NCBI GenBank assembly: GCA_034003725.1
Contig: JAVEYB010000007.1
Location: forward strand, 62,001 to 126,000
DNA: 64,000 nt
DNA from: Candidatus Zixiibacteriota bacterium
GTDB lineage: Bacteria; Zixibacteria; MSB-5A5; GN15; FEB-12
Direction of reading: 5' to 3'
Part shown: in pieces, positions 1-64,000 of the stretch
Numbering within the stretch: the stretch's first letter is position 1
Layout: every line of letters starts with the position of its first letter
Translations under genes and position numbers: made by a program
The notes under the pieces: model-generated
Database searches by the model: none
Seen by the model: the letters and a program-made list of their open reading frames with translations, nothing else
Told to the model about the DNA's origin: nothing

Positions 1-1
1 C

Positions 2-787
2 CTGCTGACCGAAATCGAAATAGCTCACAACATAAAGACCAAAACAATCGGCCGCACGCTGTGCTGTTACAATACGGTACAGTCGACCAACGATATCGCG
101 GCCCAGAAAGCCGAACACGGCGCACCGCACGGGACGGTCGTTGTAGCCGACCGTCAGACCCGAGGTCGCGGCCGGCTGGGACGTATCTGGCATTCCCCGC
201 CGGAGTCGGGCATTTATGTTTCCATCGTGCTCAGGCCGCCTTTTTCCCCGGAGCAGGCGCCCGCTCTTTCGATTATGACATCAATCGCGCTGGCGGACAC
301 GTTCAATCGCTACGCGCCGCGAGAAGTGCAAATCAAGTGGCCCAATGACGTCTGGATCGGCGGCAAAAAGGCCGCGGGCATCCTGACCGAGCTTTCGGCC
401 GACAAACACAAAATCAACCACGTGGTGGTTGGGGTCGGCATCAACGTCAACCAGGGGGTGCGCCAGTTCCCTCCCGAGTTGCGGCAGAGCGCAACGTCGC
501 TTCGACGGGCCGTGAAACGCAAAGTACGGCGAATTGAGGTTCTGCAGGATTTCCTGGTGCGGTTCGAAAAGGAGTACGAGGTCTACCTCAAGGACGGCCT
601 TCGCCCCTCACACGCGAAGATTCGTCGGTACTCATCGTTGATCGGACGGCAGATCGGTATTAGAACGGGAAATACGGTGATCGAAGGGGTGGCGATTGAT
701 ATCGACAACGAGGGGCGCCTGATTATGGATCACAACGGCACGGCGGTGGCGATCACTGCCGGCGAGGTGTCGGTGGTGAAGAGGTAG
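2..787 (+). CDS. birA: Biotin--[acetyl-CoA-carboxylase] ligase, 5' end outside the window
   Basis: Transfers biotin through biotinyl-5'-AMP onto the biotin carboxyl carrier protein of acetyl-CoA carboxylase, in the cytoplasm. The frame is open from base 2, so the start lies outside the window; 261 residues are visible. The biotin-binding loop GRGRLGR is at visible residues 55-61, followed by the family motif KWPNDVW and the AGILTE segment, and a small C-terminal domain typical of BirA. The visible part starts just before the catalytic domain, so whether an N-terminal DNA-binding helix-turn-helix (repressor type) precedes it cannot be seen. The IscU-like gene follows 58 bases downstream on the same strand. 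Confidence 0.93.
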   Translation: MLTEIEIAHNIKTKTIGRTLCCYNTVQSTNDIAAQKAEHGAPHGTVVVADRQTRGRGRLGRIWHSPPESGIYVSIVLRPPFSPEQAPALSIMTSIALADTFNRYAPREVQIKWPNDVWIGGKKAAGILTELSADKHKINHVVVGVGINVNQGVRQFPPELRQSATSLRRAVKRKVRRIEVLQDFLVRFEKEYEVYLKDGLRPSHAKIRRYSSLIGRQIGIRTGNTVIEGVAIDIDNEGRLIMDHNGTAVAITAGEVSVVKR

Positions 788-845
788 GGTATCCGGCCGG
801 CCCACCTGAGTTGCCTTAACGCAACTTCGTGCGTATCTTTCTCCC

Positions 846-1214
846 ATGTACAACGATACCATCATGGAGCACTTTCATAACCCGCGCAACGTGGGGGAGT
901 TCGAGGACGCGGATGCGGTCGGACAGGCCGGAAACGCCGCCACCGGCGATGTCATGCGCATCTATTTGAAAGTCGCCGAGGGTCGGATCGTGGGGTGCCG
1001 CCACAAAACTTTCGGTAACGCCGTCGCAATCGCAGTCAGTTCCATGGCGTCGCTGATGATCGAAGGGAAAACGCTCGCCGAGGCCGAGCAGATCACCAAA
1101 GAAGACGTCTCCGAGGCGCTCGATGGCATCCCGCCCGACAAAATGTCCTGTTCCAACATGGCGCCCGATGCGATCAAGGCCGCGGTGGCGGACTACAGAA
1201 AGAAGCACCAGTAG
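846..1214 (+). CDS. IscU/NifU-N-like scaffold protein lacking two of the three cluster cysteines
   Basis: The 122-residue protein has the IscU fold signature over its whole length: HFHNPRNVG near residues 9-17, GDVM at 34-37, KTFG at 54-57 and DAIKAA at 108-113. Canonical IscU builds Fe-S clusters on three cysteines. Here the first is Thr33 (ATGD instead of ACGD), the second is Asn58 (FGNA instead of GCG), and only the third, Cys102, is kept; the conserved Asp35 is present. An extra Cys51 lies just before the second site. No iscS, hscA/B or fdx gene is adjacent. It may be a non-cluster-forming paralogue, a regulator, or a scaffold using different ligands. The family assignment is firm; the function is not. 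Confidence 0.85.
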   Translation: MYNDTIMEHFHNPRNVGEFEDADAVGQAGNAATGDVMRIYLKVAEGRIVGCRHKTFGNAVAIAVSSMASLMIEGKTLAEAEQITKEDVSEALDGIPPDKMSCSNMAPDAIKAAVADYRKKHQ

Positions 1215-1234
1215 GACGAACCGAACATTTGCCA

Positions 1235-1252
1235 TTCCTGCGAAGGCAGGAA
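1235..1252. repeat. Short palindrome upstream of the GIY-YIG gene
   Basis: A perfect inverted repeat, TTCCTGC-gaag-GCAGGAA (7-base arms, 4-base spacer), lies 20 bases after the IscU-like gene. It shares its CCTGC-N4-GCAGG core with the element at 1681-1700. A second small inverted repeat (GAGTCG-N6-CGACTC, 1273-1290) follows. This resembles a dispersed REP-like element, but only two copies were noticed in this window. Confidence 0.6.
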
Positions 1253-1354
1253 ACTATCCTGACAATCAACAGGAGTCGCAGACTCGACTCTGCATCGAGC
1301 GGCGTGTCTGTTTGTGACCGTCCAGCATTTCCTCCTTAACACATCTCTGACGAC

Positions 1355-1648
1355 GTGGGGACTTACCACATCTACATCCTCGCCAATAATCGAAATGGCA
1401 CTTTCTACATCGGGGTCACCAACGATCTTCTGCAGCGTGTGTATGAGCATCGAAACGACCTTATTGATGGATTCACACGCAAGTACGGAGTTCACCCTCT
1501 GGTCTATTTCTTGACTTGTGGCGACGCTTATTCCGCTATCCGGCGCGAGAAGCAGTTGAAGCGATGGAAGCGAGCCTGGAAGATCCGGTGGATTGAGGAG
1601 AGGAATCCGGAGTCGGTGGACTTGTGGCACTCACTAGGCGGGGAGTGA
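1355..1648 (+). CDS. Single-domain GIY-YIG nuclease (UPF0213/YhbQ-like)
   Basis: A 97-residue protein made of one GIY-YIG domain. The two signature strands are visible as HIYIL (residues 5-9) and FYIGV (17-21), followed by the helix carrying the catalytic Arg28 (LLQRVYEH) and a later glutamate-containing segment RREKQLKRWK with the lysine-tryptophan pattern typical of this subfamily. Such proteins are thought to act as structure-specific DNA endonucleases, but most are uncharacterised. The start is a GTG; no better start is visible. The gene stands alone between trkA (convergent) and the IscU-like gene, and a CCTGC-N4-GCAGG palindrome lies on each side of it, which suggests a small mobile or repeat-associated unit. 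Confidence 0.82.
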   Translation: MGTYHIYILANNRNGTFYIGVTNDLLQRVYEHRNDLIDGFTRKYGVHPLVYFLTCGDAYSAIRREKQLKRWKRAWKIRWIEERNPESVDLWHSLGGE

Positions 1649-1680
1649 CGCACCTGCGGCACGTCCGGAGTTGAGGATGG

Positions 1681-1700
1681 ATACCTGCCTACGCAGGTAT
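1681..1700. repeat. Short palindrome downstream of the GIY-YIG gene
   Basis: Perfect inverted repeat ATACCTGC-ctac-GCAGGTAT with 8-base arms and a 4-base spacer, 33 bases after the GIY-YIG stop. Its core matches the upstream element at 1235-1252. No T tract follows, so it is not an obvious terminator. Confidence 0.6.
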
Positions 1701-1778
1701 GACAGAGAGGGGATGGTATGACAAAGCCTGGAAGGCGTGACGAACTTTGTCAGTCTTCTCAGCAGGACTCCACTCGCT

Positions 1779-2429
1779 CTACCCCTTCAGCTTCTCGATA
1801 TCCGCGCCTTTGCCCAGGACCACTAATATGTCTCCGTGTTTGATCTTGAATGATCCGGCCGGGGCGAAATCGAGCGCCTCGCTGCTCTGGTTTTTCACCG
1901 CCACCACCTGGATGTGGTACCTGTTGCGAAGGTCGAGATCCGTCAGCCGCTGGCCCGCAAAATTGCGCGGCGCGAGCACCTCGGCGACATAGTAGTCTTC
2001 GGAGAGCGGCAGGTGATCAAGCATATTCGGCCGTGCCAGAGACATCGCCACCCGCTCCGCCATCTGTTTCTCCGGAATGACAGCCTCGTCGGCGCCGACT
2101 TTCAGAAGCACTTTGGCGTGGTCGTTGGAGTTGGCTTTGACAATTAACTTTTTGGCTCCCAGCTCCTTGAGGTGCAAGGCAATCAGGATCGAGGCGTGCG
2201 AGTCTTTTCCAGTGGAAACGACGATGCAGTCGAAGTCCTGTACCGAGAGTTTCTCGAGGAAGGCGTGCACGGTGGCGTCGCCGACCAGCGCCAGGTCAAC
2301 ATCGTCCGCCAGCGCCTGCACCCGCGCCTTGTCTGAGTCGACCGCTGTCACCCGGCAGTGCTCGGCAGACAGACCTCGCGCCACCGTGGCGCCGAAATTC
2401 CCCAGACCTATCACAGCAAAGCGTTTCAT
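1779..2429 (-). CDS. trkA: TrkA/KtrA-type potassium uptake regulatory subunit (RCK)
   Basis: Cytoplasmic nucleotide-binding ring subunit that gates the TrkH/KtrB potassium channel-transporter. The 216-residue length fits a single-RCK KtrA-type subunit, not the double-length E. coli TrkA. The N-terminal Rossmann RCK domain (about 1-130) has the dinucleotide loop GLGNFG at residues 8-13 and an acidic VDSDKARV strand end; a TrkA-C domain occupies the last 75 residues or so. It begins 12 bases downstream of the trkH stop, so the two are almost certainly one operon and one complex. It converges with the GIY-YIG gene. Confidence 0.93.
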   Translation of the reverse strand: MKRFAVIGLGNFGATVARGLSAEHCRVTAVDSDKARVQALADDVDLALVGDATVHAFLEKLSVQDFDCIVVSTGKDSHASILIALHLKELGAKKLIVKANSNDHAKVLLKVGADEAVIPEKQMAERVAMSLARPNMLDHLPLSEDYYVAEVLAPRNFAGQRLTDLDLRNRYHIQVVAVKNQSSEALDFAPAGSFKIKHGDILVVLGKGADIEKLKG

Positions 2430-2441
2430 TTGTATTCCTCA

Positions 2442-3788
2442 CTAACCAACCATGATCGGCTCGTCGGGATAGACCAGTTCGCCGTGCTGCTCGCCGCGCG
2501 ACAGCGAAAACAAGAGAGTCAGCAAACCAACCCGACCGACAAACATCAGAAGTATAGCAATGATCTTCCCGGACGCTTCGAGCTGTGAAGTCGCCCCAAG
2601 TGACAGCCCGACGGTCGCAAACGCGGACACCACCTCGAACAAACTGTCCACAAACCAACCGTGCGCCAGCAAATGCGGCACCGGCCGTTCCTGAAGGAAC
2701 ATCATCGCCACAAATGCCCCGGCAATCGTGATCGATGCGACCACCATGATCGTCAGGGCCCGGGTAACCGAGTCCGGTGACAGGGACCGCTTGAAGGCTG
2801 CCACCGAGCGACGACCCATCAGGCGGTTGTAGGCCAGCAGCACGATCACCATGGCGGTCGTCACTTTCGTCCCCCCGCCGGTCGAGCCCGGACAGGCGCC
2901 GATAAACATCAAGAGCATAGTCACCAGCAGACTGACTTCGGTCAAGTGCGTCTGGGGAATGGTGTTGAATCCGGCTGTTCTCGCGGTGACGGCCTGGAAG
3001 AAGGCGTTCGCGAACGCATCAACCGAGGACATATGCGCGAACACATTGCCGCGGTCGGCGACTACGAAGGCAAGCGTTCCCGCGACAATCAGCACCGCCG
3101 TCCCGGTCAAACAGAGCTTGGTATGCAGCGACAGGCGCATCTGGCCATTCGGCCGCCACACCGCCACATCACGAACCACGGTGAAGCCCAGACCGCCGAG
3201 TATTATCAACGCCGAAACCGTCCCGATCAACGTCAGATTCGTCTGGTAGTGCTCCAGACTGCTGCTGAAGGTTGAGAAGCCGGCGTTGCAAAAGGCGCTG
3301 ACCGAGTGGAAGATGGCGTGCCAGAGGGCCTGATCAGCCGGATAATCGGCCCGAAAAACAAAAAACAGGATCGTCGTTCCCACCGCCTCTACGACGGCGG
3401 TAGTGATCAGCACCGCCCGAAGGATCGAGTGCGGGTGGAGTATATCCCCAGTGGAGAGCGATTCCGAGAGCACCAGGTTGTCCCGGAACGACAGCCGGGG
3501 TGTAATCGACAGCAGCAGCGCCGTCGCAAATGTCATGATTCCGAGACCGCCGAGTTGGATGAGCGTCAGGATTACGACCTGACCGAACAGGGAGAAGTCT
3601 TTGGGGGTATCGAGAACGATCAGGCCGGTGACACAGACCGCCGAGGTGGAGGTAAACAGGGCATCTATACAATGTATGTCCGGCCCCGCTGAGCTGAGCG
3701 GCAACGCCAGCAGGATAGAGCCGAGCAGGATGGCGCCTGCGAAATAGGCGATCAGTTTACGCCCGGGGCGTTTTCCGAGAAGTTCCAT
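2442..3788 (-). CDS. trkH: TrkH/KtrB-type potassium transporter membrane subunit
   Basis: Polytopic inner-membrane potassium transporter with the four-fold M1-P-M2 architecture. Four degenerate selectivity-filter loops are visible in order: TSAVCVTGL, HSVSAFCNAGFS, TARTAGFNT and VSAFATVGLS, each with the key glycine. The ATG at 3788 starts a 448-residue protein at MELLGKRPGRK, directly before the first membrane helix. A longer in-frame start at 3905 would add 39 residues without membrane or family character and would run into the promoter region of the divergent mutM, so the shorter start is preferred. The partner trkA follows 12 bases downstream. Confidence 0.92.
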   Translation of the reverse strand: MELLGKRPGRKLIAYFAGAILLGSILLALPLSSAGPDIHCIDALFTSTSAVCVTGLIVLDTPKDFSLFGQVVILTLIQLGGLGIMTFATALLLSITPRLSFRDNLVLSESLSTGDILHPHSILRAVLITTAVVEAVGTTILFFVFRADYPADQALWHAIFHSVSAFCNAGFSTFSSSLEHYQTNLTLIGTVSALIILGGLGFTVVRDVAVWRPNGQMRLSLHTKLCLTGTAVLIVAGTLAFVVADRGNVFAHMSSVDAFANAFFQAVTARTAGFNTIPQTHLTEVSLLVTMLLMFIGACPGSTGGGTKVTTAMVIVLLAYNRLMGRRSVAAFKRSLSPDSVTRALTIMVVASITIAGAFVAMMFLQERPVPHLLAHGWFVDSLFEVVSAFATVGLSLGATSQLEASGKIIAILLMFVGRVGLLTLLFSLSRGEQHGELVYPDEPIMVG

Positions 3789-3917
3789 AACATTCCATGA
3801 TACAAGCAAGCCGGTATCTCGATGCGGGGTAATATAGTTGCCGGCCGGATTGTCACAACTTAAAGATAACGGTACGCCCGGTCGAAACCTGAAGGGGGGC
3901 AACAACGTTTATCTGAC

Positions 3918-4769
3918 ATGCCGGAACTCCCAGAGGTCGAAACGGTCGCGCGCGGTCTTCGCGGACTGATCACCGGGCGAACCATCGCGCAGGTGCGACA
4001 GTCCGCACCGCCGTCATCAATAGTAATCAGCCCGTCGTTTGGACGGCGGACATTCGAAGCGGTGCTTCGAGGTCGCACTATCAAAGAGATCACGCGCCGG
4101 GGGAAAAATATCCTGATTTCTCTTTCGGGCGACGTGACGCTCTGGGTCCACCTGAAGATGACGGGTCGCTTTCTATACATCGAAAAGACTGCCCCGATCG
4201 ACAAACACGATCTTGTACTATTCGATTTGGAGTCGGCCGGCAACGGCAACGCCCTGCACATTCGATTCAACGACTACCGCCGCTTCGGCAGGCTCCGTGT
4301 ATTTCCGGACTGCGAACTCTGGCAACAAGACGGCCTGCGCGATCTCGGCCCGGAGCCACTCGAGATTTCCGCTGAGGAGTTCGTCGCACGCTGCCACACC
4401 CGCGCCCGACTGCTCAAAGCCGCGCTGCTTGATCAGTCCTTTCTCGCCGGGCTGGGCAACATCTATGCCGATGAGTCGCTTTACTACAGCCGGTTGCATC
4501 CGAAACGACTGACGACCTCCGTATCCCGCCGGAAGCTGATCGAACTGCACGGCCACATACAAGCGTTGCTTCGGAGGGCAATCGACGCTGCCGGAACATC
4601 GGTTGATACGTACAGCGGTGTGAACGGCAGGCCGGGTACCTTCCAGCAGTATCTCAAAGCTTACAATCGTGAGGGGGAACCATGCGAACGATGCGGCATG
4701 AGTATCGTCCGTGAAAGAATCGGCGCTCGATCGGCGCACTATTGCCGGCACTGCCAGCGTCTCCGTTGA
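3918..4769 (+). CDS. mutM: Formamidopyrimidine-DNA glycosylase
   Basis: Base-excision repair enzyme that removes 8-oxoguanine and formamidopyrimidines and nicks the abasic site. The mature N-terminus PELPEVE (catalytic Pro2 and Glu3 after loss of Met) is intact, so the start is certain. Further marks are LKMTGRF with the conserved lysine, GLGNIYADE in the helix-two-turn-helix region, and a C-terminal zinc finger with CERCG and CRHC cysteine pairs. Its 283 residues match the family length. The gene is divergent from trkH and its stop directly abuts the stop of the convergent ABC ATPase. Confidence 0.97.
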   Translation: MPELPEVETVARGLRGLITGRTIAQVRQSAPPSSIVISPSFGRRTFEAVLRGRTIKEITRRGKNILISLSGDVTLWVHLKMTGRFLYIEKTAPIDKHDLVLFDLESAGNGNALHIRFNDYRRFGRLRVFPDCELWQQDGLRDLGPEPLEISAEEFVARCHTRARLLKAALLDQSFLAGLGNIYADESLYYSRLHPKRLTTSVSRRKLIELHGHIQALLRRAIDAAGTSVDTYSGVNGRPGTFQQYLKAYNREGEPCERCGMSIVRERIGARSAHYCRHCQRLR

Positions 4770-5810
4770 CTACACGAACCGAATCCGCTCGCCCGTTTCC
4801 GGATCAAAAAACAAGAGCGCACTGGAGTAGAAGCCGAAGCGAACGTCCTGTCCGATCTCGACCGGATCCGTCAATTTTGCGATTGTCAACGAAATGTCCT
4901 GAAACCGGATGGTGGCGACGTACTGGTCGCCGAGGTATTCGCACGCAGTGACTCTCCCGGGGTATTCGTACTGGGGTCCGAGCCGGACCGACTCGGGCCT
5001 GATGGCTATGACAATATCCCTGTCCGCGCACCCGGTAAGGTCCGAGCCGAACGGAACGAGCCGTCCGCTGTGGACTTTGGCCTCGACGGTGTTGATTCTG
5101 GGCTGGCCGATGAATTCCGCCACAAACCGATTGGACGGGTCACCGTACAAGTCCTCCGGCGTACCAAATTGCTGCATGGTGCCTCGATGCAGGAGCGCGA
5201 TCCGGTCGGCCATGGTCAAAGCCTCGGCTTGATCGTGGGTCACGTGGATCATCGGACGCTGCTGCCTGCGCTGCAAGTCGACTATCTCCCGGCGCATCCT
5301 CACGCGCAGGTCGGCATCCAGATTTGACAATGGCTCGTCGAGAAGATAGATACTCGGCTGGCGAATAATAGCCCGGCCGAGTGCGACGCGCTGCCGCTGT
5401 CCGCCGGACAGCTGCCCGGGCTTTTTGGCGAGATGGGCGCTCAGGTCAAGAATCTCGGCGACATGCGCAATCCTCCGCATCCGCTCCCCCCTCGCTACGC
5501 GGGCAACCTTCAGCGGGAAAGCCAGGTTTTGTTCGATCGTCATGTGCGGATAGAGCGAGTAGTTCTGGAAGACCAGTGCGACATCGCGGTCGCGCGGCCG
5601 AAGCTGATCGACCCGGCGGCTGTTTATATAGATCTCTCCTCGGTCAGCCTCTTCGAGTCCCGCAATGATGCGCAACAACGTCGACTTGCCACACCCCGAA
5701 GGTCCCAGCAACACCAGCAGCTCGCTGTCACCCGTCTCGAACGAGATGTCGTCGAGCACCGGCATGTCGTCGAATCGCTTACTGAGATTCCGAACGGTCA
5801 ATCCGGCCAT
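4770..5810 (-). CDS. MalK/UgpC-type ABC transporter ATP-binding protein
   Basis: A 346-residue ATPase with Walker A GPSGCGKST, Q-loop FQNYSLYPHM, ABC signature LSGGQRQR, Walker B IYLLDEPLSNLD, H-loop HVTHD, and a C-terminal TOBE/OB extension of about 110 residues. This architecture belongs to the CUT1 carbohydrate importer family (MalK, UgpC, MsmK), where one ATPase can serve several permeases. No permease or binding protein is nearby, so the substrate is unknown. Its ATG shares one base with the recF TGA (TGATG), which indicates translational coupling to recF. Why an importer ATPase follows recF is unclear. Confidence 0.93.
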   Translation of the reverse strand: MAGLTVRNLSKRFDDMPVLDDISFETGDSELLVLLGPSGCGKSTLLRIIAGLEEADRGEIYINSRRVDQLRPRDRDVALVFQNYSLYPHMTIEQNLAFPLKVARVARGERMRRIAHVAEILDLSAHLAKKPGQLSGGQRQRVALGRAIIRQPSIYLLDEPLSNLDADLRVRMRREIVDLQRRQQRPMIHVTHDQAEALTMADRIALLHRGTMQQFGTPEDLYGDPSNRFVAEFIGQPRINTVEAKVHSGRLVPFGSDLTGCADRDIVIAIRPESVRLGPQYEYPGRVTACEYLGDQYVATIRFQDISLTIAKLTDPVEIGQDVRFGFYSSALLFFDPETGERIRFV

Positions 5811-6898
5811 CAGTGCATCTCCTCGATCGCCCCGTTTCGAATCCGGAAGTTTCGGCTGTTGGCCGCCAGATCGTCCGGAGGTGTAACGGCGGTCGTCAGA
5901 AACAGCTGGGTGAAACTGTCGAATGCCCGGACCAGTCCCATCGTGCGCGTATCATCCAGTTCCGCAAAAATCTCATCAAGCAGCAGGATTGGCGGCTGAT
6001 TCCGCCGTTCCTTCAGAATGTGATATACGGCGAGCTTCAGCGCGATCGCGGCTGTCCGAAGCTGACCCTGTGAGCCGTGGGTCCGCGCCGGGTATCCGCC
6101 GATCTCGAAATGAATGTCATCGCGATGCGGCCCTACGAGTGCGACGTTCATGGCGCGCTCCCGGTCCCGGTACCGTTCCAGCGTCGCCACTATGCGCCGT
6201 TCAATCGCATCGGTATCCAGATCGTCATCGCCGAGTCCGACCGACGGCCGATAAGTGACTGTCATCGTCTCGCCGTCGGCAATCTGCGCATAGTGGGTAC
6301 CCGCGTGGGCCGCAACGTCGCGTAAGAAAGCCCGGCGGGCCGTCATCACCCGCGCACCCACCGAGGCCACGATAACGTCAAAAGGCGTCGGGTCCATGTT
6401 GTTTTTCAGGGCAGCGTTTTTCTGGGCCAGGGCCTTCTGGTAATCAGCAAGATCTGCCAGGTACTTCACCGAATACTGCGAGAGGTACATATCAAGGAAT
6501 TGTCGCCGAGTCGACGGCGCCGCGGTCAGGATAGCGGTATCTTCCGGGCCCGCCGCCACGGCGCAAAAATGGCGATAGAGTTCGGCCAGTTTGATACCCA
6601 CACCGTCAAGGGTGATACGCTTCCGACCACCGCGTTCGTAGGCGAGGGCTAGTTCCGGACATCTGGATCCGTCGTCCAGCGTCCCTTCCAACCGATAAAA
6701 AGGCTGGTCATGCTTCGTTAATACGGCATCCGGCGCTCCCCGCTGCGATCGACCAAGCATAAAGACGAATAAAGCCTCGAGAAGGTTGGTCTTCCCCGAC
6801 CCGTTGTTGCCGTAGAAGATATTCACGCCCGGGGCGAAGTCCACGGCCAGTGAGTCGAAGTTTCTGAAGTACGTCAGATCCAGTCGGGTGATAGTCAT
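5810..6898 (-). CDS. recF: DNA replication and repair protein RecF
   Basis: SMC-like ATPase that loads RecA at single-strand gaps together with RecO and RecR. The N-terminus has the RecF pattern RLDLTYFRNF and Walker A GNNGSGKTNLLEA; the conserved late motif LLLDEIFAELD (Walker B and D-loop) is near the C-terminus. The chosen ATG gives MTITRLDL, the normal family start, and 362 residues. A 17-residue longer in-frame start at 6949 would translate through the terminator hairpin at 6915-6941 and is disfavoured. recF follows dnaN as in most bacteria, but the next gene is an ABC ATPase, not gyrB. Confidence 0.95.
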   Translation of the reverse strand: MTITRLDLTYFRNFDSLAVDFAPGVNIFYGNNGSGKTNLLEALFVFMLGRSQRGAPDAVLTKHDQPFYRLEGTLDDGSRCPELALAYERGGRKRITLDGVGIKLAELYRHFCAVAAGPEDTAILTAAPSTRRQFLDMYLSQYSVKYLADLADYQKALAQKNAALKNNMDPTPFDVIVASVGARVMTARRAFLRDVAAHAGTHYAQIADGETMTVTYRPSVGLGDDDLDTDAIERRIVATLERYRDRERAMNVALVGPHRDDIHFEIGGYPARTHGSQGQLRTAAIALKLAVYHILKERRNQPPILLLDEIFAELDDTRTMGLVRAFDSFTQLFLTTAVTPPDDLAANSRNFRIRNGAIEEMH

Positions 6899-6902
6899 GA
6901 CA

Positions 6903-6941
6903 CGTACAAAAGAAAATGGCAGATAGGGGCTACCTGCCATT
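6903..6941 (-). terminator. Intrinsic terminator between dnaN and recF
   Basis: On the minus strand an 11-base-pair stem (one G-U pair) with the five-base loop gcccc occupies 6941-6915 and is followed directly by TTTTCTTTT. It begins 24 bases after the dnaN stop and ends just before the recF ATG. It should end most dnaN transcripts, so recF would need read-through or its own promoter, or be attenuated. Confidence 0.78.
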
Positions 6942-6965
6942 CTCCGCAAGATTGCAGTTCGTTCC

Positions 6966-8078
6966 CTATTCCGCGAGCCGAAGCGGCATGATCAGACAGA
7001 GATACTCCTGCTTGGCAAGGGTGGGCGAATATATAACGCCGGCCGCAACGGGCGATGATAACTCAAAGATAACCTCATCTCCGTCGATCCGGGCCAGAAT
7101 CTCGGTCAGGTACGATGCGTTGTATCCGATCTCGATAGCGTCTCCCGTGTAGTCGCACTCAAGCTGCTCCTGCCCTTCACCCCCGACGTCAACATTACTC
7201 GTAGACAGTGTCAGGGTGTTTCCATTGATGCTGAATTTTACCTGGTGTGTGAGAGCATTTGAGAGAATCGACACGCGCCGTACCGCCCCATTCAACTCCT
7301 CTTTCGAGACGGTCAGCTTTTTGTCGCTGTTGGTCGGAATGACCTGCTCAAAATTCGGGTATGGGCCCTCAATCAGACGCGATGTGAGAATTACGTCATC
7401 AAGATTGAAAATTACATTGTTCTCCCCGAAAATCACACCGACCTCTACACCTTCTTTCTCGAGGAAGCGAGGAATCAGGTTCAGTACCTTCGGCGGTATA
7501 ATAATATCTTCGTGCAGCCCTTTGAGTTTTGGATTGTCCAAGGACATCTTGGCCAGTCGATGCCCGTCCGTGGCAACCATCTGCATACGCTCGCCTTCGG
7601 TCTGCCAGAGGACCCCATTGAGCGCCGGCCGAGTCTCATCGTTGGAGCAAGCAAAGGTCGTCTTGCGGATCATTTTAACCAGCTCGTCACCGGAAATCCG
7701 TACTTCCTTTTTCGTATTCACTGCGGGGAGTTTAGGGAAATCATCTGCAGAGACCGTTGCTATCTTGTATGAACCGTTCGGGATACGGATTTCCATGCGA
7801 GTATTGGTAGACTCGAATGTAATCTCCGATTCCGGCAATTCACGGATAATCTCAAACAGAATGCGGGCCGGGAGCGCCGCCGATCCCTTTTTCGCCACCT
7901 GACACTCAACGGTCGCGGTAATCGAAATATCCAGGTCAGTCGCCGATATCTTCAGTTTGTTCTCCAGCGCTTCAACCAAGATGTTTGTCAGGATAGGCAG
8001 TGTCGATTTGGTCGGCACCACCTGAAGGATCGACTGGAGGGAACTGCTCAGTCGGGACTTCGAAAGAGTAAACTTCAT
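6966..8078 (-). CDS. dnaN: DNA polymerase III sliding clamp (beta subunit)
   Basis: Ring-shaped processivity clamp that holds DNA polymerase III on the template. The 370-residue protein begins MKFTLSKSRL and shows the three repeated clamp domains; characteristic segments include LPILTNIL, TDLDISI, ATDGHRLA and the C-terminal PMRLAE, which contributes to the partner-binding pocket. The ATG at 8078 has the Shine-Dalgarno AGGAGA at good spacing; a ten-residue longer in-frame start at 8108 lies upstream of that site and is less likely. The gene follows dnaA with a 283-base spacer and is separated from recF by a terminator. Confidence 0.97.
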   Translation of the reverse strand: MKFTLSKSRLSSSLQSILQVVPTKSTLPILTNILVEALENKLKISATDLDISITATVECQVAKKGSAALPARILFEIIRELPESEITFESTNTRMEIRIPNGSYKIATVSADDFPKLPAVNTKKEVRISGDELVKMIRKTTFACSNDETRPALNGVLWQTEGERMQMVATDGHRLAKMSLDNPKLKGLHEDIIIPPKVLNLIPRFLEKEGVEVGVIFGENNVIFNLDDVILTSRLIEGPYPNFEQVIPTNSDKKLTVSKEELNGAVRRVSILSNALTHQVKFSINGNTLTLSTSNVDVGGEGQEQLECDYTGDAIEIGYNASYLTEILARIDGDEVIFELSSPVAAGVIYSPTLAKQEYLCLIMPLRLAE

Positions 8079-8361
8079 CGCTCGGTTCTCCTGCAGAGAG
8101 CTTCCCACAGGAAGTCTCTTATAATACCCGCTATACTCAAAGGCATAATATCAATAAGGGCCGTTGATATGTGTGCAACTACCCCTCAGGTTGTGATAAG
8201 ATACGGTATTTCGTGGTCGGAAAGCAACTTATCAAATTACTGCAGTCGTACTCTTTTCCACGGTCATTATAGAGTGGGCTGTGAGTAACTGCCTCATTTT
8301 CCACAGATCCGAGAGTAGCCCGGTTTATCCCGAATTTGTCCACGCCACAGTCCACAGGTTG
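8079..8361. other. dnaA-dnaN intergenic region with degenerate DnaA-box-like sites
   Basis: This 283-base spacer carries several near matches to the DnaA box TTATCCACA: TTTTCCACA at 8297-8305, TTGTCCACG at 8336-8344, TTTTCCACG at 8254-8262, TTATCCCGA at 8325-8333 and CAGTCCACA at 8348-8356. It must also hold the dnaN promoter and leader. It could be a second DnaA-binding cluster, as in bipartite origins, or DnaA-mediated control of dnaN. The upstream region of dnaA has better boxes. Confidence 0.45.
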
Positions 8362-9768
8362 CTAATACAGTAAAGATGCCGAAAGCTTGTCGATTTTCTC
8401 CCGGAACCCACCGTCGGTAGCCATCCGCTTGGCTACCAGATCGCACGCATGGATGACCGTGGAGTGATCCCGTCCACCGAAGGCATCGCCAATCGCCTTT
8501 AGAGAATTAGGTGTCAGAGACCGGCATAGATACATTGCGACCTGGCGGGCCAGTGCGATATGGGCCGTCTTCTTCTTGGCCACCATCATTTCGCGGGCCA
8601 CACTGAAGAACTCCGATGTCTTCTGCTGAATGATCTCGATCGTGACGTGAGCCCGCTGTTCTTCGATGGCGTCGGAGAGCACCTTTCTGGTCATATCCAG
8701 GTCCACCGGTACGCCTTTAAGCGACGCATACGCAAGGACTCGGATCAGCGCTCCCTCCAGCTCCCGAATGTTGGCTTTGATCTTGTCCGCGATGAACCGC
8801 ACGACGTTGTCCGGGATTGTCTTTTTGCCCTCGGACTCCAGTTTCTTATAGAGAATGGCGGTCCGATTTTCCAGATCCGGCGCCTGCAAATCCGTGACCA
8901 GGCCCCAGCTGAAGCGGGAAAGCAGCCGATCCTCGAGGCCTCGGATATCCTTGGGAGAGCGATCGGAGGAGAGGATGATCTGCTTGCCGTTGTGGTAAAG
9001 CGCATTAAACGTGTGAAAGAACTGCTCCTGCGTGGACTCTTTACCGGTAAAAAACTGGATGTCGTCGATAATCAGGCAGTCAACTTCGCGGTACATTCGG
9101 ATGAAGTCGTTGATGGACCGATCGGAAATGGCGGAGATGAAATCGGAGGTGAATTTTTCCGAGGTTGCGTAGATGATGCGCTTCTCCGGGTATTGCCGAA
9201 GAATCTCGTTGCCGATCGCCTGAATGATGTGTGTTTTCCCCAGCCCCGTGCCGCCATAGATGTACAACGGATTGTACTTCGTGGTACCGGGCTCTTCGGC
9301 GACCGCCATTGAAGCAGCGCACGCAAACTGGTTGAAATCACCGACCACGAGCGTGTTAAAGGTATACCGGCTGTTCAAATTGTGTCCATTATTGCGGGCG
9401 ACCGCCGTCACAGGTGCGAGGGCCACCTGCAGGCCGGCGCCGTTCGAGCCTCCGGTGACCCCGTCATCGTCGGCAAATTCCAGTATAGTCTGATCTTCCG
9501 GATCGGGCTGCCCGGTGAGGACGTACACAACCTCGTACGGATGCCCGAGGACTTCATTGAATGCTTCATCTATCAGAGAGCCGAAGTGATCCTTGATCCA
9601 ATCGGCTACAAACTGATTCGGCACTGCGATTTTGAAATCGCCGTTGGTGCCCGGTTCTCCCTTCGTTGGGCGCAGCCAGGTGTTGAAGGTTTGTTCTTTC
9701 ACTCGCCGCGCCATGTAGGAAAGACAGTCTTTCCAGTGTTTGGAATTCGTTACTCGATCGTTATACAC
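8362..9768 (-). CDS. dnaA: Chromosomal replication initiator protein DnaA
   Basis: AAA+ ATPase that binds DnaA boxes and melts oriC. Domain I is seen in WKDCLSYMARRV...FNTWLRP; the AAA+ core has Walker A GGTGLGKTHIIQAIGN, Walker B CLIIDDIQFF and sensor ILSSDRSP; domain IV carries the signature GGRDHSTVIHACD. The GTG at 9768 is chosen because GGGGG lies about eight bases upstream and it leaves a normal N-terminus before domain I (468 residues). An in-frame GTG at 9810 would add 14 residues. The gene reads away from the box-rich region at 9.8-10.0 kb and is followed by dnaN and recF. Confidence 0.97.
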   Translation of the reverse strand: MYNDRVTNSKHWKDCLSYMARRVKEQTFNTWLRPTKGEPGTNGDFKIAVPNQFVADWIKDHFGSLIDEAFNEVLGHPYEVVYVLTGQPDPEDQTILEFADDDGVTGGSNGAGLQVALAPVTAVARNNGHNLNSRYTFNTLVVGDFNQFACAASMAVAEEPGTTKYNPLYIYGGTGLGKTHIIQAIGNEILRQYPEKRIIYATSEKFTSDFISAISDRSINDFIRMYREVDCLIIDDIQFFTGKESTQEQFFHTFNALYHNGKQIILSSDRSPKDIRGLEDRLLSRFSWGLVTDLQAPDLENRTAILYKKLESEGKKTIPDNVVRFIADKIKANIRELEGALIRVLAYASLKGVPVDLDMTRKVLSDAIEEQRAHVTIEIIQQKTSEFFSVAREMMVAKKKTAHIALARQVAMYLCRSLTPNSLKAIGDAFGGRDHSTVIHACDLVAKRMATDGGFREKIDKLSASLLY

Positions 9769-10182
9769 AAAACCCCCGCTCACTCGTGTATGGTGTGCCT
9801 GCGGCGGCACTGATTACGGTTTGTGAGGATAACTTCCGAATGGAAAAGGGCGTAGGATATTGTCCACATAGTTGTCAACAGCGTCGATCAGATTGAGAGG
9901 TAGTTAATCACTGAACGGAAAGTGACTAGTGCTCATTGTCCCCAGATTGTCCACACCCTATTAACATCGCATGTTCCACCCGCTAACATGCGGATAATTA
10001 GCGATCGTGTGGACAACCGTCAAGTCGTCCCCTGAAAAAAAAGTGGATTAATCTAAAACGGTTGGCAGGGCGCGTTTTACGCGACGGATCGTTAGGCGCG
10101 AGTCAAGTCGCGTATAACGCTCACGCGGTGATTTGAAAAACAGCGTCCTTTAACAGACTACCACATCAGCGAGTTATCGCGC
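9769..10182. other. Candidate chromosomal origin (oriC) upstream of dnaA
   Basis: This 414-base spacer has no gene. It contains three identical boxes TTGTCCACA, one base from the E. coli consensus and the form used in some GC-rich bacteria: 9860-9868 and 9947-9955 on the plus strand and 10008-10016 on the minus strand. Weaker sites are TTGTCAACA (9872-9880) and TTGTCCCCA (9936-9944). A perfect 8-base inverted repeat CGCATGTT/AACATGCG (9968-9992) lies between the second and third boxes, and an AT-rich stretch with an A8 run (about 10034-10058) follows the third and could be the unwinding element. The dnaA promoter must also be here. Confidence 0.62.
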
Positions 10183-11238
10183 TCACATCGACGCGATCCG
10201 CCGTGCGATCCCCTCGAACATCGCCTGCTGTGCAGCGGTCCCCGATGATGCCACCGGCTGACCGTTGTCCGCCCCCTCGCGTATGGATGTTTCCAGCGGA
10301 ATCTCTCCGAGCAAATTCACACCCAGCTTCTCCGCGAGAAATTTGCCGCCGTCGCGACCGAAAATATACTCTTTGCGACCGTCGTGTTCAAAATACGCCA
10401 TGTTCTCGACGACCCCGATCACGCGCAGTTTTGTTTTCTCGGCAAGCTTTGCAACACGTCCCGCAACATGGGTGGCTGTCGCTTGAGGTGTCGTCACGAC
10501 AAGCAGCTCGGCGGATGGGATCGCCTGCGCGATGGTGATTGTGACATCGCCCGTGCCCGGCGGCAGGTCGAGCAGAAGGAAGTCAAGCTCATCCCATACG
10601 ACATCGGTGAGAAACTGATTGATGGCTTTGTGAAGCAGCGGCCCCCGCCAAATCACCGGCTCGTCTTCATTCACGAAAAACCCCATCGATACGGCCTGAA
10701 GGGAGCCACCCCAGCGAAGAGGCACGAGCTTGTCGTCAATTTGCGTCGGCTGCCCCGTCAGCCCCAGCATGCGCGGAATCGAAAACCCGTAGACATCGGC
10801 ATCCAATAGCCCCACTTTATACCCAATTCTGGTCAGTGCCACCGCGAGGTTGGCCGTGCACGTTGATTTGCCCACTCCGCCTTTGCCGGATGATACGGCA
10901 ATGAAACGTTTCGCAAACGAGACCGGCGTATCGGCCGCTGCACCCGCGGAGCTGCGCAGTCCGAGTTTCTTCTTTAGTGCGTCGCGCTGCTGTTCAGTCA
11001 TCACATCAAACGTGACCTCCACCGAACGTACACCTTCAAGCTCCCCCACCGCCGTACGTATGTCCCCGGCAATTTTTTCCTTTAATGGGCACCCCGGCAC
11101 GGTCAACGTGACCGCGATGCTCACAGCGCCGTCATCTATATGGACAGAACGGATCATGTCGAGGTCGGTCAATGGCCGTTTCAGTTCGGGGTCCTGGATC
11201 CGGGACAAAACGTGCATTACTGCTTCGTTACCTAACAT
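10183..11238 (-). CDS. mrp: Mrp/ApbC-family Fe-S cluster carrier ATPase without the usual CxxC
   Basis: Cytoplasmic P-loop ATPase thought to bind and deliver Fe-S clusters. An N-terminal MIP18/DUF59 domain (about residues 5-85, with IQDPEL and TVPGCPLKE) precedes the ATPase domain with the deviant Walker A GKGGVGKST, the LLDADVYG segment and LLLDLPPGTGD. The CxxC pair that bridges the cluster in E. coli ApbC is absent: ENMAYFEHDGRKEYIFG has no cysteine, a variant also found in some Bacteroidetes-type Mrp proteins. The ATG at 11238 (GAGG seven bases upstream) is preferred to a GTG at 11253. It overlaps the Rrf2 gene by 11 bases, suggesting co-translation. Confidence 0.93.
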   Translation of the reverse strand: MLGNEAVMHVLSRIQDPELKRPLTDLDMIRSVHIDDGAVSIAVTLTVPGCPLKEKIAGDIRTAVGELEGVRSVEVTFDVMTEQQRDALKKKLGLRSSAGAAADTPVSFAKRFIAVSSGKGGVGKSTCTANLAVALTRIGYKVGLLDADVYGFSIPRMLGLTGQPTQIDDKLVPLRWGGSLQAVSMGFFVNEDEPVIWRGPLLHKAINQFLTDVVWDELDFLLLDLPPGTGDVTITIAQAIPSAELLVVTTPQATATHVAGRVAKLAEKTKLRVIGVVENMAYFEHDGRKEYIFGRDGGKFLAEKLGVNLLGEIPLETSIREGADNGQPVASSGTAAQQAMFEGIARRIASM

Positions 11239-11659
11239 TGATGCCTCGTTCACGGGCGTGGAAGTGAATATCGGTCAGGCGGGTCTGACGGAAGACGGCT
11301 TCCATCGCGTCCTGCGCACGGTGGTAGACGGCCTTGAGTTCGCAGCCGGGAAGGTGCATGCATTCCATGGCGCCGCGCTGGCACTCAAAAAGGTCCAGCC
11401 GCCCCTGTATGGCCTCGACAATATCGAGCAGGGTGACCGCCTGCGGCGGGCGACTCAGCCGAAGTCCCCCGCGATAGCCGCGAGCCGAAACCAGCAACCC
11501 TGCCTGCACCAGTTCGGCAACGATCTGCGGCAGATATTTTGGCGGGATTCCCTGCGCCTCGGCCACCTGTGCCGCGGTCCGGAGCCCTTCGGACGACTGC
11601 CCGAGTTCCCAAACCGCCCGGATTGCATATTCAGTCTTTTTCGTTATCATGAAATCCAA
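11228..11659 (-). CDS. Rrf2-family transcriptional regulator with three cysteines (IscR-like)
   Basis: Winged-helix regulator of 143 residues. The N-terminal KKTEYAIRAVWEL helix and the recognition region AQGIPPKYLPQIVAELVQAGL match Rrf2/IscR. Three cysteines in the order C-x6-C-x5-C (ECQRGAMECMHLPGC, about residues 92-106) match the Fe-S ligand region of IscR, so a cluster-sensing regulator is likely. The TTG at 11659 has GGAG at good spacing; an ATG three codons later is the alternative. It overlaps mrp on the same strand, which fits control of Fe-S homeostasis, probably including its own operon. Confidence 0.9.
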   Translation of the reverse strand: MDFMITKKTEYAIRAVWELGQSSEGLRTAAQVAEAQGIPPKYLPQIVAELVQAGLLVSARGYRGGLRLSRPPQAVTLLDIVEAIQGRLDLFECQRGAMECMHLPGCELKAVYHRAQDAMEAVFRQTRLTDIHFHARERGINVR

Positions 11660-11760
11660 TATAGACTCTCCCCCCGAAAATGGAAAGTCCTATCTACGAA
11701 CAAATATCTCTACCGACCCTTTCGTCGGGCTGAGGAAACGTACACACGCGCGGATGTTCG

Positions 11761-12306
11761 TTAATGCGATCCTGACGATCCCCGGTCGTGAAGCATCATA
11801 GCGCGGTGGCGCCGCGGCTTGTACCAGAGCAGGTAACCCAGAAGGAACAGCATGGCGCAGAAGATGGCAGAATCCGCGATGTTGAACGTCCACCACCGGT
11901 CGAGCTTGTACCCAAACACGTTGATATCGAAGAAGTCGACATCGATGAAGTCAACGACCTGCCGCAGACGGATACGGTCGATGACATTGCCGATCGCCCC
12001 GCCCGCAATAAACGCGAGCGCCAGCGAGAGCGCGGGTTCCTGCCGGTGATGATAGATGTAGTACAGGATAAACGGGAGGATGATCAAGGCGACCACAAGA
12101 TAATACAGCGGCGAGCCAAGCGTTGTGCCCATGGCCCCACCCTTGTTGTACACCAGTGAGAACATGAGAAAGTCGCCGATAATACGGAGGGGGGGTTCTC
12201 CAGAGAGTGCGGCCACAGCCCAGGCCTTCGTTGCCTGGTCGACAGCTACCACCAGGACAATAATCAGGACGGGCCAGATCAGCGCTGTTCGATTGTCAGC
12301 GCCCAG
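11761..12306 (-). CDS. lspA: Lipoprotein signal peptidase, probable CTG start
   Basis: Inner-membrane aspartyl peptidase that cleaves prolipoprotein signal peptides after lipidation. Catalytic motifs are GNVIDR (first Asp) and FNIADS (second Asp), with NKGGAMG and four membrane helices. The only ordinary start, GTG at 12252, would cut off the first membrane helix, although the frame continues upstream with the hydrophobic run ALIWPVLIIVL expected there. No ATG, GTG or TTG exists in that extension, but a CTG at 12306-12304 lies nine bases after a strong GAGGAGG. This gives a normal 181-residue LspA overlapping the end of dksA by 11 bases. The start is inference; the family is certain. Confidence 0.93.
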   Translation of the reverse strand: MGADNRTALIWPVLIIVLVVAVDQATKAWAVAALSGEPPLRIIGDFLMFSLVYNKGGAMGTTLGSPLYYLVVALIILPFILYYIYHHRQEPALSLALAFIAGGAIGNVIDRIRLRQVVDFIDVDFFDINVFGYKLDRWWTFNIADSAIFCAMLFLLGYLLWYKPRRHRAMMLHDRGSSGSH

Positions 12307-12682
12307 CTTTCTTTTCCTCCTCGGCCGACTTGCACTCGATACAAAGGCGGGCGTGCGGTACCGCCGTCAGGCGGGCTTTACTGATCTGCTTGCCACAGCC
12401 CTGGCATTGCCCGAAGGTGCCGTCCTTGATGCGTTTGAGCGCCATGTCGATGTGATACACCAGCCGGCCCGATTTCGACGCAAACATGAACGCCAGCTCG
12501 CGATCCATGTTATCGGTTCCCTGGTCGGCCATGTGGTAGGAGTACGACGACAGGTCGCCGGTAGCATCCCGCACCGTACTCGTAAACCGTTCGCCGTGCA
12601 GCCCCATTTCGTCGAGCAACTCCTTGCGCTTTTTCAGCAGCAGCTCTTCGAACTTGGCCAGATCTTTTTCGCTGAATGCCAT
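12296..12682 (-). CDS. dksA: DksA/TraR-family zinc-finger regulator
   Basis: A 128-residue protein with an N-terminal coiled-coil (MAFSEKDLAKFEELLLKKRKEL onwards), a coil-tip region with two aspartates (DNMDRELAF), and a C-terminal four-cysteine zinc finger CQGCGK...CIEC. DksA-type proteins bind the RNA polymerase secondary channel and, with ppGpp, adjust rRNA and amino-acid promoters. The protein is shorter than E. coli DksA and could be one of the more general TraR/DksA family proteins. It starts 15 bases after the ileS stop and overlaps lspA, so ileS-dksA-lspA is one operon. This order, with the ileS-lspA linkage, is common in bacteria. Confidence 0.88.
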   Translation of the reverse strand: MAFSEKDLAKFEELLLKKRKELLDEMGLHGERFTSTVRDATGDLSSYSYHMADQGTDNMDRELAFMFASKSGRLVYHIDMALKRIKDGTFGQCQGCGKQISKARLTAVPHARLCIECKSAEEEKKAGR

Positions 12683-12697
12683 GAGTAACCATCCCGG

Positions 12698-15600
12698 TTA
12701 TGCTTTGGTCACCGCAATAACGGCTTCCTCGCCGTTTATATTCCAGGTTTTCGCACCGTCGTGCGTATCTGCGAGGCCGTAGTCAATCCGTTCGGCCAGC
12801 GTCTCGCGCCGGATGAATTCTTCGTGCCGGCTAATCGCCGTCCTGAGACGTTCGGATGGCCGCAACGCAACCGTAATCCGGTCGGTCACTTCGAGCCCGG
12901 AGCTCTTGCGCATGTTCTGGATCTTGTTAACCATCTCGCGGGCGAAACCTTCGTCGCGAAGCTCGTCGGTCAATTCGGTTACGAGCGCGATGGTCAACGC
13001 ATTGTCGGTTTCGACGGCGTACCCCGCCCGCTCGACCCGCGTCACATCGACTTCTTCCGGAGTAAGCGCAACCCGCTCACCATCGACAGACAGTACCAGT
13101 TCGCCCGTTCGCGCAAACGCCCGCACGGCTTCGCTGGCAAGCTTCTGCACGAGCGGGGCGACAGACTTGACCTTGCCGCCGAGTTTGGGGCCCGCAGCCT
13201 TGAAATTGAGTTTGGCCGAATACGTGACGTAGCTGTCCACCTCGTCCGACTGGATGATCTGCTTGACATTTAGTTCATCACGCACGATCGGCAGATACTC
13301 CAGCAGCTGGTCGAGGTCGGACTTGCCGTGAAGCGATACCAGGAGTGTAGACAGCGGCTGACGCACTTTCAGATTGTGACGCGCCCGCGCCGCCCGTCCC
13401 ATGGATACCATCCGGCGAACCGTCTCCATCGTGTCTTCCAGAACGTCATCGATCTCGGTCCCGATCGGTTTGGGGTAGTCGCACAGGTGTACAGTCAACG
13501 GCAAGCCGTGCCGTTCACGATCGGCCCCGGCCAGCTCGCCCCAGAGCAGTTCGGAGATAAACGGGGCGATCGGCGCGCTCAACCGACAGACCCCTTCGAG
13601 CATGCGGTACAACGTCAGGTACGCCCGCATCTTCGACGGATCGTCGCCGTCCGCCCAGTACCGCCGGCGGTTGTTGCGGACATACCAGTTGGAGAGATCC
13701 TCGATCACGAATTCCTGAATCTCGCGGACCGCGCGCGTGATGTCGTATTTGTCCAGCGACCGCGTAACTTCGGTCACCGTCGTGTTGTACCGGGAGACAA
13801 TCCATCGGTCGAACCTGCTCGGTTCGCCGGACAGCGACTCCAGAAACGCATCGACTGTCTTGTCGGCCGCGGCCGCCCGCCCCGCGGTATCGTCGATATT
13901 GGCGTAAATGGCGAAAAACGAATACGTATTGCGCAGCGTGTCGAAATACTTTCGCACCACCTCGCTCAGCCCTTCGAAATCAAACTTGGTCGGCAGCCAC
14001 GGGTTGGAGGTACTGACAAGGTACCAGCGAAGCGGGTCGGCGCCGTACTGATCGACCGTTTCGAATGGGTTGACGACGTTGCCTTTGTGTTTCGACATCT
14101 TCTTGCCGACTTTGTCGAGAATGAATTCGAGCACGATCACGTTTTTGAACGGGGCGATCCCCTTGAACATGGTCGATATGGCCAGCAGCGAATAAAACCA
14201 GCCGCGGGTCTGGTCCACCGCCTCGGAAATGAAATCGGCCGGAAACTTCCGCTGGAATTCATCGATATTCTCAAACGGGTAGTGCCACTGCGCGAACGGC
14301 ATCGCTCCGGAATCAAACCAGACGTCGATCAGCTCCGGCACCCGGGTCATGCCGCCGCCGCATTCGCAGGTCAACTTGATTGCGTCGATACCGGGCCGAT
14401 GCAGGCCAAGTTCCTTGAGAGCGGCGTCAATTTCGGCCCCCGGCGTGAGGGCATGCTTTCGCAGTTCTTCGAGCGATCCGATCGCCCGCTGTTTCCCACA
14501 CGCGGGATCGTCGCAAATCCAGATCGGAAGCGGCGTCCCCCAGAAACGTTCGCGCGACAGCGCCCAGTCGACATTGTTCTCCAGCCAGTTGGCCATGCGG
14601 CCGGACCGGATCTCGTCGGGATGCCAGTTGATCGAATTGTTGTTCTCGAGCAGCCGGTCGCGAAAATCAGTCGTTTTGATATACCATGACTCACGCGCGA
14701 TATAGATCAGCGGCGAGTCACACCGCCAGCAGAACGGATAGTTGTGCTCGTACTGCTCCTTCTTGAAGAGTCTGCCGTCGGCCTTGAGATCTTTGGTGAT
14801 TTCCTTGTCGGCGTCCTTGATCCACATCCCGGCATATTTGCCCGAGTGTGGTTTGAAAATGCCGTTTGGCTCGATCGCCTGAAGGATCGGCAGATCGTGC
14901 AACTTGCCGGCTTCGTAGTCGTCGGCGCCGAACCCCGGTGCGATATGCACGATACCGGTACCGTCGTCGAGCGTGACAAAATCCGCATTGATTACAAAAA
15001 ACGCCCGGTCACGATAATCGGCGAACGTATCGAACAGCGGCTCGTATTTTCTTGATACGAACTCAGAGCCTTTGTACTTCTCGAGAATGCGAGGTTGCTC
15101 ATCGAACACCTGACCGAGAAGCGCCTCCGCCAACACCATCTTCTCCCCGTCGTGCTCGACCAGGACGTAGTCGGCATCAGCCTGCATGGCAAGGGCGGCG
15201 TTCGACGGCAGCGTCCATGGAGTAGTGGTCCACACGAGATAGGAGAAATCTCCGTCGGCCGCCTTGACTTTTACGAACACCGAGGGGTCCTGCACCATCT
15301 CGTACCCCTGCGCCACCTCGTGGCTCGACAGCGCCGTGCCGCAGCGCGGACAGTACGGGACGGTTTTGTGTCCTTTGTAGATCAATCCTTTGTCGTGCAG
15401 GAACTTGAGAATATGCCAGACCGACTCGATATAGTTGTCCGTCAGCGTAACGTAGGCATCGTCCAAATCCAGCCAGTAGCCGATTCGCCGCGTAATGCTA
15501 TTCCAGTCTTCAAGATACTTGAAAACCGACTCGCGGCACTTCCGGTTGAATTCGATGATACCGTACTCGACCACTTTCTGTTTCGAATCCAGCCCCAGCG

Positions 15601-15898
15601 CTTTCTCGACCTCAATCTCCACCGGCAGGCCGTGCGTGTCCCAACCGGCCTTCCGGTCGACCCGGTAGCCCGACATCGTCTTGTACCGGCAGATGAGATC
15701 CTTGACGGTCCGTGAAATCACGTGGTGAATACCCGGTTTGCCGTTTGCGGTCGGGGGACCCTCGTAGAAAACAAAGTGCGGGCGGTCCGCGACAGCCTTG
15801 TTGACGTGGTCGAATATTCTGCGTTCGTCCCAGAAGGCGAGGATCTTCTCCTCGGCCCCAGGCAGCGAGAAGTTGTCTTTGAGCGGGTCGAATCTCAT
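12698..15898 (-). CDS. ileS: Isoleucine--tRNA ligase (type 2, eukaryote-like)
   Basis: Class I aminoacyl-tRNA synthetase of 1066 residues that charges tRNA-Ile and edits valine. The ATP-binding HIGH motif appears as GIHH in GPPTANGKPGIHHVISR, the AGWDTHGLPVE segment follows, and the KMSKS loop is KKMSKHKGN. The length and the GIHH region match the type 2 IleS that is often resistant to mupirocin; that resistance is inferred, not shown. The C-terminal part carries the anticodon-binding and tail domains. The 230-base leader (15899-16128) shows no clear T-box or riboswitch. dksA and lspA follow on the same strand. Confidence 0.98.
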   Translation of the reverse strand: MRFDPLKDNFSLPGAEEKILAFWDERRIFDHVNKAVADRPHFVFYEGPPTANGKPGIHHVISRTVKDLICRYKTMSGYRVDRKAGWDTHGLPVEIEVEKALGLDSKQKVVEYGIIEFNRKCRESVFKYLEDWNSITRRIGYWLDLDDAYVTLTDNYIESVWHILKFLHDKGLIYKGHKTVPYCPRCGTALSSHEVAQGYEMVQDPSVFVKVKAADGDFSYLVWTTTPWTLPSNAALAMQADADYVLVEHDGEKMVLAEALLGQVFDEQPRILEKYKGSEFVSRKYEPLFDTFADYRDRAFFVINADFVTLDDGTGIVHIAPGFGADDYEAGKLHDLPILQAIEPNGIFKPHSGKYAGMWIKDADKEITKDLKADGRLFKKEQYEHNYPFCWRCDSPLIYIARESWYIKTTDFRDRLLENNNSINWHPDEIRSGRMANWLENNVDWALSRERFWGTPLPIWICDDPACGKQRAIGSLEELRKHALTPGAEIDAALKELGLHRPGIDAIKLTCECGGGMTRVPELIDVWFDSGAMPFAQWHYPFENIDEFQRKFPADFISEAVDQTRGWFYSLLAISTMFKGIAPFKNVIVLEFILDKVGKKMSKHKGNVVNPFETVDQYGADPLRWYLVSTSNPWLPTKFDFEGLSEVVRKYFDTLRNTYSFFAIYANIDDTAGRAAAADKTVDAFLESLSGEPSRFDRWIVSRYNTTVTEVTRSLDKYDITRAVREIQEFVIEDLSNWYVRNNRRRYWADGDDPSKMRAYLTLYRMLEGVCRLSAPIAPFISELLWGELAGADRERHGLPLTVHLCDYPKPIGTEIDDVLEDTMETVRRMVSMGRAARARHNLKVRQPLSTLLVSLHGKSDLDQLLEYLPIVRDELNVKQIIQSDEVDSYVTYSAKLNFKAAGPKLGGKVKSVAPLVQKLASEAVRAFARTGELVLSVDGERVALTPEEVDVTRVERAGYAVETDNALTIALVTELTDELRDEGFAREMVNKIQNMRKSSGLEVTDRITVALRPSERLRTAISRHEEFIRRETLAERIDYGLADTHDGAKTWNINGEEAVIAVTKA

Positions 15899-16128
15899 CT
15901 TCGTTTATGCCGGTTTGACGGATCTTTGTTTTGTTACAGCCTTTCAATTTAGACGGAAGGTCCGATTTTGTAAAGACAAAACGGCCGCCCCACGCGGGGG
16001 CCCTTGACAAAGTGGGTCGCTCGTGTCGATTTTAACCCGGCCCGTTCGTCGTCTCTGTGACAGCACTGGCGCATCAAGTCGAAACGTCAGTCACTCTTAT
16101 ATTTCATATTCCTCAGAAAGGACGGCTT

Positions 16129-16467
16129 ATGCCTCAGTACATGTTGCTGATTCACAACGGAGACTGGGAGGAGTTGTCCCCCGAACAAATGCAGCAGACC
16201 ATCCAGCGCTATATCGCCTGGGTGCGCACGCTCAGAGAGCAGCACAGATTCATCGCCGGCGATGAACTGAAAAACACGGGCCGTACTCTGGTCGTCAAAA
16301 ACGGGCAAATCGTCGATGGTCCGTTCACTGAAACCAAAGAGATCATCGGCGGCTATTTCATCATTGAGGCCGCCGACTACGACGAAGCCGTGGCTGTCAC
16401 CCGTGATTGTCCGACCTTCGCGCACGGCGGCTCCGTTCAGGTTCGCGAGATCAACAATCCGGGGTAG
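16129..16467 (+). CDS. DGPF-domain (YCII-related) protein, partner of the ECF42 sigma factor
   Basis: A 112-residue ferredoxin-like-fold protein beginning MPQYMLLIHNG. The defining DGPF sequence is at residues 63-66 (IVDGPFTETKEIIGGY). Proteins of this kind are typically encoded next to ECF42 sigma factors and are thought to belong to their regulon or signalling route. The ATG at 16129 has AGAAAGGA upstream and is preferred to an in-frame ATG at 16057, which would add 24 unconserved residues. The sigma factor starts six bases after the stop. The biochemical role of DGPF proteins is not established. Confidence 0.92.
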   Translation: MPQYMLLIHNGDWEELSPEQMQQTIQRYIAWVRTLREQHRFIAGDELKNTGRTLVVKNGQIVDGPFTETKEIIGGYFIIEAADYDEAVAVTRDCPTFAHGGSVQVREINNPG

Positions 16468-16473
16468 TGGCGC

Positions 16474-17757
16474 TTGAACGTTCTGCGTCCTCGCCCTCAG
16501 CCAACCGAACGAGTTAACGAACTGGTCGGACACCTTTTTCGCCACAAGTCCGGAGAGATCGTTGCTACACTGGTTCGTCTATTTGGGATCGATCGACTTG
16601 AACTGGTCGAAGATGTTGTTCAGGAAGCTTTGCTGACAGGACTTAAGAATTGGTCTTTCAAGGGAATACCTGACAATCCGGCTGGTTGGATCGTAACCGC
16701 CGCACGCAACCGGGCACTGGACATTATCCGTCGCGATAAGCTGCTGGCAGCGCGCGAAAAGGAAATTGTATCACAACTCTATGTCAGTGAATATGATAAT
16801 ATTTCTGAGCCCGGTGGTCAGTCGATCTGCGATGACCAGCTTGCGCTGATTTTCGCATGTTGTACCCCGGAGCTGAGTCATGATAGCCAGGTCGCCCTCG
16901 TACTTAAGTTGTTAGCCGGTTTATCGGTTACAGAGATTGCGAAGGCGTTTTTGACCTCGGAATCTGTGATAGCCCAACGCCTTGTCCGCGCGAAACGAGT
17001 ACTCAGATGCCGCTCGGCTGCTATTAAGATACCAGAGGACAAGGAATTAGAGCATCGATTGAAATCGGTCCACCAGATTCTTTATCTGATGTTCAATGAG
17101 GGGTACAACGCGCATGCCGGCGATGATCTGGTGCGACATGATCTTGTCGGCGAGGCGTTGCGCCTGACGAATATACTGGTTAATCACCACCTCGGAGATA
17201 CCCCGGGGTCATTTGCTCTAATGGCACTCATGTGTCTTCAGGCATCGCGGATCCCGGCACGAGTGGATCAGGAGGGGAATCTGGTCCTGCTCTCCAGACA
17301 GGATAGGTCGCTATGGGACAAAAAGTTAATATGTGACGGCATGCATTTCCTCGACCGGGCCGCTCAGGGAGATACTTTAAGCGCCTTTCATCTTGAGGCG
17401 GGTATTGCGGGCTGCCATGCCACTGCGCCGGATTACTCGGCCACAGACTGGAAGCAGATCGTCTTTTACTACGATGCTTTGCTTGAACGGCAACGATCGC
17501 CGGTTCTTGCCCTCAACAGGGCGATTGCTTTGTCCATGTCAGGATCTATAGAGCGGGCTTTGGCGGAACTCGAGCAACTCGCAGACGATCCTAAACTCGC
17601 CGGCTACTACCTGTACCACGCCTCGCGTGCCGAGCTGTTCACACGGGCAGGGCAGCACGCCGACGCGCGCCGGGCCTACCTGACAGCGCTGAAACTGACC
17701 GAGTCCGCCCCCGAACAGCGATTCCTCCGTGCGCAGATTGCCGCGCTCGAACACTGA
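16474..17757 (+). CDS. ECF42-type sigma factor with C-terminal TPR-like extension
   Basis: The N-terminal 170 residues or so are an ECF sigma factor: region 2 includes LELVEDVVQEALLTGL and NPAGWIVTAARNRALDIIRR, and region 4 includes LKLLAGLSVTEIAKAFLTSESVIAQRLVRAK. About 250 further residues form the DUF6596/TPR-like extension found in ECF42 (SigJ-related) factors, with YLMFNEGYNAH and LNRAIAL as conserved segments. No anti-sigma factor gene is adjacent; in this group the long C-terminus is thought to regulate activity. The start is a TTG six bases after the DGPF stop, so the two genes are probably co-translated. Confidence 0.93.
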   Translation: MNVLRPRPQPTERVNELVGHLFRHKSGEIVATLVRLFGIDRLELVEDVVQEALLTGLKNWSFKGIPDNPAGWIVTAARNRALDIIRRDKLLAAREKEIVSQLYVSEYDNISEPGGQSICDDQLALIFACCTPELSHDSQVALVLKLLAGLSVTEIAKAFLTSESVIAQRLVRAKRVLRCRSAAIKIPEDKELEHRLKSVHQILYLMFNEGYNAHAGDDLVRHDLVGEALRLTNILVNHHLGDTPGSFALMALMCLQASRIPARVDQEGNLVLLSRQDRSLWDKKLICDGMHFLDRAAQGDTLSAFHLEAGIAGCHATAPDYSATDWKQIVFYYDALLERQRSPVLALNRAIALSMSGSIERALAELEQLADDPKLAGYYLYHASRAELFTRAGQHADARRAYLTALKLTESAPEQRFLRAQIAALEH

Positions 17758-17850
17758 TCCGGCGGCACCTATTGTGCGACTGCAAGCTTGACATTCCCTT
17801 CACCCTTCCCTATCCCACCGGTGTTACAACCAAAGACCTGGAAGAAAACC

Positions 17851-18315
17851 ATGTATATAGTAGCGCCGGTGGCTTGGGTGAGCTCCACCTACGGTGATGG
17901 TCGGGACGGCCGTGCCGACCAGGACATCGCAACCATAATGCTCGATGACCGCATGCCCGATGAAGCGCTCGACGGCGTTGAGGAATTCTCGCATCTGGAG
18001 ATCATTCTCTATTTCCACAAAGCTGATCCCGCCAGAATCAATCCGGAACTTTCCCACCCCCGCGGAAACCCCGCCTACTCGAAAGTCGGTGTTGTTGCCC
18101 GGCGGGGACCCAACCGTCCGAATCATCTCGGCCTGACTGTGGTCGAAGTGGTTCAGCGCGACGGCCGGAAAGTGATCGTCAGAGGACGCGATGCACTCGA
18201 TGGATCCCCGGTTATTGATATCAGACCCTTGATGACCGGACTTCTGCCGCGCTCTCCCGTCCGTCAGCCACGATGGGCCGACGAAATAATGTCCGAACAT
18301 GAGAAAAACAGTTGA
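17851..18315 (+). CDS. trmO: TsaA/TrmO-family tRNA methyltransferase
   Basis: The TrmO family uses S-adenosylmethionine to methylate N6-threonylcarbamoyladenosine at position 37 of certain tRNAs. Conserved parts here are LDGVEEFSHLEIILYFHKAD, HPRGNPAYSKVGVVARRGPNRPNHLGLTVVEV (positions about 70-102, the SAM-binding RPN region) and LDGSPVIDIRP. The protein has 154 residues, so it is the short, single-domain version. The ATG at 17851 (GGAAG upstream) gives MYIVAPVAW; a longer start at 17788 adds a proline-rich unconserved leader. It lies between the ECF42 gene and the TetR promoter, which begins inside its last codons. Confidence 0.85.
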   Translation: MYIVAPVAWVSSTYGDGRDGRADQDIATIMLDDRMPDEALDGVEEFSHLEIILYFHKADPARINPELSHPRGNPAYSKVGVVARRGPNRPNHLGLTVVEVVQRDGRKVIVRGRDALDGSPVIDIRPLMTGLLPRSPVRQPRWADEIMSEHEKNS

Positions 18316-18340
18316 CTATACCGACCAGTCGGTTTAGATT
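18312..18340 (+). promoter_or_regulatory. TetR-gene promoter with embedded operator; mRNA probably leaderless
   Basis: A -35 box TTGACT (18312-18317), a 17-base spacer and a -10 box TAGATT (18335-18340) form a good sigma-70-type promoter. The spacer holds the perfect palindrome ACCGACCAGTCGGT (18320-18333), which recurs upstream of the methyltransferase. The downstream ATG is at 18347, only six bases after the -10 box, so transcription should begin at or next to the start codon. Confidence 0.75.
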
Positions 18341-18346
18341 CTGGGT

Positions 18347-18934
18347 ATGAAATCAGAGACGGCCAAAGAGAGACTAATCAGTGCATCGCTTCAGTTAATG
18401 TTGAGTCGAGGTTACGCAGCGACATCGGTAGATGACATTTGCAGTGCCGCCCAGGTGAGCAAAGGCAGTTTCTACCATTTCTTCAAGTCCAAGGAAGAAC
18501 TCGGGCTTGCCATGCTCGACGATTTTTTCCGGCAATCCCGCGAAGCGACCATGGCCGGCTCGTTCAACCAGGAACCCGATCCGGTAAAGAGACTCCGCGG
18601 TTACCTGCACTTCATCGAGGAAAACGCCGAGACGTTTTGGGAGAAGGGCTGCATTCTGGGCAATTTCGCCAACGAACTTTCAAACACGCACCCCATCATG
18701 AGAGAGAGGGTTTCATTGATTCTCCAGCGTGTCACGGAGTCAATGGCTGAGCGGTTTGCCCCGATCCAGCAGAAATATCCGGATCGCGAAGAGCTCTCCG
18801 CCATCCGTCTGGCCGAGCTGTTGGTCTCTTTAATCGAAGGTGCACTTGTACTTAGCAGAGCCCATGACGATTGGTCCTACCTGACCAGAGCCCTAAAGGG
18901 CTTCCGCCTCTATACAGAATCTCTACTAAATTGA
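18347..18934 (+). CDS. TetR/AcrR-family transcriptional repressor
   Basis: A 195-residue regulator. The N-terminal helix-turn-helix is clear: AKERLISASLQLMLSRGYAATSVDDICSAAQVSKGSFYHFFKSKEEL (residues about 5-51). The all-helical C-terminal ligand domain is unassigned. Identical palindromes, ACCGACCAGTCGGT, lie in its own promoter and in the promoter region of the downstream methyltransferase, so it most likely represses itself and that gene and is released by an unknown small molecule. The ATG is only six bases after the predicted -10 box, and no Shine-Dalgarno is present. The dimer-operator match is inferred from position and repetition. Confidence 0.93.
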   Translation: MKSETAKERLISASLQLMLSRGYAATSVDDICSAAQVSKGSFYHFFKSKEELGLAMLDDFFRQSREATMAGSFNQEPDPVKRLRGYLHFIEENAETFWEKGCILGNFANELSNTHPIMRERVSLILQRVTESMAERFAPIQQKYPDREELSAIRLAELLVSLIEGALVLSRAHDDWSYLTRALKGFRLYTESLLN

Positions 18935-18951
18935 TATTTTTTTGAAACAAA

Positions 18952-18979
18952 TTGTACCGACCAGTCGGTATAGTAGATT
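18952..18979 (+). promoter_or_regulatory. Second TetR operator and promoter, upstream of the methyltransferase
   Basis: The perfect 16-base palindrome TACCGACCAGTCGGTA (18955-18970) repeats the operator of the TetR promoter. It is overlapped by TTGTAC (18952-18957) and followed by TAGATT (18974-18979), a 16-base spacing that would place it inside a promoter. An alternative -10 is TATAGT at 18969-18974. The methyltransferase starts at 19038. Confidence 0.72.
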
Positions 18980-19037
18980 GAAATAACGCCGGGCGGATTC
19001 ATAACAGCGAACTAGTATTAATCGAAAGGACCATCCC

Positions 19038-20135
19038 ATGGTACTCAACCCGTCTGCCATCGGAACGAACGAAACGCCCGTTGCTCTCAACGAGGAGAAA
19101 CTCCATCAATTTGTCGGCAAGATGGTTAATGAGATGGGCGCCGCTGTGACCGCGCCACTCGTCTTGATCGGAGACAAGCTGGGTCTTTACCGAGCCCTCG
19201 CGAAGAACGGACCTATGGATGCCCGTCAGCTTGCTGCCGCGACGAACACGGGCGAGCGGTACATCACCGAGTGGCTGGCCAGTCAGGCGGCCTCGGGATA
19301 TATCGACTATGACCCGGCATCACAGACCTTTTCCATGACTCCGGAGCAGGTTGCCGTTTTTGCCGACGAACACAGCCCATACCTGATGACCGGCGCGTAC
19401 TACTCCATGGCGTCGGTGTATCGTGACGAACCGAAACTCGCCGAGGCCTTCAAGACGGACGCGGGGATACCGTGGGGCAACCACGACGGCTGTCTGTTTT
19501 GTGGAGTCGCCAAATTCTTCCGCCCGGGATACGAAGCGAATCTGATCCAGAGTTGGATTCCAGCGCTTCCGGGGGTCGGCGAGCGGCTCAGGGCGGGCGC
19601 GAATGTCGCCGATATCGGCTGCGGCTTCGGTATTTCCACGATCATCATGGCCAAGCACTATCCGAAATCCCGCTTCTACGGTTTTGATATTCATGCAGAG
19701 TCGATCGATGAAGCGCGAAAGCTCGCCGCGAACGAAGGGTTAACCAATATCACGTTCGAGGTAGCAACGGCCAAGTCGTTCCCGGGAAACGACTATGACC
19801 TGATAGCGTGTTTCGACAGCCTGCATGACATGGGTGATCCGGCGGGCGCAGCGAGTTACATATACTCGAAGCTTCGCGACGAAGGCTCCTGGATGATTGT
19901 CGAGCCGTTCGCTCACGATGATCTTGAGCAGAACCTGAACCCGATCGGCCGCGTGTACTACGCGTATTCCGCGCAGGTGTGCACCCCCACATCACTGAGC
20001 CAGGAAGTCGGCGCCGCGCTGGGGGCGCAGGCCGGCGAGCGGAAGCTCCGTGACATCATCGAACCCGCCGGCTTTCGATCGGTCCGCAGAGCGGCCGAGA
20101 CGCCGTTCAACCTCATCCTGCAGGCGGTACGATGA
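19038..20135 (+). CDS. SAM-dependent methyltransferase (Rv2258c-like, winged-helix N-domain)
   Basis: A 365-residue enzyme with an N-terminal winged-helix dimerisation domain (about 20-105, including LGLYRALAKNGPMDARQLAAAT) and a class I Rossmann methyltransferase domain. The SAM-binding motif is VADIGCGFGIS near residue 192, with the acidic ribose-contacting GFDIH following. The layout matches the Mycobacterium Rv2258c family, whose natural substrate is unknown. The ATG has GAAAGGA upstream. It sits behind a promoter carrying the same operator as the adjacent TetR gene, so it is probably the regulated target, which suggests modification or detoxification of an inducing small molecule. Confidence 0.9.
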   Translation: MVLNPSAIGTNETPVALNEEKLHQFVGKMVNEMGAAVTAPLVLIGDKLGLYRALAKNGPMDARQLAAATNTGERYITEWLASQAASGYIDYDPASQTFSMTPEQVAVFADEHSPYLMTGAYYSMASVYRDEPKLAEAFKTDAGIPWGNHDGCLFCGVAKFFRPGYEANLIQSWIPALPGVGERLRAGANVADIGCGFGISTIIMAKHYPKSRFYGFDIHAESIDEARKLAANEGLTNITFEVATAKSFPGNDYDLIACFDSLHDMGDPAGAASYIYSKLRDEGSWMIVEPFAHDDLEQNLNPIGRVYYAYSAQVCTPTSLSQEVGAALGAQAGERKLRDIIEPAGFRSVRRAAETPFNLILQAVR

Positions 20136-20156
20136 TCGTTCAACGAAGAGCAGAAC

Positions 20157-20192
20157 CAATCGGGGGCCGGCGATCGCCGCAGCCCCCGGTTG
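20157..20192 (+). other. Stable hairpin after the methyltransferase gene
   Basis: An 11-base-pair stem (CAATCGGGGGC/GCCCCCGGTTG, one G-T pair) encloses a second self-complementary segment CGGCGATCGCCG. It lies 21 bases after the methyltransferase stop and 42 bases before the next gene. There is no T tract, so it could be an mRNA-stabilising or partial-termination element. Confidence 0.55.
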
Positions 20193-20234
20193 AAGAAAAC
20201 CTGAACATCAAGACAATGAATAGGAGACAGCAGT

Positions 20235-20525
20235 ATGCCAAGATTCCTGATTGAAGTACCGCATGAAGAGGAAACGCTTGCCTGCGCCCGCGCCATCAAG
20301 ATTCTCTTCGAAAGCGGCTCGCACTTTCTGACCAACGCGGATTTCGGCTGCCGCGACGGTGTGCACAAAGCGTGGATCGTGGTCGACGTCGATTCGAAGG
20401 ACGAGGCTCGCACCATGCTTCACCCGGCGTTTCGCGAGAAGGCGACAATCGTTGAACTCAACAAGTTCTCGCCCGAGGCACTGGACGAGCTGTTATTGTA
20501 TCATGAGAGCCTGCAGTCGGCGTGA
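20235..20525 (+). CDS. Small uncharacterised protein
   Basis: A 96-residue cytoplasmic protein, MPRFLIEVPHEEETLACARAIKIL..., with no signal peptide or membrane segment. The alternating hydrophobic strands (RFLIEVPH, AWIVVDVDS, ATIVELNKF) and interspersed helices suggest a small ferredoxin-like alpha/beta fold, and a cysteine pair region GCRDG is visible. I do not recognise a named family. A good AGGAGA lies nine bases before the ATG. It is co-oriented with and 99 bases downstream of the TetR-controlled methyltransferase, so it may belong to the same transcript, with the hairpin at 20157-20192 between them. Confidence 0.75.
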   Translation: MPRFLIEVPHEEETLACARAIKILFESGSHFLTNADFGCRDGVHKAWIVVDVDSKDEARTMLHPAFREKATIVELNKFSPEALDELLLYHESLQSA

Positions 20526-20554
20526 ATCACACCGCCGCCCTGCGACACGGGGAG

Positions 20555-20588
20555 GACCCATCGAATTGTTCGAGCATTTCGATGGGTC
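20555..20588 (+). terminator. Hairpin after the small gene, terminator-like but without a T tract
   Basis: A perfect 11-base-pair inverted repeat GACCCATCGAA/TTCGATGGGTC with a 12-base loop lies 29 bases after the stop at 20525. The stem is strong but no T run follows, so termination is uncertain. Confidence 0.5.
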
Positions 20589-20773
20589 GTATCTCGACCG
20601 ACCGGTTGCGCGCCGGGCCCGGGTATGAGGCGGACGTCCCAATAAATCCGCTGACATCGCCTTTCCGTTTCGTATATTAGTACCGCGCGACCACATTCCG
20701 GGATTACCACGTGCGTACCGCCCACCGATGCTGTCCGGAATCGGCCACAACTCTGAACCGAGAGGTAAAGCCG

Positions 20774-21778
20774 ATGCTTACCAGCGACACCAGGAGACGG
20801 ATTGCCGCCCTGCTCGACGACTCAGCCGTGCGACAGATTATTGTCGAGGAATTATCCGCGGTATGCCACCAGAAACCGCCCGATATGACGATCGAGGTGT
20901 TCGGGCACGAGGTTGCCCGCCTGATACTTCTGAGTCTCCATGAGCAACTTCGTGACGAGTGCGATCGCCAGCTCGGACGAGAGCGGGCCATGCGCGCTAT
21001 CGACCGAACGACACCCCCGGACCACCCTATCGATTTCGAATTTGTGCTCAACGGCTTGATGCTCGGCATGGAGCATGACCTCCTGGTTGGCAATCTGCAG
21101 ATGATCCGGGCGCTTGGCGGCGCAATCGCACAGCGCGACACCGGTACCGACGAACACAACGCCCGGGTGACGCTGTATGCTCATAGTCTCGGACAGAAGG
21201 CCGGTTTCGGATCCGAGCGCCTGCAAGCGCTCCTCAAAGGCTCGTTCGTGCACGACATCGGCAAAATCGGGATTCGAGACGGTATCCTGCTCAAAGTCGA
21301 CCGGCTCAGCGAAAAGGAGCTGGCCACGATGCACTCTCACGCAGTGCTCGGCTGCCGGATAATCAAAGGCGTACGATGGCTGGCCGATGCGTACGATGTC
21401 GTGCGGCATCACCACGAACGATACGACGGACTGGGGTATCCCGACGGGCTGTCGGGGGAATCGATTCCCATAACGGCGCGCGCGTTTGCAATCGCCGACG
21501 TATTCGACGCTTTGACGTCGGAGCGTGCGTACAAGCCTGCCCTGTCGTGCGAACAGGCCCTCATCCAGATGGAAGCCGAGCGGGGAAGACATTTCGATCC
21601 GGACCTGCTCGACATCTTTCTGCAAATCGCGACAGACCTGTGCGAGTCAATCGTCGCCCGCCCCCTCGCCGAACTTGACAATATGGTTGTCGAGGTAATC
21701 ACACGCGTGTTCGGGGTCAACCCGTCGAGCGAGTACGTTGCCACCGACGAATTCAAACAGCGATACAGCGGTCACTAG
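20774..21778 (+). CDS. HD-GYP domain protein (probable cyclic-di-GMP phosphodiesterase)
   Basis: A 334-residue protein whose C-terminal half is an HD-GYP domain, a metal-dependent phosphohydrolase that degrades cyclic di-GMP. Visible marks are HDIGKIGIRD (HD pair near residues 160-161), HSHAVLGCRII, HHHERYDGLGYPDG (GYP near 222-224) and FAIADVFDALTSERAYKP. The N-terminal 110 residues form an unrecognised helical domain, with no receiver, PAS or membrane segment, so the input signal is unknown. The ATG at 20774 has AGAGGT upstream; a longer start at 20711 lacks conservation. It converges with ogt 24 bases downstream. Confidence 0.92.
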   Translation: MLTSDTRRRIAALLDDSAVRQIIVEELSAVCHQKPPDMTIEVFGHEVARLILLSLHEQLRDECDRQLGRERAMRAIDRTTPPDHPIDFEFVLNGLMLGMEHDLLVGNLQMIRALGGAIAQRDTGTDEHNARVTLYAHSLGQKAGFGSERLQALLKGSFVHDIGKIGIRDGILLKVDRLSEKELATMHSHAVLGCRIIKGVRWLADAYDVVRHHHERYDGLGYPDGLSGESIPITARAFAIADVFDALTSERAYKPALSCEQALIQMEAERGRHFDPDLLDIFLQIATDLCESIVARPLAELDNMVVEVITRVFGVNPSSEYVATDEFKQRYSGH

Positions 21779-21801
21779 TGCCCATCGTGTTTCCCCGCTG
21801 T

Positions 21802-22362
21802 CTACCGAGCTCGGTCGAGATTCTGAATCCGTGACGTGGTTTCCAACGGCATCCGGCTGATGCCGCGTTCAAGGTCCAACAGCGCCCGCTTCCGCCACAG
21901 CTTGCCGCCGTAGCCTCGAAGGTTCCCGTTGGATTCGATTACCCGATGGCATGGGATGACGATTGCAAGGTAATTGGCCCCGTTGGCGCGTCCGACCGCT
22001 CGCGAGGCACCGGGTTTATCGAGCGATGCAGCAATCTGACCGTACGATCGCGTCTCGCCATACGGTATGCCGAGCAACTCGCGCCAGACCAGCTGCTCGA
22101 ATGCCGTGCCGGTTACGTCGATCGGCACGGTGAATTCCCGCAGTTGCCGATCGAAATATGCGCGCAGTTCTCGCCCGAGGGCTGCGAGGTGTGCGCTGCT
22201 GCCTTCGACCAGATCGCATCGATACCGTTTGATTACCCGCGCTCTGATGTGATGGACTCCTCCGCGGTCGTGCCACTCCAGAAATGAGACGCCGTTCTCG
22301 GTTGCACCGGCAATCATCGGGCCGAGCGGGGATTCCAGATCGGTTATCCACATTTTACGCAT
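21802..22362 (-). CDS. ogt: Methylated-DNA--protein-cysteine methyltransferase
   Basis: Suicide repair protein that removes methyl groups from O6-methylguanine onto its own cysteine. The active-site motif IPCHRVI with the acceptor cysteine, the preceding GRANGANYLAIV segment, the helix-turn-helix YGETRSYGQIAASLDKPGASRAVG, and GGKLWRKRALLDLE are all present. The ATG at 22362 overlaps the end of the Ada-type regulator by 8 bases (ATGCGTAA), so expression is coupled. Together the two genes supply the activities that E. coli Ada carries in one chain. Confidence 0.94.
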   Translation of the reverse strand: MRKMWITDLESPLGPMIAGATENGVSFLEWHDRGGVHHIRARVIKRYRCDLVEGSSAHLAALGRELRAYFDRQLREFTVPIDVTGTAFEQLVWRELLGIPYGETRSYGQIAASLDKPGASRAVGRANGANYLAIVIPCHRVIESNGNLRGYGGKLWRKRALLDLERGISRMPLETTSRIQNLDRAR

Positions 22363-22900
22363 GTGTTTGACTCCTGCCCGGCGTGATGCCGAACTCCCGT
22401 CGAAATGCGTCGCGGAAGCCCGACGATGACTCATAGCCGCATTCATAGGCTGCGCTCAGGTAGTTCGCACCGGAGGCCAACAGCTCCCGCGCATACAACA
22501 GGCGCTGCCGACGGTTAAACGCCAGCGGCGTCATGCCGAGGTGATGACGGAAATGACGACGGATCGTAGTGATATCAACGCCGGCTGTCTGAGCGAGCAT
22601 TCGTTCCGTCAGGCGCCGCGTCCGATGTTCGCGCATGAACGCCACCACCTGCCGCACCCATTCCGGCAGCACGTCGGGATAACGGTCGGACCTGCACCGT
22701 TTGCAGCCGCGCAACCCGGCGGCGATCGCCTCTTCGCGAGTCGCGTAAAACCGGACGTTTTTCAACAAGGGGAGGCGGGCCGGGCATGACGGCAGGCAAT
22801 AAATACCGGTTGAACGCACGCCGACATAAAAGCGGCCGTCGTACCGCCGGTCGTTGGTCCGCATCGCCCGCACCATCGTCTCGTAGGAAAGCTGTATCAT
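22355..22900 (-). CDS. Ada-type methylphosphotriester sensor/AraC-family activator
   Basis: A 181-residue protein equal to the N-terminal half of E. coli Ada. The Ada zinc domain (about residues 1-75) has RRYDGRFYVGVRSTGIYCLPSCPA and GLRGCKRC, giving the four zinc cysteines including the one that accepts methyl from DNA phosphotriesters. An AraC-type helix-turn-helix pair follows (about 85-178, with DITTIRRHFRHHLGMTPLAFNRRQR and GYESSSGFRDAFRREFG). The ATG at 22900 is preferred to one 30 codons upstream. It precedes and overlaps ogt, so a split Ada operon that activates itself on alkylation damage is likely. The promoter should lie between 22901 and 23142, shared with divergent pepF. Confidence 0.93.
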   Translation of the reverse strand: MIQLSYETMVRAMRTNDRRYDGRFYVGVRSTGIYCLPSCPARLPLLKNVRFYATREEAIAAGLRGCKRCRSDRYPDVLPEWVRQVVAFMREHRTRRLTERMLAQTAGVDITTIRRHFRHHLGMTPLAFNRRQRLLYARELLASGANYLSAAYECGYESSSGFRDAFRREFGITPGRSQTHA

Positions 22901-23142
22901 GACGGAAAAATGCGGCAGACATCGGGGCGGCGCTACCGGAAATCGGGCGCCGATATGAAAAACTGCAGATAAGATTCGGCCGGCGCGCACTCTATTTAAC
23001 GGGCCCGTCTCCGGACTGCAGAGGGGGCCGGAACCTTATGCCTCGCTTCCGTGTAGACTAGTAGCGTACTTGCCGCTTGCCATCCCGTACGGCGTATGCG
23101 ATCATTGGACCAACGAACACTCACCCGACCGAAAGGACCGCT

Positions 23143-24960
23143 ATGCCGACCGAAGCGACTCGCGCCGATTCCATCCCCCAGCGGAGCGATATCGACCCGA
23201 AACACACCTGGAATCTGGCGGACATTTATTCCGACGAGGCGGCCTGGGAAGCCGATTTCGCCAAGGCCAAAACACTCATCGACACCGCCGACTCCTTCCG
23301 AGGCAAACTGGCCGAATCCCCGGATACCCTCTGGCGGTGTTTCGAAACGAGTTCGGCGTTGCGTCGCGTGTTGTCCGCCCTGCATCAGTATGCGTACCTC
23401 AGCAAAGACCTGGACAACCGCGTATCCCGATACCAGGAGATGAACGACCGGGTGGCGATGCTTGGTTCGCAGGCGGGGGCGGCATTTTCTTTTGTCGAAC
23501 CGGAACTGCTGGCTATCGACGAGGCCGAGCTACGGTCGCTGGCCGCGCGATTTCCGCGAACTGACGTCTATGACCTGTATATCCGGGAATTGATCCGGTC
23601 GCGCGCACACATTCGCTCAGGGGAGGTCGAGGAAGTGCTGGCGCTGATGAGCATGGTATCGCGAGGGCCGGACAATATTTTCAGTATGCTCGACGATGCC
23701 GATATGACCTACCCGTCCGTGCTCGATGAATCCGGCAATCAGGTCCAGTTAACCAAGCAGCGTTATGCGAAATTCCTCGACTCGGCCGACCGGCGCGTCC
23801 GCCGCGACGTCAACGAGGCGTTTTATTCGAGCTATCGCAACCACGTCAACACCATCGCCGCTACCCTGAGCACCTCGGTGAACCAGGACGTCTTTTACGC
23901 GAAAGTACGCAATTACGAAAGCAGCCTGCACAGCGCCCTGGACGGCGACAACATCCCGCTCTCGGTGTATCACCAGCTGCTCGATACCACCGAGCAGCAT
24001 ATCGCGGCCCTGCACCGCTACACGCGGCTTCGCAAAAAAATCCTCAAACTGGACAGCATCGCGCCGTACGACATGCTCTGCCCCCTGTTTCCGAAGTACG
24101 ATATCGAAGTGACTTACGACGAGGCCGTGGCACAGTTGCTTGAGGCGGTCGGGCCGCTCGGCCGGACCTACCACGAGGTCCTCAGCAAAGCCATGCAGTC
24201 ACGGTGGGTCGATGTATACGAAACGCAGGGGAAGGGAGGCGGCGCCTACAGCTACGGCGATAATGTTGATGCCCACCCGTTCGTCCTGATGAACTACAAC
24301 GATACGGCGGAGAGCATGTTCACCCTGGCGCACGAAATGGGCCACGCCATGCACAGCCATCTCGCGAATGCCGCGCAGCCGTACCCCAAGGCCCGCTATT
24401 CGATATTTGTCGCCGAAGTTGCCTCAACCCTCAACGAGGGCCTGTTGCTGCAACACCTGCTTGCCCGGGTCAAAGACACCGGAGAGCGACTCTACCTGAT
24501 CGACCGCCGTCTCAACGGCACCATGGGCACGTTTTTCCATCAGGTCATGTACGCCCGGTTCGAACTGGCGATTCACGAGCACGTCGAGAAGGGGGGAGCG
24601 CTGTCACCCGACTTCATGACCAAACTGTGGCATGACCTGACCGCACAGTATTACGGTCCGGATATCGTCATGGACGATGACACTCCCCTGAAATGGGCGC
24701 GCATCCCTCATTTCTACCGCAGCTTCTACGTGTACCAGTACGCCACGTCTTTTGCCGCGTCCCAGGCGATATTGAAGAAATTCCTCGACGGAGAGTCCGG
24801 CATTATCGAGAAGTACCTGGCGATGCTCAAGGCCGGTGGGTCGGACTACCCGATCGAGCTGCTGAAGATCTGCGGAATCGACATGACCACCCCGCAGCCG
24901 GTCCTGGCGACAATCGAGATGTTCGATTCGCTCGTCAGGGAAATGGACTCGTTGATATGA
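23143..24960 (+). CDS. pepF: Oligoendopeptidase F (M3B metallopeptidase)
   Basis: Cytoplasmic zinc peptidase that cleaves oligopeptides of roughly 7-17 residues. The zinc site LAHEMGHAMHSH has HEMGH beginning near residue 397, and the third ligand lies in FVAEVASTLNEGLL. The N-terminal helical domain (KHTWNLADIY...) is typical, and the 605-residue length is normal for PepF. The ATG at 23143 has GAAAGGA at good spacing; a 22-residue longer start is unlikely. Its TGA overlaps the ATG of the following exported protein (ATGA), which indicates translational coupling. Confidence 0.96.
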   Translation: MPTEATRADSIPQRSDIDPKHTWNLADIYSDEAAWEADFAKAKTLIDTADSFRGKLAESPDTLWRCFETSSALRRVLSALHQYAYLSKDLDNRVSRYQEMNDRVAMLGSQAGAAFSFVEPELLAIDEAELRSLAARFPRTDVYDLYIRELIRSRAHIRSGEVEEVLALMSMVSRGPDNIFSMLDDADMTYPSVLDESGNQVQLTKQRYAKFLDSADRRVRRDVNEAFYSSYRNHVNTIAATLSTSVNQDVFYAKVRNYESSLHSALDGDNIPLSVYHQLLDTTEQHIAALHRYTRLRKKILKLDSIAPYDMLCPLFPKYDIEVTYDEAVAQLLEAVGPLGRTYHEVLSKAMQSRWVDVYETQGKGGGAYSYGDNVDAHPFVLMNYNDTAESMFTLAHEMGHAMHSHLANAAQPYPKARYSIFVAEVASTLNEGLLLQHLLARVKDTGERLYLIDRRLNGTMGTFFHQVMYARFELAIHEHVEKGGALSPDFMTKLWHDLTAQYYGPDIVMDDDTPLKWARIPHFYRSFYVYQYATSFAASQAILKKFLDGESGIIEKYLAMLKAGGSDYPIELLKICGIDMTTPQPVLATIEMFDSLVREMDSLI

Positions 24961-25439
24961 TTGCGAAGTTGCTGAGAGCGGTTACACTCGCTGTACTATT
25001 ACCGATCACCCCCGCGCCCGCACAGGTGGGCCCGCCGGCGCCGGACGATCGCGGCCAGATCGAGAATCGGATAGCCACCGTACAGGATGGAATCGCCAAG
25101 CGCGATGTCGAGCGTATCGTGGCGGCACTCGCCGACAGTGTTGTCGTTACGTCCGAAGGCCGCACCGTACGCGGTCGCGCCAACGCCCGTCAGTTGCTGA
25201 TGTTGCTGTCGACCCGGATGGTCGAAGTGTCTTTTGACATGAAGACCGCCATCCTCCGCGTCACCGACACCACGGCGTTTCACGCCGGCAGTTTCTCCTA
25301 TACGCTCGAATTTCCCATGGGAGGCTCTTTCTCACGATCGGGGACATTTGCGGCCGACTGGCTGCGAGTCGCTGAAAACGACTGGCGGGTGATCCAGCTG
25401 GTGGCGACTCCCGAGCCTCCGAGTGCACCACCCCGATGA
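24957..25439 (+). CDS. Exported SnoaL-like/DUF4440-type protein
   Basis: A 160-residue protein with a clear signal peptide (MIAKLLRAVTLAVLLPITPAPA, cleavage near residue 22-23). The mature part has the cystatin-like NTF2 fold pattern of the DUF4440/SnoaL group: IENRIATVQDGIAKRDVERIVAALADSVVVTSEGRTVRGR at the start and DWRVIQLVATP at the end. Such domains may bind small ligands or act as enzymes; nothing here decides which. It begins inside the pepF stop codon, so it is translated with pepF, though a periplasmic protein and a cytoplasmic peptidase are not an obvious functional pair. Confidence 0.8.
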   Translation: MIAKLLRAVTLAVLLPITPAPAQVGPPAPDDRGQIENRIATVQDGIAKRDVERIVAALADSVVVTSEGRTVRGRANARQLLMLLSTRMVEVSFDMKTAILRVTDTTAFHAGSFSYTLEFPMGGSFSRSGTFAADWLRVAENDWRVIQLVATPEPPSAPPR

Positions 25440-25506
25440 CACATGCCACCGGCCGCATTGAATTTCTGCCGCGTCCGGTCGTACGTATGGCAAGGAGGTA
25501 TGACTT

Positions 25507-25800
25507 ATGGCATCTGGTGGATCCGCAGCCGGGGCTGCTGCCGCAGCAGCAGCGGCAATTGCTCACGCAATCAAGGCGTCGGGGTCGCTGGTCAAGGTCA
25601 ATCCCGACGACTTCGTCAGGATTCTGCATCGAAACAAAGACGGTCTCGTCGTGACCGCTACCGGCGGTTTGTTCTCCAAAAACTACCAGTATCTGACGTG
25701 TTATAAAGGACTGTTTTTCTTCACAAAAGTCGACCGCCCGCTGTCGATTCCGGGCACCATTGAAACGGTGACAGCCGAGAAAATCTGGATGCCATCGTAG
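25507..25800 (+). CDS. Small uncharacterised protein with Ala-rich N-terminus
   Basis: A 97-residue protein with an unusually strong Shine-Dalgarno, AAGGAGGT, 12 bases before the ATG. The N-terminus is a Gly/Ala-rich stretch with eight consecutive alanines in a run of small residues (about 3-21), which could be a helix or weak membrane segment, followed by a beta-rich domain (DDFVRILHRNKDGLVVTATGGLF, YQYLTCYKGLFFFTKVD). No known family was recognised. The strong ribosome site suggests high expression. It stands alone, 67 bases after the DUF4440-type gene. Confidence 0.72.
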   Translation: MASGGSAAGAAAAAAAAIAHAIKASGSLVKVNPDDFVRILHRNKDGLVVTATGGLFSKNYQYLTCYKGLFFFTKVDRPLSIPGTIETVTAEKIWMPS

Positions 25801-25908
25801 CAGCGGTCGAAACGGCTCCATGACCCGGCGACACCCCCTTATGCCGGGACATCAGACATTTGTGACCGCTTGTGACGTGCGTTCCACAGGTGCTTTTGTC
25901 ACTGTCGT

Positions 25909-26184
25909 TCACTTCTGACGGTTCTTGCGAAGGCGCGACCAGTACCACCAGCGACATTGCTCGTCGGGCAGATTGGGGTCCTTTGCCTGAGCTATTGCGG
26001 CGTTGAAGGTGTCAAGCACGCACGGATCCTGTCTGCAGCCCGTGAGCTGTTGCAGGCGCCCGAAGAGCTCGTCGGCATTGCACGCCGCCAATTGCTTTAC
26101 CTCGAAAACGCCCAGCAAGTGAAAATCCTGCTCGATTGCCTTGCCGACAGATACGAGGTCTCGAAGCCTTCTCTTGTCAGCCAT
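25909..26184 (-). CDS. Helix-hairpin-helix protein of the Cdd1/'pathogenicity locus' family
   Basis: A 91-residue protein with the pattern of the Cdd1 family: RRLRDLVSVGKAIEQDFHLLGVFEVKQLAA (helix-hairpin-helix, GxG-like turn) followed by LFGRLQQLTGCRQDPCVLDTFNAAIAQA. Members are small DNA-binding-type HhH proteins whose function is unknown; some are called mitomycin resistance proteins. The ATG at 26184 gives MADKRRL; an ATG 27 codons upstream at 26265 is possible but adds unconserved residues. It is divergent from the P-loop protein that follows. Confidence 0.78.
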   Translation of the reverse strand: MADKRRLRDLVSVGKAIEQDFHLLGVFEVKQLAACNADELFGRLQQLTGCRQDPCVLDTFNAAIAQAKDPNLPDEQCRWWYWSRLRKNRQK

Positions 26185-26299
26185 ATCGGCAACATACGAT
26201 TCCCTGCAAAAATCGCCCATCACATTCTCAATCGGCAGGCGCGACCCGCGACCCGTCCTTGACATGGCTGCCCCGGTCAGCTAGATTCCAACGGGAGAT

Positions 26300-26878
26300 A
26301 TGGCACACCGAATTGTTATAACGGGGGCGCCGGCATCCGGAAAGACCGAGCTGTTTGACCGGTTGTCCGCCGACGACCGCTTCCGGTCGTTCACTTTCCT
26401 CCCCGAACTGGCGCGGCGGCTACTGGTCGAAAACCCCGGTTTCCGGACCGATCGAGAGACCTTTCACCGAGAAATATACCGTCGGCAGGTCGACCGTGAG
26501 GATGCGTTGGGTGGCGGAAGTTTCATAACCGACCGGGGGACAGTCGACGCCTTCGCATTTCACCCTGAGACGGCGGCATTAGTGGGTACTACCATCGAGC
26601 GCGAATTCGCCCGTTACGACGCCGTCGTCCACCTCGGATCGGCCGCCGATCTGGGACCCGGCTACTATCGGACCGATACGGTCCGACTGGAGACAATCGA
26701 TGAAGCGCTTCAGATCGAGCAGGCTATCCAGTCGGTTTGGAAAGCGCATCCGGGTTATGCGTATCTCCCTGCTCACGTCACCTACGAGAAGAAGTACGAG
26801 GAATTTCTGGGGGTAATGCTTGCGCTCGCCGGTATAACCAACGGACTTGACAATCTGAACGCACATTCGTCCGTATAG
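26300..26878 (+). CDS. P-loop AAA_28-type ATP-binding protein (NadR-like kinase fold)
   Basis: A 192-residue nucleotide-binding protein with Walker A GAPASGKTELFDRL at residues 8-21 and a late lid-like region. FLPELARRLL, ITDRGTVDAFAF and the YLPAHVTYEKKYEEFLGVM tail match the AAA_28 group, which is related to the NadR ribosylnicotinamide kinase and to small-molecule kinases. No substrate can be assigned. GGGAG lies only two or three bases before the ATG, an unusually tight spacing. It stands between the HhH gene (divergent) and the M1-like gene. Confidence 0.82.
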   Translation: MAHRIVITGAPASGKTELFDRLSADDRFRSFTFLPELARRLLVENPGFRTDRETFHREIYRRQVDREDALGGGSFITDRGTVDAFAFHPETAALVGTTIEREFARYDAVVHLGSAADLGPGYYRTDTVRLETIDEALQIEQAIQSVWKAHPGYAYLPAHVTYEKKYEEFLGVMLALAGITNGLDNLNAHSSV

Positions 26879-26914
26879 AAGGCAAATATCCACTCTGATA
26901 AAGGACTGAGTCAT

Positions 26915-29131
26915 ATGAAGAGGGCCGTTTACGGATCGGTTTTATTCGCAGGTCTGCTCGCCCTGGCGGCGGCCGCCCCGGTCTTCGCCGAGTCCGAGTT
27001 TATGAAAGAGTTTAGAGGCAACTACAGTCGTCTCGATCTTGATCTCCTGAATAACCCCTGTGAGATTGCCGACATCGCGAACTTCGTCTACCAGAAGGAC
27101 ATCGCTACCTTCACGTTCACCGAGGGGAAGCTGTTCATGCTTCGCCACGTATTCGATCGTCCCACAACAGCCGTGTTTATCGGCAAGGGGCATGCGACCG
27201 TAGCGCCGCCGGCTATACCGATGGAGCGCGCCAACCTCGCATGGGCTTCAGGAGACACGGCGGTCAACGAGGATTTCGACATTTGCTTCATCCGATTCGG
27301 CGACGACTTCGACCTTGAAGCAAAGAAGTCGGCAACGTTCGATCTCTCTACTCTGGACTTCAAGTACTACACTCAGACGATGCAGTCGCAGGGGGAGTTC
27401 TTCTTCCGCCCGCGCATTTTTCACACGTATGACCATTACTTCCAGTTGCTGCGCTCCTGCCACGAGCGCGGGCCGGAAGGATACTTCTGGATCGACTTCA
27501 ATCGCACCAGTTTTTCGTATGATCCCAACCGCCCCGAACAAACCCAGATCGGTTACGAGAAGTACGGCGGCGATTTTTCGACAGTTGACGCAGTCCTGAT
27601 GCAGCGCAGGGAAAACAATGTCACGACAGATGTCGGTATGTCGCGGGTTCCATATCCCACCACGCTTATTGGCATCGACGCGACTGTCGAAATGGGCGGC
27701 CTAGATGCAAAGAGGATGGAGGGGTGCGAGACCACCGTGCGGGTGCTGGTGAACGCTGATTCGCTTCGGTTCGTTTCGATGTTCCTGAATTACAATCTGA
27801 AGGAAGATTCGATTTACTACAACGGCGCCCCGGTCGACTACTATCGGCGGAAGGACTTCTCGTTTATCGGTGTTATCCTCCCCGAATATGCCTTTGCCGG
27901 CGACACGCTGACATTCACGCTCTGGTATCGCGGGAAAGATTTCCTGCATGCCTTTCCATTTGTCGAAAACCCGGCGCCATCGCCGCACCGACTGCACTTC
28001 CGAGTACCGCGCGACTATACGTACCTCATGCCGGGCAAGGGTCCGACCGGTCGCGACGGCCGATACGACACCTTTTCGGTGGTGACCGACCAGCCGTACT
28101 GGCGCTTCTCCTATCAGGGATATGTATCAGGCTACGAATCTATCCCGTTGACTACCGCCATGGGCATCACTATCGATCTGCTGAAGTCCAAGGCCGTCAA
28201 AAAACAGCAGGAGTGCTTTATTCCCGACGACCAGCTTCGAGCCGCTGTCACCGGGTCATTCGATTTTGCGACCGGCATTTTGGGTCCGCCGCGCGGTACT
28301 TTTGCCCTCACCGTCTTCCCGGACAGCAACCTGTCGATGCCGGGGCTGGTGAATATCCCTCAGTTGTATTGCTATACCGCAGGGATGGGGGGCATTCAGA
28401 TGAAGGCTGCACAACAGATGTCCCGGCAGTGGTTCGGGGCCACGTTGAAACCGTTGTCGGAGCGCGAATACTGGCTGGCCGATGCTGTGCCGGACTATTT
28501 CGGTTTGATGTATGCGCAGAAAGCGGTCGGGCCCGACGCCTTCTATTCCGAACTCGAGGACCGCAGGCGAAAGATCCTGACCGTACGCGACCAGGATGGA
28601 GATCAGCCGCTCGCACTCGGCAACCGTGTGAACCCCGTATTACGTGCGTACAAAGGATCCTGGATGCTGCATATGCTCCGGTTCGCGATGATCGACCTTG
28701 CCACGAGTTCCGAAAACGCCTTCAATCGTTTCCTCGCTGAACTGTCCATGCGCAGCACCATGCAGTCGTTTTCCAACGCCGATGTTATGACGCTGGCCGA
28801 GAAGCACTACGGGCAACCTCTCGACTGGTTCTTCGATCATTGGCTGTTCGATCGCGGGATACCGCAGTACCAGGTTACCTACGCCATCGCGCAGCGCGAC
28901 GATGGCTGGTATGTCAGCGGGGCTGTTGAAACGAAAGACGTGAGTCCGGACTATCGCATGCCGGTCATCATGCGGGTGGAATCCGTCGACCGGCAAAGCA
29001 TCTTTTATCGGCAATCGCTCGCAGCCCCGAGAGATACGTTCGAACTGGGTCCAATGGAGCGGGAACCGAAAGAATTGTTCTTCAACGAATTCTTTTCGGT
29101 TCTGTGCAACGCCAGCGTCAAGAAGCAGTGA
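26915..29131 (+). CDS. Secreted M1-like protein with all zinc-site residues replaced
   Basis: A 738-residue exported protein: signal peptide MKRAVYGSVLFAGLLALAAAAPVFA, a long beta-rich N-terminal region, an M1-aminopeptidase-like helical domain (about 480-660), and a short C-terminal beta domain. The M1 zinc motif HExxH-x18-E is recognisable by alignment, but reads Gln500-Gln501-Met-Ser-Arg504 followed by WFG, with Asp523 at the third ligand position. All three zinc ligands and the catalytic glutamate are therefore changed, so peptidase activity is not expected. Conserved helices such as KGSWMLHMLR and GQPLDWFFDHWLFDRGIPQY remain. It may be a binding or scaffolding pseudopeptidase. A lipoprotein follows 10 bases downstream. 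Confidence 0.85.
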   Translation: MKRAVYGSVLFAGLLALAAAAPVFAESEFMKEFRGNYSRLDLDLLNNPCEIADIANFVYQKDIATFTFTEGKLFMLRHVFDRPTTAVFIGKGHATVAPPAIPMERANLAWASGDTAVNEDFDICFIRFGDDFDLEAKKSATFDLSTLDFKYYTQTMQSQGEFFFRPRIFHTYDHYFQLLRSCHERGPEGYFWIDFNRTSFSYDPNRPEQTQIGYEKYGGDFSTVDAVLMQRRENNVTTDVGMSRVPYPTTLIGIDATVEMGGLDAKRMEGCETTVRVLVNADSLRFVSMFLNYNLKEDSIYYNGAPVDYYRRKDFSFIGVILPEYAFAGDTLTFTLWYRGKDFLHAFPFVENPAPSPHRLHFRVPRDYTYLMPGKGPTGRDGRYDTFSVVTDQPYWRFSYQGYVSGYESIPLTTAMGITIDLLKSKAVKKQQECFIPDDQLRAAVTGSFDFATGILGPPRGTFALTVFPDSNLSMPGLVNIPQLYCYTAGMGGIQMKAAQQMSRQWFGATLKPLSEREYWLADAVPDYFGLMYAQKAVGPDAFYSELEDRRRKILTVRDQDGDQPLALGNRVNPVLRAYKGSWMLHMLRFAMIDLATSSENAFNRFLAELSMRSTMQSFSNADVMTLAEKHYGQPLDWFFDHWLFDRGIPQYQVTYAIAQRDDGWYVSGAVETKDVSPDYRMPVIMRVESVDRQSIFYRQSLAAPRDTFELGPMEREPKELFFNEFFSVLCNASVKKQ

Positions 29132-29141
29132 GAAAAGACAC

Positions 29142-29762
29142 GTGCGGGGAGATCCGGGGACGCGGTGTGGGGCAGGTATCGCCATTGCTCTGTTGGTGGT
29201 GGCAATACTTGCGGCGTGCGATGACCGGATAAAGGACAGCGATACCGGTCAGGCGCCGCTGGTCACACGGTCGTTCCCAATCACTGATGATGCCATGGTG
29301 TCCTCGGCCGTCCCTGGCGGCCACTACGGCGGCGGCCAGCTTCAGGTCTCGACCATCGTGTACAGCGATGGTCTGACCTATATCACTAACACCCTGATCG
29401 GGCTCCCACCATTGCCGGACTCGGTTATGCCCGACCAGATCGTTATTGCCACGTTGGTGCTTCGCTTTGCGGGCGCTGAAGACAGCCTGCCGTTCGCAAT
29501 TGCCGCCCATCGTATTGTACGCGCGTGGATGGAAGACTCCGTCACGTGGTCAAATGCTCCCCCCTTTGATCCAGCCAACCTTTCGGTTGGCCATGTAACC
29601 GGTGGCACGGTGAGCCTGAATGTGCTGGGGGCCTATATCGACCCGCTCGCGTACGGGGTTGCCTTGACCAGTTCCAGTCCTGAGCAGTGGTTTTATTCAA
29701 GCGAGGATCCGCTGCCGGCGCGCCGGCCCGTGTTGGTCGTAACCTATCGTGAGAGCGAATAG
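29142..29762 (+). CDS. Lipoprotein with DNRLRE-like domain
   Basis: A 206-residue protein with an N-terminal lipobox (LLVVAILAAC, lipidated Cys near residue 26). The mature region, with beta strands and the pattern RIVRAWMEDSVTWSNAPPFD and PEQWFYSSEDPLPARRPVLVVTYRE, matches DNRLRE/CBM96-type beta-sandwich domains found in surface and cell-wall-associated proteins. The DNRLRE region normally binds carbohydrate or packs as a stalk; the ligand here is unknown. The GTG at 29142 starts ten bases after the M1-like stop, so the two are probably co-transcribed. Confidence 0.82.
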   Translation: MRGDPGTRCGAGIAIALLVVAILAACDDRIKDSDTGQAPLVTRSFPITDDAMVSSAVPGGHYGGGQLQVSTIVYSDGLTYITNTLIGLPPLPDSVMPDQIVIATLVLRFAGAEDSLPFAIAAHRIVRAWMEDSVTWSNAPPFDPANLSVGHVTGGTVSLNVLGAYIDPLAYGVALTSSSPEQWFYSSEDPLPARRPVLVVTYRESE

Positions 29763-29820
29763 CCGGGACGTGTCGTTTCCGCGTTGAACTTTGAGCGACA
29801 ATCTCGTATCATCAGTACGA

Positions 29821-30933
29821 ATGGCTATAGAACACGGCAGAACCCAGACGGAACGGGCGATCCTGATCGGGATCGCAGAGAACTCCCTGACCAAACCGAA
29901 AGCTGCCGATTCGCTGGACGAACTCGCCCGCCTCGCTTCGACCGCGGGCGCCGAGGTGGTCGAACGGCGGATCCAGGTGCGAGCAAGGATCAACCCCGCT
30001 TTCTATATCGGCCGGGGACTCGTTGACGAATTGAAAGGGTCGCTTGCCGACGGCAACGCCAACTGCGTCATATTTGATGATCCGCTTGCGCCCGCCCAGC
30101 AGCGCAATCTCGAGCGGGAGCTCGAAGCGAAAGTAATCGACCGTTCCATTCTCATCCTGGACATATTTGCCCGGCAGGCCCGGACAGCCGCCGCTCGGCT
30201 GCAGGTTGAGCTGGCCCAGCTCGAGTATACACTCCCGCGTCTGACCGGCGCCTGGGTCCATTTTTCCAAGCAGTACGGTGGAATCGGTTCCAAGGGCCCC
30301 GGTGAAACACAGCTGGAAATCGACCGCCGCCAGGTGCGCGACCGAATCGCCCACCTCAAGCGAAAACTCGACAAGCTGGATGTCCAGCGAAACACCCAGC
30401 GCAAGCGTCGCCAGCGCCTGTTTAAGGTCGCGCTGGTCGGCTATACCAACGCCGGCAAGTCTACGCTGTTCAACCTGCTTACCAAGTCGGAGGTGACTAC
30501 CGCAGACAAGCTGTTCACGACCCTCGATTCCACCACCCGAGTCATGTCGACCGGGTATCCCTGCCAGATCGTCTTCTCCGACACCGTTGGTTTTATCAAG
30601 AAGCTGCCGCACCAACTCGTTGAGTCGTTCAAATCGACTCTCGAAGAAGTGCATACCGCCGATCTGCTCTTGCACGTTGTCGACTGCGCCGATCGCAATC
30701 TGCTGGAGCATATCGAGCAAACCCGGGCCGTGCTCTCGGAAATTGACGCGGACTCGATCCCGTACATAATGGTATACAACAAGATAGACGTCAATCCCGG
30801 TTTTGTCGCGCCGGTCGATCACGGCTCCGTCGCCGTTACGCTTTCGGCGGTCGCGAGCACCGGTATCGAGCCTCTTCGCTCTGCTCTCATCGCCCGCGCA
30901 TTCGCTGCCGCCGAGCGCCGAATTACTGCCTAA
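29821..30933 (+). CDS. hflX: Ribosome-associated GTPase HflX
   Basis: GTPase that splits or rescues stalled 70S ribosomes, especially under stress. The HflX domain (residues about 30-190) has FYIGRG, DRSILILDIFARQARTAAARLQVELAQLEY and GGIGSKGPGETQLE. The GTPase domain has G1 GYTNAGKSTLFN, G3 DTVGFIKKLPHQLVESFKSTL and G4 NKID. The ATG at 29821 (MAIEHGRTQTER) is chosen; an in-frame TTG ten codons earlier at 29791 is possible and neither has a strong Shine-Dalgarno. A response regulator follows in the same orientation. Confidence 0.96.
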   Translation: MAIEHGRTQTERAILIGIAENSLTKPKAADSLDELARLASTAGAEVVERRIQVRARINPAFYIGRGLVDELKGSLADGNANCVIFDDPLAPAQQRNLERELEAKVIDRSILILDIFARQARTAAARLQVELAQLEYTLPRLTGAWVHFSKQYGGIGSKGPGETQLEIDRRQVRDRIAHLKRKLDKLDVQRNTQRKRRQRLFKVALVGYTNAGKSTLFNLLTKSEVTTADKLFTTLDSTTRVMSTGYPCQIVFSDTVGFIKKLPHQLVESFKSTLEEVHTADLLLHVVDCADRNLLEHIEQTRAVLSEIDADSIPYIMVYNKIDVNPGFVAPVDHGSVAVTLSAVASTGIEPLRSALIARAFAAAERRITA

Positions 30934-30974
30934 ATTCCAGTCCGTTCCTGCCGATACGATCAGTAGGAGCGAAT

Positions 30975-31334
30975 ATGGCGAAAAAGATTCTAATCGTGGA
31001 CGACAACCCGAACATGTCATCCCTCCTGCAGGAAATGCTGGAAGTGTTTGACTATGAATCGGTGCGCGCGGGCGACGGCGCCGAGGCGCTCAGCGAACTC
31101 GAAAAAGGCACTTTCTCCATGGTCATTACGGACATGCGTATGCCCAACATGTCCGGACTCGAATTGATCGATGAAGTCAAGGCCAGATATCCCAAGATGC
31201 CCGTGGTGCTGATCTCCGGATATTCCGTATCGGAAATCGATGCTCAGCCCGGCTCGCACAAAGCCGACGGCTTTCTGGGAAAACCGCTGATGATGTCCGA
31301 TATCGAAAAGATGCTCAACACGCTGCTTCGGTAA
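30975..31334 (+). CDS. Single-domain response regulator (CheY-like)
   Basis: A 119-residue stand-alone receiver domain. The acidic pair Asp9-Asp10 in LIVDDN, the phosphoacceptor Asp53 in ITDMRMP, the conserved Ser/Thr in VLISGYS, and Lys in GFLGKPL are all present. No output domain, histidine kinase or phosphotransfer gene is adjacent, so it probably acts through protein-protein contacts with a kinase encoded elsewhere. AGGAG lies eight bases before the ATG. A strong terminator follows, making this the last gene of the hflX transcript. Confidence 0.95.
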   Translation: MAKKILIVDDNPNMSSLLQEMLEVFDYESVRAGDGAEALSELEKGTFSMVITDMRMPNMSGLELIDEVKARYPKMPVVLISGYSVSEIDAQPGSHKADGFLGKPLMMSDIEKMLNTLLR

Positions 31335-31359
31335 CCCGGCCTGTCGATTCCGACTTTTT

Positions 31360-31386
31360 AACGCCGCCCAAAGCGGCGTTTCTTTT
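31360..31386 (+). terminator. Intrinsic terminator after the response regulator
   Basis: A perfect 8-base-pair stem AACGCCGC/GCGGCGTT with the loop ccaaa is followed directly by TCTTTT. It starts 26 bases after the response regulator stop and should end the hflX transcript. Confidence 0.85.
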
Positions 31387-31496
31387 CACGGAGCAGATGC
31401 TCCGCCGTCGGCCTCCCTGCTCGGCGGGAACCGCAGATAACCATTCTTCGTTACTGCTCAAAATCGAACACCGTGAAAATATACACGAGGTTATGC

Positions 31497-31691
31497 ATGC
31501 AACCGGGCAAAGTGAGAATAACGATCATTGCCAACGGCCCCGCCAAGGTCGAGTGTGATGACGCGGAAATTGTCTTGGCTGACGGTTCCATCCAGACAAA
31601 GACCGGTCGGTTCTCTTTGTGTCGCTGTGGCGAATCGAAGTCCAAACCGTTCTGCGACGGCACTCACAAGACGTGCGGATTTGAAGGATAG
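31497..31691 (+). CDS. CDGSH iron-sulfur domain protein
   Basis: A 64-residue protein containing one complete CDGSH motif: Cys42, Cys44, Cys53 and His57 in CRCGESKSKPFCDGTH, the three-Cys one-His ligands of a redox-active 2Fe-2S cluster. The N-terminal strand region RITIIANGPAKVE is normal for small bacterial members. They are thought to act in electron transfer or Fe-S handling. The ATG at 31497 has GAGGT five bases upstream; an upstream in-frame GTG at 31473 is less likely. It is a single-gene unit between the terminator and a convergent ECF gene. Confidence 0.92.
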   Translation: MQPGKVRITIIANGPAKVECDDAEIVLADGSIQTKTGRFSLCRCGESKSKPFCDGTHKTCGFEG

Positions 31692-31738
31692 CTGTAGCCG
31701 ATAGTTTTTTCGACGGTGCTCGAGCGCCCGCCTGACCG

Positions 31739-32266
31739 CTACCAGCGGCTGCGGGCGCTTTTGCGTTTTACCGCGGTGACGATGATCGGGACCACCACCA
31801 ACTGCAGGACTACGCCGGGGAGGCTGGCTGCCAGCACCCCTCCGGTGACATACTCTGCCGCGGTATACGGAAGCGCCATGAAGCCCGCCAATACGAGCAG
31901 CGCAAAAACGAAAACGACACGCCCGAACACCATCGCCAGAAGCAGTGCCGCATAAATGTTCCAGCGAAAGCGCTGATACAGCACCCCCGCCACCAGACCA
32001 TACACCGGCAGCTCTACGGTCATCAGCGGGATGGCGTACGCCGGAGGCATGCCTGTGATGAGCGCGGAAAGCCCGGGAGCAAGCAGCCCAACCAGGACGC
32101 CGGAACCGGGACCGACCAACATGCCTGCCAACAGCACCGGAAGATGCATCGGCAAAAGCACCCGCGCGAACAGCGGATTGATGACATGGATGCCGATCGG
32201 GAGCAGCACCGCAAGGGCGAGCATCAGTGACGTAGTGGCTATAAAGCGTGTGCCGTTGGGATTCAT
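31739..32266 (-). CDS. ECF transporter S component (substrate-binding membrane protein)
   Basis: A 175-residue, almost wholly hydrophobic protein with about five or six membrane helices. The pattern of the ECF S-component superfamily is visible: N-terminal LMLALAVLLPI, LPMHLPVLLAGMLVGPGSGVLVGLLAPGLSALITGMPP and PLMTVELPVYGLVAGVLY. S components bind vitamins or their precursors and work with an energy-coupling module (EcfT, EcfA, EcfA'), not encoded nearby, so this may share a group II module. Substrate unknown. It ends 20 bases before a methyltransferase in the same orientation, probably one operon. Confidence 0.85.
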   Translation of the reverse strand: MNPNGTRFIATTSLMLALAVLLPIGIHVINPLFARVLLPMHLPVLLAGMLVGPGSGVLVGLLAPGLSALITGMPPAYAIPLMTVELPVYGLVAGVLYQRFRWNIYAALLLAMVFGRVVFVFALLVLAGFMALPYTAAEYVTGGVLAASLPGVVLQLVVVPIIVTAVKRKSARSRW

Positions 32267-32286
32267 GCTGGCCTCGCGGCCGGAGC

Positions 32287-32892
32287 TTACTTGACGTTTA
32301 CCGCGCAGGCGAGGTACAGGCCCGGATGATCCTCAATTCGAACGGTCCGGAAATTCGACCGATCGAACAACTCCAACATCTTTTCCCGCGGCGGCAGCTT
32401 GTCCGCTGCCAGAAGACCGCCGGTCTGCCGGTGTTCCTCGGACAACTCCTTCGAGGAAACGAGGTAGATTATGCAAAACTGGGCGCCGGTTCTGAGGACG
32501 CGGTGTGCCTCAACGAGGGCTTTCTGTTGGTCGGCGAAATTATCAAACGAGGCGAATGAAACTGCCATATCGAACGTATCGGCCTTGAACGGCAGGTTGG
32601 TTGCGTCGGCGCCGACAACATTGACGTTGTCAAACGGGAAATTGCGGTGCGCCCGGCTCGCCATCTGAAGCGAGAAATCCACACCGGTGACCGTGCCGGA
32701 GGGCCCCACTCGCCTTCGAAGCATATCAAACAACACCCCGGTCCCGCAGCCCAGATCGAGAATATGCCACCCGTCGTCAATTTCAAGGCCGTCAACAAGA
32801 TGCGATAACCGCTCCATGTCTTCGGCGGTGAACATCAGGTCCCATTCGGCAGCGAGGGAATCGTAGAAGTGTTGATGCTTGTCGTGCGACAT
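32287..32892 (-). CDS. Class I SAM-dependent methyltransferase
   Basis: A 201-residue cytoplasmic enzyme of the UbiE/Methyltransf_11 type. The N-terminus HFYDSLAAEWD is a common feature; SAM-binding motif I is HILDLGCGTGVLF (residues about 43-55), with acidic VTGVDFS and VVGADATNLPF following. The C-terminus has no recognised substrate domain. It precedes the ECF S component on the same strand, with 20 bases between, so it may modify or process the transported compound; this is inference. It is divergent from the TPR gene, with an inverted-repeat element in the spacer. Confidence 0.88.
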   Translation of the reverse strand: MSHDKHQHFYDSLAAEWDLMFTAEDMERLSHLVDGLEIDDGWHILDLGCGTGVLFDMLRRRVGPSGTVTGVDFSLQMASRAHRNFPFDNVNVVGADATNLPFKADTFDMAVSFASFDNFADQQKALVEAHRVLRTGAQFCIIYLVSSKELSEEHRQTGGLLAADKLPPREKMLELFDRSNFRTVRIEDHPGLYLACAVNVK

Positions 32893-32974
32893 TTCAATAA
32901 TCTACAAACGCTGGGCAGGGTGGTCAAGGCCTTTTAGGCCGGCCGAACATGCGCGCCTCCGCTCAGCGATGCCG

Positions 32975-33005
32975 CTCGACCGCTTCATAGAAGCAGGCGG
33001 TCGAG
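32975..33005. other. Nested inverted repeat in a divergent promoter region
   Basis: A 9-base perfect inverted repeat CTCGACCGC/GCGGTCGAG (32975-32983 and 32997-33005) encloses a second small one (GCTT/AAGC). It lies in the 280-base spacer between the divergent methyltransferase and TPR genes. No T run follows, so an operator or structured leader is possible. Confidence 0.45.
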
Positions 33006-33172
33006 TTCAGACCGAACCTGCACAGTCCAACCTGCCCGTGATGTGTTTTGCCGTGGTTGCCGAATGATCCATGCTGCCTGAGAACGGGCCCGACATCCGC
33101 GGCGTCTTCGCCGGCTGACCGACCGACGATAACTTCGCTTGTCTTTCATCCCTGCTCCGTGTATAAAAGGAC

Positions 33173-34165
33173 ATGTACAAGCGTAATCTCCCGGCGGTCT
33201 TATCCGCACTTCTGCTGCTTTTGGCGGTAGAGGTAACGGCTCAGCAATCGGTTGACCCTGATTCGCTCAAGCAGTACCAGCTTCGCGGCCGCCGCGCGAT
33301 CAAGGCCGGCGAATACGAGGCTGCACGAGACAACTGGACCAGAGTTTTGCAGATAGCCCCGGACAATTTCGAGGCGTTGCTGAACCTCGGTACGACTTAC
33401 GCCGGCACCGGGCGCAACGAACAGGCGCTGGTCTATTTCAAGCGAGCCTATGAGATCGACTCGTCGATGGCCGAACTGAGCAACAACCTCGGCGCCGTCT
33501 ACGCCAACCTCGGTCGCCCGGATGACGCGTTCCGCCACTACCTTCGGGCCATCGAGCTTGATCCGGCCCAGGCCCGCTACTACGCCAATCTCGGTCTCGA
33601 GTATATCAAGGGGGGCCGCCCGTCGGACGCCTTGAAATCATTGCGCGTCGCCGACAGCCTTCAGCCGGGCGTGCCCGCTGTGCTGTACGCGACCGCCAAC
33701 GCGCTTGCGTCGATGCGTGCGTACGACAGCGCCGAAGTTTATTACACGCGCGCCTCGGATGCCGGCGGCAAGTCCGCCGAATTACTGTACTTCCTCGGGA
33801 CCGTCCAGCGAAATCGCGGTGATGCTGTCGGTGCCGACACGAGTTTCCGGGCGGCGCTCGCGCTCAACCCCGACTACAAGGAATGCCGACAGGCGCTTGG
33901 GCTTCTGTATCTCCAGAGCGGGTTGTACGACCGGGCCTCAGAACAACTCGAACATGCAGTCAGCCTCGACCGTACGTTTTACCCCGGCGTGATCGCGCTC
34001 GGCGTCAGCTACTCGATGACTCGGCGGTTCGCCGAGGCAGATTCGCTGTTGCAATCGTTATACGCTGTCGACACCGCCCTCGCATTTCAAATGCTGGACC
34101 TGATCGATGCCGAAACGGCCCGACGCCGCGCCCGGGAAGAGGCGGTGAAGACCAGAGAGAAGTGA
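33173..34165 (+). CDS. Exported TPR-repeat protein
   Basis: A 330-residue protein with an N-terminal signal peptide (MYKRNLPAVLSALLLLLAVEVTA, cleavage near residue 23) followed by a chain of tetratricopeptide repeats: units with the pattern W-x2-G-x(A)-Y-x-A-x6-A appear at about residues 36-70, 70-104, 104-138, 138-172, and further repeats to about 300. The C-terminus ends in a charged helix (RRRAREEAVKTREK). TPR solenoids mediate protein contacts; partner unknown. A short TATAAAAGGA leader precedes the ATG. Confidence 0.85.
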   Translation: MYKRNLPAVLSALLLLLAVEVTAQQSVDPDSLKQYQLRGRRAIKAGEYEAARDNWTRVLQIAPDNFEALLNLGTTYAGTGRNEQALVYFKRAYEIDSSMAELSNNLGAVYANLGRPDDAFRHYLRAIELDPAQARYYANLGLEYIKGGRPSDALKSLRVADSLQPGVPAVLYATANALASMRAYDSAEVYYTRASDAGGKSAELLYFLGTVQRNRGDAVGADTSFRAALALNPDYKECRQALGLLYLQSGLYDRASEQLEHAVSLDRTFYPGVIALGVSYSMTRRFAEADSLLQSLYAVDTALAFQMLDLIDAETARRRAREEAVKTREK

Positions 34166-34275
34166 GCCGCGGCTTATTGTCGTGTTATCCGCCGGATGCG
34201 CCGGTCTGCTCCCCGGTCCACAATACCGGTTGAAGTTCTCTCACGCCCGCCGTATCATTGTCCCGGAGACGACCA

Positions 34276-35451
34276 ATGATGAACATCGAACAGATCCAGA
34301 GCTATCTCCGTGAGCATGACCTCGACGGTTGGCTCATGGCGGACTTTCACGGCCGGAACGAGATAGCCATGCGCATGCTCGACATCATCGGCATGGTTAC
34401 CCGCCGATCGTTTTACTTCATTCCGGCCGAGGGGGAACCGACCGCGCTTGTTCACAATATCGAAGCCGCCAGATTCACGCATGTGCCCGGCCGACACATC
34501 CGCTTTTCCGGCTACGCCCACCTCGAATCAAAGCTGCACGACGTACTGCACGGCGTCCGGCGGGTCGCCATGGAGTACTCACCGATGGGGAGATTGCCGT
34601 ATGTCGGACTTGTCGAGGCTGGAACGGTCGAGTTGATCCGCAACTTCGGAATCGAAATCGTGTCGTCGGCCGACATGGTCGCGCTTTTCACCGCCGCACT
34701 GTCCGCCGAACAGATGGCGATGGCCCGTATGGCCGCCCGCAACGTGATCGAAATCAAGGACCGGACATTTGAGTTCATTTCCCGGTCGCTGAGAGACGGC
34801 GCCTCGCTGACCGAATACGACGTCTGTCGCTTTATTCGTGGATGTTTCGAAGAATACGACATGTCTACCGACGACGGGCCAAACTGCTCGGTCGACGCCA
34901 ACGCCGGCAATCCGCACTACGAACCATCCGCAACCGCCTCCGCGGCCATCCGCAATGGACAGCTTATCCTGATCGATCTGTGGGCGAAGATCAAACACGA
35001 TCACGGCGTCTACGGCGACATTACGTGGATGGCCTACGCCGGAAGCAGGACCGAGATACCCCGTAAGTACGTCGATATATTCTCAGTCGTCGCGCAGGCC
35101 CGCGACCGGGCCGTCGCGTACCTTCGCGAGCATATCGATACGCGCCCGGTCTTTGGTTATGAGATCGACGACGCCTGCCGGCGGGTGATCGAGCAGGCCG
35201 GATACGGCGAGTATTTCACGCATCGCACCGGCCATTCCATCACCACCAGCATTCACGGGACGGGGCCGAATATCGACAACCTGGAAACCGAGGATCGTCG
35301 CCGACTACAGAAAGGGCATCTCTTTTCGATCGAACCCGGAATCTACCTCGATGATTGCGGGTTCCGCAGCGAGATCGATGTGCTCATCGGCCACGACGGA
35401 ATCGAGGTTGTCACCCTGCCGCTGCAAACCGAGATAACGGCGCTGCTGTAA
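34276..35451 (+). CDS. M24-family metallopeptidase (Xaa-Pro aminopeptidase-like)
   Basis: A 391-residue pita-bread-fold peptidase. The metal ligands are visible in order: Asp in LILIDLWAK, Asp in YGDITWMAY, His in TGHSITTSIHG, Glu in SIEPGIYL and Glu in FRSEIDVLI. The DLWAK spacing, three residues longer than in classical PepP, fits an M24 subgroup seen in diverse uncultured bacteria. The N-terminal creatinase-like domain (MNIEQIQSYLREHDLDGWLM) is present. The double ATG at 34276 follows CGGAGA; the second, at 34279, is also possible. Its TAA shares a base with the NUDIX ATG (TAATG). Confidence 0.92.
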   Translation: MMNIEQIQSYLREHDLDGWLMADFHGRNEIAMRMLDIIGMVTRRSFYFIPAEGEPTALVHNIEAARFTHVPGRHIRFSGYAHLESKLHDVLHGVRRVAMEYSPMGRLPYVGLVEAGTVELIRNFGIEIVSSADMVALFTAALSAEQMAMARMAARNVIEIKDRTFEFISRSLRDGASLTEYDVCRFIRGCFEEYDMSTDDGPNCSVDANAGNPHYEPSATASAAIRNGQLILIDLWAKIKHDHGVYGDITWMAYAGSRTEIPRKYVDIFSVVAQARDRAVAYLREHIDTRPVFGYEIDDACRRVIEQAGYGEYFTHRTGHSITTSIHGTGPNIDNLETEDRRRLQKGHLFSIEPGIYLDDCGFRSEIDVLIGHDGIEVVTLPLQTEITALL

Positions 35452-36029
35452 TGTTTGTCACCGACAGCATGATAGCCGGGATGGAGAGCCGGTACGGTAT
35501 CCCGGATGAGCGCACCTTCGGTATCGCCGTCACCCCGGCCGAGTTCAAAAGGATCAGAGACTCGCAAATCGATGGTCGCAACCACGATGTCACGCTGTAC
35601 ATCCGCAAAGACGACCAGGTGGTGGTGATCGCAAAACACATCTATCCGCCGGAGCTGTATCGCGCCCCTTCGGGTGGGCTCAAGCCCGGCGAGAGTTTCG
35701 AGGATGGCATAGCGCGCGAAGTAGCCGAGGAAACCGGGTGCCGTATCGCTATAACGGATTACGTGCTGCGAACCTCGGTCGCCTTCACCCTCGGTTCGGA
35801 CATGATCTTCTGGCGCTCGTTTGTTTTTATGGCTGACTTTCTCGATGGCGACTTCCGATTCACGGATCACGAGGAGATCCGGGAAGTGCGCCTGGCGCAC
35901 TGGCCGGAGTTCTCCCTCTTCGGCGCCATCATGAGGCAAACCGCAATGGGCGGACTGCATTATCGGGCATCAATGCATGAGGAATTGGAGGGCATCCTCC
36001 GGGAGCGGGGCTTGTTTCCCGGCGCGTGA
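35451..36029 (+). CDS. NUDIX hydrolase
   Basis: A 192-residue protein with a complete NUDIX box, G-x5-E-x7-REVAEETG, at about residues 82-104 (GGLKPGESFEDGIAREVAEETG). This motif binds Mg2+ and cleaves nucleoside diphosphates linked to another moiety; the substrate is not predictable from the box. The ATG overlaps the M24 stop by one base (TAATG), so the two are translationally coupled and may be functionally linked. The N-terminal 60 residues are not recognised. Confidence 0.9.
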   Translation: MFVTDSMIAGMESRYGIPDERTFGIAVTPAEFKRIRDSQIDGRNHDVTLYIRKDDQVVVIAKHIYPPELYRAPSGGLKPGESFEDGIAREVAEETGCRIAITDYVLRTSVAFTLGSDMIFWRSFVFMADFLDGDFRFTDHEEIREVRLAHWPEFSLFGAIMRQTAMGGLHYRASMHEELEGILRERGLFPGA

Positions 36030-36059
36030 CGGGCGCCATAGACAGAGAATGCGAGCCTC

Positions 36060-36075
36060 GTCGACACGTGTCGAC
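36060..36075. promoter_or_regulatory. 16-base perfect palindrome upstream of the beta-barrel gene
   Basis: GTCGACACGTGTCGAC reads identically on both strands and lies 28 bases before the ATG at 36104, between the NUDIX gene and the outer-membrane protein. It is a plausible operator. No corresponding regulator is adjacent. Confidence 0.45.
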
Positions 36076-36103
36076 AGGTATCCATACAGGAGGTACATGG
36101 GCT

Positions 36104-36595
36104 ATGAGAAAAACAGGTATCGCAATCACGTTGTGTCTTCTGACTGTTGCGGTCGTTGCCACGGCCGACGACGGTCCGCCGAGAAGTTACGGCGTCCACT
36201 CCGGCTTCGGGCTGGATCCCGACCAGTTCGTACTCGGCGCTCAGGCCGAACTGGGGCAGGTGAAAATTGCCCGGTTCGCCCCCTCGTTGAACGCCGGCTT
36301 CGGCGACAATCTCACCATATTCGCGTTGAACGGTGATGTGCGCCTTTATCTCAGTCCCCCGAAAACGACCTTCGCCGTGTTTCTCGGCGGCGGTCCCACA
36401 CTGGCCATGATTGATTTCGAGGGCGGAGACACCGATACGGAGATCGGTCTGTCCCTTGTCGGCGGGCTCAAAGCCGCAATGGGACGGTCCAACGCCTACA
36501 CCCTCGAAGGACGCCTGGGCCTGGGCGATATCCCCGACTTCCGCCTCCTGGTCGGCATCCTCTTCGGCGGACACGACAACGCAGGCGGTAAATAG
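36104..36595 (+). CDS. Small predicted outer-membrane beta-barrel protein
   Basis: A 163-residue protein with a signal peptide (MRKTGIAITLCLLTVAVVATA, cleavage near residue 21). The rest alternates amphipathic strands (SYGVHSGFGL, FVLGAQAELGQVKIARFAPSLNAGFGD, LTIFALNGDVRLYL, FAVFLGGGPTLAMIDF, EIGLSLVGGLKAAM, AYTLEGRLGLGD, FRLLVGILFGGH), consistent with an eight-stranded OmpA/OmpW-type barrel. No peptidoglycan-binding domain follows. AGGAGG lies about 11 bases upstream of the chosen ATG. Confidence 0.78.
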   Translation: MRKTGIAITLCLLTVAVVATADDGPPRSYGVHSGFGLDPDQFVLGAQAELGQVKIARFAPSLNAGFGDNLTIFALNGDVRLYLSPPKTTFAVFLGGGPTLAMIDFEGGDTDTEIGLSLVGGLKAAMGRSNAYTLEGRLGLGDIPDFRLLVGILFGGHDNAGGK

Positions 36596-36620
36596 CGGCC
36601 ACATACTGCAGGTCACGTCC

Positions 36621-36655
36621 GGTCCGGGCGGCATCGTGTCGTCCGGACCGTTGTT
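36621..36655 (+). terminator. Weak hairpin terminator after the beta-barrel gene
   Basis: A 7-base-pair stem GGTCCGG/CCGGACC (36621-36627 and 36643-36649) with a 15-base loop is followed by GTTGTTAACTT, a partial T tract. It lies 25 bases after the stop. Confidence 0.5.
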
Positions 36656-36742
36656 AACTTGACAACAAACCTCACTCAGTTGTACTTCTGACTGGTTCAC
36701 CGCTACTAAGTCCTAATTCACAACCAGCGTGAAAGGCATCCC

Positions 36743-38566
36743 ATGAGTATCGTCAGTCGATTCCCATCCTATCGGCATGTGGTCACCAGTGCCGTCGCGG
36801 CACTCGTTCGATTTCCATTCGCAATGCTGAGCGCCACTTTCGGCACGGTCGTGATGATCATGCTGATCGAACGGCAGGGCGACAGTTCGGAGCACCTGTT
36901 GGTTCGCCTGGCGTGGACCGCGGCGTTGGGCCTGCCGCTGTTTATCTCTTTGGCGACCCTTGCCGAAAGACTGTTTACCCGAAAAATGCAGCGGCTGATG
37001 GTTCAGTCTCTCGGTCTCGTCGCGCTGGTCGCGTTTTACCTGAGTCTGCCGGCAAATCCGTACAGTCCCGAGATGTATGTTCTTCGTTGCGTGGTGCTGT
37101 TCGTTGCATTGCACGCGCTGGTTGCTTTTGTCCCGTACCTCGGCGGCGCCCAGGTACAGGGTTTCTGGCAGTACAACAAATCGCTGTTCCTGCGCCTGCT
37201 GGTCGCGGCTCTCTATTCGGGTGTGCTTTTCGTCGGACTCGCGATCGCCCTTGCGGCCATGGATTACCTCTTCGGCGTCGATATCCCCGAGGAACGCTAT
37301 CCGCAGTTGTGGATCCTGCTTGCGGGCGTCTTCAATACCTGGTTCTTTCTTGCCGGCGTACCGGACAATCTAACGTCGCTCAACGCGGATTCGTCGTATC
37401 CGAAAGGACTCAAGGTTTTCACGCAGTTTGTGCTGCTGCCGCTGGTCGGCCTCTACTTCATCATTCTGATTTCCTACGAAATCAAGATCGTCGTCGAGTG
37501 GGAACTTCCCAAGGGCTGGGTCTCGCAACTCGTGCTCTGGTATGCAGTGGTGGGAATATTCTCGATGCTGCTGTTGCACCCGCTTCGGGAAATGAGTGAA
37601 AACAAATGGATCAAGACCTTTGTGACGTGGTTCTTTCGCACGATCATTCCTCTTATCGTGCTCCTGTTTTTTGCGATTATCGTGCGGATCGATGACTACG
37701 GCGTCACCGAACCCCGCTATTTCGTCCTGGCGCTGGCGGTAGGACTCTCGGCCGTGACCGCCTGCTTCGTGCTGAGCAAACGGGCCGACATCCGCGTCGT
37801 GCCGATCGTCCTGTTTATCATTGCGATTCTCTCGGCCTACGGGCCGTGGTCCGCCTTTGCTGTCTCCGAGCGGAGCCAGCAGGGGCGGCTCGAGACTATT
37901 CTTGAACGGAATAATCTGTTGAGCGACGGTCACATCGCGCCGGCATCGGGCGATATATCATTCCAGGACCGTCAGGACATCAGCAGTATCCTTACGTACC
38001 TGAACTCCACCCACGGCTTCGACGCAATCGCCGGGTACCTCTCCGACAGCATGCGTGTTTCGATTGACACCCTTGCCGAGGGCAGTCGGCCGATGGAGAT
38101 AGCGCGTCTGATCGGATTCGAGTACGTGCATACGTGGTATCCGGAGCGCGAAGGAGCGTATTTCGCGTTTAACAATTCCGAATGGGGCAGCCTCGACATT
38201 CGCGGTTACGATTATATGATTCGTGTGCAGGGAGTTCCCGGCGGCGGACCGCAATCCGCGTACGGTTTCGGCGCCGACAGCATGTTCATCGCTCTCGATA
38301 CGTTAACGACCACGCTCCGGTTCTCGCTGACACGCGACGACGCCGACAGCGCGCGTATCGGTTACCTGCCGCTTGCCGACACAATCGTCGGACTGCGAAC
38401 CCAACCGTCACGCGGCTGGAGGACCAACACCGAGGACATGAGCTTCGCCGTGTCTGCGATCGATTTTGATGGCCGTTTCGTGCTTTATAATCTCGCCGGT
38501 GATTATGTTGATGAACGTATCCGGATAAACGCGCTGAGCGGCACGTTGCTGGTGAAAAAGAAGTAG
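36743..38566 (+). CDS. DUF4153-type multispanning membrane protein
   Basis: A 607-residue protein whose first 400 residues contain about ten to twelve predicted membrane helices, matching the DUF4153 family. The conserved feature is an aromatic- and small-residue-rich transmembrane core, with the repeated motif of FAxxVL and PLVxLYFIILISYEIKI at about residue 230-260. The last 200 residues are soluble, beta-rich and probably extracytoplasmic. Function is unknown; the family has been linked to cell-envelope processes in some bacteria. AAAGG precedes the ATG, and the gene is convergent with the frameshifted gene at 38604-38938. Confidence 0.85.
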   Translation: MSIVSRFPSYRHVVTSAVAALVRFPFAMLSATFGTVVMIMLIERQGDSSEHLLVRLAWTAALGLPLFISLATLAERLFTRKMQRLMVQSLGLVALVAFYLSLPANPYSPEMYVLRCVVLFVALHALVAFVPYLGGAQVQGFWQYNKSLFLRLLVAALYSGVLFVGLAIALAAMDYLFGVDIPEERYPQLWILLAGVFNTWFFLAGVPDNLTSLNADSSYPKGLKVFTQFVLLPLVGLYFIILISYEIKIVVEWELPKGWVSQLVLWYAVVGIFSMLLLHPLREMSENKWIKTFVTWFFRTIIPLIVLLFFAIIVRIDDYGVTEPRYFVLALAVGLSAVTACFVLSKRADIRVVPIVLFIIAILSAYGPWSAFAVSERSQQGRLETILERNNLLSDGHIAPASGDISFQDRQDISSILTYLNSTHGFDAIAGYLSDSMRVSIDTLAEGSRPMEIARLIGFEYVHTWYPEREGAYFAFNNSEWGSLDIRGYDYMIRVQGVPGGGPQSAYGFGADSMFIALDTLTTTLRFSLTRDDADSARIGYLPLADTIVGLRTQPSRGWRTNTEDMSFAVSAIDFDGRFVLYNLAGDYVDERIRINALSGTLLVKKK

Positions 38567-38603
38567 TCCGGGGGTGCAATCAGTCGCGACGACCCGATCC
38601 GGA

Positions 38604-38938
38604 TCATCGCGGCCAGAATCGTCCGACCTTCTCCATGTATTCGCGATACCGTTGGCCGAAGTGCGCCAGCAGCGCGGCTTCCTCGCATCGCGCCCGGCGG
38701 CGAGGTCACCAAACGCGCCGACCCATGGAAGCGGATCGATTCCCAAAAGCAGCAGCATAACACCGGTTGAATGCAAAACCATCAGAACGTGCGGCGCGTG
38801 ATGCAAGCACCCCGTGGCCTCAGCGAGAATCGGTTTTGGTTTGCGGCGGACCCATCGGCCGAACCACGCTCCGAGTGAAACGAGCGTCCCGGTCGCAATG
38901 ACAAGGACCACGACCTTGATCCAGAAAAGCGGCAGCAT
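38604..38938 (-). pseudogene. Frameshifted membrane methyltransferase-like gene (ICMT/PEMT type)
   Basis: The first 80 or so codons from the ATG at 38938 encode hydrophobic segments (MLPLFWIKVVVLVIATGTLV and VLMVLHSTGVMLLLLG). A single-base shift at about 38690-38710 is needed to join them to the frame that reads CEEAALLAHFGQRYREYMEKVGRFWPR and ends at 38604. That tail is the conserved C-terminus of isoprenylcysteine carboxyl- and phospholipid methyltransferase-like proteins (EE...FG..Y..Y...V.RF.P). The RHP motif in the middle is also degenerate (HHAPH). It is either a decaying gene or a sequencing error. Unshifted, the first frame runs on to 38408 through unrelated residues. Confidence 0.55.
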
Positions 38939-39198
38939 TCTATCTGTCTATTCTCTTTCTTCCGAAAGTCCCGCTCGAACCACGTGACCCGGTTGACGGC
39001 TCCTCACCATTATCCGGTGATTCACCCACTCCCATCTACTGTGGTAGGAACCCCATTGTTTGTCCGAAAGTGCCGCCGGTCAAGCAGCGCTCCCATTATT
39101 CTAAGTAGTGGCCTGCAAACCGATTAGACAGAACGGCACTGCGTTTGAATAAGGTTCGGCGGTAGCAATCCAATTCCCGGACGGACAAGGGGAAAACT

Positions 39199-39741
39199 AT
39201 GGCACGACATTTCCTGAAATCCAAGCTGGCAGTTATCTCGATCATTCTGACTTTGGCCGCCGCCGTAAACGCCGCTCCGCCCGACGGTGTCCCCCCCGAA
39301 AATACGGCGACCGACTCAATGTCGGTTTACGAGCGTCGAATCGATCTGACGGTTGATGGCCTCACCCACGCCGTCGAGTTGTGGCACGACGCCAACCTGC
39401 TGGAGAATCCTGATCTCGTCGCCCGCTACGAGATCCTCATCGACAACATCCTGCGGGCCGACCTCCGCGCCACCGAGATGGTGCTGAAGACAATCGAGGC
39501 GGAATCCAAGGCCGACGGCACCGATGGTGACCCGGAAATCAAGGCAGAGCTCGAAGACACCCATCGCGTGCTTTTCGAAAAAGAGAAGCTCGCCCGCCAG
39601 GTACGCGACGCGAAAACGTTCAGCGAAAAATACCGCTACCTCGGCGGCTATATTAACGCGCTGCGCCGCGAGCTCGGGATGCCCAAACTCCGCCTTGCCG
39701 ACGATAAGGAGTTTCTCGAGGACGCCAACAGAAACCACTAA
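39199..39741 (+). CDS. Exported protein of unknown function
   Basis: A 180-residue protein with a signal peptide (MARHFLKSKLAVISIILTLAAAVNA, cleavage near residue 25). The mature part is helical and charged, with no cysteine and no recognised domain (AVELWHDANLLENPDLVARYEILIDNILRADLRATEMVLK; LARQVRDAKTFSEKYRYLGGYINALRREL). A periplasmic helical-bundle or coiled-coil protein is likely. A strong AAGGGG precedes the ATG. Two hairpins follow the stop, a long one at 39747-39799 and the terminator at 39857-39894, so it is a single-gene unit. Confidence 0.75.
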   Translation: MARHFLKSKLAVISIILTLAAAVNAAPPDGVPPENTATDSMSVYERRIDLTVDGLTHAVELWHDANLLENPDLVARYEILIDNILRADLRATEMVLKTIEAESKADGTDGDPEIKAELEDTHRVLFEKEKLARQVRDAKTFSEKYRYLGGYINALRRELGMPKLRLADDKEFLEDANRNH

Positions 39742-39856
39742 TGACTATCATCTCGCTCCGGACGGCGGCGGGGAGAGTCAGAGCCGCCACGGAGATGATG
39801 ATATAACGTAGACCGACAGGTATCGTGCTCTCCCCTTCTTGTCTGTCTCTTCGCGC

Positions 39857-39894
39857 AACCGTCGCGACCTCACCGGTCGCGGCGGTTCTTTATT
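39857..39894 (+). terminator. Intrinsic terminator
   Basis: A 13-base-pair stem (AACCGTCGCGACC/GGTCGCGGCGGTT, one T-G pair) with loop tcacc is followed by CTTTATT. It ends the 39199-39741 transcript. Confidence 0.75.
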
Positions 39895-40952
39895 GCGGGT
39901 GAACCGGCGAGCAACGCACGATGGCGTGTCAAGATGGTCGCCTCCCCTCAGCCAAAGAGGTCAGATCTGGTCAGTCGTGACAATAAATGTCACTTGTTTC
40001 AATTCCCGGGTTCACTCGCCGATAATCCTCGTAAGTCGCTGCTTTTCACTCGTATCATTATGCTCCACAATGCATTGCGTCACAAGGTGACGTATGAGGC
40101 TGAATCCGTCGGCCCGGCGTAAGATATTATTAGATTCTTCTTTAGAAATTCTTTGCACATTACTGCCAGAATATGACAGGCAGCTTTCCGTTATTTCCCT
40201 TGAGGGGGGGAGGGGTATGGCTCCTAAGGACCCCAATGGAGCCTCCCCCTCCGAACAGCGGACGTGCAATATCAGGTGCAGTGACATCGAAGCGCTTTCG
40301 GAAGACGGCGGCAATCCCATCGGGGCCCGATGAGCGTGGGGTCCGAGTCTCGGCGAAAGTGCTGCCAGGAAACAGGGAGTACCGAGCCCGGATCGTTGAA
40401 TCGTACGCGGATGGCTTACTGTCACACCGGTACTGAACCGTCGGCGAGGCTGGCCGCAAGCACACGAGACGGATAGGCCGCAAGGCACTTGGAGAAGCGG
40501 TGCCAAAACGACGGGGGAGAGACGAGCCCACGCGAGGACAGGACACCGGCGGTCCCCGCTGATCACGGTGATCCTGTGTCGAGGCTGGTAACCATGCCCG
40601 GACCACTCCCCCAGGGATCCGGGCGGTTGCCACGCGTCCCCTCGAGACGGCGTCAGCCGGCCGCCTTGTCGCGCCCATTACAAGGCCGGCTGGCGCCTCA
40701 GTTTATATTCGAAATGGATCACTGCCAGTGTTCCCCCTCAAAAATTCCCCGGCCATGATGACGGTGTATTATGGCCCTTGTCGGAGCGGCGCACAAAGTG
40801 ACTGTCCCGTCGTGTCAGCAGCATCGGCGGGCGACTTTCGCATGGATCCACGCCGGCTGTCCCCCACCGGTCGCAGGATAAGCTGAACGCATAAAGAAAC
40901 GGGGCGCGACACTGATATGTCACGTCCCCGTGTTTGTCCGCCGGTCGTTGCG
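39895..40952. other. 1.06-kb region without a convincing gene; possible structured RNA
   Basis: No open frame here has a ribosome site, composition or family match that I can support; the long overlapping minus-strand frames are Arg/Pro/Ser-rich and look like noncoding translation. Visible structure includes GTGACA-ataaa-TGTCAC at 39977-39993, a GC-rich block at about 40320-40700 with many short complementary segments, and a 13-base-pair hairpin with a 3-base bulge at 40654-40692 (CAGCCGG-CCG-CCTTGT paired with ACAAGGCCGGCTG). Its ends resemble a structured RNA ending in a terminator-like hairpin, but no RNase P, tmRNA, SRP or group II intron signature was recognised. Confidence 0.4.
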
Positions 40953-42647
40953 CTACTTCACTACTTTCTTCGCGGGCATGTCGCGGCCGCCCTGGTGCAG
41001 CACGAGCGACTGCACGACGCCAGACTCGTCACGCACAAACGAGATCTGCGCATCAACCACTTTCAGGAAGTACTCGTCTTTCGCGCGGGAGAAGATTTCA
41101 ATCTCTCCCTGTCCGGTTGCCTGCGCGAACAACCGGTTGTCTCGCGTGCGAACCGTCAGGATGAAGCCCGGCGCCAGCTCGTACTCCCCGACGTAATCGG
41201 CGAATATAGCGGCATCAACCGCCGCCTCGACCGGAAACATCTCCGCCATTATCGTTGCTGCTTCCTCGGCGGGAAGTCTGGTCGCACGACTGTCCTCCCC
41301 CTGCTGGTGAATGACGTGTTCGATCACCCGCCCTTGGCCGTCGCGTACGAAGGTCAGTGTAACGCTATTGTCGTGTTCGAAGAAGAACTTGTCGGTCGCT
41401 TCGGGAAATATCTCGATTTTTCCGGAGCCGGTACGCTCCGAAAACAGCTTTCCGTCCTCGATCGTCACCACCCGGTATTGTCCGCTGTCGATCAGGTACA
41501 CGCCGGCATAGTCGGGCCACGCATCGACGTCCGATGCTATAGCTTGTTTGCGTACCGGGACGTCATACGGTTTGTCGAACAGAATCGCCGCCAGTGCGCC
41601 GGCCACTCGTCCGGCAACCCCTTCATCGGTATTGGTCAAGACGACGATACACGCGTCGTCCTCAACGAATCGCTGGATGATCGAACTGAAGCCGTCGATC
41701 CCGCCCGTATGCATGATCATCGGCCGGTCATAGAGTGTGGTGATCATCCACCCGTAACCGTAGTCGTCGCGCACCGCCGTGAACATTTTCTGCCGCGACT
41801 TCTCGCCGATAATCTGGTCGGTGTAGAGGATGCGGTCCCACTTGTACAGATCGCCGACCGTAGAGTACAGGGCACCCGCCGAATAGGGCAGTGACATGTC
41901 AATGACCACGGCGTTGATCAGTTCGCCGTCGGGATTGATCGTGTATCCGTTCGCCATTCCCGGCCTGATGCGCTCGGTGTGCGCGTACCCCGTATTGGCC
42001 ATCCCGGCCGGGGTCAGGATGTGCTCCTGCAGATACTGCTCGTAGGTCTGCCCGCCTGCCCGCTCGATAATAACGCCGAGAAGGTAATACCCGGAGTTGC
42101 TGTATTTCCACTGCGTGCCCGGCTCGAAGTCAAGTGGGAGGTCCTTGAACGTGCCGATTATTTCATCGCTGCTCATCGCGATTGTCCGACGCGCCATCAC
42201 ATCCGGCAGGTCGGTGAAACTGTGAATGCCTCCCGTGTGCGTGAGCAGATGGTGGATCGTGACTTTGTTGCCGATTTCGGCGGGAAGCTCGGTGATGTAC
42301 TTCGCGATTGGATCCTCGACCCGAAGTTTCCCTTCCTCTTCGAGCTGAAGAATCGCCGCTGCGGTGAAGTTCTTCGTGATCGACCCGATCAGGAACTTGG
42401 TTTCGGCGGTGTTGGGTATGTCAAACTGCCGCGATGCCCAACCGTAGCCGTTCTCGAAAATGATCTTGCCGTCTTTCGCCACCAGCACGGCGCCGTGGAA
42501 ACGGTTGATCTCGCTGGCGGCCCTGCAGTATGCGTCGAATTTCTGCTCCAGCGATTGGGCCGGGACCGAGATCGACAGCAGCAGCGATAGAGCAATCAGT
42601 CCGGCTCCGACCAGCCGGCCGGTCGTGGGAAAGCGATACGCGAACAT
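40953..42647 (-). CDS. Exported beta-lactamase-like serine hydrolase with two C-terminal lipocalin-like repeats
   Basis: A 564-residue exported enzyme of the class C beta-lactamase/D-alanyl-D-alanine carboxypeptidase superfamily. The signal peptide ends near residue 30. Catalytic elements are Ser89-Ile-Thr-Lys92 (SxxK), Tyr182-Ser-Asn184 (YxN) and HTGG near residue 330. Two tandem DUF3471-like beta-barrel repeats follow (about residues 385-470 and 475-560), recognisable by the shared patterns YAGVYLIDSGQYRVVTIEDGKLF and YVGEYELAPGFILTVRTRDNRLF. Such proteins act on peptides or esters in the envelope; the true substrate is unknown. It is a monocistronic gene on the minus strand. Confidence 0.92.
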   Translation of the reverse strand: MFAYRFPTTGRLVGAGLIALSLLLSISVPAQSLEQKFDAYCRAASEINRFHGAVLVAKDGKIIFENGYGWASRQFDIPNTAETKFLIGSITKNFTAAAILQLEEEGKLRVEDPIAKYITELPAEIGNKVTIHHLLTHTGGIHSFTDLPDVMARRTIAMSSDEIIGTFKDLPLDFEPGTQWKYSNSGYYLLGVIIERAGGQTYEQYLQEHILTPAGMANTGYAHTERIRPGMANGYTINPDGELINAVVIDMSLPYSAGALYSTVGDLYKWDRILYTDQIIGEKSRQKMFTAVRDDYGYGWMITTLYDRPMIMHTGGIDGFSSIIQRFVEDDACIVVLTNTDEGVAGRVAGALAAILFDKPYDVPVRKQAIASDVDAWPDYAGVYLIDSGQYRVVTIEDGKLFSERTGSGKIEIFPEATDKFFFEHDNSVTLTFVRDGQGRVIEHVIHQQGEDSRATRLPAEEAATIMAEMFPVEAAVDAAIFADYVGEYELAPGFILTVRTRDNRLFAQATGQGEIEIFSRAKDEYFLKVVDAQISFVRDESGVVQSLVLHQGGRDMPAKKVVK

Positions 42648-42807
42648 GGAGACTCCTTTGCGTTTTGCCCTGACAGACTTTTGAGAGATTATACTCAGAT
42701 ACGACCGGTGAATTCAACGGATTGTTGCACGAGCGGGGAACCGTGTGCCGCGCCGGATCGCAAACCGGGTGTGACCCTTTGCGCCCCCGAATTGACGGTC
42801 ACAGTCG

Positions 42808-45669
42808 CTACCGGCCGTTCTTCAGAACGTTTTTGAGGAACTGTCCGGTGTAGGAGCCCTTGATCTTCGCGACATCTTCCGGCGTCCCGACGGCGATGAT
42901 TCGGCCGCCGTCGTCTCCCCCCTCCGGACCGATATCGATAATCCAGTCCGCTGTCTTGATCACATCGAGATTGTGCTCGATCACCAGCACCGTGTTGCCG
43001 CGATCGACCAACTCATTGAGCACCCCGAGCAACAGGCGAATATCCTCGAAATGCAGTCCCGTTGTCGGCTCGTCGAGTATGTACATGGTCTTGCCGGTCG
43101 CGACTTTGGACAGCTCGGTCGCCAGCTTCACGCGCTGGGCCTCGCCGCCCGACAGGGTGGTCGCCTGTTGGCCCAGCCGAATATACCCCAGCCCCACCTG
43201 CATGAGCGTCAACAGCTTGTTCTTGATGCGCGGGATATTCTCGAAAAAACTCAGCGCTTCCTCGACCGTCATGTTGAGCACGTCGGCAATCGACCGACCC
43301 TTGTACGTGACTTCCAGGGTTTCGCGATTGTAGCGTCGTCCCTTGCAAACGTCGCACGTCACGTACACGTCGGGCAGAAAGTGCATCTCGATCTTGTTGA
43401 CGCCGTCCCCTTCGCACGCCTCGCAGCGGCCGCCCTTCACGTTGAACGAGAACCGCCCCGGCTGATATCCGCGCGCCTTCGACTCCGGCAGCGATGCAAA
43501 CAGGTCGCGGATATGCGTGAACACGCCGGTATAGGTCGCGGGGTTGGAGCGCGGAGTCCGGCCGATCGGCGACTGGTCGATATCGATCACTTTGTCGATG
43601 GAGTCGAGTCCCTTTATCTCGCCGTAAGGAAGCGGAAGCTGCCGGCTCGAGAAGAAATGCCGCGACAGGATACGATAGAGCGTCTCGTTGATCAATGTCG
43701 ACTTGCCGGAACCCGATACGCCGGTCACACACACCAGGACGCCCAGCGGAACCGCAACTTCTATGTCCTTCAGATTGTTGCCGCGCGCGCCGGACAGCGT
43801 AATCCTGTTCCCGTTAAATTCGCGTCGTGTTTTCGGAATCGCAATTACCCGACGGTCGCTCAGGTACTGCCCGGTAATCGATTGATCGCATTTCATGATG
43901 TCCGCGGGGGTGCCGGCGGCCACAACCAGTCCGCCGTGAACACCCGCTCCCGGTCCGAGATCGATGACGTAGTCGGCCTTCTCTATTGTCTCCCGGTCGT
44001 GTTCCACCACCAGCACGGTGTTGCCGATATCGCGAAGTTCGATCAGCGTGGAGAGCAGGCGCTGGTTGTCGCGCTGGTGAAGGCCAATCGACGGTTCGTC
44101 GAGTATGTACAATACGCCCACCAGGCGCGAGCCGATCTGTGTCGCCAGCCGGATTCGCTGCGCCTCCCCGCCGGACAACGTCGATGCCGCCCGGTGGAGT
44201 GTCAAATAATCCAGCCCCACATTCGTCAGGAAATCGAGCCGCTCGCGGATCTCCTTGAGGATCTGCCTGGCGATCGTTTGCTGCCGCGAGTTGAGAGTGA
44301 TGTTTCTGAAAAACTCCGACGCCCGTCTGATTGACATCGACGACACCGAGTCAATCGTCTCACGGTCGATCACCACCGCCAGCGCCTCCGGTCGAAGCCG
44401 TGCGCCCTTGCAGACCGGGCAGTCGCGGATCGCCATGTAGTTCTCGATCCACTGGCGCACACCGGACGATTCAGTCTGCTTATAGCGGCGCGCCAAATGC
44501 GGTATCACCCCTTCAAACGGCGCGTTGTACACGCCCGATCCGCGACCCTTGCCGCTGGTATGCTCGTACTCGAAGGTCACCTCTTCCTTGCCCGTCCCGT
44601 ACAGAACCGCCTGCTGAATCTTGTCCGAGAGCTTGTGGAACGGTGTGCTGAGCTTGAAACCGTAGTGACCGGCCAAACCGCGGAGCATATACCGGTACCA
44701 GTTCGACATGTCGGCGCCGCCCCACGGCCGAATCGCCCCGTCGGAGATGGACAGCGATTTGTCCGGGACGACCAGTCCCGGATCGATCTCCATCGTTTGC
44801 CCGAGGCCGTCGCACGCCTTGCACGCTCCGTGCGGCGAGTTGAACGAAAACAGCCGCGGACTCAACTCCTCGTAACTGATGTTGCAGTCCAGGCACGCGT
44901 ACTTCTCGGAGTACAACAAATCGTCGTTTTTGATATTGATAAGCACCGTGCCCTGGCCCATCTTCAGCGCCGTCTCAACCGAATCCGCCAGTCGGCGTTT
45001 CGATGTCGCTTTCACCACCAGGCGGTCGACCACCGCTTCGATCGTGTGCTTCTTCTTTTTGTCGAGCGCGATCTCGGAGTCGGACTCGATGAGCTCGCCG
45101 TTGATACGCAACCGCACGAATCCCTCGCGCCGCGCCTCCTCGATGATCTCCTTGTGCTCCCCTTTTTTGCCCCGCACCAAAGGCGCGAGCACCATGAGCC
45201 GCGAGCCCTCCTCGAAACTCAGCACCGAATCCACGATCTGTTCCACCGTCTGCTGAGTGATCGGCTGACCGCATTTGAGACAGTGCTGTACGCCTACGCG
45301 TGCGAACAACAATCGAAGGTAGTCGTAGATTTCCGTGACCGTGCCGACCGTCGAACGCGGGTTCTTGGCGGTTCCTTTCTGTTCGATCGAAATGGCGGGG
45401 GAGAGCCCCTCGATAAAATCGACGTCGGGCTTTTCCATCAGCCCCAGAAACTGGCGGGCATACGCGGAAAGAGACTCGACATAGCGACGCTGACCCTCGG
45501 CGTAAATCGTGTCGAACGCCAGAGAGCTTTTGCCTGACCCGGACAGACCCGTGATGACAGTCAGCGTGTCGCGAGGGATGCGCACGTCGATGTTTTTGAG
45601 GTTGTGCTCGCGAGCGCCCTTTATGTGAAGAAAGTCTTGTCCGTCTCGACTGCGTGTACGTCTGGCCAT
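42808..45669 (-). CDS. uvrA: Excinuclease ABC subunit A
   Basis: DNA damage-recognition ATPase of nucleotide-excision repair, which loads UvrB at lesions. The 953-residue protein has two ABC modules. The first shows Walker [24 protein letters not shown], the UvrB-interaction and insertion region, and [12 protein letters not shown]; the second has [11 protein letters not shown] and [12 protein letters not shown]. Zinc-binding cysteine pairs are CLKCG, CLDC...CKACDG and CEAC...CDVCKG. The ATG at 45669 opens [11 protein letters not shown]. It is a single gene; no uvrB or uvrC is nearby. Confidence 0.98.
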
Positions 45670-45979
45670 ATTCGGGTCCTACCTCCCGATCGGCGCGGCC
45701 GTGCGGACGTCGCGCCCCGCGGGTCGCGCTTCGATATCCCCGCGCTGCGGGTGTGCTGTGCCCGCGCGCGACTTCAAAGGTAACCCGAAATATATCATCG
45801 CAGTTTCCCCGGCAAAAGGACTTTCCGGATGTCCGGTATCACATTGTGGGCGAGACAGAAACACCCCCCCGCGAATTCAGTCGACCCGCCGGGCTGGGCG
45901 GGGACGTGCCACCACCACCGAAGACCGGTGCAACAAAACGCAAGGTTGACCGGATGAACGGACCCTCAGACCGGAACAC

Positions 45980-46012
45980 AAAAACGCGGCCCGGGTGGCT
46001 TCCGGACCGCGC
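45980..46012 (-). terminator. Intrinsic terminator downstream of rex
   Basis: On the minus strand a 10-base-pair GC stem (CGCGGTCCGG/CCGGGCCGCG, one G-U pair) with a seven-base loop is followed by TTTTT. It lies about 60 bases after the rex stop. The rest of the 403-base gap between uvrA and rex (45670-45979) shows no gene, and must hold the uvrA promoter. Confidence 0.78.
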
Positions 46013-46072
46013 GCGTAAAAGGACGCTTACAAAAAGTAGTAGCACCCTGTCCATCCCTGGACAGGTATTTGT

Positions 46073-46720
46073 CTATTTTGACCGTTTTGGCGCGTGGTTG
46101 TTCACCAGCGCAAACGACAGATATTCCAACTCCATCGACATGTTCTCGTGCCGAAGGTACACGTCGTCCGGCACCTTCAGATTCACCGGCGCGAAATTCA
46201 GAATTGCCTTGATTCCCGCCCGTATCACGTCATCCGTGATGTACTGCGCGACTGTCGCCGGCACCGCCATCACGACTATTTCGATGTTCGAATCGCGAAG
46301 CTCTTTCTCGAGATTCGCAATGTCGGAAATGATAATGCCTTTGTGATTGGAGCCGATCTTGCGCTGGTCGTTGTCGAACAACTTGACGATCTGGAAGCCC
46401 TGTTTGGCGAATTCCTTGTAGCTCACCAGCGCCGAACCAATGTTCCCCACACCTACCAGCGCCACGCGCCACACCCGGTCGATGCCCAGAATCGATGAAA
46501 TCTGGTGCTTCAGCTCCCGTACCGGGTATCCCAGCCCCCTCGTACCAAACGTGCCGAAAAACGAAAGATCCTTTCGCACCTGCGCCGGGGTCAACTTCTC
46601 GCGCTTGGCCAGTTCCTTCGAGGAAACCGTTTCATAGTTCTCTTTTTCAAGCAGCGACAATGCCCGGTAGTACAGAGACAGCCGATGGATAGTCGATTCG
46701 GATATGCGTTTTTTGCCCAT
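46073..46720 (-). CDS. rex: Redox-sensing transcriptional repressor Rex
   Basis: NADH/NAD+-responsive repressor that releases DNA when the NADH ratio rises. The 215-residue protein has the winged helix (STIHRLSLYYRALSLLEKENYETVSSKELAKREKLTPAQVRKDLSFFGTFGTRGLGY, residues 8-65) and a Rossmann domain with GVGNIGSAL near residue 91-99. The C-terminal swapped helix is present. A Rex operator, TGTGAAATCCTTCACAA, lies 63 bases upstream at 46783-46800, so Rex probably represses itself. Targets outside the window would include anaerobic or fermentative genes; the alcohol dehydrogenase at 54.7-55.7 kb is a possible but unproven one. Confidence 0.97.
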   Translation of the reverse strand: MGKKRISESTIHRLSLYYRALSLLEKENYETVSSKELAKREKLTPAQVRKDLSFFGTFGTRGLGYPVRELKHQISSILGIDRVWRVALVGVGNIGSALVSYKEFAKQGFQIVKLFDNDQRKIGSNHKGIIISDIANLEKELRDSNIEIVVMAVPATVAQYITDDVIRAGIKAILNFAPVNLKVPDDVYLRHENMSMELEYLSFALVNNHAPKRSK

Positions 46721-46782
46721 AGAGTCCGTTGATCAAACTATGCCATAAAAGGCGTTTTCAGGTCAGTCCCAAACCCCAGCAT

Positions 46783-46800
46783 ATGTGAAATCCTTCACAA
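46783..46800 (-). promoter_or_regulatory. Rex operator (ROP) upstream of rex
   Basis: ATGTGAA-ATCC-TTCACAA matches the Rex consensus TTGTGAA-N4-TTCACAA except for the first base. Its position between the rex start and alr, with 63 bases to the rex ATG, fits autoregulation. A second imperfect half-site pair (TTGTACC and TTCACAA) is nearby at about 46839-46858. Confidence 0.8.
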
Positions 46801-46923
46801 GAATATTATGTGCGTCGGCATTTCCTGTCAAGGTGAAATTTGTACCATCCATTCACAAAGTCGGCCATGCCGGCCAATAGTTTACAGTTACGATCACAGT
46901 TGAGTCCGGTTAAGTAGGGAGAT

Positions 46924-48075
46924 TTAATCTACTATCAAACGCTCGATCGCCCCCGAAATCCGACTGAGAACCTCATAGTGAATCGTCTGTCCCCAGTCCG
47001 CCAGATGACTTGCACTCAACCGCTCAGAACCATCACGCCCCAGGAGCGTCGCCCGACTGCCGACCCGCACTCCTTTGATATCGGTCACATCTACCATCAT
47101 CAGGTTCATGCATATCCGTCCGCGCACCGGCGCTCTCTTGCCGTTTACGAGCACATAGGCCCGATTTGAAAGCGCCCGCGGATAGCCGTCATAATACCCG
47201 ACCGGCAGCACGGCGAGGGTGGTGGGAGCGGTCGTCCGATAAGTACAGCCGTACCCGACGAAGCTGTCGGCCGGAAGTTTCTTGATCTGCGTGACGGTAG
47301 CTCGCCATGACAGTACCGGTTCGAATATCTCGTTGTCCCCGCCGAGCAGGCGGTAGGACAGGTAGGTCTCTTTGGATGGCCAGTAGCCATACAGGGAGAT
47401 TCCTGGACGTACGAGGTCGAACCGCGTCTTCTCAAAGAGAATCAGCGCCGCCGAACTGGCCGTATGCAGGAGCTGCGGTTTGATTCCCGCCTTGCCCATA
47501 ATTCCCACCAGCCGCTTGAACTCGCCCAGTTGCTGTTCCGCATAGGTGTGACTTGTGGTATCCTCGATGTTGGCGAAATGCATGCTCGCCCCGACCGGCC
47601 GCTGCAGACTCCGAAACTTCTTATAGATCGCGGCAAACCGCCCAATCTCCCGCTCGGTGATTCCCTGGCGATTGGTTCCGGTCTCCAGCTTGAGATGGGT
47701 ACGGATTCTCGCCCCGGCCTTTGCCCCGATTCGACCCAGTGCCGTGAGGGTGGACGTATCGAAAACCGTCGGTTCCAGATCGTGCTCGATCACGCTGCCC
47801 AAACGGTTGGTCGCAATCGGACCGAGCACAAGGATGCCCCTCGGCCATCCGTGCTTTCGACACGCGAGCGCTTCTTCGAGCGAGTGCACCGCGACATAAT
47901 CGACCTCGGGCCGCTCAACCATCAAGCGAACGATTTCAGGGAGCCCGTGACCGTACGCGTTGGCCTTCACCGATACCGCCATCATGCGGTCACCCGCCAG
48001 TCGCTTGAGCGAACAAATGTTTTTGGCCAGCGCCGTACGGGAGAGTTCGATCGCCTGAAGAGGGGAACTCGTCAT
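46924..48075 (-). CDS. alr: Alanine racemase
   Basis: Pyridoxal-phosphate enzyme that makes D-alanine for peptidoglycan. The catalytic lysine is Lys37 in AVSVKANAYGHG; the second catalytic residue, Tyr, is in the C-terminal beta domain (VGYGCTYRTT). Other conserved parts are EALACRKHG, LKLETGTNRQGI (substrate-binding region), RPGISLYG and RGRICMNLMMVDVTD. The 383-residue length is normal. It is a monocistronic minus-strand gene with the Rex operator between it and rex, and its start at 48075 (MTSSPLQAIEL) fits the family. Confidence 0.96.
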   Translation of the reverse strand: MTSSPLQAIELSRTALAKNICSLKRLAGDRMMAVSVKANAYGHGLPEIVRLMVERPEVDYVAVHSLEEALACRKHGWPRGILVLGPIATNRLGSVIEHDLEPTVFDTSTLTALGRIGAKAGARIRTHLKLETGTNRQGITEREIGRFAAIYKKFRSLQRPVGASMHFANIEDTTSHTYAEQQLGEFKRLVGIMGKAGIKPQLLHTASSAALILFEKTRFDLVRPGISLYGYWPSKETYLSYRLLGGDNEIFEPVLSWRATVTQIKKLPADSFVGYGCTYRTTAPTTLAVLPVGYYDGYPRALSNRAYVLVNGKRAPVRGRICMNLMMVDVTDIKGVRVGSRATLLGRDGSERLSASHLADWGQTIHYEVLSRISGAIERLIVD

Positions 48076-48124
48076 GGCTAGTGTATACGCCGGAGCATGC
48101 GGCGTGACAACAAAAAGTTGTGAA

Positions 48125-48159
48125 ATAAAAAACGAGCAGCATCAGCAAGAGCCGCTCGT
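48125..48159 (-). terminator. Intrinsic terminator after the ferritin-like gene
   Basis: On the minus strand a 9-base-pair stem ACGAGCGGC/GCTGCTCGT (one G-T pair) with a ten-base loop is followed by TTTTTTATTT. It begins 27 bases after the ferritin-like stop. Confidence 0.8.
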
Positions 48160-48185
48160 CTGACCATAGCAAAAGTGCCGAACAA

Positions 48186-48671
48186 CTAAACGTATTTTTT
48201 CATCATGTCTTTTATGACCGCCATGTGGCCTTTTTCGAATCGGGCAAGCCCCTCGAACATCTTCTGCTCCTCGGGCCGGGTGGCTCGAACCGCTTCCCGG
48301 GCGAACAAGTTGTGCGCGTCCTCTTCCAAACGGTAGGCGATATCCAGCAGCTCCCGCGCGCTTGAGCTGCCACGCACCGCATCGATAAGCTCGCGATGCT
48401 CACTCGCCATGTCCTCTCCCACCTCCGGCAGCCCCTCGCGCTTCATGATGTCCGCCGTGCTGATCCATTTCTCGCTCCTGACAAGGCTGTGATGCTGTCG
48501 TTCCAACAGGCGGAAGTGGTCCTTCTCCTCGAGCGCCAGCTTCTGGAGTAGCTGACGAAGGTCGGCACGATCGGTCTGTTTGGACGCCTCCACGTAAAAC
48601 ACGTAGCTGGCTAACTCGGACTGTATCCCGGCCGACAGGGCCAGCAGCGTATTGGGATGGACCGAGGGCAT
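48186..48671 (-). CDS. Ferritin-like (rubrerythrin-type) di-iron protein
   Basis: A 161-residue four-helix-bundle protein. Iron ligands expected for the family are visible: Glu19 in the first helix, EEKDH at residues 48-52, EEDAH in the third helix (about residues 117-121), and FEKGH near the end. These two ExxH units and the two lone glutamates form a di-iron site, as in rubrerythrin and bacterioferritin-related proteins. There is no rubredoxin domain. It probably detoxifies peroxide or buffers iron. A terminator follows, so it is a single-gene unit. Confidence 0.85.
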   Translation of the reverse strand: MPSVHPNTLLALSAGIQSELASYVFYVEASKQTDRADLRQLLQKLALEEKDHFRLLERQHHSLVRSEKWISTADIMKREGLPEVGEDMASEHRELIDAVRGSSSARELLDIAYRLEEDAHNLFAREAVRATRPEEQKMFEGLARFEKGHMAVIKDMMKKYV

Positions 48672-48852
48672 ATCAACTCCTCCAAATCAGATGCGCGTGC
48701 TCACGCGTCGTTGCTCACCTGACCGCAAGTTACATTTTTCACAAGTTTTGTCAAGCCTTCCGCAACCGAAAGTGGCTCACGATTCGTACCAAAACGCCGA
48801 TACCAGATAGTGTAGTCGTGGCTTTTTGAGACCATAAACATTGGGTGCCAAC

Positions 48853-49980
48853 ATGCAGCTGTTCGATATCCTCACCGCTTTCAATAACTGGCGGACCTTC
48901 GGCCGACCCGACCCCTCCGCGACCAACCGTCCGTGGTGGAATCGCTACCCGACAACCAACGGCCAGCTCCCGACATCAGCCGCCGGGCCGGCCGCCGCCA
49001 AAACCGACACCTACGTTCCCGGCAATCAGGTCGCTCCTGAGGTTGCCGCCCCGGTCGAAGAAGACGAGCAAACCGACGGCGAGGGAACTTCGCAGCCCGT
49101 CGTCGCCAAACAGCCCGACGGTACCTATTATTACCGGCGCGAGGCGCGTCTTGACTACCGCCTCGATCTGAAGTTCGATCTCGCGGCTTTCGCCCGCTCC
49201 GTCGAGCAACTTGTCGATGGTGACAGCTCCCAGGTCGAGAACCTTATCGCCGCCGGGTTTGGGCTCAGTGCTGATTTCTCGGCATCGGGATACGAACGAA
49301 TCGCGACGAATGTCACCGACGGGGAACAGGTCGCCGATGGCAAGCGGGTCGAAAAAGCCCAGTCGAGAAGCAGGACCGCCGTCGCCGTTGCGGAGCGGTT
49401 CGCACAGCAGGATCGCGCTTACGCGCTCGAAGGATTCTACCGACAGGCTGCAAAAATCAGGCGGTCACTGCATGAGTCCGTTCAGGACGGACACCGCCGC
49501 ACCACCAACCGGATTGCCCTGCGCTTCCAGATGGACACGCGATTCACGTTTGCGCTCGCTGAACGTTTCAACGTCCAGACCCAGCAGGTAGCGGAACAGC
49601 AACCCGGCTCGCTGGCCGGATACCTCGACCGCGCCGGACAGGTCGCTACCGATGGCACCGCTGACCTCATGGCCAAGTTCTTCGACGCAGTCGACACCTA
49701 TCTGGCCGGGTCGGAAGCTCAGATCCGCGAGCAGACCGAGCAGTTCTTCACGATGGCCGCCGAGGAACTGGGATTTGACCCTGCGCAGGTGGCTGCCGCC
49801 CGCGACCGGTTGCTGGGCTCGATAGACTCGTTCTTCGATCGTGTGAGTTCGGCGCTGGGGACCATCGAGTCGTTTTACTCTCCCGGCGGCGTAGATGTCG
49901 AACCGGGGATTTCGACAACCGGATCGAGCCTTCCGCTCGACGGCGTGTCCCAGTATCGCAATGAGTTGGCGGTGGCGTAA
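48853..49980 (+). CDS. Uncharacterised protein with helical domains
   Basis: A 375-residue cytoplasmic protein with no signal peptide or membrane helix. Residues 25-80 are a Pro/Ala/Glu-rich low-complexity region (about PAAAKTDTYVPGNQVAPE), followed by a charged helical body with several four-helix-like segments (RYRREARLDYRLDLKFDLAAFARSVEQLV; AERFAQQDRAYALEGFYRQAAKIRRSLHESVQ) and a conserved-looking terminal helix (DPAQVAAARDRLLGSIDSFFDRVSSALG). It resembles uncharacterised proteins with flagellum- or cell-wall-associated helical domains, but no assignment is safe. The ATG at 48853 is preferred; a TTG four codons upstream is possible. Confidence 0.7.
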   Translation: MQLFDILTAFNNWRTFGRPDPSATNRPWWNRYPTTNGQLPTSAAGPAAAKTDTYVPGNQVAPEVAAPVEEDEQTDGEGTSQPVVAKQPDGTYYYRREARLDYRLDLKFDLAAFARSVEQLVDGDSSQVENLIAAGFGLSADFSASGYERIATNVTDGEQVADGKRVEKAQSRSRTAVAVAERFAQQDRAYALEGFYRQAAKIRRSLHESVQDGHRRTTNRIALRFQMDTRFTFALAERFNVQTQQVAEQQPGSLAGYLDRAGQVATDGTADLMAKFFDAVDTYLAGSEAQIREQTEQFFTMAAEELGFDPAQVAAARDRLLGSIDSFFDRVSSALGTIESFYSPGGVDVEPGISTTGSSLPLDGVSQYRNELAVA

Positions 49981-50056
49981 GAGCGCCGTCCCCGGCCTGC
50001 GACGGGATATTTTGCTTGTCTGATGAGCCCTGCCCGGTATTTATTGCGCCGGAACA

Positions 50057-50752
50057 ATGAAGCAGCGCATTTCAGATAATCTGGTACAATTGCGCGGCCG
50101 TATCGCCGACGCCTGCGAGGAGTACAACCGCGACGCCGATGACATAACGATCGTTGCCGTCTCTAAGACACATCCGGCCAGCGCCATCCGCAAAGTCGTC
50201 GCAGCCGGTATCCACAACATCGGCGAAAGCCGGGTCCAGGAAGCAGAACCAAAAATCATCGAAGTCGGCCATATCGCACGCTTTCATATGGTCGGCCACC
50301 TTCAGACCAACAAAGTCAAAAAGGCTATCGAGCTTTTTGACACTATCCAGTCGGTCGACTCCCTCAAGCTTGCCGAAGAAATCAATCGACAGGCGGGGGT
50401 GATGGAACGCCAGATCGAATGCTACCTCGAAGTCAACTGCTCCGGTGAGGAGCAGAAGCACGGCTTCCGGCCCGAAGAAACGATCGACATGATCAATACA
50501 ATCAGCACCTTCTCCAATATCAAGTTGACCGGGCTGATGACCATCGGGCCGCTGACCGACGACGAGGACGAAATCCGAGGGGCCTTCCGCCGCTGTGCGG
50601 ACTTGTTCAAGCAGGGCCGCGATCTTCTGGGCGATGACTTTGATACGTTGTCCATGGGGATGTCCGACGATTTCGCCCTGGCCATCGCCGAAGGCTCAAC
50701 CATGATCCGAATCGGGACTTCCATTTTTGGTCCCCGAAAACTACGGGACTGA
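50057..50752 (+). CDS. yggS: YggS-family pyridoxal-phosphate homeostasis protein
   Basis: A 231-residue single-domain PLP-binding protein (PLPHP). The PLP lysine is in VAVSKTHP near residue 37; other family marks are NIGESRVQE, FHMVGHLQTNK, EVNCSGEEQKHGF, GLMTIGPL, MGMSDD and IRIGTSIFG. It has no known catalytic activity and is thought to buffer PLP and affect amino-acid metabolism. It often neighbours cell-division genes such as divIVA, as here with divIVA about 1.5 kb downstream on the same strand, separated by chrA. Confidence 0.95.
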   Translation: MKQRISDNLVQLRGRIADACEEYNRDADDITIVAVSKTHPASAIRKVVAAGIHNIGESRVQEAEPKIIEVGHIARFHMVGHLQTNKVKKAIELFDTIQSVDSLKLAEEINRQAGVMERQIECYLEVNCSGEEQKHGFRPEETIDMINTISTFSNIKLTGLMTIGPLTDDEDEIRGAFRRCADLFKQGRDLLGDDFDTLSMGMSDDFALAIAEGSTMIRIGTSIFGPRKLRD

Positions 50753-50840
50753 TCGGTACACCCTCGCCAACCGCGTGACCGTTTCTGCCTTGATCCAGAC
50801 CAGTCCGGCGGCCATACGCCTGATTACCGAGTGAATCGAT

Positions 50841-52028
50841 ATGCCTGACGACCAAGCACCGCCACGCGGAGAAGAACCCGGAAGAAGCGATTCAGTTTAC
50901 AGCCGACGGTCGCTCCGCGAAGTCGCCCTGCTGTTTCTTCGGCTCGGTGCCACCGCGTTTGGCGGTCCAGCGGCCCATATCGGCATGATGCACGATGAAG
51001 TCCTCTCCCGCCGCCGCTGGCTCACCGACCAGCAGTTCCTTGACCTCGTCGGAGCTACGAATCTGATTCCGGGCCCCAACTCCACGGAAATGGCTATCCA
51101 CATCGGCTATATGCGCGCCGGCTGGCGCGGTCTGCTGCTGGGCGGGCTGTGTTTTATGATCCCCGCCGCCGTCGCCGTGCTCGTCCTGTCCTGGGCCTAC
51201 GTTCGGTTTGGTTCCACACCGCAGGCCGAGTGGCTGTTGTACGGCGTCAAGCCGGTCGTGATTGCAGTAATCGTCCAGGCACTCTGGTCCCTCGGTCGAA
51301 AGGTGATCAACGGTATCTTGCCGACCGCGATTGTCGTCGGCGTCGTCACCCTCTACTTCTTCCGTGTTAATGAGATCGCACTACTGTTTGTCGGTGGATT
51401 GGTGATGATGGTCGGCCGCAACGTAAGGTCCGTACAGGGAAGCATGAAGACGCTGCTGCTGGTACCGCTCAGTACCGCCGTCACCGTCGCGGGAACGGCC
51501 GCGCCGTTCAGTTTTGTCGGGCTTTTTCTCAACCTGCTGAAAATCGGCGCCGTCTGGTACGGCAGCGGCTATGTCCTTTTGGCTTTTCTCCGAGCCGACT
51601 TCGTCGACCGGCTCGGCTGGCTGACCGATCAGCAGTTGATCGACGCCATCGCAATCAGTCAGATTACCCCCGGCCCGCTGTTTACTGCCGCAACATTTAT
51701 CGGCTATCTGCTCGGCGGTGTTTTTGGAGCAGTCGGTGCGACCGTCGCGATCTGCCTTCCCTCGTTTGTCTTTGTCGCCCTGTCCAACCCGCTGATCCCC
51801 CGTATTCGAAAATCCCGTCTTGCTGGAAGCCTGCTCGACGGAGTCAATGTCGCGGCCCTTGGCCTGATGGGGGCCGTCACCTGGCAACTTGGCCGCGCTT
51901 CGATAGTAGATCCCGTCTCAGCACTTCTGGCGATCGCGGCTGTGGTCCTGCTCTTCCGGTATCGGATCAATTCCGTCTGGCTTATCGCAGGCGGCGCGCT
52001 GGTTGGACTGGTAACCGCGCTTTTCTGA
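50841..52028 (+). CDS. chrA: Chromate transporter ChrA (two-domain)
   Basis: A 395-residue membrane protein with two homologous CHR domains. The first has FLRLGATAFGGPAAHIGMM, LTDQQFLDLVGATNLIPGPNS and GWRGLLLGGLCFMIPA; the second repeats LLKIGAVWYGSGYV, LTDQQLIDAIAISQITPGP and GAVGATVAICLPSF. This architecture exports chromate by CrO4(2-)/H+-type transport and gives resistance when expressed, but related proteins may move other oxyanions; no chrB regulator is visible. The ATG at 50841 follows a weak GAGT site. Confidence 0.94.
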   Translation: MPDDQAPPRGEEPGRSDSVYSRRSLREVALLFLRLGATAFGGPAAHIGMMHDEVLSRRRWLTDQQFLDLVGATNLIPGPNSTEMAIHIGYMRAGWRGLLLGGLCFMIPAAVAVLVLSWAYVRFGSTPQAEWLLYGVKPVVIAVIVQALWSLGRKVINGILPTAIVVGVVTLYFFRVNEIALLFVGGLVMMVGRNVRSVQGSMKTLLLVPLSTAVTVAGTAAPFSFVGLFLNLLKIGAVWYGSGYVLLAFLRADFVDRLGWLTDQQLIDAIAISQITPGPLFTAATFIGYLLGGVFGAVGATVAICLPSFVFVALSNPLIPRIRKSRLAGSLLDGVNVAALGLMGAVTWQLGRASIVDPVSALLAIAAVVLLFRYRINSVWLIAGGALVGLVTALF

Positions 52029-52299
52029 TCCCTCGGTTCGGCCGTTCGCGCGACTTTCTGCAGAAGCACTGCCGGCGCAGAAACGGGGAACCGTTTTGGG
52101 TGTTTCGATCGGACCCCGAGCCGGGGCCATGCTCCGTACACCCGCTTTTTCCCGGTAAATAATTCCGGCAAATCCCCGATAACTATAAAGACGACGCAAG
52201 GATGTGGTCCTGTCTGAATTTCGAACATGGGACCTGACACAAATACACTCACGAGAGCACGACCGAATAACAGTCCACTGTAGATAAGCGAGAGACACT

Positions 52300-53460
52300 A
52301 TGGATTTGTCGCCGAATGATATCCGCAAGTACCATTTTCCAAACCAGATGCGCGGCTATGATCGGGAAGAGGTCGACAGTTTCCGCGAACAAATGGCTCA
52401 GGCGTTCGAAACCCTCAAACAGGAGAACGTCAAGCTGGGAATGGAAGTGGAGTCGCTCAAGAGCCAGTTGACGGCCCTGAAACAGTTCGAGGACACCATC
52501 AAGAGCGCGGCGATCGATGCCCGCCGCAATGCCGACATGACTCTGGCGAATGCCCGCAAGGAAGCCGAGGAGTTACTGGCCAAGGCTAAGAACCACGCGG
52601 AAGAACTCAAGAAGGCGCACGAAGCCAAAGCCCAGCACTATCAGCAACAGCTGGCCAAGTTGGAACTCGCCCGCAAGTCCTATGTCAACAAGCTCCGTCA
52701 GCTCATCGGCAACCACCTCGATCTCGTCAATGAAATCGCCAACGCGGAACCCAAAGAAGTCAAGGATGAACAGCAAATCGAGGTAACCGATTCCACCGAG
52801 GTCAAGCGCGCGCGTCGCGAAACAGTCGCCACGGTGCCGTCGAAGCAGCCTGCGATAAAGACCGAAGAAGCAAACGCCGCTCAGGAAATTGTCAAAGTTG
52901 CCCCGGCAGCTCCGCTGTCTCGGCCCGCGGCCCCCCAGAGTGAAGACCTGACCGAATCGCTCCGCCGGGTCGTCAAGGATGAGCAGGATCGCCTCTCGAC
53001 AGCCGCACCGGCCGTCGAGAAAAAACAGGTACAACCGTTGCAGGAATCACGGCCGCTCGACATGACCTCCGAAGAAATGAGCAGCCGGTCGGACGACGCG
53101 TTCGAACACAATGTGCTCGATGAGGAAGCGACCGAGCAGACGCCCGCGTCGCCGATTGACCCCGAGCTGGCCGCAGCGCTGGAAAACTACCAGCACGCGA
53201 AAGCACAGCAGCATGCCGATGCCGCCGCGCGAAAAGCGGCCGCCGACGTCCCGCGACAGGGAGAAGTTACCGAAACCGATTCACGGGCCGAGGATATCCC
53301 GCGTGGCTTTGTCCCCGTGCAGGAAGCCCCGGAATCGGCCGGCGATGAACCCGCTCAGCGCGATCCCAACGCGCCCATGGATCCCAACGACCTCGCGCGC
53401 GAACTGGATTCGGTCGTCGAGAAGTTCAACGAGGAGATGGACAGGGCAGCAAAAAGCTGA
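52300..53460 (+). CDS. DivIVA-domain protein
   Basis: A 386-residue coiled-coil protein. The N-terminal DivIVA domain is clear (LSPNDIRKYHFPNQMRGYDREEVDSFREQMAQAFETLKQEN, residues 2-45), the membrane-curvature-binding and dimerisation region known from Gram-positive DivIVA and related Wag31-type proteins. A long heptad coil continues to about residue 150; the rest is acidic, low-complexity and Pro/Gln/Glu-rich to the C-terminus, with EAPESAGDEPAQRDPNAPMDPNDLARELDS near the end. It may place envelope or division machinery at the poles. GAGA and the leader precede the ATG. A terminator follows. Confidence 0.93.
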   Translation: MDLSPNDIRKYHFPNQMRGYDREEVDSFREQMAQAFETLKQENVKLGMEVESLKSQLTALKQFEDTIKSAAIDARRNADMTLANARKEAEELLAKAKNHAEELKKAHEAKAQHYQQQLAKLELARKSYVNKLRQLIGNHLDLVNEIANAEPKEVKDEQQIEVTDSTEVKRARRETVATVPSKQPAIKTEEANAAQEIVKVAPAAPLSRPAAPQSEDLTESLRRVVKDEQDRLSTAAPAVEKKQVQPLQESRPLDMTSEEMSSRSDDAFEHNVLDEEATEQTPASPIDPELAAALENYQHAKAQQHADAAARKAAADVPRQGEVTETDSRAEDIPRGFVPVQEAPESAGDEPAQRDPNAPMDPNDLARELDSVVEKFNEEMDRAAKS

Positions 53461-53486
53461 ACGATTACCCATCCCGTACTGCTTCG

Positions 53487-53524
53487 GGACCGGCCTCGTT
53501 CTCGCCAGGCCGGTCCTTTTTTTT
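53487..53524 (+). terminator. Intrinsic terminator after divIVA
   Basis: A 10-base-pair perfect stem GGACCGGCCT/AGGCCGGTCC with a ten-base loop (53497-53506) is followed by T8. It starts 26 bases after the DivIVA stop. Confidence 0.88.
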
Positions 53525-53633
53525 CGTTTACCCCGTGTAGCTTCCGCCGCCTAACTTCCGCTTTCCCCAAGAATCAAATGCCCTATATTCTTCACTACGA
53601 CAGAGAAAACAATCCCGAGTGAGGAGTATCTCG

Positions 53634-54470
53634 ATGGCGCTTTTTACCTGGCAGGAAATTCACAAAATGCTCGACGAGGCGGTTGCCCATATTCACAAGC
53701 AGATCGATTTCGCTCCCAAAATCGGCATCATCCTGGGCACCGGTCTCGGTTCGCTGGTCGATGGCATCCAGATGGTCGGCACGGTTGGCTACGAAACCAT
53801 TCCGCACTTCCCGGTCAGCACGGTTGAGTCGCATGCCGGACGGTTGCTGTTCGGCCACCTGAAAGGCAAACCGGTCGTATGCATGCAGGGGCGTTTCCAC
53901 TACTACGAGGGCTACACGTTCCAGCAGATCGCTTTCCCGATCCGCGTCCTCAAGAAGCTCGGTATGGAGACCCTGATTGTCTCTAACGCCGCCGGCGGCA
54001 TGAACCCGAACTTCAAACCCGGCGACATCATGGTGATCAAGGATCACATCAACTTCTTCCCCGGCAACCCGCTGATCGGTCCGAATGACGAAAGCTGGGG
54101 CGATCGCTTCCCGGACATGTACGAAGTCTACAACAAGGGGTACGTTCAGCTCGCTAAAGATGTCGCACTCCAGCAGAACCTGAGACTGCAGGAAGGCGTC
54201 TACGTCGGCCTGACCGGACCGTGTCTGGAGACGTCGGCGGAGTACAGGATGCTTCGCGGGTTCGGCGCCGACGCGGTCGGGATGTCGACTGTGCCCGAGG
54301 TCATCACCGCGCACCACCAGCGCAACAAGATTCTCGGCTTTTCGATCATCACCGACATGGGCCTCGCCGACAACATGCATCCCTGTTCGTTGCAGGACGT
54401 AATCGGGACGGCCTCCCGCACCGAGCCAAAACTGCGTGATTTGATTGCAGGATGTGTGGAGAAGATGTAG
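53634..54470 (+). CDS. punA: Purine-nucleoside phosphorylase (class I, PunA type)
   Basis: Splits purine nucleosides with phosphate to the base and ribose-1-phosphate, for purine salvage. The 278-residue protein shows the trimeric-PNP pattern: IGIILGTGLGSLVDG (phosphate-binding loop), FPVSTVESHAG, QGRFHYYEGY, VSNAAGGMNP, TGPCLETSAEYRML, GADAVGMSTVPEVI and the late Asn-containing ITDMGLADN. The ATG at 53634 has GAGGAG at good spacing and gives MALFTWQEIHK. The gene converges with the alcohol dehydrogenase, with a hairpin in the spacer. Confidence 0.95.
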   Translation: MALFTWQEIHKMLDEAVAHIHKQIDFAPKIGIILGTGLGSLVDGIQMVGTVGYETIPHFPVSTVESHAGRLLFGHLKGKPVVCMQGRFHYYEGYTFQQIAFPIRVLKKLGMETLIVSNAAGGMNPNFKPGDIMVIKDHINFFPGNPLIGPNDESWGDRFPDMYEVYNKGYVQLAKDVALQQNLRLQEGVYVGLTGPCLETSAEYRMLRGFGADAVGMSTVPEVITAHHQRNKILGFSIITDMGLADNMHPCSLQDVIGTASRTEPKLRDLIAGCVEKM

Positions 54471-54598
54471 GGAAGACTTCTCCCCCGAGCGAAAGACTGT
54501 GGCCCACCTATAGTCCCCGCCGCGGCGGGTCCTGCGGACGCGGGTTCTGCCCTACGCGGATCACTCTGCAGCACCCACCCCCTGCCCGCAACAACATC

Positions 54599-54633
54599 GC
54601 CCCACTCGCGTGTCTGGGCACGGCGGGTGGGGC
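54599..54633. terminator. Hairpin between convergent genes, weak terminator candidate
   Basis: A perfect 7-base-pair stem GCCCCAC/GTGGGGC (54599-54605 and 54627-54633), extended by inner GC pairs, lies between the purine-nucleoside phosphorylase and the convergent dehydrogenase. No T run follows on either strand, so it is a weak bidirectional candidate. Confidence 0.4.
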
Positions 54634-54665
54634 TACTCTATACAGTCAGTTCGACAGGCAAACGG

Positions 54666-55727
54666 CTAGAACGTAACAAGCGGTTTGATGATGCCGTCCT
54701 CTTTCGAGGCCATCAGGTTAAACGCCTTGTCCACTTCGTCGAACGTAAACCGGTGTGTGGTCAGCAGTGACGGATCGACCTTTTTCGTCTCGAGCAGCCG
54801 GAGCAGGCGGTCCATCCGGACCCGTCCGCCGGGGCAGAGGCCGGTGCGGATGGTCTTGTCGGACATGCCGACTCCCCACTCCGTGCGCGGAATCTTGACA
54901 TAGTCACCCTCGCCGAAATAGCCGCAGACCGAGATGGTCCCGCCCGGCCGGGTGGCTTTGACGCAGGACTCGAAGGTGATCTGCGAGCCGAGGCACTCGA
55001 CCGCCGAATCGACCCCGAGACCGCCGGTCAACTCGAGGATCTTCTTCACCGGGTCGCCTTCCTTGAAATTGACCGGGATATCGACTGCCAGTTTGCGCGC
55101 GAGATCGAGCCGGCTTTGGACGCCGTCGACACCGATTATCAGTCCGGCGCCGAGCAGTTTGGCCCCGACCGCAGCCATCATCCCGACCGGTCCGAGGGCG
55201 AAGATTGCCACGGTACCGCCGAGCGGAATGTTGGCCTGCTCGGAGCCCATAAACCCGGTCGACATCATATCGGTAGCATAGACCGCGATCTCCGGCGGCA
55301 CGCCTTTGGGAATGAGCGCGAGGTTGGCCTCGGCATCGTTGACATGGAAGTATTCGGCGAAGGTGCCGTCTTTGATATTTGCAAATTTCCAGCCACCGAG
55401 CATCTGGGTGCACTGCGAAGGGTAGCCCCGGAGACAGTTTTCGCATTTGTAACAAGGGGTGATGGCGTTGACAGCGACCAGGTCGCCGTTCTTGAACGAG
55501 TGGACCTCGCTGCCGACCTCGTGAACGATCCCGACCGCCTCGTGTCCGAGCGTGAGGTTGTGGCGATCCCCGATCGCTCCCTTGACAGTGTGTACGTCGG
55601 AGGTGCAAACCAGGGCGTGCGTCGTTCTGACGATTGCGTCGTTTGGCCCGGCTTTCGGTATCGGCTTCTCGGCGAATCCGACTTTCCCGATTCCCTGCAT
55701 CACAAAACACTTCATGGTGCCAGACAT
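54666..55727 (-). CDS. Zinc-dependent alcohol dehydrogenase, Thermoanaerobacter brockii type
   Basis: A 353-residue medium-chain dehydrogenase closely resembling T. brockii secondary-alcohol dehydrogenase: IGKVGFAEKP, CTSDVHTV, GAIGDRHNLTLGHEAVG, GTFAEYFHVND and PHDIKPLV-like end. Catalytic zinc ligands are Cys41, His62 and Glu63, with a later Asp. Unlike the T. brockii enzyme, it keeps a full structural-zinc loop, Cys92-Cys95-Cys98-Cys106 (CYKCENC...C). After the Rossmann GxGPVG turn an aspartate follows (IIGVDGVQSRLDL), suggesting NAD+ over NADP+. The ATG has GGAGG nine bases upstream. It probably oxidises or reduces a secondary alcohol or ketone; the substrate is unknown. Confidence 0.93.
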   Translation of the reverse strand: MSGTMKCFVMQGIGKVGFAEKPIPKAGPNDAIVRTTHALVCTSDVHTVKGAIGDRHNLTLGHEAVGIVHEVGSEVHSFKNGDLVAVNAITPCYKCENCLRGYPSQCTQMLGGWKFANIKDGTFAEYFHVNDAEANLALIPKGVPPEIAVYATDMMSTGFMGSEQANIPLGGTVAIFALGPVGMMAAVGAKLLGAGLIIGVDGVQSRLDLARKLAVDIPVNFKEGDPVKKILELTGGLGVDSAVECLGSQITFESCVKATRPGGTISVCGYFGEGDYVKIPRTEWGVGMSDKTIRTGLCPGGRVRMDRLLRLLETKKVDPSLLTTHRFTFDEVDKAFNLMASKEDGIIKPLVTF

Positions 55728-55994
55728 AGCTTTCGCCTCCAGCTTGTTACGGTTTGCGGCTGCCGATCCCCTGAGGGGGTTCGGCGAAGTTCACTAGTCA
55801 TACGAATTTGAGGCCGAAAAAGTCGAAAAACCGGTCCCGGGAGTTCGCAAACATGGAGTACTTTGTCCTTATTATGATAGGTGTTGTGGGCGCTTGCCCA
55901 CCAGTAATGCGGTCTGTGAGGGTAGCAAAACGAGAGTGGCGGAGTCACCATGGCGCCGGGGTAGACAGCCGCTGTTCCATGCGCCTTCGCCAAC

Positions 55995-56017
55995 AAAAAA
56001 CCCGCCTCTTGGCGGGT
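55995..56017 (-). terminator. Intrinsic terminator downstream of the 56045-56416 gene
   Basis: On the minus strand ACCCGCC-aaga-GGCGGGT is followed by TTTTTT. It starts 28 bases after the stop of the small gene to its right. The remaining spacer 55728-55994 shows no gene and should hold the dehydrogenase promoter. Confidence 0.85.
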
Positions 56018-56044
56018 CGCAGACCTCACTCGTGTGCCGATCAC

Positions 56045-56416
56045 TTACGGCGCGAACTTGTCAAACTTCGTCCAGTAGGTCTCGCTCAACTGGTACGCCA
56101 CAAACCCCTCCGGCCAGCCTTCGCCACTCTGGTCCGGCGCCGCGACGATCATCCCCAGCTCCTCGGCAAAATCAAATACCCGGCGGATATCCGACCGATT
56201 GTCCAGCCGCACCTTCTCCCCGATCACGGCCTCGTTGAATACCCACTCTTTGCCGATCTTGCCGAGCGCCCCCACATGCTCCTTGCACAAGGTCAGCAGG
56301 TACTCCTGGACGGAGTTCTGGTTGTTCGGGTAGGCATCGGACTTCGGCTTAGGCATGGGAACTGCCGCGCCGACCGCAATTTCATACTTAAAGTATTTGA
56401 GCGATTCGACTTCCAT
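56045..56416 (-). CDS. Small uncharacterised protein
   Basis: A 123-residue cytoplasmic protein, MEVESLKYFKYEIAVGAAVPMPKPKSDAYPNNQNSVQ..., without signal peptide, membrane segment or recognised domain. The pattern of helices and strands with aromatic residues (WVFNEAVIGEKVRLDNRSDIRRVFDFAEELGMIVAAPD) suggests a compact alpha/beta fold. A terminator with T6 follows the stop, supporting a real expressed gene. It is divergent from ppa, with a 147-base spacer. Confidence 0.7.
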   Translation of the reverse strand: MEVESLKYFKYEIAVGAAVPMPKPKSDAYPNNQNSVQEYLLTLCKEHVGALGKIGKEWVFNEAVIGEKVRLDNRSDIRRVFDFAEELGMIVAAPDQSGEGWPEGFVAYQLSETYWTKFDKFAP

Positions 56417-56563
56417 GATATATAATGTATCGGCAATTTGGTATAAAATCCAGCCTCATTTTTGCTTCGGCCCCCCGTCCGGCCCCTGAAACTCCCCCCG
56501 GACCCGGCCGACCAGCGAGCGCACGGTCCGTAAACTGTAGAAAAGTGATAAGGTAAAAACCGC

Positions 56564-57085
56564 ATGTCAACTAAACAAAACGACCTGCTGATAGTCGAAG
56601 TGATGGTCGAAATCACCAAAGGCAGCCGTAACAAGTATGAATATGACTCCCGGCGGGGAATAATCCGGCTCGACCGGATGCTCTTCTCGGCGGTCCACTA
56701 CCCCTCGGATTACGGCTTTATCACCGACACGCTGGCCGGCGACGGCGACCCGCTTGATGCGCTCGTGCTCGTGTGGGAACCCACTTTTCCCGGTTGCTAT
56801 ATAGAAGCCAAGCCGGTAGGCGTGTTCCATATGCGAGATGAAAAAGGCCCCGACGAAAAGATCCTCTGTGTGCCGACCAAGGACCCGATGTGGAACCAGA
56901 TCGAGGAACTCGATCAGGTCCCCGCACACCTGCTGCTCGAGATCGAGCACTTTTTTGCGGTTTACAAGGACCTCGAGAAGAAAAAGACCGGTATCGAGGG
57001 TTGGTCGCCGCGAGCCGCGGCCGAGCGTGTGATCCGTGAATCACAGGAACGGTACCGTCAGTCCGGAGCAGCGCGACATGACTGA
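56564..57085 (+). CDS. ppa: Inorganic pyrophosphatase (soluble, family I)
   Basis: Hydrolyses pyrophosphate to phosphate, pulling biosynthetic reactions forward. The 173-residue protein has the family I active-site pattern: VEITKGSRNKYEYD (Lys), DRMLFSAVHYPSDYGFI, DGDPLDALVL (catalytic Asp cluster), and DEKILCVPTKDP. AAGGT precedes the ATG. Its last codons overlap the flippase start by 8 bases (ATGACTGA), so the two are translated in coupling, though a polysaccharide flippase and pyrophosphatase are functionally unrelated. Confidence 0.97.
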   Translation: MSTKQNDLLIVEVMVEITKGSRNKYEYDSRRGIIRLDRMLFSAVHYPSDYGFITDTLAGDGDPLDALVLVWEPTFPGCYIEAKPVGVFHMRDEKGPDEKILCVPTKDPMWNQIEELDQVPAHLLLEIEHFFAVYKDLEKKKTGIEGWSPRAAAERVIRESQERYRQSGAARHD

Positions 57086-58364
57086 TAGCGACGACTGGCT
57101 GAGCAGAGCACAGCATTCCCTGAACGGTCTTCGCGGCACCGGAGTACGCCGGCTCACCGAGAACTTCGTGTCGTTGTCGGTCCTTCAGGCCGCGAATTAC
57201 ATCCTGCCACTCGTCACCGTCCCGTATCTGACCCGCGTGTTGGGCGTCGAGAAATATGGTCTGGTCGCGTTCGCCCAGGCTGTCATTCAGTATTTCATCA
57301 TTCTCACAACCTTTGGGTTCGAGTTGTCCGCCACGCGCGAGATCGCCGCCCACCGGGAAGACAAGGAGCGTGTCTCCCGTGTTTTTGTCGGTGTGCTGCT
57401 CGCGCAAAGCGTGTTTCTCGGTCTCGGCTTCTTGCTCCTGTATTTACTAACCCTGGTCGTGCCGCGGCTCGCCGAAGATCCGGGCATTTACCTCATTACG
57501 TTCACGATTGTCCTCGGACGAGTACTCTTTCCGGTCTGGTTTTTCCAGGGTATGGAACGAATGAAGTACTCCACCGCGCTCAACCTCGGCGCCCGGGTGC
57601 TCTTCGTTATTCTGATATTCGTCTTTGTTCGGACCGCGCACGACTATCGCCTCGTGCCGCTGTTCAACGGACTGGGAATGACCCTCGCCGGCGTTGCCGG
57701 GCTCACCCTCGCGTTCACACGGTTTTCTATCCGCTTTCACCTGCCGTCAATCTCGGAAGTCCGACATCTCGTTCGCGATGGGTTCCAGTTTTTCGTCGCC
57801 AGCTTGTCGTCTTCGGTGTCTGCGTCGTTCAATACGCTCGTGCTCGGCTTCGCCACCACAAATACCGCGGTCGGCTACTATGCTGCCGCCGAAAAGCTCT
57901 ATATCGCTATGCGTGCCCTGTTTCATCCGGTGGTTACCGCGTTGTATCCATACATGTCCAGCCAGCGGAATGTCAGGCTGTTTCGACACGTCTTCAGAGT
58001 CGGACTTGCATTTGCAATTGTGATCTCGTCGGTCGCGTACCTGTTCAACGAGGAAGTGACGCGGCTCGTGTTTGGGCCGGGATTCGGCCAATCGGCTGAT
58101 CTCTTCCGTATCTTTTGCCTGATCGTGCCGATCCAAACCACCTCAATGATGCTGGGGTACCCGTTCCTTGCGGCGCTCGGACATGCGTCGTACGCCAACT
58201 ATTCGCAGGTTGTTGGATCGATCGTGCACATAGTGCTCGTGGGTATGCTCTTGACATACCTTACCCCCGCCCGGATAACCTTCCTGCTGCTTTTCACGGA
58301 GACTTTGATCCTGGGCATCAAGATCTACGGGACTCATAAGTACCACTTGTGGAAGCAGGCCTGA
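57078..58364 (+). CDS. Wzx-type polysaccharide flippase (MATE/MOP superfamily)
   Basis: A 428-residue integral membrane protein with twelve or so predicted helices, typical of the Wzx/RfbX oligosaccharide flippases that move undecaprenyl-linked repeat units. Conserved segments include the N-terminal SVLQAANYILPLVTVPYLTRVLGVEKYGLVAFAQAVIQYF, FGFELSATREIAAHR, VWFFQGMERMKY and SVSASFNTLVLGFATTNTAVGYYAAAEKL. The ATG at 57078 overlaps the ppa stop. No glycosyltransferase cluster is in the window, so the polysaccharide it serves is unknown. Confidence 0.9.
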   Translation: MTDSDDWLSRAQHSLNGLRGTGVRRLTENFVSLSVLQAANYILPLVTVPYLTRVLGVEKYGLVAFAQAVIQYFIILTTFGFELSATREIAAHREDKERVSRVFVGVLLAQSVFLGLGFLLLYLLTLVVPRLAEDPGIYLITFTIVLGRVLFPVWFFQGMERMKYSTALNLGARVLFVILIFVFVRTAHDYRLVPLFNGLGMTLAGVAGLTLAFTRFSIRFHLPSISEVRHLVRDGFQFFVASLSSSVSASFNTLVLGFATTNTAVGYYAAAEKLYIAMRALFHPVVTALYPYMSSQRNVRLFRHVFRVGLAFAIVISSVAYLFNEEVTRLVFGPGFGQSADLFRIFCLIVPIQTTSMMLGYPFLAALGHASYANYSQVVGSIVHIVLVGMLLTYLTPARITFLLLFTETLILGIKIYGTHKYHLWKQA

Positions 58365-58450
58365 CCCGTCCGACGACCCATTAATGTCTTGACGACCTTC
58401 CATTTTTGGGTATATTCTCGTGCTACACCAGAATAGAAGGTAAGTATCGT

Positions 58451-58603
58451 ATGAAACGGACATTTCAGCCGTCCAATCGGAAGCGGATTAACGATCACGG
58501 CTTCCGGAAACGGATGGCCACCAAAAACGGCCGCAAGGTGCTGGCGCGCCGTCGCGCCCGGGGCAGAAAACGTCTGACTGTCCGCATTGCCCGCAAAAAA
58601 TAG
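58451..58603 (+). CDS. rpmH: 50S ribosomal protein L34
   Basis: Small basic large-subunit ribosomal protein of 50 residues. [44 protein letters not shown] matches L34 throughout, and the start at MKRTFQ is certain. It is the first gene of the conserved rpmH-rnpA-yidD-yidC-mnmE-mnmG cluster. In most bacteria the cluster lies directly beside dnaA; here dnaA is 48 kb away. Its end overlaps the rnpA start by 17 bases. Confidence 0.98.
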
Positions 58604-58937
58604 ATTACCCCGGAGTGAGAGCCTGAAAGGCAGGGTCGCGATCGACCAGCTTTTCGCCGATAGTCGCCGAATTCCGGGGGATTCTTTTACCCTCCTGTGG
58701 CGACCGGCAGACGAGTTTCGATTCGCCGTTTTCGTGCCCCGGGCCTGCGGGAAGGCACACTATCGCAACCGCCTCAAACGGATCTTCCGCGAGGCGGTCC
58801 GACTCTCCCGCGATAAGCTCGCCGTGCCGGGTTGGGTCGGTATTCTGGCCCGACCAAAAGCCCCCGCTCCGTCAGTGGAACAAGTGAGTGCCGATGTCAG
58901 CCGGATCTTCGCAAGCCTCTCCGAGCAGCCCTTATAG
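58587..58937 (+). CDS. rnpA: Ribonuclease P protein component, TTG start inside rpmH
   Basis: Protein subunit of RNase P, which trims tRNA 5' ends with the RNA component rnpB (not in this window). The 116-residue protein has the family arginine-rich core [13 protein letters not shown] near residues 65-77, and the N-terminal [19 protein letters not shown] matches RnpA. The TTG start at 58587 overlaps rpmH by 17 bases and is the only start that leaves the conserved N-terminus intact. Its own stop overlaps yidD by 50 bases. Confidence 0.94.
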
Positions 58938-59157
58938 CATATCATGGGCGGCCTATCCATTGATTGCTCTGATCTATCTCTATCGCTATACCCTGTCGCC
59001 GATTATAGGAAATCAGTGCCGTTTTGATCCAACCTGTTCGCACTACGCCGAAGATGCCTTGCGAAAATACGGCGCCCTCCGCGGCTCCTGGCTCGCCATC
59101 CGTCGCATCCTGCGTTGCCATCCGTGGCACGACAGCGGCTATGATCCGGTGCCGTAG
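58888..59157 (+). CDS. yidD: Membrane protein insertion efficiency factor YidD
   Basis: Small membrane-associated protein assisting YidC-dependent insertion. The family core [58 protein letters not shown] occupies residues 33-89 and includes its conserved cysteines. The start is uncertain: a GTG at 58888 or the ATG at 58894, both inside rnpA. It precedes yidC in the usual order, with 46 bases between. Confidence 0.94.
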
Positions 59158-59203
59158 GAAAATATTAAGTACATATGAGACATAAGAATAAAGGAATGTG
59201 ACC

Positions 59204-60937
59204 GTGGACAGGAAGTCTATCGTTCTGATCGTTATACTGGCTCTCATTGTCCTGTTCTATTGGCAAATCCTCGAGTTTCTCGGGCTCCACGAGCCAGAGC
59301 CGCCACGACAAGCCGCACCCACGGAGCAGATTGACTCATCGACACAAGATGCTGCTAAACAACAGGATACATTCGTTTCTCCATCGGGTGCCGCAATCCC
59401 CGATCTGTTGTCCGATACGTCTGCAATCAGCCCGCAGCTTTCCGAAGATATCCTGCCCGACACGACAAAAATTGATTCGGTGATCATTACCACCAATAAG
59501 TATGAAATCACCATGATCAGCCTCGGCGGCGGCCCCGTCTCCATGCTGCTGAAGGAGCATACTTACCGCGATGGTAATTTGATAGAGATGTTGCCGGAGC
59601 CCATGAATGTCGCCCTGGAGGCCGGTTTTGCCGGCGGCGCCGTAATGACAGGCAAGCTCCCGTTTGTTTCTTCACTCGCGCCGGGCGCGTATGCCATTAA
59701 AGATAAAGAGCTTACGCTTGACTATACATTCCGTGCCCCCAGCGGAGTGGAAATCATCAAGCACTACACGTTTTTCCCTGACACCTATTCGTTTGACATG
59801 GTACTCGCGGTCCGCAACACCGAACGTCTCGGTATTGACCTGCAGTATGAATTGGTATGGAACAATCCTCCCCCGGTGACCGAGCCCGACGCCAAAACCG
59901 ATTTCAACGCGATGAACGCCGTGGCGATGATCGGAGGTTCACGAAAGCAGCTCGATGATTACTCCGATGGTGCTCTGAACCAGAGCGAATCCGGCACGAC
60001 CACCTGGGCCGGGGTCCGCTCCAAGTATTTTACGTCGGTCATGATCCCGAAGTCGCAGCTCGCGGAAGGTGCGCATGCGACCGGCCGCAAGTGGAAAGCG
60101 ACTATAGACGGCAAGGAAGTCGAGGTCAAACAGATCGCCGCGGCGCTCGAAATGCCGCTCGGCGGGCGCCATGAGATTCGCGACAGCTTCACCGTATTTG
60201 TCGGCCCGATGGATTATTTTCTCATGCGGTCGTACGATGTCGGTCTCGAAGACATGCTCGATATCGGCACCACCCCGTTCATCGGCTGGATCATCAAGCC
60301 CTTTGCGATCGCAGTGATGTGGGCGCTGCCCAAAATGTATCATGTCATCAGCAACTACGGCGTGGTTATCATCCTGTTTTCGCTGATAATCAAGATCATC
60401 ACCATGCCGCTGTCGCTGAAATCGTTTAAATCGATGCAGGCCATGAAAGATCTGCAACCCAAAATCGAAGAGCTCAAGAAGCAATATCAGAAAAATCCGC
60501 AGGCGATGAATCAGGAGATGATGAAGCTGTACAAAAAGCACGGCGTCAATCCGCTCTCCGGCTGCCTTCCGATCCTGCTGCAGATGCCGTTGCTGTTTGC
60601 GATGTTCTCCGTTTTCCAGGCGACCATCCTGCTTCGTGATGCACCGTTTGTGTGGTTTATTAAAGACCTGTCGCACGGCGCCACCGGCTTCACCGATCCC
60701 TACATCGCGCTCGTGATTCTCATGGTAGCCGCCCAGTTTCTGTCGCAGCATCTGACCATGGCGTCAAGCACCCAGCAGAACAAAGCTCTGATGTATATCA
60801 TGCCGCTGATGATGGGCTTTTTCCTGTACAGCCTCCCGTCCGGTCTGATTCTCTACTGGATCTGCTTCTCCGTGTTCTCACTGCTCGACTGGCTGGTTTA
60901 CCGTCGACCGAAAAACGTGCATGTCCAGACGGCTTAA
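59204..60937 (+). CDS. yidC: Membrane protein insertase YidC
   Basis: Inner-membrane insertase and chaperone working alone or with SecYEG. The 577-residue length and the large extracytoplasmic P1 domain (about residues 55-340) are of the Gram-negative type. An N-terminal anchor helix (SIVLIVILALIVLFYWQIL) and the C-terminal five-helix core (YGVVIILFSLIIKIITMPLSLKSFKSMQAM, GCLPILLQMPLLFAMFSVF, IMPLMMGFFLYSLPSGLILYWICFSVFSLLDWLVYRR) are clear. The GTG at 59204 lies eight bases after AAGGA; a GTG at 59198 is too close. mnmE follows with 18 bases between. Confidence 0.97.
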   Translation: MDRKSIVLIVILALIVLFYWQILEFLGLHEPEPPRQAAPTEQIDSSTQDAAKQQDTFVSPSGAAIPDLLSDTSAISPQLSEDILPDTTKIDSVIITTNKYEITMISLGGGPVSMLLKEHTYRDGNLIEMLPEPMNVALEAGFAGGAVMTGKLPFVSSLAPGAYAIKDKELTLDYTFRAPSGVEIIKHYTFFPDTYSFDMVLAVRNTERLGIDLQYELVWNNPPPVTEPDAKTDFNAMNAVAMIGGSRKQLDDYSDGALNQSESGTTTWAGVRSKYFTSVMIPKSQLAEGAHATGRKWKATIDGKEVEVKQIAAALEMPLGGRHEIRDSFTVFVGPMDYFLMRSYDVGLEDMLDIGTTPFIGWIIKPFAIAVMWALPKMYHVISNYGVVIILFSLIIKIITMPLSLKSFKSMQAMKDLQPKIEELKKQYQKNPQAMNQEMMKLYKKHGVNPLSGCLPILLQMPLLFAMFSVFQATILLRDAPFVWFIKDLSHGATGFTDPYIALVILMVAAQFLSQHLTMASSTQQNKALMYIMPLMMGFFLYSLPSGLILYWICFSVFSLLDWLVYRRPKNVHVQTA

Positions 60938-60955
60938 CCCGCACGTGGGTCTGAG

Positions 60956-62346
60956 ATGACAGCATCCGTGGAAAAAAAAAGCCTGACAGCGGCGATGACA
61001 CTATCGCCGCTGTCATAACGCCACCCGGCGAAGGCGGTATCGCCGCTGTCCGTGTCGCCGGCCCCCGAAGCCTCGCTATCCTCACGAACCACTTCCGGCC
61101 GCAGTCAGAGCGCACCGATCACCATGTCACACCGTTTATGCTCCGCTACGGGCAATGGCACGATGCGAGCGGGCGTGTGATCGACGAGGTCACTGCGGTC
61201 TATATGCCGGAAAAACAATCATATACGGGTCTGGACCAAATAGAGATATTCTGCCATGGCGGACGTCACGTGGTTCGCATGCTCCTCGACAGTGTGCTTG
61301 GTTCGGGAGCACGCGCCGCCGAGCCGGGCGAATTCACACGCCTGGCCTTTCTGAACGGCCGTATCGATCTTGCCCGCGCCGAGGCGGTCGCCGAGGTGAT
61401 TGCCGCCAACACCCGGCACTCCTATGAAGTCTCGCGCCAGCACCTGCTCGGAGCCTATTCGCAGGAAATCGAATCCCTCCGCGACCGGCTTCTCCGCGCG
61501 CGAGCGGAACTTGAAGCGTCCATTGACTTCACCGAAGAAGACATCGATCCGAATCTGCTGCTATCAATGCGTGAGCCGGTACGCGATGTCCTGACAGATG
61601 TCGAGCGTCTGCTGGCGACTTACCGGGGCGGCCGCATTATTAATGAGGGATTCCGGATCGTCCTGGCCGGACGGCCAAACGCCGGCAAGTCCTCACTTTT
61701 TAACCTCCTGCTTCGACAGGAGCGTGCGCTCGTCAATCCAACCGCCGGTACAACAAGAGATTACCTGTCGGAATGGATAGACCTTCACGGGTTCGCCGTC
61801 AACCTGATCGATACCGCAGGTCTTCGAACCGAAGGCGATGAGCTGGAAAAGGCGGGTCAGTCCCGCGCCCGCGCGCTGATCGATCAGGCTGACCTTGTCA
61901 TCTGGATGGTCGATCTTGCCGACCCCGGATGGAGGACACATCTTCCGGCCGATGTTGCCGGTTTTGATCCATCCCGCACTCTTGTCACCGGTAATAAAAT
62001 CGACCTCGCGGTCGGCACACCCGACAGTCGAATCGTCCTCAGCTACTCCTGCAAGACCGGCGAAGGTATTGAAGCGCTCATCAACGCTATTGTCGCCTCT
62101 ATTGATGATCGGATGCCCGATCTGACATCCGGGGTCGTGGTCACCTCGGCTCGCCATCAGCAGAAACTCCGAACGTCACACGACGCACTGCTGCTGGTGT
62201 GCGACCAGCTTGAATCGGGGGACTCGCCGGACCTGATTGCATATAACCTTCGCCAGGCGACCGATGCACTGGACGAAATCACTGGACGGATATATACTGA
62301 AGAGATTCTGGGCCAGATCTTTGGGTCGTTTTGTATCGGCAAATGA
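60956..62346 (+). CDS. mnmE: tRNA modification GTPase MnmE, apparent -1 frameshift near its start
   Basis: With MnmG it forms the 5-carboxymethylaminomethyl group on U34 of several tRNAs. The GTPase shows G1 GRPNAGKSSLFN, G3 DTAGLR and the C-terminal FCIGK. The conserved N-terminus (DDTIAAVITPPGEGG and on) is in a frame that has no ATG, GTG or TTG between a stop at 60952 and 61138. An ATG at 60956 lies in the +1 frame and reads MTASVEKK; only at the A9 run (60972-60980) does a -1 shift (A-AAA-AAA slippery sequence) or one extra A join it to the MnmE frame. Start 60956 with a frameshift is therefore proposed. Confidence 0.92.
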
Positions 62347-62426
62347 ATATCTGGGTACATTGAGCTAATGCCATCGCTCAGGGCGATGCAATATTCGTCG
62401 GCGGGAATCGGCAGGTGTCTGTGGAT

Positions 62427-62442
62427 CGTTTCACGTGAAACA
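62427..62442. promoter_or_regulatory. parS centromere-like site (ParB-binding)
   Basis: CGTTTCACGTGAAACA matches the parS consensus TGTTTCACGTGAAACA except for the first base; the 14-base core GTTTCACGTGAAAC (62428-62441) is a perfect palindrome. ParB loads on such sites near the origin for chromosome segregation. It lies between mnmE and mnmG, 25 bases before mnmG. Confidence 0.93.
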
Positions 62443-62466
62443 TCCCGACTTCTCCGTTGGTTTTGA

Positions 62467-64000
62467 ATGAACATGATCGATCGCGACTTTGACATTGTCG
62501 TTATTGGCGGTGGGCACGCCGGTGTAGAGGCGGCGCTGGTCGCCGCCCGGATGGGGAAGACCGCCGCTATCGTCACTATGGACCCTGCCCGGCTTGCCCT
62601 CATGTCCTGCAACCCGGCAATCGGCGGGATCGGCAAATCGCAACTGGTTGCTGAGATTGACGCTCTCGGGGGAGTAATGGGTCTGGCGACCGATGCTACC
62701 GGCATCCAGTTCCGTCGTCTCAATCTCTCCCGCGGTCCTGCTGTCTGGTCCACCCGCGCCCAGTGCGATCGCCGCTATTATAACCAGTTTGTCGTCGACT
62801 ATGTCTCTGCTGAACCGAATGTATCCGTTATCGAGGCGCTCGCCGGCGATATTATGCTCGATTCCGCAGGCCGCGTCTGCGGCGTGCGAACCGAGGACGG
62901 CCGTCCGATCCTCTGCCGCGCCGTCATCGTTGCGACCGGAACGTTCCTTGGCGGTCTTATCCATATAGGCGAAAAAAAGATACAGGCAGGGCGGTTCGGT
63001 GAACAAGCCGCCTACCGGCTATCCGAATCGTTTGCCCGCCTTGGTTTCCAACTGGGCCGACTCAAGACCGGCACGCCACCCCGCCTCGACGGGGACACCA
63101 TCGACTGGTCCCGATGCGAGATTCAGCCCGGCGAGGTTCCAATGCCGCGATTGTCTTATCGCTCCGAACCGCGCCATTTCGAACAGGCGCCATGTTATCT
63201 CACTCGCACCACCGATGCAACCCGCGAGATAATGCTGGCCTCCCTGACAAGATCTCCAATGTTTTCAGGGCAGATCTCGTCAACCGGCCCCCGGTATTGC
63301 CCGTCGGTCGAAGACAAGTTCTTTCGCTTTGCCGATAAGCCGACGCACAACCTCTTTCTCGAACCCGAGGGCAACGGCACGTCCGAAATCTACCCCAACG
63401 GCTTTTCGACCGCTCTCCCTGAGGATGTTCAGGAGAGAGCGATTCGCACCGTCATCGGGCTGGAGGAGGTACGGATCACCCGCCCCGGGTATGCGGTCGA
63501 GTACGACTACTGTCCCACCTGGCAGATCAAGCCGTCGCTGGAAACCCGCCGTATTCCGGGATTGTTTTTCGCCGGCCAAATCAACGGCACATCCGGATAC
63601 GAAGAAGCAGCTGCACAAGGGCTTATGGCAGGAATAAATGCCGTACTCATGATAGCCGGGGAGCAACCGTTTGTGCTCGACCGATCCGAAGCCTATATCG
63701 GCGTCATGATCGACGACCTCTGCACGCGGTCGATCACCGAACCGTATCGCATGTTTACCTCACGGGCCGAGTACCGTCTGGCCCTTCGCCAGGACAACGC
63801 CCGCGATCGTCTTTTCCGGTACGCGGCCCGGTACTCGCTGGTTCCCGCACCTGACCTCGCCCGCTTTCGGGAACTGGAAGAGAAGACTCAGATGGAAATC
63901 GGGAAGCTCCGAGCGACACGTGTCAAGACCACCGACATCCCGGACTTCCGGGATCGGTTCAAGAAGACTGACGACGTCTCTCTGGAGAATCTTCTACGGA
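62467..64000 (+). CDS. mnmG: tRNA uridine-5-carboxymethylaminomethyl(34) synthesis enzyme MnmG, 3' end outside the window
   Basis: FAD-dependent partner of MnmE in wobble-uridine modification. The frame runs open from the ATG at 62467 to the window end, 511 complete codons. The FAD loop VVIGGGHAGVEAA is near residues 11-23, followed by MSCNPAIGGIGKSQLVAEIDALGG, the cysteine pair later in the fold (PGYAVEYDY and QINGTSGYEEAAAQGLMAG), and DDLCTRSITEPYRMFTSRAEYRL. About 110 C-terminal residues lie outside the window. A second ATG two codons in is also possible. parS lies directly upstream. Confidence 0.97.
   Translation, partial: MNMIDRDFDIVVIGGGHAGVEAALVAARMGKTAAIVTMDPARLALMSCNPAIGGIGKSQLVAEIDALGGVMGLATDATGIQFRRLNLSRGPAVWSTRAQCDRRYYNQFVVDYVSAEPNVSVIEALAGDIMLDSAGRVCGVRTEDGRPILCRAVIVATGTFLGGLIHIGEKKIQAGRFGEQAAYRLSESFARLGFQLGRLKTGTPPRLDGDTIDWSRCEIQPGEVPMPRLSYRSEPRHFEQAPCYLTRTTDATREIMLASLTRSPMFSGQISSTGPRYCPSVEDKFFRFADKPTHNLFLEPEGNGTSEIYPNGFSTALPEDVQERAIRTVIGLEEVRITRPGYAVEYDYCPTWQIKPSLETRRIPGLFFAGQINGTSGYEEAAAQGLMAGINAVLMIAGEQPFVLDRSEAYIGVMIDDLCTRSITEPYRMFTSRAEYRLALRQDNARDRLFRYAARYSLVPAPDLARFRELEEKTQMEIGKLRATRVKTTDIPDFRDRFKKTDDVSLENLLR

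Follow-up and report, generated by a model that had tools for sequence, protein, structure and literature searches.

An exported M1-like pseudopeptidase of Candidatus Zixiibacteriota in which conservation favours the N-terminal domain over the former zinc site

By fold and by sequence the 738-residue protein P0001 belongs to the M1 family, but it does not have the residues that make an M1 enzyme and, judged by its sequence, is nearly certainly not an M1-type peptidase. It is encoded at 26915..29131 on the plus strand of the window (the whole stretch of DNA analysed, 64,000 nucleotides), which comes from the phylum Candidatus Zixiibacteriota, the same as candidate division GN15. The missing zinc site of the closest homologues, near-universal retention and low dN/dS all give good support to its placement in a pseudoenzyme family under selection. 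The pattern of conserved residues suggests in addition that constraint has been inverted along the protein, the old active site having been released while the N-terminal domain is now guarded by selection.

Architecture and predicted fold of P0001

The coordinates of the open reading frame, the length of its product and the signal peptide were as the earlier note had them, and identification of P0001 as an exported M1-like pseudopeptidase drew on the reading frame, the M1 fold and the orthologues. The signal peptide was read from the sequence at residues 1-25 (...APVFA/ES; 26915..26989, plus strand, as are all features below), a region across which the aligned orthologue N-termini are hydrophobic and unconserved. 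It is followed by the N-terminal domain (residues 26-215; 26990..27559), which has the highest conservation in the pseudoenzyme family. From the predicted fold the remainder was divided into M1 domain I, a beta domain (residues 216-435; 27560..28219, approximate boundaries), a thermolysin-like pseudo-catalytic domain (residues 436-645; 28220..28849, approximate boundaries), for which the profile also matched Taf2, puromycin-sensitive aminopeptidase (PSA) and ERAP2, and M1 domain III, a beta sandwich (residues 646-738; 28850..29128). Helical domain IV, a feature of large M1 enzymes, is absent from P0001.

The AlphaFold2 model, for which 26 orthologues served as input, had a mean pLDDT of 90.6 and a pTM of 0.88. 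The leading Foldseek matches were all M1 aminopeptidases (IRAP, ERAP1/2) with E values of about 1e-25 (4e-25 to IRAP/ERAP), and the best match in the PDB by VIA-align was PSA (Z 27.1 over 462 residues, rmsd 3.2). Compared with PDB structures, the predicted M1 fold spans residues 170-738, and domain I, the thermolysin-like catalytic domain and domain III are all present. The prediction proposed in the earlier note thus returned an M1 fold. Its statement that the fold and the C-terminal helices remain was borne out for the fold, but the C-terminal part consists of the domain III beta sandwich; the helices at residues 520-643 lie within the catalytic domain.

Homology was also detected at the sequence level, although a profile was needed. 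A profile of the orthologues searched against the PDB matched Taf2 (E 7.4e-6) and PSA (E 7.4e-5), and PF01433 was matched by 8 of 26 orthologues (best 1.6e-6). P0001 alone did not match PF01433 or any other Pfam or NCBIfam entry, and a single-sequence phmmer search of the PDB gave weak matches only, some of them to antibody light chains.

The N-terminal domain (residues 26-215) is an extra domain relative to the M1 body, and the PDB matches barely cover it. Compared alone with the PDB it gave matches too weak for use (Foldseek best E 0.07; VIA best Z 4.4, to LptC), and it had no match in Pfam or NCBIfam. The domain also occurs in active M1 relatives of the phylum, and all frames in which it was found are of M1-like size. 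The signal peptide, together with the cysteines described below, suggests that P0001 is probably periplasmic.

Loss of the zinc site and of other catalytic residues

The former zinc site was placed by aligning P0001 with active relatives, and conservation was counted over P0001 and 29 orthologues (n=30). QQMSR, residues 500-504 (28412..28426), stands in place of HExxH, and D523 (28481..28483) replaces the Glu that serves as third zinc ligand, with 18 residues between the two, the spacing of HExxH-x18-E. The position of the catalytic Tyr is taken by A578 (28646..28648), and that of the GxMEN-type Glu/Gln, found within GEAFPG or GQGFPG in active relatives, by L473 (28331..28333). The earlier note had put the motif on the same residues but understated the loss, which extends to the Tyr and the GxMEN-type Glu.

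All four zinc-site positions are invariant in 35/35 active relatives, among which the catalytic Tyr is kept in 34 and the GxMEN-type Glu/Gln in 31; the latter two residues are gone throughout the pseudoenzyme clade. None of the 30 aligned sequences has His at position 500 or 504. Replacement of all four zinc-site residues, as previously claimed, therefore holds for P0001 but not for every orthologue, with Glu found at position 501 in five of the 30 and at position 523 likewise in five. Position 500 is occupied by N, R, Y, Q, F, K and others, position 504 by R, K, E, N or M, position 523 by D (18 sequences), E, R and others, and position 578 by S, T, V, C, A, L, I or G. The scaffold round the old zinc site (e.g. 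Q505, W506, G508, W520) is still there in the alignment. Sequencing error as the source of the missing site was ruled out by the agreement of the 29 orthologues.

Two cysteines, C434 (28214..28216) and C486 (28370..28372), occur together in 28 of the 30 sequences and are not common to the active relatives. In the two exceptions (L025 and L030), which lie on separate branches of the tree among neighbours that keep both, both cysteines are gone. This joint presence and loss points to a probable, clade-specific C434-C486 disulfide and thus to an oxidising, exported location.

Distribution, phylogeny and selection

With a match to the orthologue profile at E below 1e-60 as the criterion of presence, the pseudoenzyme was found in 52 of the 54 genomes of P0001's taxonomic family, including all 29 high-quality ones; the two genomes without a match are 85% and 69% complete. 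By the same threshold it was found in 0/26 other genomes of the order and 0/78 other genomes of the phylum. Orthologues are 39-78% identical, and the nearest homologues outside the group are ordinary M1 enzymes with HEVAHQWWG...WLSEG.

Trees were built without the motif columns, one of 62 rows and one of 36 rows with a mixture model. P0001-type sequences formed a single clade in both, with bootstrap/SH-aLRT support of 100/100 in the 36-row tree. The search for homologues sharing the loss, which the earlier note had proposed, recovered a pseudoenzyme family: the zinc site is missing from every one of the closest homologues, and active enzymes, which the note had named as contrary evidence should they prove the closest relatives, come next in the tree. 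At its root the clade came out as the sister group of every active subfamily member sampled, a position involving long branches and hence not relied on; the loss itself does not depend on it, because the outgroup has the zinc site. Three more inactive forms were placed elsewhere, among active enzymes, so that this class has lost its zinc site at least four separate times, the bootstrap trees giving four changes.

The pseudoenzyme is under purifying selection, dN/dS being far below 1. Pairwise values among P0001 and its two congeners were 0.09, 0.11 and 0.15, which are rough, as synonymous change is almost saturated (pS 0.63-0.70); for one of these genome pairs the active paralogue gave a similarly rough 0.18. 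A decaying relic gene without function would explain the loss of catalytic residues and nothing more; near-universal retention, intact reading frames and low dN/dS rule it out, and with a negligible probability it is in practice already refuted.

Several other divergent M1-like genes were noted. In P0001's genome and its sister species, tandem M1-like genes (L078, at G000:C5:160000-169000, and L113) consist of a 912-residue copy with an intact zinc site adjoining an 871-residue copy (NLVARQWWG...WLSES) in which both His are gone, possibly an active/inactive pair. L090 (G043; REVARQWWG...SDG) and L108 (G064; TYAARQWFG...ETG) are two more independent zinc-site losses among the active M1 relatives. 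One genus carries a second, divergent copy of the pseudoenzyme (L070, L071), about 33% identical, in which the region of the old zinc site has decayed further.

Constraint on the N-terminal and catalytic domains

Pairwise identity was calculated per domain, each domain having been realigned within each group. Among 23 pseudoenzymes the mean identity was 60% in the N-terminal domain and 48% in the catalytic domain, whereas in three active groups it was 31-36% and 54-59%, respectively. The N-terminal/catalytic identity ratio averaged 1.26 (0.90-1.64) in the pseudoenzymes and 0.52-0.66 (0.39-0.79) in the active groups, with zero overlap between the two, and column entropy agreed with this result. 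The comparison sets orthologues (the pseudoenzymes) against mixed paralogues (the active sets), such that the per-pair ratio controls for overall divergence and not for paralogue-specific changes. The N-terminal domain is thus the best-conserved part of the pseudoenzymes, whereas the former zinc residues vary freely, so the function under conservation most likely resides in that domain and not in the old pocket.

Comparison with known M1 proteins

Like P0001, Taf2, a subunit of TFIID (PDB 6hqa), keeps the M1 fold without the zinc motif; its motif region reads VAEQWSG where enzymes have HExxHQW.G. It was the top PDB sequence match by profile, which implies no closer kinship. Taf2 is a scaffold of the eukaryotic nucleus and has domain IV (D1-D4, PMC6220335), whereas P0001 is bacterial and exported, carries the extra N-terminal domain and is without domain IV. 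The yeast M1-family protein Tma108 also represents an apparent non-enzymatic role of the fold (PMC11266112). Only one active-site residue is missing from Tma108, and its pocket is thought to be used for nascent-chain binding (PMC11266112), while P0001 has lost every one of these residues and its pocket shows relaxed conservation. The nearest relatives outside the clade are active exported Zixiibacteriota M1 enzymes (e.g. L079, L081, L094), which have P0001's domain order, N-terminal domain included. They keep HEVAHQWWG...WLSEG, the Tyr and the GE/GQ.FPG motif, and their conservation pattern is the reverse of that in the P0001 clade.

The M1 pseudopeptidases that we found described, Taf2 and Tma108, are eukaryotic, whereas the P0001 lineage is bacterial; no description of a bacterial M1 pseudopeptidase was found in the literature searched, which took in few subscription papers. 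The kind of protein is thus already known, but as far as that literature shows, an old, near-universal, exported bacterial lineage with inverted constraint is undescribed. With its many sequenced relatives, active sisters that share its architecture and a clear constraint shift, the lineage is a good natural case in which to ask how enzymes turn into binding proteins, and the shift singles out the N-terminal domain as the first for testing.

Possible functions of P0001

We lean towards P0001 being an exported, non-enzymatic binding or scaffold protein that works through its N-terminal domain. Zinc binding and catalysis were lost once, in the stem lineage of one Candidatus Zixiibacteriota family, as the tree shows, and the protein was then kept as a core gene, as its retention shows. 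The M1 body, with its probable clade-specific disulfide, may present the constrained N-terminal domain to an envelope partner, and the relaxed conservation of the old active-site cleft suggests that it would no longer be the functional centre. More tentatively, the N-terminal domain may be a new envelope interaction module, kept across the family after a wholesale shift of constraint from the dead active site. Its conservation could instead come from packing within the fold or an oligomer. Of the selected binding function that had been proposed from the zinc-site loss, selection is upheld (52/54 genomes, dN/dS 0.09-0.15); binding is an inference, and the drift of the pocket residues and the stronger constraint on the N-terminal domain speak against binding in the old pocket.

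A pseudoenzyme that still binds peptides in the old cleft, in the way proposed for Tma108 and nascent chains (PMC11266112), would account for the conserved cleft scaffold (Q505, W506, G508, W520, K580 and the HMLR helix). It is nevertheless unlikely, since positions 500, 501, 504, 523 and 578 of the cleft drift through many residues each, the Glu that binds the peptide N-terminus is gone, and conservation of the catalytic domain is relaxed relative to the active relatives. P0001 might otherwise pair with an active M1 paralogue of its own cell, as a subunit with a regulatory or structural role, in the manner of the alpha and beta subunits of M16B processing peptidases (PMC11266112); the genome does encode active M1 enzymes, and a tandem active/inactive M1 pair elsewhere. 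We consider this improbable, as no active M1 gene lies beside the P0001-type gene at any locus examined and the inactive tandem copy is a separate, independent loss in the tree. There is a slim chance that P0001 is still an enzyme, with a new catalytic or metal site in place of the M1 site. The many invariant polar residues (H170, D173, R185, D194, H586), which include some in the N-terminal domain, and a fold of that domain unrecognised in the PDB comparison would fit such a site, but no known catalytic motif was found and the domain is unmatched in Pfam and NCBIfam.

Genomic neighbourhood

A gene for a 192-residue P-loop NTPase (AAA_28; Pfam E 9.5e-17) at 26300..26878, by synteny a conserved neighbour, ends 36 bases upstream of the P0001 gene on the same strand. 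By single-sequence search at E below 1e-10, which may leave remoter relatives elsewhere, this gene was found in 44 of the 54 family genomes and in 0/75 others. It lies directly upstream of the pseudoenzyme gene in 42 of the 44, lies elsewhere in one, and has its position hidden by a contig end in one. Searched by sequence, the NTPase had no match in the PDB. The wider region is often syntenic as well (a creatinase/prolidase-like gene, a probable HflX GTPase and a response regulator, names read from sequence), so adjacency is modest evidence of a relationship; confinement of both genes to the same bacterial family is stronger. Eight genomes, five of them from one genus, have the pseudoenzyme with no detected NTPase, which therefore is not an obligate partner. 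Because the NTPase has no evident signal peptide, co-expression of the co-inherited pair in one pathway would be favoured over direct contact.

Immediately downstream, at 29142-29762, lies the gene for a predicted lipoprotein of 206 residues whose CBM96/DNRLRE-like similarity is weak and falls below cut-off (E 0.0043). It was dropped as a candidate partner, because outside the genus it is not the pseudoenzyme's neighbour.

One genus, g21 (L010, L011, L013, L014, L021), combines Glu at the third-ligand position (TEA) with an upstream NTPase gene that is mostly absent.
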